The notes under the pieces: generated by a model | The model's input: the letters and a program-made list of their open reading frames with translations, nothing else | Told to the model about the DNA's origin: nothing | Database searches by the model: none | Program-made: the position numbers and the translations under genes | Part shown: positions 1 through 45,458 of the stretch, in pieces | Numbering within the stretch: position 1 is the stretch's first letter | Layout of the letters: each line of letters opens with the position of its first letter | Source of the DNA: Sulfuricurvum sp. PD_MW2 | Lineage (GTDB): Bacteria > Campylobacterota > Campylobacteria > Campylobacterales > Sulfurimonadaceae | NCBI RefSeq assembly: GCF_002633015.1 | Contig: NZ_NSIU01000018.1 | Coordinates: forward strand, 1-45,458 | Length of the DNA: 45,458 nt | Direction: 5' to 3'

Positions 1-296
1 AAATGGTGACGGGACAGATACCATGTTGCAATTGCATAGTCACTATAAGGAGTTTCTCTCTGTGCCAAGGGGATCGAATCATTACGAAGTTTGCTTCGAA
101 TAATGCCAAAAAGAATGAATCCTAACAAAAGAGCGCCTAATGCCATGAACCAATCATAACTCCACCATATCAGTGCTCCAATACAATAGTTCCCATAGCT
201 AAGTGAATATCCGATGATTCGGGCTTGTAATCTGCATTGACGTGTCGGCAATGTCGGAGTCGGATCGATATGAAAGGTTAAGGGTTCCGTATGCAT
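1..296 (-). CDS. Small membrane protein of unknown function, N-terminal part (runs off window)
   Basis: Reading the minus strand from an ATG at 296, the frame stays open for 98 codons to the window edge, so the C-terminus is missing. The start lies two bases beyond the carboxypeptidase stop codon, which suggests one transcript. The N-terminal 25 residues are polar with several prolines and threonines. Residues about 30-48 and 49-66 are hydrophobic (GALIWW, then ALGALLLGFILFGII) and look like two membrane helices, followed by a basic RSKLRN segment. I do not recognise the family. Coding character is ordinary and there is no competing gene. Confidence 0.6.
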   Translation of the reverse strand, partial: MHTEPLTFHIDPTPTLPTRQCRLQARIIGYSLSYGNYCIGALIWWSYDWFMALGALLLGFILFGIIRSKLRNDSIPLAQRETPYSDYAIATWYLSRHH

Positions 297-297
297 A

Positions 298-1167
298 CTA
301 AAGCTGCATTTTTTCATCAGATGTAGCTTCACGTTGCGCTACAAATGTATCTTCGATGCTTTGAGGTTCTACAAACACTTGCTCAAAAATCTGTTGGGCT
401 GTATTCCATCGGTTTTCTTTGGAATTGAGCATAACGATAAGACAGTCATTCCCGTCTTTTTTTGCACGCGCAATGAAACATGGTCCCGCTTTAGAGGTGT
501 ATCCTGTTTTAACCCCTACGGCATATTCGTATTTTCCTAAAAGATGGTTGTGTGTTTTAGCGATGAATTTTCGATTGGTATTGAGTGAATAATAGGTATG
601 TTCATTTTGTCGAGTTATGTCGTTGAATAGAGGGTTTTGGATGGCGTATTCGGCCAGATGGAGAAGATCGAGTGGGGTAGAATGATGCATTCCGATATCA
701 AAACCGCACGGATTGGTAAAAAGGGTATTTTCCATCCCGATTTGTTGAGCTTTGAGATTCATCATTTCAACAAATGTTTTCAAATCCCCCCCGATAGCGA
801 TAGCAATAGCCATTGCTGCGTCATTATCGGATTTAATCATGGCGGCTTTAATCAAATCATCAAGACGGATCACCTCTCCCTCTTTGTAACCGGCTTTGGT
901 CGGTTCAACTCCGATCATTTCAGCGGTAATGGTAACGCCGCGATCCAAATTTCCCTGTTCAATTGCCAAAATTGCAGTCATGATTTTAGTGAGGCTGGCA
1001 GGTTTAACCTCTTTGAGGGCTTCTTTATCGTAAATGATTTCACTCGTTGTCAGCTCTTTGACCAAGAGTGCTTCGACATTGAGTTTATCGAGTTTCTCTT
1101 TGTCGACTTGGGCATGTACGGACAAAGAAAGAAAAAAGGTTAAGACAATTAGGTATCGATATATCAT
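298..1167 (-). CDS. dacA: D-alanyl-D-alanine carboxypeptidase (peptidase S11, DacA/PBP5 type)
   Basis: Penicillin-binding serine peptidase that trims the terminal D-Ala from peptidoglycan pentapeptides in the periplasm. The 289-residue product begins with a signal peptide (hydrophobic 5-18, VHAQ cleavage region). All three active-site motifs are present: SLTK at 58-61 with nucleophile Ser58 and Lys61, SDN at 113-115, and KTG at 220-222. It is shorter than E. coli PBP5 (about 400 residues): the C-terminal domain and amphipathic anchor are missing or minimal, which is common for short S11 enzymes. It is followed two bases later by a small membrane protein gene. The exact DacA/DacC/DacD subtype cannot be decided. 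Confidence 0.93.
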   Translation of the reverse strand: MIYRYLIVLTFFLSLSVHAQVDKEKLDKLNVEALLVKELTTSEIIYDKEALKEVKPASLTKIMTAILAIEQGNLDRGVTITAEMIGVEPTKAGYKEGEVIRLDDLIKAAMIKSDNDAAMAIAIAIGGDLKTFVEMMNLKAQQIGMENTLFTNPCGFDIGMHHSTPLDLLHLAEYAIQNPLFNDITRQNEHTYYSLNTNRKFIAKTHNHLLGKYEYAVGVKTGYTSKAGPCFIARAKKDGNDCLIVMLNSKENRWNTAQQIFEQVFVEPQSIEDTFVAQREATSDEKMQL

Positions 1168-1311
1168 TAGGCTATATTACTTTATAAAAGGATAGGATTT
1201 TTTTATGATTACGAAAAAATGTAAACACTCAACACTAAAATTGTTATTTTTCCATATTTTTGTTTAAAATGTAGAAAAATGGAACGTATATCGATATGAT
1301 ATGTTGCATAA

Positions 1312-2523
1312 TCATTCGTATCGCAGTGCATCGATCGGATTAAGACGTGCTGCTTTCCGCGCCGGAAAATAGCCGAATACGATTCCTACAAGGGTAGAGA
1401 ATAAAAAGGCGACCAATACAATCATCGTGTTAAAAATCAGCGGCAGGTCAAAGAATACACTGATTCCTATCCCAAAGCCGATTCCCAAAATGACCCCGAT
1501 GACGCCTCCAAGCGAAGAGAGGACAATCGCTTCGACCAAAAACTGTAAAAGTACTTCTCTCTCTAATGCCCCGATGGCGAGACGTATTCCGATTTCACGG
1601 GTACGTTCTGTGACAGAAACAAGCATGATATTCATAATCCCGATCCCTCCGACGAGGAGACTGATCGTAGCGACGGCACCTAACAATACGGTGAGCATTT
1701 TTGTCGTGGAGGTAAGAGTCTGAACTACTTCTCGCAAATCGCGGACATTAAAATCATCTTCATCTCCGCTGCGGATATGGCGTCGCTCTCGCATCATAGC
1801 GGTGAGTGAAGATTTGATGTTTTCGATGCTTGATGCATTTTTAGTTGAGAGCATGATGACTGAAATATCTTGATTACCGCTGATACGGCGTTGGAACATA
1901 CGGATGGGGACAACGATGATATCATCTTGATCCATTCCAAACATAGAGGCCCCTTTAGGGTGGAGCAGACCGATCACTTTACAAGAAAAGTTGCCTAACC
2001 GTATGGAAGCGCCGATGGGGTCTTGATCACCGAAGAGCTCTTTGCGTATCGTTTCTCCGATGACACAAACGGCTTTTCCACCTTGCAGTTCAGCAGGTGA
2101 AAACATTCTTCCCGATTCAAATGCCCAATCTTTGACACTAAAGTAATCGTTGTCACTACCGTCGATCGAGGTGGAGTAGTTTTGGTTTCCATAGACGGCC
2201 TGCATCCCTTTGGAGGCTACGGGTGCTACCCCTTTTAATCCTCCTATTTCGCGTCGAATAGTAGCAATATCATTATGGGTAAAGCGCTTAGCCGTTGCAT
2301 CGGTCCCTTGGGGTCCGTGTCGATCTTGCCCCGGGCGGACGATGAGCATGTTACTGCCGAGTTTTGAGATGCTATTGGTCACATACGCGGTGGTAGCATC
2401 TCCGAGCATTACCATAGCGATAACTGAAGCAACTCCGATCACAATCCCGAGTGTCGTCAGAATAGAGCGTAAAGCACTACGCCGAATCTCTCTGAGGGCT
2501 AAAATAAAAGCATTCCATATCAT
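1312..2523 (-). CDS. MacB-type ABC transporter permease (FtsX-like), separate from its ATPase
   Basis: Membrane subunit of a MacAB-type efflux or lipoprotein-like ABC system. The 403-residue product has the family layout: first helix at about 18-40, a periplasmic MacB core domain at about 41-270, then three helices at about 274-298, 325-356 and 367-387. The C-terminus ends in the typical FtsX motif around PARKAARLNPIDALRYE. The gene overlaps the upstream ATPase gene by 4 nt and is last of four genes (TolC-like, MacA-like, ATPase, permease). In E. coli MacB the ATPase and permease are fused; here they are two genes. The substrate is not evident: macrolides, peptides, siderophores or lipoproteins are all possible. 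Confidence 0.9.
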   Translation of the reverse strand: MIWNAFILALREIRRSALRSILTTLGIVIGVASVIAMVMLGDATTAYVTNSISKLGSNMLIVRPGQDRHGPQGTDATAKRFTHNDIATIRREIGGLKGVAPVASKGMQAVYGNQNYSTSIDGSDNDYFSVKDWAFESGRMFSPAELQGGKAVCVIGETIRKELFGDQDPIGASIRLGNFSCKVIGLLHPKGASMFGMDQDDIIVVPIRMFQRRISGNQDISVIMLSTKNASSIENIKSSLTAMMRERRHIRSGDEDDFNVRDLREVVQTLTSTTKMLTVLLGAVATISLLVGGIGIMNIMLVSVTERTREIGIRLAIGALEREVLLQFLVEAIVLSSLGGVIGVILGIGFGIGISVFFDLPLIFNTMIVLVAFLFSTLVGIVFGYFPARKAARLNPIDALRYE

Positions 2524-3212
2524 GCTTGTACCTTATCGATGAGTCCGTCACGAAAACGGATCGTACGCTGCGCATATGAGGCCATATCATCCTCATGGGT
2601 GACCATTATGATGGTAATCCCTTTGTCACGATTAAACGATTGTAACAGCTCCATTACTTCGATACTTTTTGCAGTATCGAGATTCCCGGTCGGTTCATCG
2701 GCAACAAGAATCAACGGATCGGTAACGATAGCACGTGCAATCGCAACGCGCTGTTGTTGACCTCCTGATAGTTCTCCGGGAGTGTGATGAGCAACGTGTT
2801 CCAATCCGACACTTTTGAGTGCACTAAGAGCCTTGATTCTACGTGTTGATGCGTCAACTCCGCGATAAAGTAGCGGAAGCTCTACATTTTCGACTGCTGA
2901 CGTTTTACCGAGCAGATTGAATCCTTGAAAAATGAATCCAATATAGTTGCGCCGTAGTAAAGCCCTCTGATCTCGATCCAGGGTTGTTACATTTACCCCT
3001 TCAAAGAGGTATGTTCCCTCGCTAGGGGTATCGAGACATCCGATGATATTCATCGCGGTTGATTTTCCCGATCCGCTTGGCCCCATGATAGCGACAAATT
3101 CACCGTGTTCAATCGACAAATCGATCCCGCGCAGAGCATATGCTGTTGCTTCGCCTGTGCCGTAGGATTTGCTAATTGCCTCAAAGGTGATAATCGGCTT
3201 TTGCATAGTCAC
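2520..3212 (-). CDS. MacB-type ABC transporter ATP-binding subunit
   Basis: ATPase of the LolD/MacB group, 230 residues. Walker A is GPSGSGKS at about 44-51, the signature is LSGGQQQR near 150, and Walker B is followed by DEPTGNLD. The N-terminal A-loop region (YGTGEATAYALRGI) is typical of this subfamily. It overlaps the adaptor gene upstream and the permease gene downstream by 4 nt each, so the three are very likely translationally coupled. It should power conformational change of the adjacent permease rather than act as an importer. Confidence 0.93.
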   Translation of the reverse strand: MTMQKPIITFEAISKSYGTGEATAYALRGIDLSIEHGEFVAIMGPSGSGKSTAMNIIGCLDTPSEGTYLFEGVNVTTLDRDQRALLRRNYIGFIFQGFNLLGKTSAVENVELPLLYRGVDASTRRIKALSALKSVGLEHVAHHTPGELSGGQQQRVAIARAIVTDPLILVADEPTGNLDTAKSIEVMELLQSFNRDKGITIIMVTHEDDMASYAQRTIRFRDGLIDKVQA

Positions 3213-4417
3213 TTCTCGTCGATTCCGATGATGACACTGTCATTGGACTTTAACTCGGTTGCGACAATAGCGGTTGAAACTCCATCGCTTTTTCCGGCGC
3301 TAACATCAATTTTGATGGGTTTGTTTTGACGAAGTACCCATACTGATTTGCCATCGGTGTTGATCCCTTCTTTGGCTTTTTGGGATGAGGTATTTTTATC
3401 TTTTGGAGGAGTAAAACGTAACGCGGCATTAGGGACTGTTAGCTTATCATGCAAGATGCCCGTAATAATTTGAGCGGTAGCCGTCATTCCCGGACGCAGA
3501 CGCAAGTCATCGTTAGGAACTTCCACAACGGCGTCATAGGTAACGACTCCGTTGAGTATTTTCGAATTCAAACGAAGTTGGGTAATAACCCCTTTAAAGG
3601 TTTGATGGGGATAGGCATCAACGCTAAAACTAACGTTTTGGTGTTCTTTGACTTCTCCAATGTCCGCTTCATCGACACTGACGATCACTTTCATCGTATT
3701 GAGATTTTTGGCCATCGTAAACAACACCGGTGTTTGCATTGCTGCAACGACGGTTTGCCCGGGTTCAACTTTGCGGTTCAATACGATTCCATCAATCGGT
3801 GAAACAACGACCGCTTTTCGGAGGTTATCTTTGCCGATAGCGAGTTCGGCTTGCGATTGTTGTGTTTGTGCCATGGTGGCTGCAACGGAGGCTTTAGCCG
3901 AAAGGAGGGCATTATCCGCTTCGTCCACCGCTTGTTTGGAAGGGTAGTTCCCTCCGGTAGACGTATACATCTTGTGAACACGCTCCCACTCATTTTGAGC
4001 ATTTGCCAGTGATGCTTTTGCAACGGAAACATTTGCTTGAGAACGTTTCAAAGCCGCTTCAGCACTTGTTACATTCGACGATAGTCGTGTTGTATCGATT
4101 CTCGCCATGATTTGACCCACTTTGACACGATCGTTATAATCAACAAGAACGTCGCTAATCGTCCCCGATACCTCAATTCCGACATCGATAGTGTTTGTCG
4201 GTTCGAGGTTTCCCGTCGCTGAGACGGCAGTTGTGAGATCTTTTCTCTCTACTGGGGCAGTGATATAGTGTATGGTCTCTTTTTTAGTGTGATTGATCCA
4301 AAACCATCCTCCCGTTAAGATCGCTAACAAGATAAAAAAAAGGGGGAGATATTTTTTCATGGGTGAGGATGAGGGGGAATTAAGCCCTAATGTTTGTTTG
4401 ATAGATTCGCTGTTCAT
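3209..4417 (-). CDS. Periplasmic adaptor of tripartite efflux pump (MacA/HlyD family)
   Basis: Membrane-fusion protein linking the inner-membrane ABC transporter to the outer-membrane channel. The 402-residue product has an N-terminal anchor at about 24-41, a lipoyl half-motif around VKVGQIMARID, a long coiled-coil hairpin (about 105-200), the second lipoyl half around VVSPIDGIVLNRKVEPGQTV, then beta-barrel and membrane-proximal domains. Start: the ATG at 4417 overlaps the upstream stop as ATGA. An internal Met20 (MKKYLPLFF) would also give a good anchor and cannot be excluded. The operon order outer-membrane channel, adaptor, ATPase, permease defines a complete export apparatus. Confidence 0.9.
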   Translation of the reverse strand: MNSESIKQTLGLNSPSSSPMKKYLPLFFILLAILTGGWFWINHTKKETIHYITAPVERKDLTTAVSATGNLEPTNTIDVGIEVSGTISDVLVDYNDRVKVGQIMARIDTTRLSSNVTSAEAALKRSQANVSVAKASLANAQNEWERVHKMYTSTGGNYPSKQAVDEADNALLSAKASVAATMAQTQQSQAELAIGKDNLRKAVVVSPIDGIVLNRKVEPGQTVVAAMQTPVLFTMAKNLNTMKVIVSVDEADIGEVKEHQNVSFSVDAYPHQTFKGVITQLRLNSKILNGVVTYDAVVEVPNDDLRLRPGMTATAQIITGILHDKLTVPNAALRFTPPKDKNTSSQKAKEGINTDGKSVWVLRQNKPIKIDVSAGKSDGVSTAIVATELKSNDSVIIGIDEK

Positions 4418-5628
4418 CGGATGTCCTTGGAAGTATTGAGAGAAAAATGGAGTTTGGCTAATTCGATTTGGATGTTGATTTCATTGATTTTAATCTCTAA
4501 CTCTTCGATTGATTTGGTATTTTTGAGGGTTTGGAGATCGTAGCCGGTTTTTACTCCCGCATTGACGCCTGCTTGGGTAGCTTGGATCAAGTCATTATAG
4601 AGAGTGAGGTTTTGATGAGTGATAGCAATCACATCATTATAGCTTGCAATCAATTCGAGCGATTGTTTATAGATCGCTTCGATTTGACGCGATTTGTCAG
4701 CGGTTGATGCATTTTCTTTGAGATAGGCTGAACGCGATTCTTGAATCGTTGATGAGGCGTTGTAACTGAGCGGAATGTTCAATGAGAGCCCAGCGGTATA
4801 ATAATTGCCTCTATAATCGGTTGGAAGTTCGTGGGCGTCATAGTTTTGATACCCCACTGTCGTATTAAGCGCAAGAGAGGGGAGATATTTGGTTTTTGTT
4901 ACGTCATACAACCGTGCAAGTGTTTGGCTTTGAGCACGATTGTACGCAAGATCAAACTGATCTTTGAGATATGAGTCTTTTTCAATCAAAGAGAAAGTAG
5001 GAAGAGAGAGCGTATCGGGATCGAGATCACTGTATTTTGAGAGTTCCAGGTGCTCTTGTGCAATCACATAGCGAAGCGATGAGCGTGTTTTGAGCTCGCT
5101 GCTTTTTCCCATCAGTGCGTTATTGAGTTCGGTGATATCGACTTTTCCAGCATCATAGAGCTGATGTTTGATAAAAATCTCTATTTCTTTGTTTTTGAGA
5201 CGAAGATTGCTTTGCTCAAGCTGATAGTTATTTTTTTTGAGATTGAGAAGCGTATTGAATATTTGGCCGTTGAGGGATGCGATGGTTTGTTTGAGTTGTA
5301 TATTACGTGTTTGTTGTTTTGCGTCAGCGTACTCTATCTGATAGGTGATTCCGCCGGATCGGAAAATGTCTTGGGAAAGGGACGCCGATACGGAACCGAG
5401 CGTGTTGTGATAATCGCCTTGGGCACTTTTATTGGTTGAATACGATCCGTTCAGATTGATCGGAGAGAGCCAATCATTGCGAAGTTTTTGATGTTCGGCA
5501 TCAATATTTTCGTATTCGTAGTGTAGTATATTTTTTTTAGTATCACTGAGGAGTGAGAGATCATCACCATTTACAGATGAAGCTAGAACGAGAAACAAAG
5601 AAAACGGAAAATAATATAGGAGTTTCAT
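4414..5628 (-). CDS. TolC-family outer membrane efflux protein
   Basis: Outer-membrane channel of the adjacent ABC efflux pump. The 404-residue product has a signal peptide (MKLLYYFPFSLFLVLASSVNG) and the long alpha-helical repeats of OEP proteins, for example the paired segments around 125-190 and 310-395, rich in Leu, Asn, Gln and Ile with heptad character. It is near the family's usual 400-470 residues. It is first in the four-gene operon; the spacer to the next upstream gene on this strand (56-residue protein) is 45 bases, so read-through from there is possible. The ribosome binding site is weak (AAAGA). Sequence alone does not say which compound is exported. Confidence 0.88.
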   Translation of the reverse strand: MKLLYYFPFSLFLVLASSVNGDDLSLLSDTKKNILHYEYENIDAEHQKLRNDWLSPINLNGSYSTNKSAQGDYHNTLGSVSASLSQDIFRSGGITYQIEYADAKQQTRNIQLKQTIASLNGQIFNTLLNLKKNNYQLEQSNLRLKNKEIEIFIKHQLYDAGKVDITELNNALMGKSSELKTRSSLRYVIAQEHLELSKYSDLDPDTLSLPTFSLIEKDSYLKDQFDLAYNRAQSQTLARLYDVTKTKYLPSLALNTTVGYQNYDAHELPTDYRGNYYTAGLSLNIPLSYNASSTIQESRSAYLKENASTADKSRQIEAIYKQSLELIASYNDVIAITHQNLTLYNDLIQATQAGVNAGVKTGYDLQTLKNTKSIEELEIKINEINIQIELAKLHFSLNTSKDIR

Positions 5629-5673
5629 TCTTTGATTGTAGTCTAATTTAGGTAATTTTAGTGTAAACAGAAA

Positions 5674-5844
5674 TTAAATGTTTTTTGAAAAAAGTTTGAT
5701 TTTTTTGGGGTCGCACAAATATTTTTTTTCATTCGAAACCCGGGCACATTTTTCACAGATAAACTTCGGTTTTTTGACAATTTTGATTATTTTTTTGATC
5801 TGAGTATTCAGTTCATTTTTTTTGAGTTTACAAAGTGTTTTCAT
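5674..5844 (-). CDS. 56-residue basic four-cysteine protein, possible metal-binding
   Basis: Minus-strand ATG at 5844, preceded by AAAGGA eight bases upstream, reads 56 codons to TAA. The product is very lysine-rich and has Cys5, Cys30, Cys33 and Cys44. The centre reads [17 protein letters not shown], a CxxC followed ten residues later by another Cys, resembling a small zinc-ribbon or Fe-binding knuckle. The N-terminal half (about 8-26) is a predicted basic helix. I have a faint memory of similar short proteins in other Campylobacterota but cannot name a family. It lies between the taxis genes and the efflux operon, all on the same strand. The good ribosome site and organised cysteines argue for a real gene. 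Confidence 0.65.
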
Positions 5845-5949
5845 CTAAATTTCCTTTGGATACTATTTATGCCCTTATTGTAATGCAATTTTGACAATTA
5901 GAATGTAATGTGAAAGAAAAAGAGAAAAAAAGTGTTTAATGAGATGAAA

Positions 5950-5982
5950 AACAGCCCATTTTTTAATGTATTTAGGGCTGTT
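5950..5982 (-). terminator. Rho-independent terminator after the CetA-like gene
   Basis: An 8-bp perfect stem (AACAGCCC/GGGCTGTT) with a 17-base loop lies just past the chemoreceptor stop. Read on the minus strand it is followed by TTTTC. It should end the cetB-cetA-like transcript and separates it from the 56-residue gene. Confidence 0.65.
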
Positions 5983-5990
5983 GGAGGTTT

Positions 5991-7100
5991 TTAGCTTAAT
6001 TGATCCATCGTACGAAGCAATTCTTCCATCTTATCGTCTACACTGCCGACAAATTGGGTCAAATCCATCATTTCATCCATATTTTTATTGAGCGATTCAC
6101 TGTTATCGGTAATGGCTTGAATCAAAATATTGATTGTAGCGGATGTTTCGGCCAAGCTTTTTTGTGTTCGTTCTGCAAGTTTACGGACTTCGTCTGCAAC
6201 GACCGCGAATCCCCGACCGTGTTCCCCCGCACGCGCCGCTTCGATCGCGGCATTGAGAGCCAAAAGATTGGTTTGATCGGCGATATCACCGATGGTGGTC
6301 AAAATTTGTTTCGTCTCTTGTGCGTTTCCTGCCAATGTTTGAAGGTTGCCGGATAGCTCATGCTCTTTGTTTGCTACATTTTGAATACGATCGACGGTCG
6401 TATTAATCATGGAATTGAGCTCTACGAATTGATTTGCACGAAGTGCTTCAATGGTCTCTTTTAGTTGCTTTGTATTATTATTTAGAACCTCTTTGGCTTG
6501 ATTGTTTTGATCTTCCATCGATTCTAACGCACTGCCTAATGCATTGATTTTTTCTAATACCTGAGCCATTTTTCCTTCGACTGTAATGTGTGCCCGAGCG
6601 GAAAATTTCCCTTCACTCAACGACTCTAACACTTTAATCGCTTGATCGAGATTTTTTTCGGTGGAATCGAGCATATGGTTCATGGTTTTTCGCAGAAGAT
6701 GGACATGCGGTGTTTTTGAATCGCTCGCAACGCGGCACATAAAATGTCCACGGCCCACTTTATCGGCTAACAATACCATTTCTCCAGCAACTTTGGTATC
6801 TTGTTCCAAAATAGATTCATATGTTTTTGCAAGATGATTCAGTTTGTCTTCCGTAGTGTTTGGTTCAGCAGCGATAGGCTCAAGTTGATTTCGTTTAAAC
6901 AACAGTAAATCTTCAAACTCTTGGAGATGCGTATCTAAATCATCAGACCCTGATGAAGTCGAAAGACTCATCCCTATTGCTGTTATACTGAGTAGAAAGA
7001 CAACCCCGGCACTTACCCATAGAGAATTCATGGTAATTGTCAAAACTAGTCCTACAACCCCTAAGAGCGATAAAATAATCATTTTTGTATTTTTATTCAT
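5991..7100 (-). CDS. cetA: Membrane-bound chemoreceptor of a split energy-taxis system (CetA-like)
   Basis: Methyl-accepting chemotaxis protein, 369 residues. Two hydrophobic stretches (about 7-24 and 27-46) form a membrane hairpin with essentially no periplasmic domain. Residues about 105-195 contain two HAMP-like stretches (GRGHFMCRV and EGKFSARA each followed by a helix with L/N/M spacing). The signalling tip is the highly conserved region at about 272-312 ([20 protein letters not shown]). Lack of a ligand-binding domain and the preceding Aer-like PAS gene 12 bases upstream match the CetA/CetB bipartite energy-taxis receptor of C. jejuni, where PAS and signalling parts are separate proteins. 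Here the PAS gene comes first. Confidence 0.82.
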
Positions 7101-7112
7101 TGGATCTTCACC

Positions 7113-7493
7113 TTATCGCATTGTTTTGTAGAGCGTTTCCGCTTTTTGGATTTCAGCTGTTGATGCTTTGCGTCGGCAGGACATATAACCGCCTTCTCCG
7201 TCTCCGCAGGCAATATTAGGATAAACGGTAGCAAATACCCAGTAAAAACCGCCGCTTTTAGTAGCATTTTTTACATACCCTTTCCATACTTTCCCGCTTT
7301 TTACGGTGTCCCACAAATCTTTGAAAGCTGCTTTTGGCATATCGGGATGACGAACGATGCTATGAGGCTGCCCGATTAACTCTTCGAGAGCATAACCGGC
7401 AATCTTACAAAAATCCTCGTTCGCAAAAAGAATTTTCCCTTTTGAATCTGTTTGTGATACTAAAAAATCAGTATCTTTTAATACATGTTCCAT
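7113..7493 (-). CDS. cetB: Aer-like PAS sensor protein (CetB-like)
   Basis: Single PAS domain, 126 residues, with no membrane segment. It closely follows the E. coli Aer N-terminus as I recall it: the segment around VRHPDMPKAAFKDLW (47-61), then W70, KNATKSGGFYWV (76-87) and GYMSCRRKAS (102-111). In Aer this domain binds FAD and reports redox or respiratory state. It should act on the neighbouring receptor that lacks a sensor domain. The start ATG at 7493 has GGAGA five bases before it. FAD binding is inferred from family similarity. Confidence 0.85.
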   Translation of the reverse strand: MEHVLKDTDFLVSQTDSKGKILFANEDFCKIAGYALEELIGQPHSIVRHPDMPKAAFKDLWDTVKSGKVWKGYVKNATKSGGFYWVFATVYPNIACGDGEGGYMSCRRKASTAEIQKAETLYKTMR

Positions 7494-7605
7494 CGGTTCT
7501 CCATGATCTTAATAAACTGCAATAAGTGTATATTGGGGATTTATTTTGATATATTTGAGATATATAATAACGGTATAAGGTTACTTTTTGGTTATTTTAG
7601 GGGAT

Positions 7606-8325
7606 TTACGGAAGAATATTGATTTTATAACCTATATTTTTGACTGTAATAATCGCTTCTTCACCAATTTTTGAACGAAGCTTTTTAATAAGGGTCTTAA
7701 CACTGCTTTCAGATGTCATTTCATCGTACCATATGGCGTATTCGATTTGTGTTTTACTCAAAACGGAATATTTGTTTTTGACAAACAACGTAAGTAGCTC
7801 AAACTCTTTTTTGGTTAAAAAAATCATTTCGTTATCCTTGCTTACAACTTTATGCATCATATCAATGGTGATCCCATTGACGAGTATAATTATATTTTTT
7901 TCAACATGGTTATTGTTGGTTGCTGCTGCTTTCCCTTCCAACGATTTTTTAGCGAGAGCAAGTACTTTATCAATTTCGATGGGTTTGATCAGATAATCCG
8001 CAATATTGAGCGGAATCACTCTGAGCAGTGTTTCAGAATCTGTGTATGCAGACATAAAAATTACGGGGATATTGAGATCGAGATCTCGAAGTTGTTTAAC
8101 AAAATCGGCTCCGTCTTGATAGGGCATCCGCATATCGGTGAGGATGATATCGACATGTTGAGATAAAACGATATCTCCGGCCTGGTTTCCGTTTGTTGCC
8201 GTGATAACATTTTTAAAATATCTTCTCATAATGTTTGCTAGAAAAGACAATGCTGTCGCATCATCTTCGATAATCAGAATGGAGTAGTTTTTTAAATCTT
8301 CATAACTATTGTCTTCTGTGACCAA
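7606..8325 (-). CDS. OmpR-family response regulator
   Basis: 239-residue two-component regulator. Receiver domain at about 14-125 with acidic pair Asp21/Asp22, phosphoacceptor Asp64 (ILTDMRMP), Ser92 and Lys114 (LIKP). A winged-helix DNA-binding domain follows at about 150-235 (LTKKEFELLTLF and the recognition-helix part TSESSVKTLIKKLRSKIG). The start is TTG at 8325 with AAGGTG seven bases upstream. It follows the histidine kinase gene in the same direction with a 66-base gap holding a TATAAT box, so it may have its own promoter. The likely partner is the adjacent kinase. Targets are unknown; the divergent TonB receptor is the obvious candidate. Confidence 0.9.
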   Translation of the reverse strand: MVTEDNSYEDLKNYSILIIEDDATALSFLANIMRRYFKNVITATNGNQAGDIVLSQHVDIILTDMRMPYQDGADFVKQLRDLDLNIPVIFMSAYTDSETLLRVIPLNIADYLIKPIEIDKVLALAKKSLEGKAAATNNNHVEKNIIILVNGITIDMMHKVVSKDNEMIFLTKKEFELLTLFVKNKYSVLSKTQIEYAIWYDEMTSESSVKTLIKKLRSKIGEEAIITVKNIGYKINILP

Positions 8326-8358
8326 TCCGTTTCACCTTGTTTTTCGTTATATTAAAAT

Positions 8359-8364
8359 ATTATA
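8359..8364 (-). promoter_or_regulatory. Candidate -10 box for the response regulator gene
   Basis: A perfect TATAAT on the minus strand lies 34 bases before the TTG start. No convincing -35 hexamer is visible 16-18 bases upstream, which is usual for Campylobacterota sigma-70 promoters. Confidence 0.35.
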
Positions 8365-8391
8365 GCAATAACTCTAGATAATTGGTGTAAA

Positions 8392-10122
8392 TTATTTCGG
8401 AATCATCAAATGAAAAGTACTCCAACCTTCTTTTGTATCGGTTGTGTAGGAGAGTTGACCTTGCATGAAATACTCTGTGAGTGTTTTGGCAATATAAAGA
8501 CCTAATCCGGTTCCCGATTTTTTTGTTGTGAAATAGGGGGTAAAAATTTTATCAGCGATAGAGGGATCAATCCCCCCTGCGAAATCGGTTACATCAATAC
8601 ATAAAATGTTATTTTCAGCACTCAGGGTTATGATGATGTGTTTCGAGGATTGGGAAATTTGTAATTGGTTCAACGCCTCTTTTGCATTTGAAATCAGATT
8701 GAGAAGAATATGTTTTATCTCTGTTGAATGAGTAGAAAGATTAAATATTTCAGGATGTTTTTCTTGATCTACAGGATACATTTCTCCCGTTTTGTTTTTA
8801 CATCGGATCTCTAAAATAATCCCTAATGTTTTGAATTGCATGTCGCAAAGTTGACTAATTTCATGGACTACATGAAGAAGATTGCATTCATGCTGATTTT
8901 TTTGTGTATAAAAAAAGTCTCGGAATGTATCAAGTGTCTGAGACATGAATTGGAGTTGATGCATAACGTTTTTTTGAGATTCAGCAAAATATTCTTTGGT
9001 GAGTTCTTGATGGTGAAATGCTGATACCAAATCTTGCATTATCAATCCGATAGAATTTAAAGGTTGTCTCCATTGGTGTTCAATAACTGCAATCATATTA
9101 CCCATTGCATCCAGCCTTGAATGATGAAGAACCATCCTCTCGTTTTTATTTTTTTCTTCTTCGATACGACGTGCATTCAAGCGTATTATTCTGACCATGG
9201 GTGCTACAATCAATAAAAGCGATACTAAAATGATTGAGCCAAATTGGATAAGTCTTCGGGTCAGAATTTCATTGGGTGATACTTCAGGCTGATACAAAGC
9301 CAAGAGTTTTTTTCCGTAAAGATCAAATGAAAATGCAATGGTGTTGCTATTTACCCAACGATATTCTTCATTTAGAAGCGGCGAGAAATACTCTAGAGAT
9401 TGATGAAAAAAATCCGGCGCCTTTTTTTTATCTGATTGATATCGTGACCATGCCCATTGCGGATCGGGATGAATCAAAAAATATCCTTCATTATCGACAA
9501 GATAAAAATGGGAATGGTTGTATTGCAGCAGGTGTGTAATCCACTCTTGCATGTAGTAGTTGATAACAATAAGGGCTTGTTTCTTCCCATCTTTATAAAC
9601 TGGTATCCCAAGACGTAATGTAGGGTTAAAGGGAATATCGATTTTCCCATGCTCAATATTGAGGTCAAAATCTGAAAAACCGACAGAGTTTTTTGGAAGA
9701 GAGACAAACTGTTTAAAATAGGGCCGATCTGATTTGTTCTGGAGTTCGTTAATCGGCGTTTTGTAGAGCGTTCCATCACGTCGACGGTCAAATCGGATCC
9801 GTTCATCTCCGTTTAAGCCTATTAGTCTGATTTGCATAATTTGTGAATCAGCCTTTAAACAATGGTAGAGCAATTTTATTGCTTCTGAATTGTTGTCATC
9901 GATATACGTTTGAATTTCCCCATTGTCGGCTAGTGTCCTGATGACATTAGATTGTATTTTTTTAAAGTCATCGAGATAAAATTGATTAATCTTGTTTTGT
10001 TGAGAAAGAAGAGTCAGTGTTTGTGATTGTATGTCGTAATGGATGAGCCACATACCGCACACCATGATAATAATAGAGAGAAAAACACCTATTTTGAGTG
10101 AAAAGTTTGGATTTTTTAGCAT
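8392..10122 (-). CDS. Membrane sensor histidine kinase with periplasmic Cache-like domain
   Basis: 576 residues. N-terminal helix at about 10-27, a periplasmic sensor region of about 260 residues that looks like a double Cache/PDC domain (SDRPYFKQF, then FYLVDNEGYFLIHPD), and a second helix at about 292-310. The cytoplasmic part has a short coiled coil and the phosphoacceptor H349 in EHQWRQPLN, a form common in Campylobacterota kinases. The ATPase domain has the N box around NLISNAKEAL and G boxes around DFAGGIDP and GTGLGLYIAK. It should phosphorylate the regulator encoded just downstream. It is divergent from the TonB receptor gene. The ligand is unknown; Cache domains usually bind small molecules. 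Confidence 0.9.
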   Translation of the reverse strand: MLKNPNFSLKIGVFLSIIIMVCGMWLIHYDIQSQTLTLLSQQNKINQFYLDDFKKIQSNVIRTLADNGEIQTYIDDNNSEAIKLLYHCLKADSQIMQIRLIGLNGDERIRFDRRRDGTLYKTPINELQNKSDRPYFKQFVSLPKNSVGFSDFDLNIEHGKIDIPFNPTLRLGIPVYKDGKKQALIVINYYMQEWITHLLQYNHSHFYLVDNEGYFLIHPDPQWAWSRYQSDKKKAPDFFHQSLEYFSPLLNEEYRWVNSNTIAFSFDLYGKKLLALYQPEVSPNEILTRRLIQFGSIILVSLLLIVAPMVRIIRLNARRIEEEKNKNERMVLHHSRLDAMGNMIAVIEHQWRQPLNSIGLIMQDLVSAFHHQELTKEYFAESQKNVMHQLQFMSQTLDTFRDFFYTQKNQHECNLLHVVHEISQLCDMQFKTLGIILEIRCKNKTGEMYPVDQEKHPEIFNLSTHSTEIKHILLNLISNAKEALNQLQISQSSKHIIITLSAENNILCIDVTDFAGGIDPSIADKIFTPYFTTKKSGTGLGLYIAKTLTEYFMQGQLSYTTDTKEGWSTFHLMIPK

Positions 10123-10182
10123 CTAAACATCGTATTTGGAATAATCCTTTGCCGGGGACATTTAATTGTTTCATGAACGGAG

Positions 10183-10188
10183 TATAAT
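10183..10188 (+). promoter_or_regulatory. Candidate -10 box for the TonB receptor gene
   Basis: Perfect TATAAT, 28 bases before the GTG start, within the 94-base divergent gap between kinase and receptor genes. The -35 is not recognisable, consistent with either a weak Campylobacterota promoter or an activated one. Confidence 0.4.
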
Positions 10189-10216
10189 ACCGCCAATTTT
10201 CATAAGGAATTATTTA

Positions 10217-12226
10217 GTGTACCGTTCTTTTCTTTTTCTTACCTGTACGTTGTCACTTGCTTGCGCACAAGAGATCTTACAACTGGACAAAATTGAGGTT
10301 GAAGAACACTATAGTGTTGTTGAGGAGCGTAAAGAAAATTCTATCGCCAAGCGTATCATCAAAGGTGAAGAGTTAACTCAATACGGTGATATGAATGCGC
10401 TTGAGATGCTAAAACGAACTCCGGGTGTAACGATTAATGAGGGAAAAGGGAAAAAAGGCTCTCCCGGAAAAGGTTATACGAAAGTATTGATTGACGGGGA
10501 GGAAGTCACATCGACAAAACGGGGAAATCCGCTTGAGCAGATCAGCCCGGATATGATTCAACGTGTAGAAGTGATGAGTAATGGTTCTGCTGAATATACG
10601 GCTGAGTCTATGGGAGGTATTGTCAATATTGTGCTTAAAAAACCCTCTTCATCTACCAAAACCACTGCAAAACTCACAGGTGGTTTGTACAACGGTGAGC
10701 CGATGAGTTCTTTGTTCGCACAGCATGAGGGAAAAAACGGCAAACTAGCGTATCTTTTTAATACCACGGTATCGGATAACAACCAAGAGGATACTTCATC
10801 GGCACAAACCGATACGTACAGTGAAAATACCAATACATCGGCACGATTTCGCTCATTGGGATTGAATACAAAGCTGATTTTTACCCCTACATCCAAAGAT
10901 AAGTATATGTTTGACGGTGCAATCAATCGGAGTGACTACACGAAAGAGAGTCTCAAAAATCGATACAGCGGTGTGAATGAAACGATATCCCAGCAAGATG
11001 AGGGAGATGCGCTTATGCTATGGACCAAGTTTTCAGGGAGTCATAACCTCTCCGGAACGGAATTGTTAGAGTGGAAACTAAAATATCATCAAAACGATTC
11101 GGATGGTTTGACGCGCAGCAATAACGGTTCAACCTACCGTGAACAAAAAGACGAAAGTGCATTACGGGTACTTGGCGTTGAAGGGAGCTATTCGTTAGCG
11201 TTGAATGAACATTTTATCAAAACAGGTGTGGATCTCAAACAATTGCATCAAAGCGATGACGTAACGAACTATGTTAATGGTGTTCAAAGTAGCGACGATC
11301 ATCAGCGCCTTCGTGAAAATAAAGGGGCATGGTATATTCAAGATGAGGTGAACATTGGGGAAAAAACAGTTATTACCCCTGGAATTCGCTTTGAACGTTC
11401 CGTACGGCAATTTGACCAAAGCGCTGCAATCGGCTATGTTGCTCCCTCACTTCATGCTCTTTATAAGCTGAGTGAGAATGACAACCTCCGTGCCAGTATC
11501 GCGAAAACGGTTCGATTGCCACGGTTGGATGAACTCTCATCCTCACTGGATAGCTCGTTGGATCAAAATGATTTTTCTCATCCGGATGTCATCGGAAATC
11601 CGAATCTCAAAGAAGAAAGGGCTCTTAGCTATGAATTGCGCTATGAGCACTTTTTTGAGGATAAAGGGATTGTGAGTGTCGGAGGTTTTTATCGCAATAT
11701 CAGCGATAAGATCGAAAAAATGACAACGTTCCAAGCCGGACGATATATCCAACGCCCTTACAATTCGGGTGAGGGGAAATTGTGGAGTCTAGAATTGGAA
11801 CTCAAAAAATCACTTGATTCGTATGTTTCGGGATTGGGAGTTTTTGCTAATGCAACGTTGCAAGATACATCGTTGGTGAGCAATGGAGTGGAACGAAAGA
11901 TTAAAGGGACAAGTGATTATCTTTATAACATAGGAGTTGACCACACCCTCAAAGAGTATCGTTTGACCTACGGAGCTGCATATCGGTATGTCAGCGGTTA
12001 TGACGATCCGATCGATGAGAATGGAATTATGGAAACGCAAGACGGTCATGGAACGCTTGACCTTTATGCCACCAAACGGTTGAATCAGACCTTTAAAATG
12101 GGATTGAACCTCAAAAATATCACCCAAGAATCAATCGTAACGACAACCAAAGGGTATGGGCACACCCAAGTTTCTGATGAAAATTCTCGATTCCACTTTT
12201 TGGTTACATTGGATGGTCGCTGGTAA
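10217..12226 (+). CDS. TonB-dependent outer membrane receptor
   Basis: Outer-membrane gated channel for metal chelates or similar ligands, 669 residues. I place the start at GTG 10217, with AAGGA eight bases upstream; this gives a signal peptide (YRSFLFLTCTLSLACA, then QEILQLDK). The longer frame from 10166 adds 17 residues that spoil the signal. The plug domain is at about 35-135 (ALEMLKRTPGVTI, KVLIDGEEV, MIQRVEVMSNGSAEYTAESMGGIVNIVLKK). The rest is a beta barrel with a second conserved region around 410-470 and a C-terminal aromatic (FLVTLDGRW). It is divergent from a two-component system. The ligand cannot be told from sequence; no ExbB/ExbD/TonB genes are in the window. Confidence 0.92.
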   Translation: MYRSFLFLTCTLSLACAQEILQLDKIEVEEHYSVVEERKENSIAKRIIKGEELTQYGDMNALEMLKRTPGVTINEGKGKKGSPGKGYTKVLIDGEEVTSTKRGNPLEQISPDMIQRVEVMSNGSAEYTAESMGGIVNIVLKKPSSSTKTTAKLTGGLYNGEPMSSLFAQHEGKNGKLAYLFNTTVSDNNQEDTSSAQTDTYSENTNTSARFRSLGLNTKLIFTPTSKDKYMFDGAINRSDYTKESLKNRYSGVNETISQQDEGDALMLWTKFSGSHNLSGTELLEWKLKYHQNDSDGLTRSNNGSTYREQKDESALRVLGVEGSYSLALNEHFIKTGVDLKQLHQSDDVTNYVNGVQSSDDHQRLRENKGAWYIQDEVNIGEKTVITPGIRFERSVRQFDQSAAIGYVAPSLHALYKLSENDNLRASIAKTVRLPRLDELSSSLDSSLDQNDFSHPDVIGNPNLKEERALSYELRYEHFFEDKGIVSVGGFYRNISDKIEKMTTFQAGRYIQRPYNSGEGKLWSLELELKKSLDSYVSGLGVFANATLQDTSLVSNGVERKIKGTSDYLYNIGVDHTLKEYRLTYGAAYRYVSGYDDPIDENGIMETQDGHGTLDLYATKRLNQTFKMGLNLKNITQESIVTTTKGYGHTQVSDENSRFHFLVTLDGRW

Positions 12227-12341
12227 TTGACGAATAAATAAAGCTATATCTAAACTTAATCCGTCATTATAGGGAGAATTCGTTAACCGATTGTAGGTTA
12301 AGATGGTTAGTATTCTTCTCAATCTACATTGGAGGCATCGT

Positions 12342-12539
12342 ATGAAAGACAATGAACCTACACTTGAATCGCTTGACGATTATGATACCCTTAAAGGGTC
12401 AAAAAAGCGCGTTGTATGGAGTGTCATTTTGATTGGGCTCCTGATCGGAATTATATTTGTCGTTGTCAAGAGTTATTATGGCGGCGTGAATGATTCAATC
12501 TCCGTACAAGAAGCGATTGGCAAAGTACCCGTAAAATAA
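12342..12539 (+). CDS. Small single-helix membrane protein of unknown function
   Basis: 65 residues from ATG 12342, with GGAGG six bases upstream; an upstream in-frame ATG at 12303 has no such site. The N-terminal 20 residues are acidic (EPTLESLDDYD), then KGSKKR precedes a helix at about 24-42 (VVWSVILIGLLIGIIFVVV). The C-terminal part is polar and would be periplasmic by the positive-inside rule. It lies between the TonB receptor (115 bases upstream) and an M48 protease gene (34 bases downstream). I do not recognise the family. Confidence 0.7.
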   Translation: MKDNEPTLESLDDYDTLKGSKKRVVWSVILIGLLIGIIFVVVKSYYGGVNDSISVQEAIGKVPVK

Positions 12540-12542
12540 TGG

Positions 12543-12548
12543 TAAAAT
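12543..12548 (+). promoter_or_regulatory. Candidate -10 box before the M48 protease gene
   Basis: TAAAAT followed by TCCCCTT, 25 bases before the ATG. The same TAAAAT-CCCCTT arrangement precedes argH at 31804, which makes a promoter more believable at both sites. Confidence 0.35.
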
Positions 12549-12573
12549 TCCCCTTTTCAATCCAAGGAATTTT

Positions 12574-13821
12574 ATGCTAACTTCGATTATCACCGTCTAT
12601 ACGTTTTATATTTTTGTACGACTCTATGTGAGTGTCATGCAAATCGGCTACATCAATCAAATCAAGCGCAAAGGTGCTGTTTTGATGGGTGAGCGTGAAT
12701 ACCTCGATGCAGCTGGGTATGCCGTAGCCAAAGAGAAACTCTCTATGGCCGAAGCGTTTGTTGAGTATCTCCTTTTCCTCGTCTGGATCGGCGGTATGAT
12801 GGCATGGTTGGATGCCGCATTTCTGTCGCAATCGCCTATGGTTCAAACGATCGGTGCGGTTATGGGACTGATACTGATCAATACCCTTTTAACCTTGCCT
12901 TTTGGATGGATTTCAAAGTTTAAAATCGATCAAAAGTACGGATTCAACCGTTCAAGTATCGGACAATTTATCAAAGATACCCTGATTAGCATGGTATTAA
13001 GCCTCGTTTTCGGCTCATTGGTAGTATGGGCGGTCGCATCGATTATCGGTTCCAATCAGATGTGGTGGTTATGGAGTTTTGCATTTATCATGAGCGTGGT
13101 GATTGCGATCAATATGTTTTTTCCGACGATACGTGCCTTGTTTTTCGACAAAGTGACACCGCTGGAAAACGGTGAATTACGTGAAAAAATCGAAGAACTC
13201 ATGGCAAAAACAGGATTCGTGAGCAGCGGAATATTCGTGAGTGATGCAAGCAAACGGGATGCCAGATTGAATGCCTATTTCGGTGGAATCGGAAAAACAA
13301 AACGGGTGGTTTTATTTGATACGTTGATCCAAAAACTGACTCCTGCCGAGCTTATAGCGGTATTAGGGCATGAACTCGGGCATTTTGCACACGGTGATTT
13401 GTACAAAAATATCGCGATGGTAGGGGCGATGCTCTTTGGAATGTTTGCCCTTTTTGGCAACCTTCCCGAAACCCTGTATATGGAACTAGGTGTTTCGCAA
13501 AGTCCGCAGGTCATTATGATGCTCTTTATTCTGTTGCTTCCGGTTGTAAGCTTTTTTATTATGCCGTTATTTGGGATGATGAGCCGCCACAACGAATACG
13601 AAGCGGATCGTACCGGATCAGAATTGGGGGGTGCGGAACATTTGGTCAATGCCCTCAAAAAACTGGTGAGTGAGAACAAAAGTTTCCCTCTCTCTCATCC
13701 GCTATACCGTTTTTTCCACACGACCCATCCGCCGGTTGTTGATCGGCTTCGGGCATTGGGATACGATATTCATCTCAATACCTCAGATGAGGGATACGCT
13801 GATCCATGTCCAAACGATTAA
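12574..13821 (+). CDS. M48-family membrane metalloprotease (Ste24/CAAX protease type)
   Basis: 415-residue integral membrane zinc protease of the M48A type. Zinc motif HELGH at 266-270 and the third ligand in ENEYEAD-like context (E341 in EYEADRTG, 341-348). The architecture matches Ste24: N-terminal helix 1-25, helices near 61-83, 90-110, 135-158 and 165-183, and two after the HELGH motif (about 281-300, 311-335). Start ATG 12574 has AAGGA upstream. Bacteria do not prenylate CAAX proteins as eukaryotes do, so the role is probably membrane-protein quality control. It overlaps prmC by 16 nt and starts an overlapping four-gene group. Confidence 0.9.
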   Translation: MLTSIITVYTFYIFVRLYVSVMQIGYINQIKRKGAVLMGEREYLDAAGYAVAKEKLSMAEAFVEYLLFLVWIGGMMAWLDAAFLSQSPMVQTIGAVMGLILINTLLTLPFGWISKFKIDQKYGFNRSSIGQFIKDTLISMVLSLVFGSLVVWAVASIIGSNQMWWLWSFAFIMSVVIAINMFFPTIRALFFDKVTPLENGELREKIEELMAKTGFVSSGIFVSDASKRDARLNAYFGGIGKTKRVVLFDTLIQKLTPAELIAVLGHELGHFAHGDLYKNIAMVGAMLFGMFALFGNLPETLYMELGVSQSPQVIMMLFILLLPVVSFFIMPLFGMMSRHNEYEADRTGSELGGAEHLVNALKKLVSENKSFPLSHPLYRFFHTTHPPVVDRLRALGYDIHLNTSDEGYADPCPND

Positions 13822-14639
13822 AAGAGCTTCACGAAGAGATTACCCAATCTCTTGTAGGAATCGTTGAATTTCCTCGTCGCGAAGCAGAGTTACTATTGAT
13901 GGCGTATCTTCAAAAAGATCAGCTCTATTTCATCACCCATCAAGATGATCTCATTGATGAAAACGATCCCTCATTGTGTGAATGGATCGCAAAGCGGTGT
14001 GCTAACGTCCCTTTGGAGTATTTGACCAATCGGGTCAGTTTTTACAGTGAGACGTTTTACATCGATGATGGTGCATTGATCCCAAGACCTGAGACGGAAC
14101 ATTTGATTGATGAAGTACTGGCACGTGTTTCGCCTAACGATGCAATAACAATTGTCGAAGTAGGAGTAGGGAGCGGAATTATCTCGATTATGCTGGCATC
14201 CCATCTGCCAAAAGCCCGTTTTATCGCTGTTGATATTTCTCCCAAAGCATTGGCGGTTGCACGGCGCAATATTGAGAAATTTAATCTCTCCCATCGGATT
14301 GAACTGCGAGAAGGTGATCTTCTCTCATGTGTAACCGAGCCGATTGATCTGCTGGTCTCCAACCCACCCTATATTGCCGATGATGCACCGCTCGAATCCA
14401 ATCTCTCGTATGAGCCGCAAAATGCCCTTTTCGGGGGTGAAATTGGAGATGAGATTATACGCCGTTTATTGGATGAAGTGATTGTACGACGTATACCGAT
14501 GTTTGTCTGTGAAATGGGGTACGATCAACGTTTCAAAGTGCAGGAATATCTCAAACCATTTTCGATACAATCGTTGGAATTTTACAAAGATTTAGCCTCG
14601 TTGGATCGGGGATTTGTATTAAAGGCTTTACATGCATAG
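13806..14639 (+). CDS. prmC: Peptide chain release factor N5-glutamine methyltransferase PrmC (HemK)
   Basis: Methylates the glutamine of the GGQ motif in release factors RF1 and RF2 using S-adenosylmethionine. 277 residues, the usual length. An N-terminal helical domain (1-75) that contacts the release factor is followed by a Rossmann methyltransferase domain. SAM-binding EVGVGSG is at 118-124 and the substrate-glutamine motif NPPY at 186-189. RPETEHL near 94-100 is also typical. It overlaps the M48 protease gene by 16 nt and the next gene by 8 nt, so its translation is likely coupled. Confidence 0.95.
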   Translation: MSKRLKELHEEITQSLVGIVEFPRREAELLLMAYLQKDQLYFITHQDDLIDENDPSLCEWIAKRCANVPLEYLTNRVSFYSETFYIDDGALIPRPETEHLIDEVLARVSPNDAITIVEVGVGSGIISIMLASHLPKARFIAVDISPKALAVARRNIEKFNLSHRIELREGDLLSCVTEPIDLLVSNPPYIADDAPLESNLSYEPQNALFGGEIGDEIIRRLLDEVIVRRIPMFVCEMGYDQRFKVQEYLKPFSIQSLEFYKDLASLDRGFVLKALHA

Positions 14640-15111
14640 AAAAGTTATTTTCGATATCACGTATCTTTTATTGATTGCTATGACCGCTGGCGCGGTTTTT
14701 GTATTAGGAGCATTTGTTGCTGCGGTCGTATTTCATTCCGAAGTCTATCTCTCTGTTCCGTTATTGTCCCGTTATGAAGAGGGGAAAATTATGGGCGAGA
14801 TTTTTCGACGCTTTACCTATTGGGCTTATTTTATGAGTGTTGTCATTGCCGTTTATGAAGTGGCTCGTTACAAAGTGATGCAGATTGATAAAATTGCCAT
14901 TCTGAGTGCATTGGGTTCGATCGGAACATTGTTGCTATTCAGTGCGGTTTATACCCCAAAAATTTTAGAGTACCAAACACGTGGAGAATTGGCAATCGAT
15001 GACTCGTTTGAAGCGCTTCATAAAGCCAGTGAGATCGATTTCAAAATTTTATTAGTGATGTTGCTGATTCTTTTTGGTCGTAGAGCTTACCTGATGGCGG
15101 TGAAAAAATGA
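14632..15111 (+). CDS. DUF4149-type membrane protein
   Basis: 159 residues, four predicted helices: about 8-33, 57-78, 88-107 and 134-150. The first helix with AGAVFVLGAFVAAVVFHSE and the second with YWAYFMSVVIAVYEV resemble DUF4149/TMEM205-like proteins, of unknown function, which are widespread in Campylobacterota. It overlaps prmC by 8 nt and the following ABC ATPase by 4 nt. Sitting directly before a Mla-type ATPase, it might be functionally tied to lipid transport, but this is only context. Confidence 0.75.
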   Translation: MHRKVIFDITYLLLIAMTAGAVFVLGAFVAAVVFHSEVYLSVPLLSRYEEGKIMGEIFRRFTYWAYFMSVVIAVYEVARYKVMQIDKIAILSALGSIGTLLLFSAVYTPKILEYQTRGELAIDDSFEALHKASEIDFKILLVMLLILFGRRAYLMAVKK

Positions 15112-15860
15112 TTCGATTTGAAAATGTCACCAAACGCTTTGGCAAACGTGAGATTTTACGGGGAGTAAATCTTGAGATTGAGCAGGGGAAAACGACGGTC
15201 ATTTTCGGCGTATCCGGCGGCGGCAAATCAACGATCATCAAACACATGGTCGGGTTGCTCAAACCCGATAGCGGAACGATTACTTACAAGGGAACCAATA
15301 TCGATAATGCGGATGAAGCAACTCTACGAGAGATACGGAAAAAGATCGGATTTCTTTTTCAAAGTGGAGCGCTGTTTGATAGTATGAACATTCGAGAGAA
15401 CGTGGCATTTCCAATGAATGAACACCAAAAACTCACGGCAAAAGAACTCGAGTATAAAATCGATGAAAAATTGCGAATGGTAGGATTGGATCCGGAAATC
15501 GTCAAAACTCTGTATCCGGAAGAATTGAGCGGCGGAATGCGCAAACGGGTAGGTCTTGCCCGTACTCTTGCACTGGAACCGGAGGTAATCTTATACGACG
15601 AACCGACCTCCGGATTGGATCCTGTTACGAGTGACTTTATTACCCAAATGATTTGCCGATTGCGTGATGAGATCGGAATGACCTCTATTTTGATCAGTCA
15701 TGATATTGCGGAGAGTTTTAAAGCGGGTGATAACTACGCAATGCTGTTTGAAGGTAAAATCGTTGAATCGGGGGACAAAGAGTCGTTTCGAAATTCAACC
15801 AATGAAGTGGTTCAGCAGTTTATACACGCCCGCTCAAACGGACCGATTGCGTTTCACTAA
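15108..15860 (+). CDS. ABC transporter ATP-binding protein, MlaF-like
   Basis: 250-residue ATPase. Walker A GVSGGGKST at about 34-42, signature LSGGM near 139, Walker B and DEPTSGLDPVT near 165, switch His in LISHDIAES. The form LSGGMRKRVGLARTLALEPE and the DPVTS after the D-loop are typical of MlaF/Ttg2A, the ATPase of the phospholipid trafficking system of the outer membrane. The permease MlaE and substrate-binding MlaD are not in the window, so they must lie elsewhere. Its stop overlaps the stop of the convergent J-domain gene by 3-4 nt. Confidence 0.85.
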   Translation: MIRFENVTKRFGKREILRGVNLEIEQGKTTVIFGVSGGGKSTIIKHMVGLLKPDSGTITYKGTNIDNADEATLREIRKKIGFLFQSGALFDSMNIRENVAFPMNEHQKLTAKELEYKIDEKLRMVGLDPEIVKTLYPEELSGGMRKRVGLARTLALEPEVILYDEPTSGLDPVTSDFITQMICRLRDEIGMTSILISHDIAESFKAGDNYAMLFEGKIVESGDKESFRNSTNEVVQQFIHARSNGPIAFH

Positions 15861-16147
15861 CGCCCTCCGAACTTCTTCGTCCACCACTCTTGCGGAGTGA
15901 GGGTTTTTTCTCGCAAATACTCTTCATCGAAATTAAATTCGTATTGAGAACAATATTCCAAAAGCAGGGCGTATGCTTCATTGATCTGGGTGCTCATGGC
16001 ATGTGCCGTTGCTTCATCATCAGGGTGCTTATCCGGATGCCATTGCTGCATCATTTTTTTATAGCGTGTTTTGATATCGGAGAGGGTGGCTTTATCGCTC
16101 AGGCCAAGGAGCGTTTTGGCCTTGATGAGCGCGTCGGAGGAGAGCAT
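15857..16147 (-). CDS. Small J-domain protein (DnaJ-like co-chaperone)
   Basis: 96 residues made of little more than a J domain (about 8-70) with the essential HPD at 38-40 in QQWHPDKHP. It lacks the Gly/Phe region, zinc fingers and substrate-binding domains of DnaJ, so it is a class C J protein that would stimulate the ATPase of a DnaK-type Hsp70 for a specific client. The C-terminal tail (about 70-96, EEYLREKTLTPQEWWTKKF) has a conserved-looking double Trp. It starts 11 bases after the ftsZ stop on the same strand with no clear ribosome site, suggesting coupling to ftsZ. Confidence 0.88.
   Translation of the reverse strand: MLSSDALIKAKTLLGLSDKATLSDIKTRYKKMMQQWHPDKHPDDEATAHAMSTQINEAYALLLEYCSQYEFNFDEEYLREKTLTPQEWWTKKFGGR
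15863..15909 (+). terminator. Possible terminator for the protease-ABC group, inside the J-domain gene
   Basis: CCCTC (15863-15867) can pair with GAGGG (15899-15903), with an alternative inner hairpin CACTC/GAGTG, and TTTTTT follows directly. It lies inside the convergent J-domain gene because the two stops overlap and leave no gap. Confidence 0.35.
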
Positions 16148-16153
16148 GGAAAG

Positions 16154-16167
16154 AGAGATTAATCTCT
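16154..16167. repeat. 14-bp palindrome over the ftsZ stop codon
   Basis: AGAGATTAATCTCT is a perfect palindrome that includes the ftsZ stop and ends seven bases before the J-domain start. It could form a short hairpin or a protein site between the two genes; no T-run follows. Confidence 0.4.
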
Positions 16168-17307
16168 TTGTTGGCGCATAAACGTTGGAACGTCTAAGAA
16201 ATCTTCGGTATAGTCACCGTTAGCAACCATACGTGCAGCTGGACGAGCAACAACACGTGGTTGTGCTACGGTTGCGGTTGCCGCTACAGCTTCTTTGTTT
16301 TCAAATTCGCAGTTATTGATCCCCATTGATGCTTTTTTCTCAAAACCGGTTGCTACAAGGGTAATGCGGATGAAGTCTTTTGGCAATGACTCATCGGTAG
16401 TGGTTCCGAAAATAACATCCGCAGCTTCATCAACACTGTTGTGGACAACATCCATCGCTGCTGAGAGTTCCATGAACGGGAATTCAGGATGCATACTGAA
16501 GTGAACCAATACTCCAAGTGCACCGTTAACTGACATATTATCAAGCAACGGAGATTCGATAGCGTTTTTGATCGCTTCGTAGGCGGCATTTTCCCCTTTG
16601 TATTCGCCCACACCCATGAGAGCTAACCCACGGTGGCTCATAACGGTTTGTAAGTCGGCAAAGTCAAGGTTGATATCGTTGTCACCGCTTGCGAGGATAA
16701 CACCCGATGTTCCGCTAACGGCGCGAGCAAGTACGCTGTCAACGATTTTAAAGCTCTCTTTGATTCCGAGTTTCGGATCAATGATCGAGAGAAGTTTGTC
16801 ATTCGGGATAACAACGATACAATCAGATTCATTTTTCAATTCTTGAAGGCCGTCTTCCGCCAATTTGAGACGTTTTTTACCCTCAAATGAGAATGGTTTT
16901 GTAACAACCGCAATCGTCAATGCACCTACTTCTTTTGCACATTTTGCAATAATCGGTGCGGCACCCGTACCTGTACCGCCCCCTAGACCGGCTGCTACGA
17001 AAACGATATCTGCACCGCTGAGTACACGTGCCAAATCTTCATAACTCTCCAATGCAGATTCTTTACCGATTTCCGGCTTCATCCCTGCACCCAAACCTTT
17101 AGTGAGTTTTGCACCGAGTTGAACTTTTGTTGCGGCTGATCCTTGCTCTAAAACCTGCGCATCAGTATTGGCAATGATGAGTTCAATGCCCGGAATTTGC
17201 TCTCTGAGCATATACCCGATCATATTACCGCCGCCGCCGCCGACACCGACTGCTACGATACGAGCTCCTGTAAGAGTTGTTGATTCTTCAATTGAAAATG
17301 GTTCCAT
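16159..17307 (-). CDS. ftsZ: Cell division GTPase FtsZ
   Basis: Tubulin-like GTPase that forms the Z ring at mid-cell. 382 residues, normal length. GTP-binding signature GGGTGTG at 109-115, N-terminal GVGGGGGNMI at 21-30, and the T7 synergy loop NLDFAD at 213-218. The C-terminal conserved peptide is DFLDVPTFMRQQ near the end, which in other species binds FtsA. A variable Ala/Val/Arg-rich linker of about 40 residues precedes it. ATG 17307 has GGAG upstream. It is 18 bases downstream of ftsA, as usual, and followed by the J-domain gene. Confidence 0.98.
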   Translation of the reverse strand: MEPFSIEESTTLTGARIVAVGVGGGGGNMIGYMLREQIPGIELIIANTDAQVLEQGSAATKVQLGAKLTKGLGAGMKPEIGKESALESYEDLARVLSGADIVFVAAGLGGGTGTGAAPIIAKCAKEVGALTIAVVTKPFSFEGKKRLKLAEDGLQELKNESDCIVVIPNDKLLSIIDPKLGIKESFKIVDSVLARAVSGTSGVILASGDNDINLDFADLQTVMSHRGLALMGVGEYKGENAAYEAIKNAIESPLLDNMSVNGALGVLVHFSMHPEFPFMELSAAMDVVHNSVDEAADVIFGTTTDESLPKDFIRITLVATGFEKKASMGINNCEFENKEAVAATATVAQPRVVARPAARMVANGDYTEDFLDVPTFMRQQRD

Positions 17308-17325
17308 GCTTGCTCCTTGACGTGA

Positions 17326-18750
17326 TTAAAATAGTTGAGTTGCCCAGTTCCAAAACTTGGAAATGGGGTTTGGTTGATCGCTCTGTACTGACTTGTTGGA
17401 GCCAATATTGACCATTTTTGTTGTTTCTGCAATCTTCTCATCCTTCGCCGGCGGCGTTGTAGCTGCCGGTGCAGGAGTTGAAGATGCAGGAGGGGTGACA
17501 GTGTCGAATTTTGGTGCTTCTTCAACAGCAGATACGGATGAAGCAGGATGTTGCTGTGTTCCCATATCTTCACTGGCATGGCGCATGCGTCGATTGACAT
17601 CGATTTCATAGGCAGTATATCCATCTGCCATGTATTTGATCAGACCGACTGCACCGGAGTATGAAGGATCTCGAAGGGTATCAAAAAGCCCTCCGACATC
17701 TGCAGGTTTTGCAAGGCGAACCGGCATATTGTCTAAAATAGCGACCGCAAGTTCACGCAACCCTTCGATTTTTGTAAAACCGCCGGTAAGAACTACACCG
17801 GCTCCCATATGCTCTTTAAGACCGCTTTTTTCAATCGATTGTGCAATGATCATCAGCGTCTCTTCCACACGCGCGTAAATAACGTTATGGACAACTTCGA
17901 GGGAGACTTCGTGGCTGGATGTTTCATCACCGATGACCGGGAGTTCAATTAAATCATTGCTTGGCGCATAAAGCGAACCGTAGTTGATTTTGACATTATC
18001 CGCAGTATGAAGAGGAGTATGTAATGCCATAGAGAGGTCATTGGTGATGTGGTTAGAACCGACTCCCAAAAAGTCGTTGTAACGAATCGCGTGTCCTGAA
18101 TGGATAACGATGTTGCTCGTATTTCCGCCCATATCGACAACGGCCGCACCGAGTTCTTTCTCATCGGCATTCAAGACTGCAATGGCAGAGGCATAGCCGC
18201 TGAGTACAACGCTTTCTACTTCAACTCCTGCTGCTTTTACCGCTTTTCGCAGATTGTTAAGATTGCTTTTTTGCGTGGTGATAATGTGTGTTTCTACTTC
18301 GAGGCGAGAGGCATTCATTCCAAGCGGATCTTCGATGAAATCTTGATCGTCTACTTTGAAGTTGTACGGAAGCGCATGAAGTACTTCAAATTCATTCGGT
18401 ATGTTTGCATTGTAGAGGGAGGTATGCATAACACGTTGAATTTCGTTGAGGGTGATCTCTTTATTCGGGATATTGACGATACCGCTCGAGTTTAGGCTTT
18501 TTGTATAGGCTCCGGAGATACTGACGATAGCACTTCGCAGTTCAGTACCTGCAACTCGTTTGGCATCGTTAAGTGCACTTTTAATCGATTTGCTTGCAAG
18601 CTCGATATTAGTGATACTCCCTTTTCGAAGCCCTTGTGCTTTTGAGATACCGGCTCCGATGATTGTAGCATTGTTCTCATCGTCGATTTCGGCGATGAGT
18701 GCACAAACTTTTGTTGAGCCGATATCAATGGCTAAAACGGTTCGTTTCAA
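17326..18750 (-). CDS. ftsA: Cell division protein FtsA
   Basis: Actin-like ATPase that tethers FtsZ to the membrane. 474 residues, longer than E. coli FtsA (420). Phosphate-1 motif AIDIGSTKVCALI at 7-19, phosphate-2 region VVDMGGNTSNI near 205, and adenosine motif GAGVVLTGGFTKIEGL near 315. After the fold ends at about 390 there is a Pro/Ala/Thr-rich linker and then a C-terminal amphipathic helix (NPISKFWNWATQLF) that fits the membrane-targeting sequence. The start is TTG 18750 with GAGGGG seven bases upstream; it lies one base past the PpiD-like stop, so translation is probably coupled. Confidence 0.96.
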   Translation of the reverse strand: MKRTVLAIDIGSTKVCALIAEIDDENNATIIGAGISKAQGLRKGSITNIELASKSIKSALNDAKRVAGTELRSAIVSISGAYTKSLNSSGIVNIPNKEITLNEIQRVMHTSLYNANIPNEFEVLHALPYNFKVDDQDFIEDPLGMNASRLEVETHIITTQKSNLNNLRKAVKAAGVEVESVVLSGYASAIAVLNADEKELGAAVVDMGGNTSNIVIHSGHAIRYNDFLGVGSNHITNDLSMALHTPLHTADNVKINYGSLYAPSNDLIELPVIGDETSSHEVSLEVVHNVIYARVEETLMIIAQSIEKSGLKEHMGAGVVLTGGFTKIEGLRELAVAILDNMPVRLAKPADVGGLFDTLRDPSYSGAVGLIKYMADGYTAYEIDVNRRMRHASEDMGTQQHPASSVSAVEEAPKFDTVTPPASSTPAPAATTPPAKDEKIAETTKMVNIGSNKSVQSDQPNPISKFWNWATQLF

Positions 18751-18751
18751 A

Positions 18752-20218
18752 TCAAATCCCCTCTACATAGATTTCAACGGGGTATTTGCTTTCAAGTGTT
18801 TTGAGTAAACCTTGATCTAACAAATTCCCTTTGAATTTAAGTACGGCATTCCCATCCGCTAATGTTTTATCTTGAAGCAACTTTTGTTCCAAAACGTTAT
18901 ACATAATAACATTTCCGCTCTCCAAAGTAATAAAACCTTGTTTTTGTTTGGATGCAAACAGTTTTGTTAAAAACTCTGATCCCTCAGGTGCGCTTAAACC
19001 GGCGATTTTTTCACTATCTTTGCGTGTGATAAAATCCGTTGAAGTGCCGATGAATGTTTTATAGCTGTTTTGAGCCAATTCTTGAAGTTTGGATTTTTTT
19101 GCTTCATTCATATAAAGCGCGATAACATCCGTTTTAGCTTCGTCAAATGTTTTTGATCGTGATGGATTCATTTTGTCTAACTTGACAATGATATAGTCAT
19201 TACCGACTTTGCGGGGTTTGAGAAATTGTTTTTGTTCATTGAGACTCATGATCTCTTTGGTAAGTTCAGGATCGAATGTTGAGGTTTCAGCACTCATGGT
19301 TGCTTTAGAAGGAGTCATTCCGGCTTTTAGTGCGCCTTTTTTGTAGTCGATGTAAAGACGAAGCGCCTCTTTCTCGGTTGCTTTGTCGTTGAGTGCCGCT
19401 ACAATCGTGTTTTGTGCTTCAGCAGGGGTTAATATTTTCCCTGATGGATCTTTGAGCAGTTGACGATTGGTATCGTAATAATCGCTGATCTCTTTTGCTG
19501 TCGGTACTGTTGTCAGTGATTTTTGTGTCACGTAGCTAATTTCATAACTTGGTGCAGTTTTGAACTCTTTTTGATTTTTTTCCCAAAGCGCTTTTAATTC
19601 CGCTTCGGTTGGTGACAATGAAATCATACCCGGGGTTAAAATTTTGTAACTGATTTTATCGGCAACACCGAGTGCATTGGCCAAAGCGTTTGTTTCGATA
19701 GGTTTGGTTCCGGAAGACAAAAGATAGAGCGTTTTTTGGATCAATAGCTCTTTTTTCATCGATTCTTCGTACTCTTTGATGCTTAAATGATTTTGTTTCA
19801 ATGCTTCGGCATACACCGCTTTGTCAAACGTACCGTCTTTAGCAAAAACGCTTTGCGATTTAATGACATTCCAAAGTTCATCATCCGTTACGATCAATCC
19901 GTAACTTTTTGCAAGGTTCAAAATCAATGCTTGGTTAACGAGTTGGCGAAGTGCTTGACGTTGAAGACCAAACTGCTGGGCTTGTTTTTCATCCAATTTT
20001 CCTTGAAAGAGCTGGTTGTATTGGTTGAAAATATTGGTGTAGCTTTTTTGAAGTTCGGCTGATGTGATAGAAATATCACCCACTTTGGCAACGGCGCCCG
20101 CTTTATCTCCGTAACTGTACTGTCCCCATCCGACAAATCCTGCTCCGATAAAAGCGATAGTGGAGATCCAAATGGTAATCACCAAGTATTTGCGATGGCG
20201 CTGCATCCAAGTAATCAT
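18752..20218 (-). CDS. Periplasmic PpiD/SurA-like chaperone-isomerase
   Basis: 488-residue membrane-anchored periplasmic folding factor. One N-terminal helix (about 13-32) behind a basic start (MQRHRK) anchors it in the inner membrane, as in PpiD. A SurA-N-like chaperone domain follows (about 40-180: VGDISITSAELQ, LRQLVNQALILNLAKSYGL). Residues about 215-375 correspond to a parvulin-type region (KEFKTAPSYEISYVT, VGNDYIIVKLDKMNPSRSKTFDEAK) that is diverged and may have little isomerase activity. It is first in the ppiD-ftsA-ftsZ-J-domain group, an order I recall from H. pylori and C. jejuni. Confidence 0.85.
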   Translation of the reverse strand: MITWMQRHRKYLVITIWISTIAFIGAGFVGWGQYSYGDKAGAVAKVGDISITSAELQKSYTNIFNQYNQLFQGKLDEKQAQQFGLQRQALRQLVNQALILNLAKSYGLIVTDDELWNVIKSQSVFAKDGTFDKAVYAEALKQNHLSIKEYEESMKKELLIQKTLYLLSSGTKPIETNALANALGVADKISYKILTPGMISLSPTEAELKALWEKNQKEFKTAPSYEISYVTQKSLTTVPTAKEISDYYDTNRQLLKDPSGKILTPAEAQNTIVAALNDKATEKEALRLYIDYKKGALKAGMTPSKATMSAETSTFDPELTKEIMSLNEQKQFLKPRKVGNDYIIVKLDKMNPSRSKTFDEAKTDVIALYMNEAKKSKLQELAQNSYKTFIGTSTDFITRKDSEKIAGLSAPEGSEFLTKLFASKQKQGFITLESGNVIMYNVLEQKLLQDKTLADGNAVLKFKGNLLDQGLLKTLESKYPVEIYVEGI

Positions 20219-20291
20219 ATTAAACGATCCTGTTGTAAAATTCAGATATTCTATTCACTTTACCATTAAACTTGGATGAAAATGGAAGAGA

Positions 20292-20307
20292 GCTAACAAA
20301 TGTTAGC
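20292..20307. promoter_or_regulatory. Operator-like inverted repeat before bioA
   Basis: GCTAACA-AA-TGTTAGC, two perfect 7-bp arms with a 2-base centre, ending 31 bases before the bioA ATG. The tight centre favours a dimeric repressor site over an RNA hairpin. It does not have the 14-16 base spacer of classical BirA operators. Confidence 0.45.
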
Positions 20308-20337
20308 ATAAAAAAATGCAATTTTAGGGGTTTTTTA

Positions 20338-21633
20338 ATGAATAATGTTGAAATTTCATCGCGGGATCTAAACGTTTTGTGGCATCCGTGTACACAAATG
20401 AAAGATCATGAAACAATCCCGTTAACCCCAGTATCAAAGGCATACGGTGTCTATTTGGAAGATTTTGAAGGAAATCGGGTCATTGATGCGATCAGCAGCT
20501 GGTGGGTCAATCTTTTTGGGCATTGCAACCCCTATATCAATCAAAAAATCAAAGAGCAGTTAGAAGTTCTCGAACACGTCATATTGGCGGGATTTACCCA
20601 CGAGGGGATCGTACGTCTTTCTGAACGGCTTGTCGGACTTGCTCCGGATGGGCTAACACGCTGTTTTTATGCAGACAACGGTTCGAGTGCGATAGAAGTT
20701 GCTCTGAAAATGTCCTATCACTCCCACAAAAACAACGGAAAGGAGAAAGGGCTTTTTGTTTCGCTCAGTGAGAGTTATCACGGAGAGACGTTGGGAGCAT
20801 TATCGGTTGGTGATGTTGCGTTGTACAAAGAGACGTACGAGCCTCTTTTGATCCGATCGATTCAAACTCCTTCTCCTGAAAATCAAAGTGTTGAAGCTGC
20901 TTTGGCAGCGGCAAAACTTTTTGAAAATCTCTTAAAAGAAAATGCCGATGATATAGCGGCATTCATCGTTGAACCGCTGGTCCAGGGAGCAGGGGGGATG
21001 AGAATGTATCATCCGATCTTTTTGCACGAAGCCAAACGATTGTGTGAAGAATATGGCGTCCATTTTATCGCCGATGAAATTTTGGTCGGATTCGGACGGA
21101 CAGGGAGTATGTTTGCGTGTCAACAAGCAGAGATAACACCCGATTTTTTAGTTCTATCCAAAGGGCTTACAGGCGGCTATTTGCCGCTATCCGTCGTACT
21201 AACAAATGAAAATATTTATAACTCGTTTTACTGTGATTACAATCCGATCCGCTCGTTTTTGCACTCACACAGTTATACGGGAAATGCGTTGGCGTGCGCT
21301 GCAGCAAATGCGACTCTCGATATTTTTGAATCGCAAAACGTGATTGAAAATAACCGTAAAACGAGTGCGTTGATGGCTGATGAGCTAAAGCGTTTTGAAT
21401 CCCGTCCAAAAGTCAAGGAAGTACGCCAGTGCGGGATGATTGCGGCGATAGAGTTAGAGAGTTTTGAAGCGCATGAACGTATCGGCCTGAAAATCCATCA
21501 ATTGTGCCTGAAACGGGGGGTGTTGATACGACCGTTAGGGAGTGTGGTTTACGTCATGACCCCTTATGTCATTACATCCGATGAACTTACAAAAGTGTTT
21601 GATGCGATCGAATTTGCTTTGGATAACATTTAA
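20338..21633 (+). CDS. bioA: Adenosylmethionine-8-amino-7-oxononanoate aminotransferase BioA
   Basis: Class III PLP aminotransferase that makes 7,8-diaminopelargonate in biotin synthesis, with S-adenosylmethionine as amino donor. 431 residues from ATG 20338, chosen because AGGGG lies seven bases upstream; an in-frame ATG at 20272 would add 22 poorly conserved residues across the operator-like repeat. The N-terminus LWHPCTQMKDHE is the BioA hallmark, SSWWVNLFGH is the substrate region, ADEILVGFGRTG holds the PLP-contacting Asp, and Lys275 in LSKGLTGGYLPLS forms the Schiff base. No other bio genes are near. It is divergent from the ppiD-ftsA-ftsZ group. Confidence 0.95.
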   Translation: MNNVEISSRDLNVLWHPCTQMKDHETIPLTPVSKAYGVYLEDFEGNRVIDAISSWWVNLFGHCNPYINQKIKEQLEVLEHVILAGFTHEGIVRLSERLVGLAPDGLTRCFYADNGSSAIEVALKMSYHSHKNNGKEKGLFVSLSESYHGETLGALSVGDVALYKETYEPLLIRSIQTPSPENQSVEAALAAAKLFENLLKENADDIAAFIVEPLVQGAGGMRMYHPIFLHEAKRLCEEYGVHFIADEILVGFGRTGSMFACQQAEITPDFLVLSKGLTGGYLPLSVVLTNENIYNSFYCDYNPIRSFLHSHSYTGNALACAAANATLDIFESQNVIENNRKTSALMADELKRFESRPKVKEVRQCGMIAAIELESFEAHERIGLKIHQLCLKRGVLIRPLGSVVYVMTPYVITSDELTKVFDAIEFALDNI

Positions 21634-21689
21634 AGGTGTTATTAGTGCGCTTAGGTTATCATAAGGGCTATTAAACCTAAAGGCCTTTT

Positions 21690-22613
21690 GTGCAAGAGAT
21701 TCCTCATATTCCCGTACTGTATAGAGAAGTTCTTGAAGCATTTGCTCCTTGCAGCGATGGATGGGTTGTTGATTGTACGATGGGGTATGGAGGGCACTCT
21801 TCACTCCTGTTGGAAAACAATCCTGCGATATCGTTGATCGGAATTGACCAAGATCCTACCGCTATTGCTTTTTCGAGTAAACGTTTAGAACCTTTCGGAA
21901 AGCGTGTTGAGATCCGTCAAGGACGTTTTTCAGAGGTTGCGTCAGAAACGATAGCGCAATTCGGCGATAAAATTTGCGGTATTTTGGCCGATATAGGGGT
22001 GTCATCACTGCAATTGGATCAACGAGAGAGAGGATTTTCGTATGAAAGCGATACTCTCGATATGCGAATGAACCCCAATGCAGTGCTGAGCGCGTATGAG
22101 GTCGTGAATGAATATTCTCAGAGTGCTCTTGAGAGTATTTTGCGTGAATACGGGGAAGTGACAAACTCCCGAAAAGTGGCGGAAACGATTGTTCAGCGCC
22201 GTCCGTTTGCTTCGGCTAAAGAGCTTTCGAACGCGATTTTTCATCTGATGCCGAAGGGAAAAAAGATTCACCCCTCAACGCTTGTAATGCAGGCGATTCG
22301 GATCGAAGTCAACGATGAATTGGGTGAATTGACCCGGCTTCTCGATGCGATTGAGGCCTCCAAGATCAAAAAGCTTCGGGTGGCGATTATCACCTTTCAT
22401 TCGCTTGAAGATCGGATTGTGAAAAATCGCTTTTCAAAATGGTCAAAAAACTGTATTTGTCCGGATGATGCAATGCGATGTACGTGCGGAAACAATCATG
22501 CGATCGGCAAAACCATTACCAAAAAGCCGTTGTGTGCGGCGGACGATGAATTGCGTGCAAATTCGCGAAGCCGAAGTGCGAAACTAAGAATATTTGAGAT
22601 ACGAAGAGATTGA
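21690..22613 (+). CDS. rsmH: 16S rRNA m4C1402 methyltransferase RsmH (MraW)
   Basis: N4-methylates C1402 of 16S rRNA using S-adenosylmethionine. 307 residues, typical length. N-terminal HIPVLYREVLEAF, SAM-binding DCTMGYGGHSSLLL (28-41), ILADIGVSSLQLDQRERGFSY near 100, and C-terminal AIITFHSLEDRIVKNRF with KPLCAADDELRANSRSRSAKLR at the end. The start is GTG 21690 with AAAGG six bases upstream. In most bacteria rsmH heads the division cluster before ftsL, and the next gene here fits that slot. Confidence 0.97.
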   Translation: MQEIPHIPVLYREVLEAFAPCSDGWVVDCTMGYGGHSSLLLENNPAISLIGIDQDPTAIAFSSKRLEPFGKRVEIRQGRFSEVASETIAQFGDKICGILADIGVSSLQLDQRERGFSYESDTLDMRMNPNAVLSAYEVVNEYSQSALESILREYGEVTNSRKVAETIVQRRPFASAKELSNAIFHLMPKGKKIHPSTLVMQAIRIEVNDELGELTRLLDAIEASKIKKLRVAIITFHSLEDRIVKNRFSKWSKNCICPDDAMRCTCGNNHAIGKTITKKPLCAADDELRANSRSRSAKLRIFEIRRD

Positions 22614-22619
22614 TAGGGT

Positions 22620-22898
22620 ATGAGCGATAAACTTGATATTTTAGAAGAGACACAGCACATCATCAGCCCTGATGATTCGATGGGGCCTCTTTTTTTACGG
22701 AATGTATTCATCGGTATTTTTTTAGTACTGGTAGTCGTATTCCCGAAAATTTTTATTAACACTCAAATTTATTTTAAAAGTCGTGAAATTTCTACGTTGA
22801 GTCATGAACACGACTCTCTTTTGGAAGAAAACCGCTTGATCCGAGCAAAAGTTGAAGCTTTGAAATATAAAAGCCAAGTTTTGGATACACTTTTTTAA
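22620..22898 (+). CDS. Candidate FtsL-like cell division protein
   Basis: 92 residues: a cytoplasmic N-terminus of about 25 residues, one helix at about 27-47 (NVFIGIFLVLVVVFPKIFI), then a coiled-coil-prone region rich in Glu, Leu, Ser and Lys (about 52-88). This size and layout, and the position six bases after rsmH, are those of FtsL, the bitopic divisome protein that pairs with FtsB and FtsQ. FtsL is too diverged to recognise by residues alone, so the call rests on topology and context. Campylobacterota usually annotate this protein as hypothetical. Confidence 0.6.
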   Translation: MSDKLDILEETQHIISPDDSMGPLFLRNVFIGIFLVLVVVFPKIFINTQIYFKSREISTLSHEHDSLLEENRLIRAKVEALKYKSQVLDTLF

Positions 22899-22946
22899 AA
22901 CAACGACTTTATTAACCTCATTCCAATCAACTAAGAATAGTGGTGG

Positions 22947-22993
22947 TATAATCACCAACTTAAAATAGATCTTGTGTAGAGTCGATGTATAAT
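22947..22993 (+). promoter_or_regulatory. Two candidate -10 boxes before the 142-residue gene
   Basis: Perfect TATAAT at 22947-22952 (within GGTGGTATAATCACC, itself a small inverted repeat) and again at 22988-22993 (in TGTATAAT). Neither has an obvious -35 hexamer. They lie in the 120-base gap after the FtsL-like gene and probably drive the gene group from 23019 onward. Confidence 0.35.
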
Positions 22994-23018
22994 CCCCAAA
23001 CCATATAGATTTAAAATT

Positions 23019-23447
23019 TTGACAGAACGAGTGGGTGTGAGCCGTTTATTCATATTTTTGCTCATAGGAACTTTTGTAATCACACACGCAGCTGCATGGA
23101 GAGAATCAAAAAGTTTTATCCTCAAAAAAGATGAATTGGCTAAAATTCTGGTTAAAAGTGAAGGGCAAGAACGGCTCTTGAATTTTCGGTGGACCTTATA
23201 CGCCGACAAAGCATTAGTTGTTCACGAAAGTTTTGATCGCTTCGTCGGTCAGCATGTTTTGTATGTCGGACATACAAATCAGAGCTTTCGTAAAGTACTT
23301 TTGAGTGCACAGAAAACTCAAAGGGACGTTCCCTATATAATAGTCGTATTTAAAAAATTTGATGACGGCAACAAAACCGCGCAGATGGATCTGTTTTTAA
23401 TTGATAAAGAGAACCGGATTGTGTTGGATTATTTAACGAATAAGTGA
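23019..23447 (+). CDS. Exported or anchored protein of unknown function
   Basis: Up to 142 residues. Three in-frame starts are possible: TTG 23019, GTG 23031 and GTG 23037; none has a strong ribosome site, and the last gives the neatest signal sequence (SRLFIFLLIGTFVITHAAA). The mature part of about 115 residues mixes strands and helices: ERLLNFRWTLYADKALVVHESFDRF, then QHVLYVGH, DVPYIIVVFKKFDDG and MDLFLIDKENRIVLDYL. I do not recognise the fold. It lies nine bases before the polyprenyl synthase gene, so both are likely co-transcribed. Confidence 0.7.
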   Translation: MTERVGVSRLFIFLLIGTFVITHAAAWRESKSFILKKDELAKILVKSEGQERLLNFRWTLYADKALVVHESFDRFVGQHVLYVGHTNQSFRKVLLSAQKTQRDVPYIIVVFKKFDDGNKTAQMDLFLIDKENRIVLDYLTNK

Positions 23448-23456
23448 TGATTAGGT

Positions 23457-24347
23457 ATGTTGGAAACTGTAGAAACCCTTATTGCTAAGTTGATTGATGA
23501 GGTTGATTATCCCCCCGCAGCGCATCTGTTTCAAAAACTCTCCGGCGGTAAACGACTCCGTGCACGCTTGATCCTCACCATTGCTCCCGAATCTGCTCAA
23601 GCTCCGTTGCTGGGAGCGATTGTCGAACTTATTCATGCGGCGAGTTTACTTCATGATGATGTAATCGATGAGGCACAATTGCGTCGAGGTGTCCCCTCTG
23701 TCAATGCTACCGAAGGATCAAAAACGGCGATTATGCTGGGTGATATTCTCTACTCCAAAGCGTTTAGTGAGCTTACCTCTTTTGACCCTCGTATCGCCCG
23801 CTCCGTCGCCGAATCGGTAACTCGCCTCTCAGTCGGAGAGATGATGGATGTAGGGATGGCAGAGCGTTTCAACAGTGATCGTGAACTGTATCTTAAAATG
23901 CTTTATCTGAAAACGGCGACCTTGATCGAAGCGTGTGCATACAGTGCGGCGATTTTGGCGGGGAAAGACGAAGAGGCATACGCCATATACGGTAAAAACT
24001 TAGGATTGGCGTTTCAAATTGTGGATGATATTCTCGATATTACCGCGGATGAAGCGACTCTTGGGAAACCTTCTCTGAATGATTTTTCGGAAGGGAAAGC
24101 GACTTTGCCGTACATCGATTTGTACAACAATCTCGATGAGAATGAAAAAACGCGTTTGATCGCCAATCATGCCAAGGTATTGGACGATGCAGAGAAAGGG
24201 TGGATTCGTTCCAAAATGGATGCGTTCGGAACGATTGAGCAATCGTACAGTTATGCAAGAGCATTGTGTGATGAAGCGATCGGTGCGATCGGTGATGACG
24301 CTGCCTTGCGTGCCATTATAGAAACTGTGATCAAAAGAAGTTACTGA
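23457..24347 (+). CDS. ispB: Polyprenyl diphosphate synthase (IspB-like)
   Basis: Trans-isoprenyl diphosphate synthase that builds the side chain of menaquinone. 296 residues, near the usual 300-325. First Asp-rich motif DDVID at 67-71 followed by RRG, second motif DDILD at 190-194, and GGKRLRARL near 30-38 for the isopentenyl diphosphate site. Chain length cannot be read reliably from sequence; octaprenyl or similar is usual here. It overlaps hemA by one base (TGATG), which places quinone side-chain and heme synthesis in one transcript. Confidence 0.9.
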   Translation: MLETVETLIAKLIDEVDYPPAAHLFQKLSGGKRLRARLILTIAPESAQAPLLGAIVELIHAASLLHDDVIDEAQLRRGVPSVNATEGSKTAIMLGDILYSKAFSELTSFDPRIARSVAESVTRLSVGEMMDVGMAERFNSDRELYLKMLYLKTATLIEACAYSAAILAGKDEEAYAIYGKNLGLAFQIVDDILDITADEATLGKPSLNDFSEGKATLPYIDLYNNLDENEKTRLIANHAKVLDDAEKGWIRSKMDAFGTIEQSYSYARALCDEAIGAIGDDAALRAIIETVIKRSY

Positions 24348-25639
24348 TGCATTATTTGATCGTTAGCTTTTCCCACAAAAACTCGACATTAGCCATACGT
24401 GAGAAACTTGCGTTTGTCGATGAAGCATCGCAGCTCAATGCGATGAAACAATTGAATGCAAGTCCGTACATCAGTGAATCGATGGTTCTTTCTACCTGTA
24501 ACCGTGTTGAAGTATTTTGTAGCTGTAACGATACGGATGCGGCGAAAGAAGAACTTTTTTTTCTTTTGACAAAGCATTCGGGTTTGAGTCACACGGAACT
24601 CTATTCCCGTGCTGATATTTTTGACGATGAGGGGGGGATCCATCACCTCTTTAGTGTAGCGAGTTCACTCGATTCGATGGTTGTCGGGGAGACGCAGATA
24701 TCCGGTCAGCTCAAAGACGCGTTCAAACTCTCGCAAGAGAACGGCTATTCGGCGCAAAAAATTGCCCGTGCAATGAACTATGCGTTTAAGTGTGCGGCAG
24801 AAGTGCGCAATGCAACGAATATCTCTTCAAAACCGGTATCGGTTGCGAGTGTAGCCATCGCAAAAGTAAAAGAGTCGCTAGGTGATGTAGCCGGTAAAAA
24901 AGCGTTGGTGATCGGTTCGGGTGAGATGTCTGTCATTACCTGTAAACATCTAAGTGCTCAGGGCGTTGATGTTACGATTATGAATCGGACATTTGAAAAA
25001 GCTGAGGCGATAGCGAAAGAGTGTAATGCCCGAGTGCGCTCGTATGAAGAACTTTTGTATGCTATTAATGAAAATGAGCTTTTATTTACTGCAACAGGCT
25101 CACTGACTCCGATTATCACGGAGGAGATGATTAAACCGACAACATTTGATCGATACTGGTTTGATATGGCGGTACCGCGAGACATCGAATGTGATCCATC
25201 GTTGTGGTCGATCAATCTTTTTTATGTAGATGATCTCAAAGAGATCGTTTCGGAAAACATTGCATTGCGTGAAGATGAAGCAAAACTCTCTTATGTGATT
25301 ATTCGACGTCACGTAGCTCTCTTTTTTGAGTGGCTTAAAACTCTCTCCGTCGAGCCGTTAATTAAAAATATGTATCTCAAAGCATATGAAGCAGCGTTGC
25401 AAGAATCGAACAGAGTTATCGGCAACGGCTATATTCCAAAAGAGTATGAGACTGAACTTCATAAAGCAACTCTTCAAACATTAAAACGTTTCTTACATCC
25501 GTTTGCCGAAAGGATGCGTGATGGCTCTGATCCGATGCGGATCGATACTCTGATTGAAGCAATGAGCTTTTTAATGAATGAAGAAGATGGGGAAGATCTC
25601 TCTCAAAAATCTTGTAACTATTACCCTAAAGGAAAATAA
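24347..25639 (+). CDS. hemA: Glutamyl-tRNA reductase HemA
   Basis: First committed step of heme synthesis by the C5 pathway: reduces glutamyl-tRNA to glutamate-1-semialdehyde with NADPH. 430 residues. The catalytic Cys51 is in [21 protein letters not shown] near 121-133 is conserved; the NADPH Rossmann fold has VIGSGEMS near 187-194; the C-terminal dimerisation helices occupy about 315-415. It overlaps its neighbours by one base on both sides. HemA is often controlled by heme-dependent proteolysis, but no evidence for this is visible here. Confidence 0.97.
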
Positions 25640-27342
25640 TGCGTTTTAGTAAAGCCTATATCCCAACCACCAAGGAAGCACCGAAAGATGCACAGCTTCC
25701 AAGTCATATTTATCTCTCTCGCGCCGGATTTGTGAGTCAGGTTGCAGCAGGATTGTATAATTTTTTACCGTTGGGAAAACGGGTATTACGTAAAATTGAA
25801 ACGATCATTAATGAAGAGATGGCTGTGTGTGATGCACAAGAGGTCGATTTGAGTTTTGTTACTCCGGCTGAACTATGGGAAGAGAGTGGCCGTATAGAGA
25901 AATTTGGTAAAGAGCTATTGCGATTTCGTGATCGCAAAGAGAACCTTTTTGTTCTTGGGCCGACCCATGAAGAGATGATGGTGAATATCGTACGCAATCG
26001 TGTCACCAGTTACAAACAGCTTCCGCTCAATCTCTATCAGATCAAAACCAAATTTCGTGATGAAGCACGTCCAAGATTTGGACTAATGCGCGGACGGGAA
26101 TTTGTGATGAAAGATGGCTACAGTTTTCACGCGTCTACTGAAGATTTGGATCGCGAATTTGATGCGATGGAAGCAGCATACAAACGTATTTTGGAGCGTT
26201 TGGGATTGGAATTTCGTATTGTCGAAGCCGATAGCGGTGCTATCGGCGGGACAGGTTCAAAAGAGCTAATGGTATTAGCAGGAAGCGGTGAAGATACTCT
26301 TGCCGTGTGTGATACCTGTGAATATGGAGCCAATGTCGAAGCCGCACGCCGAGCACAGCGTACTGATATACCGGAAGCGCCGAGTGCTGATTTTGCCCGT
26401 TTTAGAACACCGAATATCAAATCAATCGATGATTTGAGCAATTTCTTCCATGTAGATCCGTACTATACTCTCAAAGCGGTAGTCCAACGTGCGGTTTATA
26501 TCGAGGGGAGTGAATTGGTTTGTTTCTTTGTTCGCGGATGTGACGAACTTCAAGAGGTCAAAGCTCGTAATAGTATCGGAGCGATCGATTTAGTAGATGC
26601 AACGGAAGCAGAGTTGATCGAGATAGGTCTTGTTCCGGGATTCATGGGGCCGCTTGATCAAGATAAAATTCGTATCGTGATGGATAATGATACTAAAAAT
26701 GCAACATCGATGATCTGCGGTGCGAATGAAGCGGATTATCATTTTGTCGGTGTTGATCTCTCTGTTATGCATGAAGCGCACTTCGCCGATCTCGCAAGTG
26801 TCCAAGAGGGGGATGGATGTCCCCACTGTAACGGTAAAATCCTCCATACTAAAGGGATTGAAGTCGGACATATCTTCAAACTCGGTACCGTTTACTCCGC
26901 ACCGCTGAAAGCAGAATTTTTGGATGAAAACGGTCGTGCTCAGCCGTTTATCATGGGAACGTACGGTATGGGTGTCAGCCGTTTGGTTGCTGCGGTAATC
27001 GAGCAGCATCATGACGAAAAAGGGTGTATCTGGACACCTGCTACCGCTCCGTATTTGGTAAATATTATGGTTTCCAATATCAAAGAAGAGAGCCATATGG
27101 CGTATGCAGAAGAGTTGTATGCGACGCTTCAAAAAAATGGTACGGAAGTGATTCTTGATGATCGTAAAGAACGTTTCGGCTTCAAGATGTCTGATGCTGA
27201 GTTGATCGGATTTCCATTTACGATCATTATTGGAAAAGAGCTAGATAATGGATCGGTTCAGATTATGATTCGTGCTACTCGTGAGATCATTACGGTTGAT
27301 GCATCTGAAGTCATTTCAAAAATCGGAGAACTTTGTAAATGA
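25639..27342 (+). CDS. proS: Prolyl-tRNA synthetase
   Basis: Class II aminoacyl-tRNA synthetase charging tRNA-Pro. 567 residues, the bacterial (ProS type 1) length with an editing insertion between motifs 2 and 3. Motif 2 is around [25 protein letters not shown] (about 135-160), the insertion domain at about 225-385, motif 3 around [20 protein letters not shown] (about 438-457), and the anticodon domain is C-terminal. The insertion carries CDTCEYGAN and CPHCNGK, two Cys pairs that may hold zinc. It overlaps hemA by one base and fxsA by 4 nt. Confidence 0.97.
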
Positions 27343-27758
27343 TCTATTTTTTGATCTATCTCTTCGCAGAAGTAATTTTAACGGTTGAAGTTGCTTCTCG
27401 AATTGGTGGATTAGCGATGTTTTTGGAGATTGTCGGCAGTGCATTTTTTGGAGTTTTCATTTTGATGAATTTCCGCCATGCATTGGCTGAAAATCTTGAT
27501 GCGTTGCGGACACGACAAATTGATATGCAGGGATTTTCGAATCGTAATATCTCCGGATTGCTGGGATCGCTTCTTTTGATTCTTCCCGGAGTCTTAACGG
27601 ATATTATCGGTATGGTGATGCTACTTTCCCTCTTAGGAACATTGCTCATTAACCGTTTTACGAGAAAATACCCTACAGAAAATACCACACAAACCCCACA
27701 AAAGGATGATTATGTTATTGATGCAGAAATTATCGACGATACTCGCTCTCTCCGCTAG
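27339..27758 (+). CDS. fxsA: FxsA-family membrane protein
   Basis: 139 residues. Three or four hydrophobic segments (about 2-15, 25-45, 70-105) and the conserved pattern [25 protein letters not shown] typical of FxsA, an inner-membrane protein of unknown biochemical role named for suppressing F exclusion of phage T7. The C-terminal 25 residues are polar and acidic, and their coding sequence overlaps the start of the next gene by 47 nt in another frame. It is coupled to proS by a 4-nt overlap. Confidence 0.88.
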
Positions 27759-28548
27759 TCTTATGGCCGCTACCGATGCGGAGGTTATTGCTTTTCTAAA
27801 AAAAGGGATTGGTGGCAATCCGAATATTTCAAATTTGCAGATTGAAGTAAACGGGAAGAAAAATCTCCCCTCAATGAGTGGATGGCAAGCCTATTTTATG
27901 ACGATCGAAGCGGATGTAAAACAAGGTAATGATATACGTCATATCAACCAAAACGGTACCTATTTTGTCAATGGCAATGTGATTGCGCCTGAGTTGATTA
28001 ATGTAAAAACCAGTGAACGTTACAACGATACGGTAGCCCCTGATTTTAGTAATTCATTTTATACCAAAAGCAACCGTATAAGTGGAGATGCAGATGCCCC
28101 GAATAAAGTAGCAATTTTTTCTGATCCGCTTTGTCCGTTTTGCCGCCGTTACGTTCCGGAAGCACTTACGTATATGATGAAGTATCCTAAAGTATTCTCT
28201 GTTTATTATTACCATTTTCCGCTCTCAGGGCTTCATCCGGCTGCTGTGACATTGACAAAAGCTGCGATTGCCGCAGAACAAGGTGGAACGGATAACACCA
28301 TTTTAGGATTGTATAAAGTTGATATCAATGCCAGTGAACGGGATGAACAAAAAATTCTGAATGCATTTAACAAAACATTCGGAACAAAGATAGACAAAGA
28401 TGATATTCGCCGCTCATCGGTACTAAAACAATTTGAATTTGATCAAAAAGTGGCAAGTTCAATGATGGTAGCCGGAACACCAACGGTGTTTGTGAACGGT
28501 CAAAAAGATGCGTCTAAAAATAAATACAAAGAGATCAAGGTTAAATAA
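27712..28548 (+). CDS. Periplasmic thioredoxin-fold disulfide protein (DsbC/DsbA-like)
   Basis: 278 residues from ATG 27712, chosen because AAAGG ends six bases upstream; ATGs at 27706 and 27721 are also in frame. A signal peptide ([19 protein letters not shown]) precedes an N-terminal domain of about 100 residues and a thioredoxin domain at about 130-275. The active site is CPFC at 141-144 in FSDPLCPFCRRY, and the cis-Pro loop is GTPTVF near 258-263. The two-part layout resembles DsbC/DsbG more than DsbA. It lies just before hemC and near a c-type cytochrome, so a role in keeping heme-attachment cysteines reduced is possible but only inferred. Confidence 0.85.
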   Translation: MLLMQKLSTILALSASLMAATDAEVIAFLKKGIGGNPNISNLQIEVNGKKNLPSMSGWQAYFMTIEADVKQGNDIRHINQNGTYFVNGNVIAPELINVKTSERYNDTVAPDFSNSFYTKSNRISGDADAPNKVAIFSDPLCPFCRRYVPEALTYMMKYPKVFSVYYYHFPLSGLHPAAVTLTKAAIAAEQGGTDNTILGLYKVDINASERDEQKILNAFNKTFGTKIDKDDIRRSSVLKQFEFDQKVASSMMVAGTPTVFVNGQKDASKNKYKEIKVK

Positions 28549-28551
28549 TTC

Positions 28552-29493
28552 ATGAAAAAACTCACCATTGCAACACGCGGAAGCAAACTCGCACTTTGGC
28601 AATCCAACCATATCAAATCGCTTATTGAATCAAATTTCAAAGATGTCGAAGTAGAACTCAAAATTATCATTACATCGGGAGATAAAATTTTGGATGTTCC
28701 GTTGGCGAAAATCGGAGGGAAAGGGTTGTTTCTAAAAGAGATTGAGGAATCAATGCTTCGCGGTGAAGCACAGATGGCAGTCCATTCCCTCAAAGATGTC
28801 CCTACGGTGATGCCAGAGGGGTTATTACTCTCTGCTATTACATTGCGCGAAGATGTCCGAGATGCGATGTTGAGTGAAAAATATCCTGATATCCAGTCTC
28901 TTCCTCAGGGTGCCGTTGTCGGGACATCGTCATTACGCCGCCGTATGCAGTTGATCAAAGAGCGTCCTGATTTAGTCATCAAAGATCTGCGGGGCAATGT
29001 TGATACCCGAATTCGAAAACTGAAAGAGGGTGAATTTGATGCAATCATTTTAGCTGCAGCAGGGATCAACCGTTTGGGCTTTTGTGATTTGGTACACTAT
29101 TTTTATCCCATCTCTTTGGATGAAATGCTTCCTGCAATGGGGCAAGGTGCTTTGGGGATTGAAACGGTCAATGAGCCGTGGGTATTGGAAATTGCCAAGT
29201 TTTTAGAAGATGAGAATAGCCGTATTGAAACAACCATTGAACGTGGATTTGTCGATACGCTGCAAGGGGGATGTCAGGTTCCGATCGGTGTGAGTGCGCG
29301 AGTACAGCCAAATGGTGAAGTGATTGTTCGCTCTACACTTGGCATGCCCGATGGTTCTGAGGTAATGGGCGAAGAGGTTGTAGTGTCCAAAGATAACACC
29401 CAAGGGGTTGGGGAAGCGATGGCACAGCGATTGATTGAAAAAGGGGCGTTGGAATTATTGCAACGTGCCGAAGCTATGGCAAATAAAGGTTAA
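28552..29493 (+). CDS. hemC: Porphobilinogen deaminase (hydroxymethylbilane synthase) HemC
   Basis: Condenses four porphobilinogen molecules to hydroxymethylbilane in heme synthesis. 313 residues, the usual length. N-terminal IATRGSKLALWQSNH (6-20), KDVPTVMPEG near 82-91, GTSSLRRRMQL near 124-134, DLRGNVDTRIRKL near 145-157. Cys241 in QGGCQVPIG is the attachment site of the dipyrromethane cofactor. It starts three bases after the thioredoxin-fold gene and is followed three bases later by the UbiD-family gene. Confidence 0.97.
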   Translation: MKKLTIATRGSKLALWQSNHIKSLIESNFKDVEVELKIIITSGDKILDVPLAKIGGKGLFLKEIEESMLRGEAQMAVHSLKDVPTVMPEGLLLSAITLREDVRDAMLSEKYPDIQSLPQGAVVGTSSLRRRMQLIKERPDLVIKDLRGNVDTRIRKLKEGEFDAIILAAAGINRLGFCDLVHYFYPISLDEMLPAMGQGALGIETVNEPWVLEIAKFLEDENSRIETTIERGFVDTLQGGCQVPIGVSARVQPNGEVIVRSTLGMPDGSEVMGEEVVVSKDNTQGVGEAMAQRLIEKGALELLQRAEAMANKG

Positions 29494-29496
29494 GTC

Positions 29497-31317
29497 GTGA
29501 CATTGAAAAAAACGATTGATCTACTCCAAAATAACGGCGAACTTCGTATCATCGATACGCCGTTGGATATAAATCTTGAAATTCCTCATCTTGCGTACGC
29601 CGAAGTCAAAAAGCATGATGGCGGAAAAGCTCTTTTATTTACCAATCCAATTGATAAAGCGACGGGGCAAAAGTTTGAAATACCTGTTGTAATGAATCTG
29701 TTTGGATCGTACCGCCGTACCGAACTTCTTTTTGGCCGTGATGTCGAAGGGGTTGCGAGCGAAATTGAAAAACTGCTTCATATGAAGCCTCCGCAAGGGT
29801 TCAAAGAGAAAATCGGAATGCTTGGAGATCTGTTTTCGATGAAAGATATTTTTCCGAAAAAACTTCCAAAACGGGGAAGCTGCCAAGAGATTGTGAAGCA
29901 AGGCGATGAAGTTAATCTATACGATTTACCGGTTTTAACTACATGGGAAGAAGACGGCGGACCGTTTATCACGATGGGGCAGGTTTATACCCAAAGTTTG
30001 AACGGAGAAGTGGTCAATCTTGGGATGTATCGTTTGCAGGTATACGACAAAAATCATTTGGGTATGCATTGGCAGATACATAAAGACTCATCTCACTTTT
30101 TTGATCAATATCAGCGTGCGGGTAAAAAAATGCCTGTTTCTATCGCTATCGGAGGCGATCCTCTTTATACGTGGTGTGCAACCGCTCCATTGCCGTATGG
30201 GGTCAATGAACTACTCTTGTACGGATTAATTAAAAAAGAGTCTCCGAAGCTTGTGGAATCATTGACGACACCGTTGTACATACCCGAAGATGTTGACTTT
30301 GTGATCGAAGGATGGGTTGATACGGCAAAACTTCGAGAAGAGGGGCCTTTTGGAGATCACACAGGGTACTATACACTAAAAGAGTATTATCCTGAGTTGG
30401 AAGTGACTGCAATCACTCATCGCAAAGATCCATATTATTTGGCCACGGTTGTCGGAAAACCGCCACTGGAAGATAAATATATGGGATGGGCGACGGAGCG
30501 CATTTTCTTGCCGTTACTCAAAACCAATGCGGCTGATTTGATCGATTATCATATGCCGGAAAACGGTGTATTTCACAACCTTATTTTGGCAAAAATGAAA
30601 CCGCTTTACAAAGGGCATGCAAAACAGTTTATGCATATTTTTTGGGGCTCGGGTCAAATGAGTTTTGTAAAACATGCCTTGTTTTTTGGCGAAGATGCAC
30701 CGAAACTCAATAACTACGAAGCACTGGTTACCTATGCTCTCAATCGATTCTTGCCAAAATGCCTCTTTGTCTCAGAAGGGATTACCGATGCTTTGGATCA
30801 CTCGAGTCCGGAGAGTTTAGTCGGAGGAAAATTGGGAATTGATTTTACAGCATCGTATTCACCTGTAGCACCGGAGAGTATTGACAGTTCTACTTTACTC
30901 GAACAAATCCGTTCAGTGATTCCTGAAGTCACAGGGGTGACGCAGTATATGCGTCATACGGCGAATCCGATTACTGTAGTGAGTGTACAAAAGCAACGTT
31001 CGCTTAGAAATGTATTCGGTGCATTGGAATCTTTAAATAGGTATTTGAGAATCGTTATTTTTGTTGATGAAGCAAAAAATGATATTCATAATCCGTATAT
31101 GCTGCTATGGCGGGTTACCAACAATATGGACGCGGCGAGAGATTTGTACCGTTCAGAATCGATTGTGGCGATTGATGGAACAACCAAAACAACTGTAGAC
31201 GGATTTGAACGTGAATGGCCTGGAGATGTAGAATGCACACCTTCTGTGGTCGAACGTTTGAGAACATTAGGGCTTTGGGATTTAGATCAAAAATTAGAGA
31301 AAAAATATCAGCTCTAA
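29497..31317 (+). CDS. UbiD-family decarboxylase, menaquinone (futalosine pathway) type
   Basis: 606-residue UbiD-fold decarboxylase, which in this family uses prenylated FMN. The start is GTG 29497, three bases after hemC. Landmarks: LPVLTTWEEDGGPFITMG (about 144-161), MYRLQVYDKNHLGMHWQIHKDSSHFF near 174-199 for the cofactor and Mn region, REEGPFGDHTGYYT near 284-297 with the catalytic Glu. At 606 residues it fits the large form associated with menaquinone synthesis by the futalosine route, which Campylobacterota use, rather than the 490-residue E. coli UbiD. Position in a quinone/heme operon supports this. Confidence 0.88.
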   Translation: MTLKKTIDLLQNNGELRIIDTPLDINLEIPHLAYAEVKKHDGGKALLFTNPIDKATGQKFEIPVVMNLFGSYRRTELLFGRDVEGVASEIEKLLHMKPPQGFKEKIGMLGDLFSMKDIFPKKLPKRGSCQEIVKQGDEVNLYDLPVLTTWEEDGGPFITMGQVYTQSLNGEVVNLGMYRLQVYDKNHLGMHWQIHKDSSHFFDQYQRAGKKMPVSIAIGGDPLYTWCATAPLPYGVNELLLYGLIKKESPKLVESLTTPLYIPEDVDFVIEGWVDTAKLREEGPFGDHTGYYTLKEYYPELEVTAITHRKDPYYLATVVGKPPLEDKYMGWATERIFLPLLKTNAADLIDYHMPENGVFHNLILAKMKPLYKGHAKQFMHIFWGSGQMSFVKHALFFGEDAPKLNNYEALVTYALNRFLPKCLFVSEGITDALDHSSPESLVGGKLGIDFTASYSPVAPESIDSSTLLEQIRSVIPEVTGVTQYMRHTANPITVVSVQKQRSLRNVFGALESLNRYLRIVIFVDEAKNDIHNPYMLLWRVTNNMDAARDLYRSESIVAIDGTTKTTVDGFEREWPGDVECTPSVVERLRTLGLWDLDQKLEKKYQL

Positions 31318-31415
31318 ACGGAATTTTTCCTTCTTTAGGGCTGTTTAGATTAAGCAATTTATTATTATTGCTAATGTAGTATTAACCAATTCAGTTAAAA
31401 TAGGATATAGAATTT

Positions 31416-31751
31416 ATGCATACTTTTTCTGCTGCAGTCGTGATAACACTTTTAGCCGGCTCGTGTGCACTTAATGCAGCTACCTACAAAGGGCAGAAAA
31501 TCTACATAGAAACATGTAAAGAGTGCCATGGCGGAGGGCAAGCATTGGCTGCGTCAAAAAAACAGCGAGAATGGAAAAAAATTATGGATAATAATGGGGA
31601 TCAACTCGCCCAAATCCATTTAAATTCTAAAAAAGCAGAGCCTGCGTGGGAATATTTTAATAACCGTGTATACTCTAAAAATGCAAAACATCTTGAAGAT
31701 TTTTTAGTCGAATATGCCAAAGATAGCGGTAACGTTCCCGCCTGTAATTAA
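31416..31751 (+). CDS. Small periplasmic monoheme c-type cytochrome
   Basis: 111 residues with a signal peptide (1-21, ending LNAA) and one heme motif CKECH at 34-38, with His38 as proximal ligand. The rest (about 90 residues) is short for a class I cytochrome c. No clear MP-type distal ligand loop is visible; Met57 or His62/His93 are candidates. An extra Cys sits at the third residue from the end region (VPACN). It has its own 98-base upstream gap and a terminator at 31762, so it is probably a single-gene unit. Confidence 0.82.
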   Translation: MHTFSAAVVITLLAGSCALNAATYKGQKIYIETCKECHGGGQALAASKKQREWKKIMDNNGDQLAQIHLNSKKAEPAWEYFNNRVYSKNAKHLEDFLVEYAKDSGNVPACN

Positions 31752-31761
31752 CTCTTCTTCG

Positions 31762-31787
31762 ACATTACCTGTAATAGGTAATGTTTT
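31762..31787 (+). terminator. Rho-independent terminator after the cytochrome gene
   Basis: Perfect 8-bp stem ACATTACC (31762-31769) / GGTAATGT (31777-31784) with a 7-base loop, running into TTTT. It lies 10 bases past the cytochrome stop. Confidence 0.75.
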
Positions 31788-31803
31788 CTAAACCAAACTT
31801 CGC

Positions 31804-31809
31804 TAAAAT
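31804..31809 (+). promoter_or_regulatory. Candidate -10 box for argH
   Basis: TAAAAT followed by CCCCTT, 29 bases before the argH ATG, directly after the terminator of the preceding gene. It shares the TAAAAT-CCCCTT form with 12543. Confidence 0.4.
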
Positions 31810-31838
31810 CCCCTTATTAATTACTATTCGGAGACACC

Positions 31839-33224
31839 ATGGAAAAGATGTGGTCGGGACGTTTTACACAAGATGCGTCAACTTTATTGGAAAAATTTAA
31901 TGCTTCGATCATGTTTGATCAAAAACTTTACAGAGAAGATATCGAAGGATCAATTGCACATGCGAAAATGCTGGCACATCAAGGAATTCTAACGAATGAA
32001 GAGTGTGCTTTAATCGAATCAGGGATGGCACAAGTAAAAGAGGAGATCGAATCGGGCGTATTTGAATGGAAAATTGCCGATGAAGATTTGCATATGGCGA
32101 TTGAAAAACGGCTTACTGCGATCATTGGAGAAGCAGGAAAAAAACTCCATACAGCCCGTAGTCGTAACGATCAGGTAGCTCTTGATTTCCGCCGATACGT
32201 ACTTCGTAAAAATCTTGAAATTGTGGGACATATCAAAGCATTGATGAATGTGATTGTCGACATCGCGCGTGAGCATACGACGACACTGCTTCCGGGGATG
32301 ACCCATTTGCAGCATGCACAACCGATCAATTTTGGCTTTCATCTCTTAGCGTATGCTTCTATGTTAAAACGTGACGTTGAGCGTTTTGAAAGCTCTGCTG
32401 AGCGTAACAATATCTCTCCGATCGGATGTGCGGCTCTAGCCGGCACACCGCATAATATCAATCGAGAGATGACAGCTAAGATATTAGGCTTTGATTCAGT
32501 CAGCGTAAACTGTCTTGATACCGTCAGTGATCGTGATTTTGCTTTGGAAATTTTGTTCAATATTTCGACATTGATGATGCATATTTCCCGTTTGGCTGAA
32601 GAGATTATCCTTTGGTCGAGTTATGAGTTCCGTTTCGTAGAACTCTCAGATGAATACTCTACCGGTAGTTCTATCATGCCGCAAAAGAAAAACCCGGACG
32701 TCCCTGAATTGCTTCGCGGTAAAACAGGGCGTGTTTTCGGAAATCTGATGGGGCTTTTAACCGTTATGAAAGGGTTGCCTCTTGCGTATAACAAAGATAC
32801 CCAAGAAGACAAAGAGGGAGTATTCGACAGCGTTGAAACAGCCGAGATTTCATTAGAGATTCTCCGTGAAGCGCTCAAAACAATGACCGTAAAACCGCAT
32901 AACATGGAAAAAGCGTGTAAGCTCGGTCATCTCTCCGCCACCGATTTGGCCGATTATTTGGTTGAGCATTGCGGGGTACCGTTCCGTGAAGCACACCACA
33001 TTACAGGTCGTGCAGTTGCCCGTGCCGAAGTATTGGGAATCGATTTAAGCGATATAGCCTACAGTGAGCTTCACGCGATTGACAACCGAATCAAAGAAGA
33101 TGTGATCGGCTTCTTGGCAATCAAACATTCAATGAATGCCCGTATTTCTCAAGGCGGTACGGCAGAAGTACGTACGCTAGAGCAAATTCTCTATTTTGAC
33201 CATTATCTTAAGGATGTAAAATGA
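31839..33224 (+). CDS. argH: Argininosuccinate lyase
   Basis: Last step of arginine synthesis: splits argininosuccinate into arginine and fumarate. 461 residues, standard. MWSGRF at 4-9, [13 protein letters not shown] near 107-119, TVMPGMTHLQ-like segment [14 protein letters not shown] near 150-163, and the superfamily signature [12 protein letters not shown] near 275-286 with the catalytic Ser in the flexible loop. GGAGA lies before the ATG. It is coupled to the OsmC-family gene by a 4-nt overlap. Confidence 0.97.
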
Positions 33225-33685
33225 AAATAGTTGTATCTCATCAAGACGCAATGCGTTTTGAAGCAAAAACGGAAAAAGGGAGTTTTATCATCGATTGCCC
33301 TCAGGTCTCTCCGATTGAGTATTTTTTGAGCGGATTGATCGGATGTACCGCGACCGATATCGTCATGCTCCCCCAAAAAAGTGGAAATAGCGTCAAAAAT
33401 TTGAGTGTTTCAGGAGAAGTTGTTCGCAACGAAACCCCGCCGAGAAAATTCAATACATTGCATTTGGAATACAGCTTTGATTCGGATGCTGATGATACTA
33501 CTGCAGCTCGTTGGGTGATGGCGAGTGTTGAGACTTATTGTTCAACAATCAATACGATCCGTGATACTACAAAAATAACCTATACGATTATTCATAATGG
33601 CAATGTAATTCGTGAAAATGAAGAGATGATCAGTGGCGGAGGCAACAGCGTCGATTTTGGCTCACTTCAAGGGTGTAATGCCTAA
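33221..33685 (+). CDS. OsmC/Ohr-family protein
   Basis: 154 residues. OsmC-fold hydroperoxide reductases use two conserved cysteines; both are present: Cys42 in [13 protein letters not shown] and Cys107 in VETYCSTI. This pair indicates thiol peroxidase activity on organic peroxides is feasible. The C-terminal 20 residues ([15 protein letters not shown]) are Gly/Ser-rich and look flexible. It starts in the argH stop (ATGA). Its stop lies within a perfect inverted repeat shared with the convergent HIT gene. Confidence 0.88.
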
Positions 33686-33706
33686 GGATTAAAAGAAATC
33701 CTTAGG
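33681..33706. terminator. Perfect 10-bp inverted repeat shared by two convergent genes
   Basis: CCTAAGGATT (33681-33690) and AATCCTTAGG (33697-33706) with a 6-base loop. The OsmC-family stop (33683-33685) and the HIT stop (33689-33691) both sit inside it. It probably ends transcription in both directions, though neither side has a T-run. Confidence 0.55.
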
Positions 33707-34045
33707 ATCGGCGTCTGCAAAATGACCCCATTTGAGCTTTGCTCCGCCGAGGATATGAAAGTGTAAATGTCCCACTTCCTGTCCACCGTTTTCTCCGATA
33801 TTGGTGATAATACGATATCCGCTCTCTTTGATTCCTACCGTACTCGCTACTTCTTGCATAAATGTCGTCATACGTCCCATAAGCTCTGATGGAATGTCGT
33901 TAAAGCTTTGGTAGTGCTCTTTTGGGATCGCCAAAACATGAACAGGCGCTTTTGGATTAATGTCATGAAACGCATAAAATTCTTCGTTTTCGGCAACGGC
34001 ATTTGATGGGATTTCTTTATTAATTATTTTGCAGAAAATGCACAT
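33689..34045 (-). CDS. HIT-family nucleotide hydrolase (HinT-like)
   Basis: 118 residues, standard for HinT. The histidine triad HLHFHI is at 93-98 (His93, His95, His97), with GENGGQEVGH just before. N-terminal MCIFCKI carries a CxxC with His42 and the triad region able to bind zinc, as in many HIT proteins. HinT enzymes hydrolyse purine nucleoside phosphoramidates such as AMP-lysine; the cellular role is unclear. It is divergent from pheS, an arrangement I recall from H. pylori. Confidence 0.93.
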   Translation of the reverse strand: MCIFCKIINKEIPSNAVAENEEFYAFHDINPKAPVHVLAIPKEHYQSFNDIPSELMGRMTTFMQEVASTVGIKESGYRIITNIGENGGQEVGHLHFHILGGAKLKWGHFADADPKDFF

Positions 34046-34148
34046 TGTAAACCTTTTTTTTTATGCTATTGTAGCACATGGAAGATCGCTTGAAGCTATT
34101 TATAAAAGAGATTTGACTACAATATCCACTAAATTGAAAGCACTTTTC

Positions 34149-34158
34149 TACAATTGTA
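34149..34158. promoter_or_regulatory. Palindrome in the pheS upstream region
   Basis: TACAATTGTA is a perfect 10-bp palindrome 47 bases before pheS, nested inside GAAAGC (34136-34141) / GCTTTC (34174-34179). TATACT at 34165-34170 could be a -10. It could be a regulator site or part of a leader structure. Confidence 0.3.
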
Positions 34159-34204
34159 AAGATCTATACTAAAGCTTTCAGAAAATCACAATGGAGACTC
34201 TATT

Positions 34205-35197
34205 TTGCAAGAGTGGTATGACGCTATAAAATCGGCCGACTCGATTGATAAAATCGAAGAGATCCGAATCGCTATTTTCGGAAAAAAAGGGATTATGAAC
34301 GCTGAGTTCGCCCGTATGAAAGATATTCCCGATGCTGAAAAAGGCTCGTTTGCTAAAGAGCTGAATATTCACAAAGAGGGATTGAATGCTTTGTTGGTCG
34401 ACCGCAAGCTTTTTTTAGCGATGGAGCATTTACAAGCAACGATGAAAGCGGAAGCGATCGATGTTAGTCTCTATTCGACTACAACGGAACGCGGTTCATT
34501 GCATCCGGTTATGGAGACTATGGATCGTATTGTCGAGCATTTTGTTGCGATGAATTTTTCGGTTAAAACAGGACCGATGGTAGAAGATGATTTTCACAAT
34601 TTTGAGGCGCTGAATTTGCCGAAATACCATCCTGCCCGTGATATGCAAGATACGTTTTATTTCAAAGACTCAATGCTTCTTCGAACCCATACTTCACCTG
34701 TACAAATCCGTACTATGCTGAGTCAAAAACCGCCGATTCGGATGATTGCTCCGGGGGCTGTTTTCCGTCGTGATTATGATATTACCCATACGCCGATGTT
34801 TCATCAGGTTGAGGGATTGGTAGTCGAAGAAGCGGGGAAAGTTTCATTTGCAAATCTCAAATTTATTCTGGAAGACTTTCTAAAAACAATGTTCGGGGAT
34901 GTTAACGTCCGTTTTCGCCCAAGTTTTTTTCCATTCACGGAACCTTCGGCAGAAGTTGATATCAGCTGTATTTTCTGTGGCGGAGAAGGGTGCCGCGTAT
35001 GTTCGAAAACCGGTTGGCTTGAAGTTCTTGGATGCGGTATCGTCGATCCGAACGTATTCAAAGCGGTCGGATATGAGAATGTTAGCGGATACGCATTCGG
35101 TCTTGGAGTCGAGCGTTTTGCTATGTTGATTCACCGTATCGGTGATTTGCGCTCATTGTTTGAGGGTGATACGAGATTATTGGAGCAGTTTAGATGA
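34205..35197 (+). CDS. pheS: Phenylalanyl-tRNA synthetase alpha subunit
   Basis: Catalytic subunit of the alpha2-beta2 class II enzyme. 330 residues, standard. Start TTG 34205 with GGAG eight bases upstream. N-terminal coiled coil at about 1-85 binds tRNA. Motif 2 is around [18 protein letters not shown] (about 182-199), motif 3 around [16 protein letters not shown] (about 300-315). CIFC with CRVC near 258-268 forms a four-cysteine cluster, seen in many PheS proteins, that can bind zinc. Overlaps pheT by 4 nt. Confidence 0.97.
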
Positions 35198-37524
35198 TCG
35201 TTACAAAAAATTGGTTAAATGAATGGATCGATCTGGACGGTATCAGTGCTGAGGAGTTGTGCAAAACATTCAATGCGATCGGGCTGGAAGTTGATGCGCA
35301 TGAAGCGATCCGCGTCGCAGACGGTGTAGTTGTCGGGTTTGTCGAGAAATGTGAAAAACATCCTGATGCCGATAAATTGAATGTGTGTCAAGTCAATGTC
35401 GGGAGTGAAGTACGTCAAATCGTTTGCGGTGCATCGAATGTCCGTGAAGGGATTCACATTGCATTAGCAACAGTCGGTGCGGAGCTTCCAGGTGGATTGA
35501 AAATCAAAGAGGCAAAGCTTCGTGGTGTTGAATCACACGGTATGATCTGCTCTAGCAAAGAGATCGGTTTGCCGTCGATGGGTGAGGGGATTATGATCCT
35601 CGATGAGAGTATCGGTGAATTGGTACTGGGGAAAAATCTTAATGAATACGTTGCGTTTAATGACGATGTAATTGAGATTGAATTGACCGCAAATCGTGGT
35701 GATTGTCTCAGTATTCACGGGGTAGCGCGTGATTTGCGTGCGGCGTTGTCACGTCCTTTGAGAGAAAAAAATACAAAAGACGAACAAGATAACCGCTTGG
35801 GAATCGGACGTATTTTACAGCTTCATCATACTGAAACATTTAGTGCGGATCTTTTATTCGGTGCCGTTGATGTTAAAAATTTGCATGTACCGTTTATCAT
35901 CTCGTTGCGTTTGGCAATGATTGAAGAGACAAGTGCTACGGCCGTAGATGCTTTGTTGGCGTATGCTACCCACAGCACAGGTGTTATTCTGCGGGCGTAT
36001 CCGTTCGAAAAGTTCGGTGACGCGGATTCAAAGGGGATTATTACTCTCCAAAATGATGAAAACGGCTATGCAGCGTTGTACGGAAAAGAGAAAGTCTCTG
36101 TTATAGGCGTTTCACAAGAAAAAGAGGCTCATTTTAGTGCTAATGAAGGGCTTGCCGTTATAGAAGCGAGTTATATTGCACCGGATCTTATTTCCAAACA
36201 AATGGGAGAGAAAAAAGTCCCTAGCTGCCCTCACTATTACCGTACTTCACGCGGAAGCGAACCGAGTATCGCCCTTGGAACGGCGTATGTGGCAGAGTTG
36301 TTTGAAAAATATTCGGATTCTCAACTGTACGGCGGGAACATCGAGCTTACTACAACGTATGAACCCCGTTTGATCAGTATGGTCGAAGAAGAGTTTGAAT
36401 CGTTTATCGGTCTAAAAATCGATAAAACCCGTATTACTCAAATCTTTAAACATTTGGGCCTTGATATCGGTAAACCTAAGGGATCGACATTTGCTATTTC
36501 GGTTCCGAAATTTCGACATGATATTGTGAATAAACAAGATATTATTGAAGAGATTGTTCGTATTGTCGGAATCGATAATATCCCTTCGAAACCTCTTGTA
36601 TTCGCTGAAAAAAATCAGATGAGCGATGATTTGGCTGAATACAAAAAAACACGTCTTTACCGTCATCGCGCGGCACAAAGCGGATTTTATGAATCGGTCC
36701 ATTTCGTTTTCAATGAACGTGCTCAGGTAGAAAAGTTCGGATTCGTTTGTACGGATGAAGATAAAGAACTCCTGAATCCTATTACTGCAACATTCGATAC
36801 ATTGCGTCCAACACTATTGGTAGGGCTTTTGAATTCGGCTTCTGCAAACGTAAAAGTCAACCAAAAGAAGATCGCATTGTTTGAAACAGGGATGATCTTT
36901 GATTCTGCACGTCGTGAATCGAAGCGTATCGGATTTATCGTATCGGGTGCATTGGAAAGCGATAAGATCTCTAATGCCGGCAAACCTGCCGTGATTGATT
37001 TTGCAGCGTTTACAAAATTGATTGCTGATGTAGCCGGTTCGTTCGAACTTGTTGCACACACACCAAGTCATTCCCTGGCACATCCGTATGTATGTGCAAA
37101 AGTATTGATTAATGGTCAGGAAGCGGGAGAATTGTTCCGTTTGCACCCTCAGGTTGAAGAAGAATTTGATCTTTCCCAAACATTTATGTGTGAACTCAGT
37201 ATAGATGTATTGCCATACGACCTGATTGAAGCACAACCGTATTCAAAATACCAAGCTTCGTATCGAGATCTCAGTGTTTTGATCTCTAAAGAGGTGAGTT
37301 ATGAGACGATCAAAACAGTCATAGAAAAACATGTATCACCTCAAATTCGCCGTTTTTATCCGGTAGATCGGTACGTATCAGAGAGTTTGGGAGATCAAAT
37401 GAGTTTGACCCTTCGATTTGTACTTCAATCCGATGAAAAAACGCTTGAAGAAGAGGACATTAATGCAGCTATGGAGTGGATACTCGGTGGATTACGTGAT
37501 GAACTTGGGGCAGGTTTGAGATGA
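35194..37524 (+). CDS. pheT: Phenylalanyl-tRNA synthetase beta subunit
   Basis: tRNA-binding and editing subunit. 776 residues, near the usual 790-800. Domains in order: N-terminal B1 (1-40), EMAP/OB tRNA-binding domain (about 42-150, [19 protein letters not shown]), B3/4 editing domain (about 205-370), B5 domain (about 400-470, [25 protein letters not shown]), catalytic-like core (about 480-670), and the C-terminal FDX-ACB domain (about 685-776, [20 protein letters not shown]). Overlaps both neighbours by 4 nt. Confidence 0.97.
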
Positions 37525-38798
37525 TCTCTGCCAAGGTTTTTTCTGCACACGCTTTTAATTTTAAAAGTGATGCGATTGCCCCGGACAAATCGATTTCGCA
37601 TCGTTCGGCCATGTTTTCGGTTTTGGCAGAAGGTGAGAGTAAAATCGAGAATTTTCTTCGTGCGGAAGACACCCTCAATACCCTCAAAATCGTCGGTCAT
37701 TTGGGTGCTGATATTAGCGATGATGGAAAAATTATCACTATCCGATCTAACGGGATCAAAGAGACCTCTGAAATCCTTGATTGCGGTAATTCAGGAACGG
37801 GAATACGACTTTTTTGCGGCCTTTTAAGCTCCGCAGAGGGGCATTTTGTCCTTACTGGCGATGAATATCTCAAACGTCGACCGATGAAACGGGTTACGCA
37901 GCCGCTCCGTTCTATCGGAGCAAAATTGGACGGTCGTAACAACGGAGATCTTGCTCCGCTTTCGATTCGTGGGGCTTCTCTTAAAGCCTTTGATTATGTT
38001 TCTCCGATTGCATCGGCTCAGGTGAAAAGTGCGATGATGCTTGCGGCTCTACGTTCGGATGGCGTTTGTACATTTCGTGAACCGGAGCTCAGCCGTGATC
38101 ATACCGAGCGAATGCTTCGTGGGATGGGTGCACGCGTTGAAATCAACGGTCTGGAAACGAAAATTTGGCCTTTAGAACAACCGCTCAAACCGCTTGATAT
38201 TCGTGTTCCTGCCGATCCGTCAAGCGCGTTTTTCTTTGCGGTTGCCGCAGCGATTACACCGAATTCTTCCGCAACAATTGAAGGGGTAACTCTCAATCCT
38301 ACCCGTATCGAAGCGTTCAAAGTTTTGGAACGTATGGGGGCGAAAATTACGTATACCATTACCGACGAGCGTTATGAACCGATCGGGACGATTCGGGTAG
38401 AACATGCTCCGCTTCATGCTGTCACGGTAGAAGAGAACATCGCATGGCTGATCGATGAATTGCCGGCACTCTCTATCGCTATGGCGTGCGCTGAGGGGAA
38501 AAGCATTATCAAAAATGCCGAAGAGTTGCGTGTGAAAGAGTCTGATCGCATTAAAACCGTCGTGGATAATCTGAACCTTTGCGGTATCGAAACCGAAGAG
38601 TATCCGGATGGGTATGCGGTAAAAGGCGGAGAATTGACATCGGCTGTAGTGAACAGCTATGGTGATCATCGCATTGCAATGAGTTTTTTAATTGCGGGTC
38701 TTCGTTGCGGTATGGAGGTAGAAGATATCGAGTGTATCAACACCTCTTTCCCGAACTTTTTTGAACTTTTGGAGATGTGTACAAAGGTCGAGAGATGA
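37521..38798 (+). CDS. aroA: 3-phosphoshikimate 1-carboxyvinyltransferase (EPSP synthase)
   Basis: Transfers enolpyruvate from PEP to shikimate-3-phosphate, the sixth shikimate step. 425 residues, two inside-out alpha/beta domains. [11 protein letters not shown] near 23-33, [10 protein letters not shown] near 88-97, [11 protein letters not shown] near 118-128, [11 protein letters not shown] and SRDHTERML. The loop reads [10 protein letters not shown] rather than GNAGTA, which resembles class II enzymes; sensitivity to inhibitors cannot be judged from this alone. It lies in the pheS-pheT-aroA-ispH block with 4-nt overlaps. Confidence 0.96.
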
Positions 38799-39625
38799 AA
38801 ATTGAGTTGGCGGAGAGTTACGGGTTTTGTTTCGGAGTGAAACGGGCGATAAAAATTGCCGAAGAGAACCGAAACTCGGCAACATATGGTCCGCTTATTC
38901 ATAACGCCAATGAAATTGATCGACTCAAAAATGATTTCAACGTTGCTCTCAGCGAAAACCTCGATTCTTTTCATGCCGGAGATACGGCGGTCATCCGAAC
39001 TCACGGTATTCCGAAGCAAGAGCTTTCAACCCTCAATGAACGTCAGGTCAATGTAGTCGATGCTACGTGCCCTTATGTGACAAAGCCGCAACAGATTGTC
39101 GAGGAGATGTCTGCACAAGGGTATGATATTGTGATTTTTGGAGATGAAGCTCATCCTGAGATCAAAGGGGTAAAAAGCTATGCGATCGGGAATGTTTTTG
39201 TCGTTAATAGCCCCGATGAGATTGATGCGTTAAAACTTCGCGAAAAAGTCGCTACGGTAGCTCAAACAACCCGCAAGGTTGAAGAATACCAACAAATCGT
39301 CGGAAAATTGATGGCGAAGCATAAAGAGGTACGTGTTTTTAACACGATTTGCAATGCTACCTTCGATAACCAAGATGCGGTGCGTGATTTGGCGCAAAAA
39401 GCCGATGTGATGATTATTATCGGTGGGAAGAACTCGTCCAATACCAAACAACTCCATTCGATTGCAAAAGAGTATTGTTTCGATAGTTACCATATCGAAA
39501 GCAAAGATGATTTGAAAAACGAATGGTTTAAGAATAAACAGTTTTGTGGGATTAGTGCCGGAGCGTCAACTCCTGATTGGATTATCGACGAGGTTATTAA
39601 GGCAATTCAAACTATCAGCGAATGA
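38795..39625 (+). CDS. ispH: 4-hydroxy-3-methylbut-2-enyl diphosphate reductase IspH
   Basis: Last enzyme of the MEP isoprenoid pathway, iron-sulfur protein producing isopentenyl and dimethylallyl diphosphate. 276 residues from ATG 38795, chosen because it overlaps the aroA stop as ATGA; an ATG six codons earlier is less likely. The three cluster cysteines are Cys12 (GFCFGVKRA), Cys92 (DATCPYV) and Cys186 ([13 protein letters not shown]). His39-like region HNANE and the SSNTKQL motif near 215 are conserved. Its product feeds polyprenyl synthase at 23457. Confidence 0.97.
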
Positions 39626-39807
39626 GTTCTTCATCGAAATCGATTACTTTCTTTTCTTGTTTTATTCTATCCTCTCCATTGTTCGCTACACTCGAAGTTC
39701 AAGGATACGGTGTCCGAGAGCAGGGAAAATTCAAAAATTTTTTACATACTCTCGGACTGGATGGTTCGTATGAACTCTACGGTGCAAAATTCATAAATAG
39801 AGTTTGA
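39622..39807 (+). CDS. 61-residue exported peptide, unknown or remnant
   Basis: Starts in the ispH stop codon (ATGA overlap), the same coupling seen along the pheS-ispH block. A signal sequence is plausible (KSITFFSCFILSSPLFA, 6-22), leaving a mature part of about 39 residues (TLEVQGYGVREQGKF, then FKNFLHTLGLDGSYELYG). No known family. It may be a true small exported protein or the 5' end of a longer gene cut at a rearrangement: conserved gene order stops here and a short tract of Ts follows the centre. The next 163 bases show no gene. Confidence 0.5.
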   Translation: MSSSSKSITFFSCFILSSPLFATLEVQGYGVREQGKFKNFLHTLGLDGSYELYGAKFINRV

Positions 39808-39970
39808 TATGTGCAAACAAACAGTGGCTTTCTATTGTTTTAATTTTCCCACATATATTCTTCTTGTCGATAGGTTTGAATAAAATCTTCTTTAGAAAAT
39901 GTTTACATGGTATTTGAGTGAAAAAAGTTTTGTTCGGATCGTTTGCAACTTTGTAGATTTAAGTGCAGGG

Positions 39971-40687
39971 TTAATTATTGCAGCTAGATCGTAAAATGTA
40001 TCCAAAACTCAAAATATTTCCTATCTGTAGTAAGGGTACTTTCCTTTTAAGTCTAGAAATGGTATCTCTGATAGTTGAATCCGATACATCTCTGTTTTCC
40101 CATACATGAGCCTTGAGTGTGTCATACGAGAGGTTCTGATTGATATTTCGGCAAAAAAAATCCAGAACATCCAGTTCTTTTTTAGTTAGATTGAGAGAAT
40201 TATTTTGCCAAAACAGCGTTTTACTAGAAAAATGGTAAATGTGACCTTCACCCAAATCAATTGCATCACTATCATTACAAACCGATTGTTTGTCTTCAAA
40301 TCGTTGATGCAGAGAGATCATTTTCAAGGCGACGCCGAGGGCCGCGTCCACATCGTTTTGTTCAAACGGCTTGATCAGATATCCGTAGATATTCCCCTCT
40401 TTGGCTTCGTTGATTGTTCGGCTATCCCCATACGCCGTGGTGAATATCACGGGCAGATCGTATTCTTTGTTGAGCAGTTTACTGCACTCGATCCCATCCA
40501 CAGCACCATCAATATTGATATCCATAAAAGCCAGATTGATCGGTTTGTTTTTGACGATCTCAAGAGCCTCTTTGGCATTTGAGGCTTCATCGATATTTGA
40601 AAATCCGAGTGATTGCAAGATCTTAAATAGATACTTTTGGGCGAAGATTTCATCTTCGACGATTAGTATATTGATCTGTTTATCCAT
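39971..40687 (-). CDS. OmpR-family response regulator beside the exoprotein locus
   Basis: 238 residues from ATG 40687 (GGGG six bases upstream); a TTG one codon earlier is possible. Receiver domain at about 6-118 with acidic Glu11/Asp12, phosphoacceptor Asp56 (AFMDINID), Thr83/Thr84 and Lys106 (LIKPFE). The C-terminal winged helix (about 145-235) has LTKKELDVLDFF and a recognition helix around DSTIRDTISRLKRKV. It overlaps the kinase stop by 8 nt. OmpR-type proteins bind tandem sites 10-11 bp apart, matching the repeat at 42549. It likely controls the divergent exoprotein gene, by inference. Confidence 0.88.
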   Translation of the reverse strand: MDKQINILIVEDEIFAQKYLFKILQSLGFSNIDEASNAKEALEIVKNKPINLAFMDINIDGAVDGIECSKLLNKEYDLPVIFTTAYGDSRTINEAKEGNIYGYLIKPFEQNDVDAALGVALKMISLHQRFEDKQSVCNDSDAIDLGEGHIYHFSSKTLFWQNNSLNLTKKELDVLDFFCRNINQNLSYDTLKAHVWENRDVSDSTIRDTISRLKRKVPLLQIGNILSFGYILRSSCNN

Positions 40688-42515
40688 CAAATTCCCCTGT
40701 TTGAAAACGAAGTGTAAATACTACCCCATCATTCGTATCAAAATGCCAAGTACTATTTGGAAGTTTTTTTGAAAAGCTTTGGATGATATTCATACCTAGT
40801 CCTTCAGTCACGTTCTCCCTTTCAAACCCTTTTCCGTTGTCTTTGATTATCAAAGTTGCGATACCACCTTCATAGGTAAAGTTCACCTCTATTGCAAGAT
40901 TTTTTGTACCCTGATTGTGTTTGAGAGTATTGCTGATAATCTCATTGACAATAATCCCTAGTGATACGACATAATCGAACTTGAAAATGGTATCTTTGAT
41001 ATCTTGATGAAGCTGTACGTGAACCACTTTTTGTGCGGATAGCAGATTGGCGATAATCTCCTCTATGTACTCTTTGATGGGGATATTGTTGATATCTTTG
41101 GATTGATAGAGCTTTTCATGGATCATCGACATTGATTTGATGCGATTGCGAAGATTTTGAAACTTGTTCTCATCCGATGCACCGTTTTGCTCTTCCAGCC
41201 ATAAGAGCCCGATGAGAGTATGAAAATTATTTTTTACCCGATGGTGTACTTCTTTGACCAGCATCTCTCTCTCGCCTAAAAGATTTTCCAGTTGTTCGGT
41301 TCGATTTCTGACCTCGTTTTCCAAAAAAGCCTCATTTTTGCTTTTGATTTCGATGAGTTCACTTTGCGAACGGATAAAATCTTCGCGCATATCGTAATAT
41401 CGGTTTGAGAGGATCAATGAGAATACGATAATCTCAATGACCGAAGCAAATACATAGCCGTACCGTGTTCCAAAAGAGTACTCAAACACCCCTGCTACCA
41501 TAAACGTAAACAGTATCACAAAAGCAAAAAAGGTTACCATCGCAAAGATATAGTATTTGATTTTTTTATGCCCTTCAAGATAGATTATGATGGAGAGTAC
41601 TATCAAAATTAAACTTCCTAGCCCAGCATAATCGTTTATCAGTTTGTTCCATGGCTGATAGGTAAACAAAATCATGATCCCAAAGAAAAAAGCAGGCAAG
41701 GAAAAATAGGGAGCTACTTTTCCGATTCGAGGGAGATACCTTTTCATCTCTAATATTTCAATTGAAAATAGAATTAAAAAACCCATCATAAACGAGGCTG
41801 TAAACTGAAGTTTGTAGATATAGTGCTGTAGATTCAGGTAAACCAGCAGTCCGCTGATATTAATGATGTAGATGAGATTGAAAAAACCGTATCCTACATA
41901 GTAGGCGTAGACTCTCTCTTTGACCTTGAAGTATAAAAAGAGGTTCAAAATCATGATGATAGCTGTAATCCCGAGCAGCAGAAGATAGACCGTATTGATA
42001 TTCAGTAACGTATAAGGGTGGAAATCCTTTTCCTTAGTGAGGGTAATGTATCCGAAATAGGCATATTTCCCTTGAAGTTCCAGATAGAGGCTTTGGGTAG
42101 TATTTTTTGGGATAGTGAGTTTGTATAAGAGTTGATTGGCGTATATCTCCCGTTGACTTACGGGTACAAAAAGGCCATTGTGTTTTTGAATGTATTGATG
42201 ATCTTTCAGGTAATAAAGATTTGCTTTTTCGTAAAAATGTTCTCCGAGACTCAGGACAAAATTTTCATGATCGCTTATATTACGTACATCGATTTTGATC
42301 CACAGTGTCCCTTTTGTATAGCCTAGAGCAAATGCATTGGATGAGTTTCCGAGAAATTTCTGATGCTGAATATCGGCGATCGTGTAGGTGGAGTGTTCAT
42401 CTTTGAGATAAGAAAATCGGAAATCATTGATTGATAGATGTCTGTCGTCTAAAATGAGAGTATTGGCGTGAAGTGTACCGAATAAATAAAGGAGTAAAAA
42501 AAGATACTTGACCAT
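40680..42515 (-). CDS. 7TMR-DISM sensor histidine kinase (HisKA_2 type)
   Basis: 611 residues. Signal peptide (1-17), a periplasmic 7TMR-DISMED2-type beta domain of about 150 residues that often binds carbohydrate, then seven helices (about 173-195, 203-225, 236-256, 266-284, 296-313, 320-344, 354-371). A coiled coil (380-415) leads to the kinase core, with phosphoacceptor motif KEVHHRVKNN at 421-430, the HR-type His425 being the likely site, as in HisKA_2/HWE-like kinases. The N box is around IVNEIISNTLKHN and G boxes around IKDNGKGF and EGLGMNII. The gene overlaps its regulator. No ribosome site precedes the ATG. Confidence 0.9.
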   Translation of the reverse strand: MVKYLFLLLYLFGTLHANTLILDDRHLSINDFRFSYLKDEHSTYTIADIQHQKFLGNSSNAFALGYTKGTLWIKIDVRNISDHENFVLSLGEHFYEKANLYYLKDHQYIQKHNGLFVPVSQREIYANQLLYKLTIPKNTTQSLYLELQGKYAYFGYITLTKEKDFHPYTLLNINTVYLLLLGITAIIMILNLFLYFKVKERVYAYYVGYGFFNLIYIINISGLLVYLNLQHYIYKLQFTASFMMGFLILFSIEILEMKRYLPRIGKVAPYFSLPAFFFGIMILFTYQPWNKLINDYAGLGSLILIVLSIIIYLEGHKKIKYYIFAMVTFFAFVILFTFMVAGVFEYSFGTRYGYVFASVIEIIVFSLILSNRYYDMREDFIRSQSELIEIKSKNEAFLENEVRNRTEQLENLLGEREMLVKEVHHRVKNNFHTLIGLLWLEEQNGASDENKFQNLRNRIKSMSMIHEKLYQSKDINNIPIKEYIEEIIANLLSAQKVVHVQLHQDIKDTIFKFDYVVSLGIIVNEIISNTLKHNQGTKNLAIEVNFTYEGGIATLIIKDNGKGFERENVTEGLGMNIIQSFSKKLPNSTWHFDTNDGVVFTLRFQTGEFDG

Positions 42516-42522
42516 AATATGG

Positions 42523-42531
42523 ATTATACCA
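42523..42531 (-). promoter_or_regulatory. Extended -10 promoter for the kinase gene, implying a leaderless mRNA
   Basis: Minus-strand TGG-TATAAT is a full extended -10. Its TATAAT ends seven bases before the kinase ATG, so transcription should begin at or within a base or two of the ATG. There is no ribosome site in the gap. Confidence 0.5.
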
Positions 42532-42548
42532 TGAAAAAATATGTCAAT

Positions 42549-42570
42549 TTTCCGTCAGCTTTCCGTCAGC
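42549..42570. promoter_or_regulatory. Perfect 11-bp tandem repeat, likely OmpR-type regulator site
   Basis: TTTCCGTCAGC occurs twice with no spacer (42549-42559 and 42560-42570). It lies between the kinase (34 bases from its ATG) and the exoprotein gene (40 bases from its ATG). Two 11-bp repeats in tandem are the format of PhoB-type operators. GTTACGATAAC follows at 42576-42586, where a -10 for the plus-strand gene could lie. Confidence 0.6.
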
Positions 42571-42610
42571 AGTTTGTTACGATAACCCAAAATATAAAAT
42601 CGGAGTATAA

Positions 42611-45458
42611 ATGAAACGACAGATAGAATACAACTCCCGTTTTCGGATACTCAAAGGGGGCAAAATCTCCCTTGTTGTATCGGCACTCTTAGCCGGTTCA
42701 ACCATGAGCTTTGCGGCACCGAGCGGCGGGAGCGTAACAAGCGGTAGCGCAACGATCAACCAAAACGGATCAATCACGACGATCAACCAATCCACGAACA
42801 AAGCTTCAATCAACTGGCAAGATTTCAGTATCGGAAAAACTGAAACGGTCAACTTCGTACAACCATCAGCACAATCAGTTACCTTGAACCGTGTTGTAGG
42901 AACAACCCAATCTCTTATCGAAGGAGCCATGAACGCTAACGGTCAAGTATTTCTTCTTAATCCAAATGGTGTACTCTTCGCTAACGGTGCACAAGTAAAC
43001 GTAGGAGGGCTCGTCGCTTCTACCCTTAATCTTAGCGACGCAAACTTCCAAGCAGGTAACTACACCTTCGAAGGTAACTCCCAAAACTCCATTATCAATA
43101 TGGGAACGATTACTGCCAATAACGGCTATGTTGCTATGATGGGTAAACATGTTGCCAATAAGGGAACCATCGTAGCAACAATGGGAAATGTGCAGATGGC
43201 ATCAGGTGAAAAGATCAGCCTCAACCTAAACGGTAACTCCCTCGTTAAACTCACTATTGACCAAGGAACTATGGATGCATTAGTAGAGAACAAAGGACTC
43301 ATCAAAGCTGACGGAGGTCAAGTCTACCTGACAACCCAAGCCCTCAATACAATTCTTGATGGTATGGTCAACAACACCGGTATCATCGAAGCACAAACAC
43401 TGAACGATGTAACAGGTAAAGTAATTTTATTTGCTCACGGTGGGACAGCTAATATCGGCGGAACCATTGATGCAAGCGCACCCAATGATGGAAATGGAGG
43501 ATTTATTGAAACATCGGGTGACAAAGTTAAAATAGATGATCGTGCTCGTATTATAACCAAGGCAAATCAGGGCATTAGTGGAACATGGTTGATTGACCCT
43601 GTAGATTTTACTATTGCTGCTAGTGGGGGAGATATGACAGGTACAACACTTACAACCAACTTAGCAAACGGTAATGTAATAATCCAAAGCTCACAAGGAC
43701 GCAATGGAACAGATGGTAATATTAATGTAAATGACAGGATCTCTTGGAATACAAATACTTTAACACTAGAAGCTTATCAACATATTAATATCAATGCTAT
43801 TATGCGTGCGACAGGTACAGCCGGATTGGTATTGATTACAGATTCCACAAATCAAAGCAATGGCGGACATGTATTTATAGGTATTGATTATAGTACAGGT
43901 GCATTTAAAGGTAGTATTGATTTAGCTTCTACTTCAAGTATTAATATCAATGGTACGGCTTATACTATTATTAACTCTCTTGGAGCAGAAGGGAGTACAA
44001 CAGGTACAGATTTGCAAGGTATCAACGGTAATTTAAGTGGCAATTATGTACTTGGTTCTAATATTGATGCGGCTGATACAGCTAATACATGGAGTGCTGC
44101 TGGGTTTAATCCTATAGGAAGTAGTTCATCTTATTTTGCAGGTATATTTAATGGACTTGGACATACTATCTCAAATCTTTTGATAGACAGGTCTACAACG
44201 TCTTATATAGGTTTATTTGGTGGTACAATGGGTGCAAAGATTGAAAGTGTTGGATTGATCAATGCAGATATTACGGGTAGAAGTTATGTCGGTGGTTTAG
44301 TTGGATTTGCTACAAATAGCAATCAAATCATAAATAGCTACATAACCGGTTCTGTAGCTTCTACGGCTAATCCTACTTTTTATATAGGTGGTTTAGTTGG
44401 ATACAACCGCAGTTCTAGTTTAATATTCAATAGTTACTCAACTGCGGATGTAACAGTTAGTCATGGTGAATCTGTAGGTGGGTTAGTTGGTGTTAATGAT
44501 GGTTCAGGGATAATGGAAAGCTACTCAACCGGTGATGTAACAGCTAGTAATAATTATGTAGGTGGTTTAGTCGGTTGGAATAAGAATGCTGCATATATAT
44601 CATCAAGCTACTCAACCGGTGATGTAACTGCTGCTCATACAGCAGGTGGTTTAGTGGGTAACAGTGATGGTAGTAGTATAGCTAATAGTTATTCTACTGG
44701 TAATGTAACTGCTGCTGGTCTAGTAGGTGGTTTAGTGGGACAGGTTAGAAGCGGTGAGATAGTAAATAGCTACTCAATTGGTACTGTCGTTGGTACCGAA
44801 ACATATATAGGTGGCTTTGCTGGTTATGGTGCAGGTATAGGAACTAATAGTTTTTGGAATAGCGATACAAGTGGACAATCATCAAATGGACTAGCAGGAA
44901 GTACAGTTATAGGTAAAACAACATCTGAGATGAAATCTTTGGCTACTTTTAATAGTACTACTCCTGCATGGGACATTGTAGAAGACTCATCCCTGTCAAA
45001 TGGTTATCCGCAGCTGAGATGGACGAAATCAGGACTAAATGCGGGAACATCTGTTTGGGTAATAGGCGGAGCCAGACCAACACCTTTAACCCGACCACAT
45101 TATGATATCACAACAATCGTAAATTCAACGGCGGTAACTCCACCCATACCACGAGTTATTGCACCTATAGCACCGAAACCGACTCAAGCACAAATAAAAA
45201 CCACAGAACTCCTACAAACAATGATGCCTAAAGGCGATACTTATAGAGGATCGTACAATCTTGTCGGAACTACTGATGGCAATGCTCCGGTACAAACGGT
45301 AAGCATGGATCAACTCCAAAGTGCTGCTCTCACTCAAGGTGTAGGTGAAATCCGTGTACCTTTGGGGAATGGCAGTGTTGTCGATTTGATTAATGGAGGG
45401 GTAACACTTCCAAAAGGTGTCAGTCAAGAGTTTTATGTAGTAGCAACGAATAGAACAG
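42611..45458 (+). CDS. Two-partner-secretion exoprotein (filamentous haemagglutinin type), 5' part, with GLUG repeats
   Basis: Frame open from ATG 42611 (GGAG five bases upstream) to the window end, at least 949 residues. Basic extended signal peptide of about 35 residues (ending TMSFA). The TPS secretion domain (about 36-280) has the family motif NPNGVLF at 117-123 followed by ANGAQVNVGGLVAST, which TpsB transporters recognise. Then a beta-helix region, and seven GLUG repeats (codons 559-738). A Pro-rich stretch (TPPIPRVIAPIAPKPTQ) begins a further domain. The product would be secreted through a TpsB pore as an adhesin or surface protein. No TpsB gene is in view. It is divergent from the kinase-regulator pair. 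Confidence 0.88.
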   Translation, partial: MKRQIEYNSRFRILKGGKISLVVSALLAGSTMSFAAPSGGSVTSGSATINQNGSITTINQSTNKASINWQDFSIGKTETVNFVQPSAQSVTLNRVVGTTQSLIEGAMNANGQVFLLNPNGVLFANGAQVNVGGLVASTLNLSDANFQAGNYTFEGNSQNSIINMGTITANNGYVAMMGKHVANKGTIVATMGNVQMASGEKISLNLNGNSLVKLTIDQGTMDALVENKGLIKADGGQVYLTTQALNTILDGMVNNTGIIEAQTLNDVTGKVILFAHGGTANIGGTIDASAPNDGNGGFIETSGDKVKIDDRARIITKANQGISGTWLIDPVDFTIAASGGDMTGTTLTTNLANGNVIIQSSQGRNGTDGNINVNDRISWNTNTLTLEAYQHININAIMRATGTAGLVLITDSTNQSNGGHVFIGIDYSTGAFKGSIDLASTSSININGTAYTIINSLGAEGSTTGTDLQGINGNLSGNYVLGSNIDAADTANTWSAAGFNPIGSSSSYFAGIFNGLGHTISNLLIDRSTTSYIGLFGGTMGAKIESVGLINADITGRSYVGGLVGFATNSNQIINSYITGSVASTANPTFYIGGLVGYNRSSSLIFNSYSTADVTVSHGESVGGLVGVNDGSGIMESYSTGDVTASNNYVGGLVGWNKNAAYISSSYSTGDVTAAHTAGGLVGNSDGSSIANSYSTGNVTAAGLVGGLVGQVRSGEIVNSYSIGTVVGTETYIGGFAGYGAGIGTNSFWNSDTSGQSSNGLAGSTVIGKTTSEMKSLATFNSTTPAWDIVEDSSLSNGYPQLRWTKSGLNAGTSVWVIGGARPTPLTRPHYDITTIVNSTAVTPPIPRVIAPIAPKPTQAQIKTTELLQTMMPKGDTYRGSYNLVGTTDGNAPVQTVSMDQLQSAALTQGVGEIRVPLGNGSVVDLINGGVTLPKGVSQEFYVVATNRT
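44285..44824 (+). repeat. Seven GLUG-type protein repeats in the exoprotein
   Basis: Seven copies of a unit built on YVGGLVG, spacer, NSYSTGDVTA, about 24-30 residues each; last copy is YIGGFAG. The DNA is similarly repeated (for example ggtggtttagt recurs). GLUG motifs occur in bacterial surface proteins, including IgA peptidases and adhesins. Such repeats can change number by recombination. Confidence 0.8.

Follow-up and report, generated by a model that had tools for sequence, protein, structure and literature searches.

A tandem repeat as predicted operator of a 7TMR-DISM kinase-regulator pair at secreted-protein genes of Campylobacterota

At the pho box of PhoB, two head-to-tail half-sites 11 bp apart stand in for the -35 element, with the -10 element about 10 bp further downstream. 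Two-component control of a two-partner secretion (TPS) exoprotein gene is known from Bordetella, where BvgAS controls fhaB; BvgA belongs to the NarL type and its sites are laid out differently, and BvgS is an unrelated hybrid kinase. CosR of Campylobacter jejuni, which belongs to the same phylum as the organism studied here, is an orphan OmpR-type regulator with no linked 7TMR-DISM kinase.

The 7TMR-DISMED2 domain of NicD, a Pseudomonas diguanylate cyclase, is reported to bind carbohydrates and has been linked to biofilm formation (PMC8544897). The genome of Arcobacter butzleri encodes HecA/HecB and many two-component systems, for most of which the function was unpredictable (PMC2147049), and a plasmid of A. 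cryaerophilus carries a regulator beside a 7TMR-DISM protein, with an RTX gene further on (PMC6690266). A preliminary description of our locus knew of no described 7TM-DISM kinase controlling two-partner secretion in Campylobacterota. The open-access literature, which leaves most subscription papers outside its scope, likewise yielded no paper in which TPS control in this phylum is connected with both a 7TMR-DISM kinase and an OmpR-type regulator. The proposed control mechanism is of a known kind, and the system and the wider rule proposed below seem to be undescribed in the open literature.

Genes and tandem repeat of the locus

The window is the whole stretch of DNA that was analysed, 45,458 nucleotides from Sulfuricurvum sp. 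PD_MW2. The relevant features are:

39971..40687, minus strand: OmpR/PhoB-type response regulator with receiver and Trans_reg_C domains (Pfam, alignment, model, fold)
40040..40081, minus strand: recognition helix of the regulator, DSTIRDTISRLKRK, model residues 204-217 (model and alignment of 12 orthologues)
40680..42515, minus strand: sensor kinase with 7TMR-DISMED2, 7TMR-DISM_7TM, HisKA_2 and HATPase_c domains (Pfam)
42523..42528, minus strand: predicted extended -10 element of the kinase-regulator operon, TGGTATAAT (TATAAT-like box, as at most divergent loci)
42549..42559, plus strand: half-site 1, TTTCCGTCAGC (read directly)
42560..42570, plus strand: half-site 2, TTTCCGTCAGC (zero spacing after half-site 1)
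42550-42568, plus strand: 19-bp core, TTCCGTCA-N3-TTCCGTCA (defined from conservation across 20 sites)
42578..42583, plus strand: predicted -10 element of the exoprotein gene, TACGAT (9 bp after the core)
42611..45457, plus strand: TPS exoprotein with GLUG repeats, the predicted target (Pfam TPS 6e-34, Glug)

The kinase combines the 7TMR-DISMED2, 7TM, HisKA_2 and HATPase domains of a 7TMR-DISM HisKA_2 sensor kinase, and the regulator reading frame overlaps its stop by 8 bp. That this second gene encodes an OmpR-type regulator was confirmed by the reading frame and by its OmpR-type C-terminal domain. Its Pfam matches (Response_reg 6e-23, Trans_reg_C 4e-10) both exceed the gathering scores, and the receiver Asp together with the winged-helix Trans_reg_C domain place it in the OmpR/PhoB type. 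The phospho-acceptor Asp57 (D57) is invariant in the alignment, and S205, T206, R208, D209, S212 and R213 are invariant in 12 regulator orthologues. There was no equivalog match to any named family, with a score for the PhoB equivalog TIGR02154 of 55 bits against a cut-off of 296 (NCBIfam). The structural model has a mean pLDDT of 82 and a pTM of only 0.56, which leaves its domain arrangement uncertain; fold matches in the PDB were KdpE (KdpE-DNA), PrrA, DrrD, CosR and PhoP. The exoprotein carries the two-partner secretion domain (PF05860, 6e-34; TIGR01901), and its 3' end is cut by the contig end at 45458. The window contig ends inside this gene; in a homologous locus (L115), the next gene encodes a ShlB/FhaC protein (the TpsB type) with POTRA domains.

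A 95-bp gap (42516-42610) separates the kinase start (42515, minus strand) from the exoprotein start (42611, plus strand). As the preliminary description had stated, TTTCCGTCAGC occurs in it twice, head-to-tail and with zero spacing, at 42549-42570. The repeat is exact. Part of its 11-bp unit is spacer that varies between sites, and the core predicted to be recognised, TTCCGTCA-N3-TTCCGTCA, consists of two 8-bp half-sites in the same orientation, 11 bp or one helical turn apart. The TTTCCGTCAGC pair is the sole perfect tandem with a unit of 10-30 bp in the 45-kb window, where one 9-bp unit was found at another position; a perfect 11-bp tandem arose in 23 of 200,000 gaps simulated under a first-order Markov null. 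The genome-wide search for further TTTCCGTCAGC pairs that had been proposed returned none: even when 3 mismatches were tolerated, the 22-mer matched nowhere else in the genome of 2.26 Mb. Single TTTCCGTCAGC sites, with 1 mismatch allowed, numbered 37, compared with 17 for the reversed sequence as control, and included no second tandem; there is therefore no clear regulon beyond the locus. Rfam gave no match at the window site.

The locus resembles PhoB and the pho box in its 11-bp repeat and in its 9-bp offset to the predicted -10 element, both measured here. It differs in its half-site TTCCGTCA, which is not the pho half-site, in its 7TMR-DISM/HisKA_2 kinase, which is not PhoR, in its predicted targets, which are secreted surface proteins, and in a regulator score far below the NCBIfam PhoB cut-offs. 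With BvgAS it would share two-component control of a TPS exoprotein, as proposed here, whereas regulator type, site layout and kinase of the Bvg system are unlike those of the window. The CosR-DNA structure is among the close fold matches of the regulator, but CosR has another site and is an orphan. NicD has the same sensor module, with a GGDEF output in place of the HisKA_2 kinase and DNA-binding regulator found here.

Distribution of the site

A pattern search for the repeat in 397 Campylobacterota genomes, with 2 mismatches allowed, returned just two further copies, in G410 and in G100, which matches Sulfuricurvum sp. PC08-66. In each, the site sits between an orthologous kinase gene and a divergently transcribed gene for a secreted protein, and the mismatches are limited to the letters separating the octamers and the one base adjoining those letters. 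A second approach, which started from kinase orthologues, led to further orthologous operons. In total, the site was present in 16 of the 16 sampled Campylobacterota genomes with an orthologous regulator, spanning Sulfuricurvum-, Sulfurospirillum- and Arcobacter-type lineages. Loss of the repeat from loci that keep kinase, regulator and exoprotein, which the preliminary description had named as evidence against its proposal, was hence not encountered. The recognition helix of the orthologous regulators (STIRDT.SRL) is near-invariant, and it is different in regulators beside other exoproteins.

Across the 16 genomes, the site precedes the divergent gene, the operon or a target set apart from them. 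Its predicted targets are:

TPS exoproteins: window, G048, G241, G313, G410, G430, G438 (which matches Aliarcobacter sp. STC_124), G462
Autotransporters: G241, G380, G422, and G462 (the last from sequence resemblance)
NHL/Ig protein with NHL repeats: G100
Two Ig/cadherin-like proteins: G529
Secreted protein of 1642 aa with ricin-type beta-trefoil lectin domains: G204 (which matches Sulfurospirillum arcachonense, whose type strain DSM 9755 has the site)
Cache-GGDEF protein: G313
Periplasmic-binding-type sensor: G456
Small peptide genes: G451

The genes that follow the site mostly encode large secreted surface proteins. G241 and G462 have two secreted targets with the site, a TPS exoprotein and an autotransporter, and in G313 it occurs on the divergent gene as well as on the TPS gene beyond it. 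Another gene lies between the site and the kinase or target in G313 and G456, and the operon order is regulator-kinase in G204, G451 and G556, where the site is still present.

The half-sites have diverged in about six genomes (G048, G313, G380, G422, G462, G556), with strong divergence in G048 and G313 (ATCCGACAGATTTAAGATA). A helix change from RDT to RDV, RDL or RDI was considered as the driver of this divergence, and is suggestive in G048, G313 and G380; this explanation is not claimed, because G241, G422 and G462 combine RDT with altered half-sites. Four tandem copies are present in G438 and in both G529 loci. These arrays keep the 11-bp register and the octamers while their spacers differ, which suggests selection on the octamer rather than recent slippage.

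Exoproteins up to 89% identical over the N-terminal 330 aa that have no such kinase and regulator beside them also have no motif. The paralogous exoprotein in the window genome is among them, and the second TPS genes of G241, G410, G048 and G313, which are not beside the operon, likewise have no motif. The site hence follows the regulator rather than the exoprotein. A similar kinase with a different regulator, in G618, has no site.

Several observations were made at related loci. The paralogous TPS exoprotein of the window genome (L112; G000:C13:1-15000), with an 89% identical N-terminus, has a direct repeat GGAACTTTTTT; nearby are a 2836-aa reading frame and a further OmpR-type regulator, which has a 7TMR-DISM protein of its own. 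At L104 (G037) and L106 (G006), the conserved gene block known from the flank of the window locus is directly followed by the exoprotein gene. Neither kinase nor regulator separates the two, the repeat there is of a TGCAAC type, and an insertion or loss of the kinase-regulator pair at this spot seems likely. G529 has the whole kinase-regulator-operator locus twice (L127, L130), each before a different large Ig/NHL-like secreted protein. In G451 (contig C53, L144), the site variant TTCCGTCACCATTTAGTCA, with TATAAT 9 bp downstream, precedes a row of small genes, two with leader-peptide-like DELDRVxGG motifs; the one tested had no Pfam match. An exact operator-like site also occurs in Arcobacteraceae (L093:7443-7472), on a contig whose genes include DnaB-like and plasmid-type ParA/ParB ones and whose examined part has no kinase orthologue. 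A search of plasmids for the kinase gave no match.

Pattern matches in Prochlorococcus, Lentisphaerae and others were treated as chance or unrelated. Several Prochlorococcus genomes (L068, L070, L073, L079, L081, L087, L091) have a conserved intergenic element, TTCCGTCAAAATTCCGTCAAAA...AAAACCTAG; in two of them the site was compared with Rfam and gave no match.

Promoter layout and the proposed role of the site

We aligned 20 sites, which had been reached via the kinase or via patterns free of the TA, so that no search required it. The core reads WTCCGTCA-N3-TTCCGTCA in most of them. TAnnnT is located exactly 9 bp after the core in 20 of the 20 sites, some of which come from duplicated or closely related loci and are not fully independent; at other offsets it occurred in 0-4 of 20. 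A direct repeat in the -35 slot at a fixed distance from a predicted -10 element constitutes a pho-box-like class II layout. On the kinase side, most divergent loci have a TATAAT-like box, often with TG in front, at a distance of 18-21 bp, which in the four-copy arrays has to be counted from the far edge of the site, and the operator covers the -35 region of the predicted kinase-regulator promoter. In the window, the predicted kinase -10 element ends 7 bp before the kinase ATG, and the kinase transcript may hence be leaderless. The preliminary description had predicted a regulator site that controls the exoprotein, the kinase operon or both. The alignments support such a site, and the 9-bp distance to the exoprotein -10 element together with the 18-21 bp to the kinase-side TATAAT points to control of both promoters.

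Judged from sequence comparison, the tandem repeat is very probably the operator of the adjacent two-component regulator. The 7TMR-DISM kinase would sense an extracellular cue and phosphorylate Asp57 of the regulator, after which a head-to-tail regulator dimer would bind the two half-sites in the -35 slot and, in the manner of PhoB at a pho box, bring RNA polymerase to the exoprotein gene. A sugar-like cue is a reasonable guess and no more, made because the DISMED2 domain of NicD is reported to bind carbohydrates. The position of the site suggests activation, as opposed to repression, of the exoprotein gene. The same dimer would also sit across the -35 region of the divergent kinase-regulator promoter and may in this way adjust its own operon.

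Short tandem duplications arise easily, and the copy number of the site varies from 2 to 4. Yet, a chance or neutral duplication without function has a negligible probability here, given the simulation result for the window gap alone, the retention of the site in 16 genomes with fixed spacing, and spacers that diverge where the octamers do not. These genomes also encode other OmpR-type regulators, one of which could in principle own the operator and control both genes. We consider such a different transcription factor very unlikely, as the site tracks the orthologues of the adjacent regulator across several families, exoprotein genes without that regulator beside them are also without the site, and 11-bp direct repeats are the expected form for its class.

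The regulator might also mainly control its own operon, or repress the exoprotein gene, without a role in exoprotein activation. The TATAAT at 18-21 bp on the kinase side fits autoregulation, as do G456, where the site precedes a sensor gene upstream of the kinase, and G451, where the site precedes the regulator operon and no adjoining gene is a clear secreted target. However, the invariant 9-bp spacing sits on the target side, and in G241, G313 and G462 the site is retained at secreted targets in arrangements other than simple divergence from the kinase, which makes this reading unlikely.

Other 11-bp repeats at TPS promoters

Exoprotein promoters of the genus without TTCCGTCA usually have another 11-bp direct repeat in about the same place. 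Among 53 TPS promoters, 23 showed at least 8/9 identity at lag 11, where about 2 were expected; other lags were near expectation except for a small excess at lag 10. In contrast, only 6 of 264 other promoters of the same loci set, from which promoters with the TTCCGTCA motif or adjoining TPS promoters had been left out, showed such a repeat (odds ratio 33; Fisher 2.8e-15, an optimistic value because the loci are related). Of 42 further loci, roughly 25 have an OmpR-type regulator upstream at a distance of no more than about 4 kb.

Loci whose regulators have the same recognition helix share a half-site, for example GATGATA in G024 and G003 (whose regulators score below the Trans_reg_C gathering score), TCAAACGC in G371 and G302, and ATGATWTTG in G328 and G350. 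Over all loci, helix and half-site were correlated with r=0.45 (0 of 5000 permutations), and with one locus per class r fell to 0.20 (433 of 5000). This drop implies that most of the signal comes from related loci sharing both, and the data hence argue better for co-inheritance of helix and half-site than for a readable code. As other exoproteins have different 11-bp repeats, the window site is probably one of several private operator types. We regard it as likely, though with some reserve, that TPS promoters of Campylobacterota share an 11-bp repeat in the -35 slot, and that its half-site sequence changes hands along with an OmpR-type regulator dedicated to it, which in most cases is encoded nearby.

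For a conserved two-component system, the analysis predicts regulator, operator and targets from sequence. Outside Campylobacter and Helicobacter, few such regulators of this phylum have been matched to targets. The predicted targets are giant surface proteins from the family that includes the HecA adhesins of Arcobacter, which are listed as putative virulence determinants (PMC2147049). Several regulator types, each with its own 11-bp repeat at promoters that are otherwise equivalent, supply naturally occurring data from which DNA reading by the recognition helices of OmpR-type regulators could be learned. If the wider pattern is true, closely related adhesin genes would be wired to different sensors by swapping private operator-regulator pairs, and TTCCGTCA with the 7TMR-DISM kinase would be the widest-spread such code seen here.
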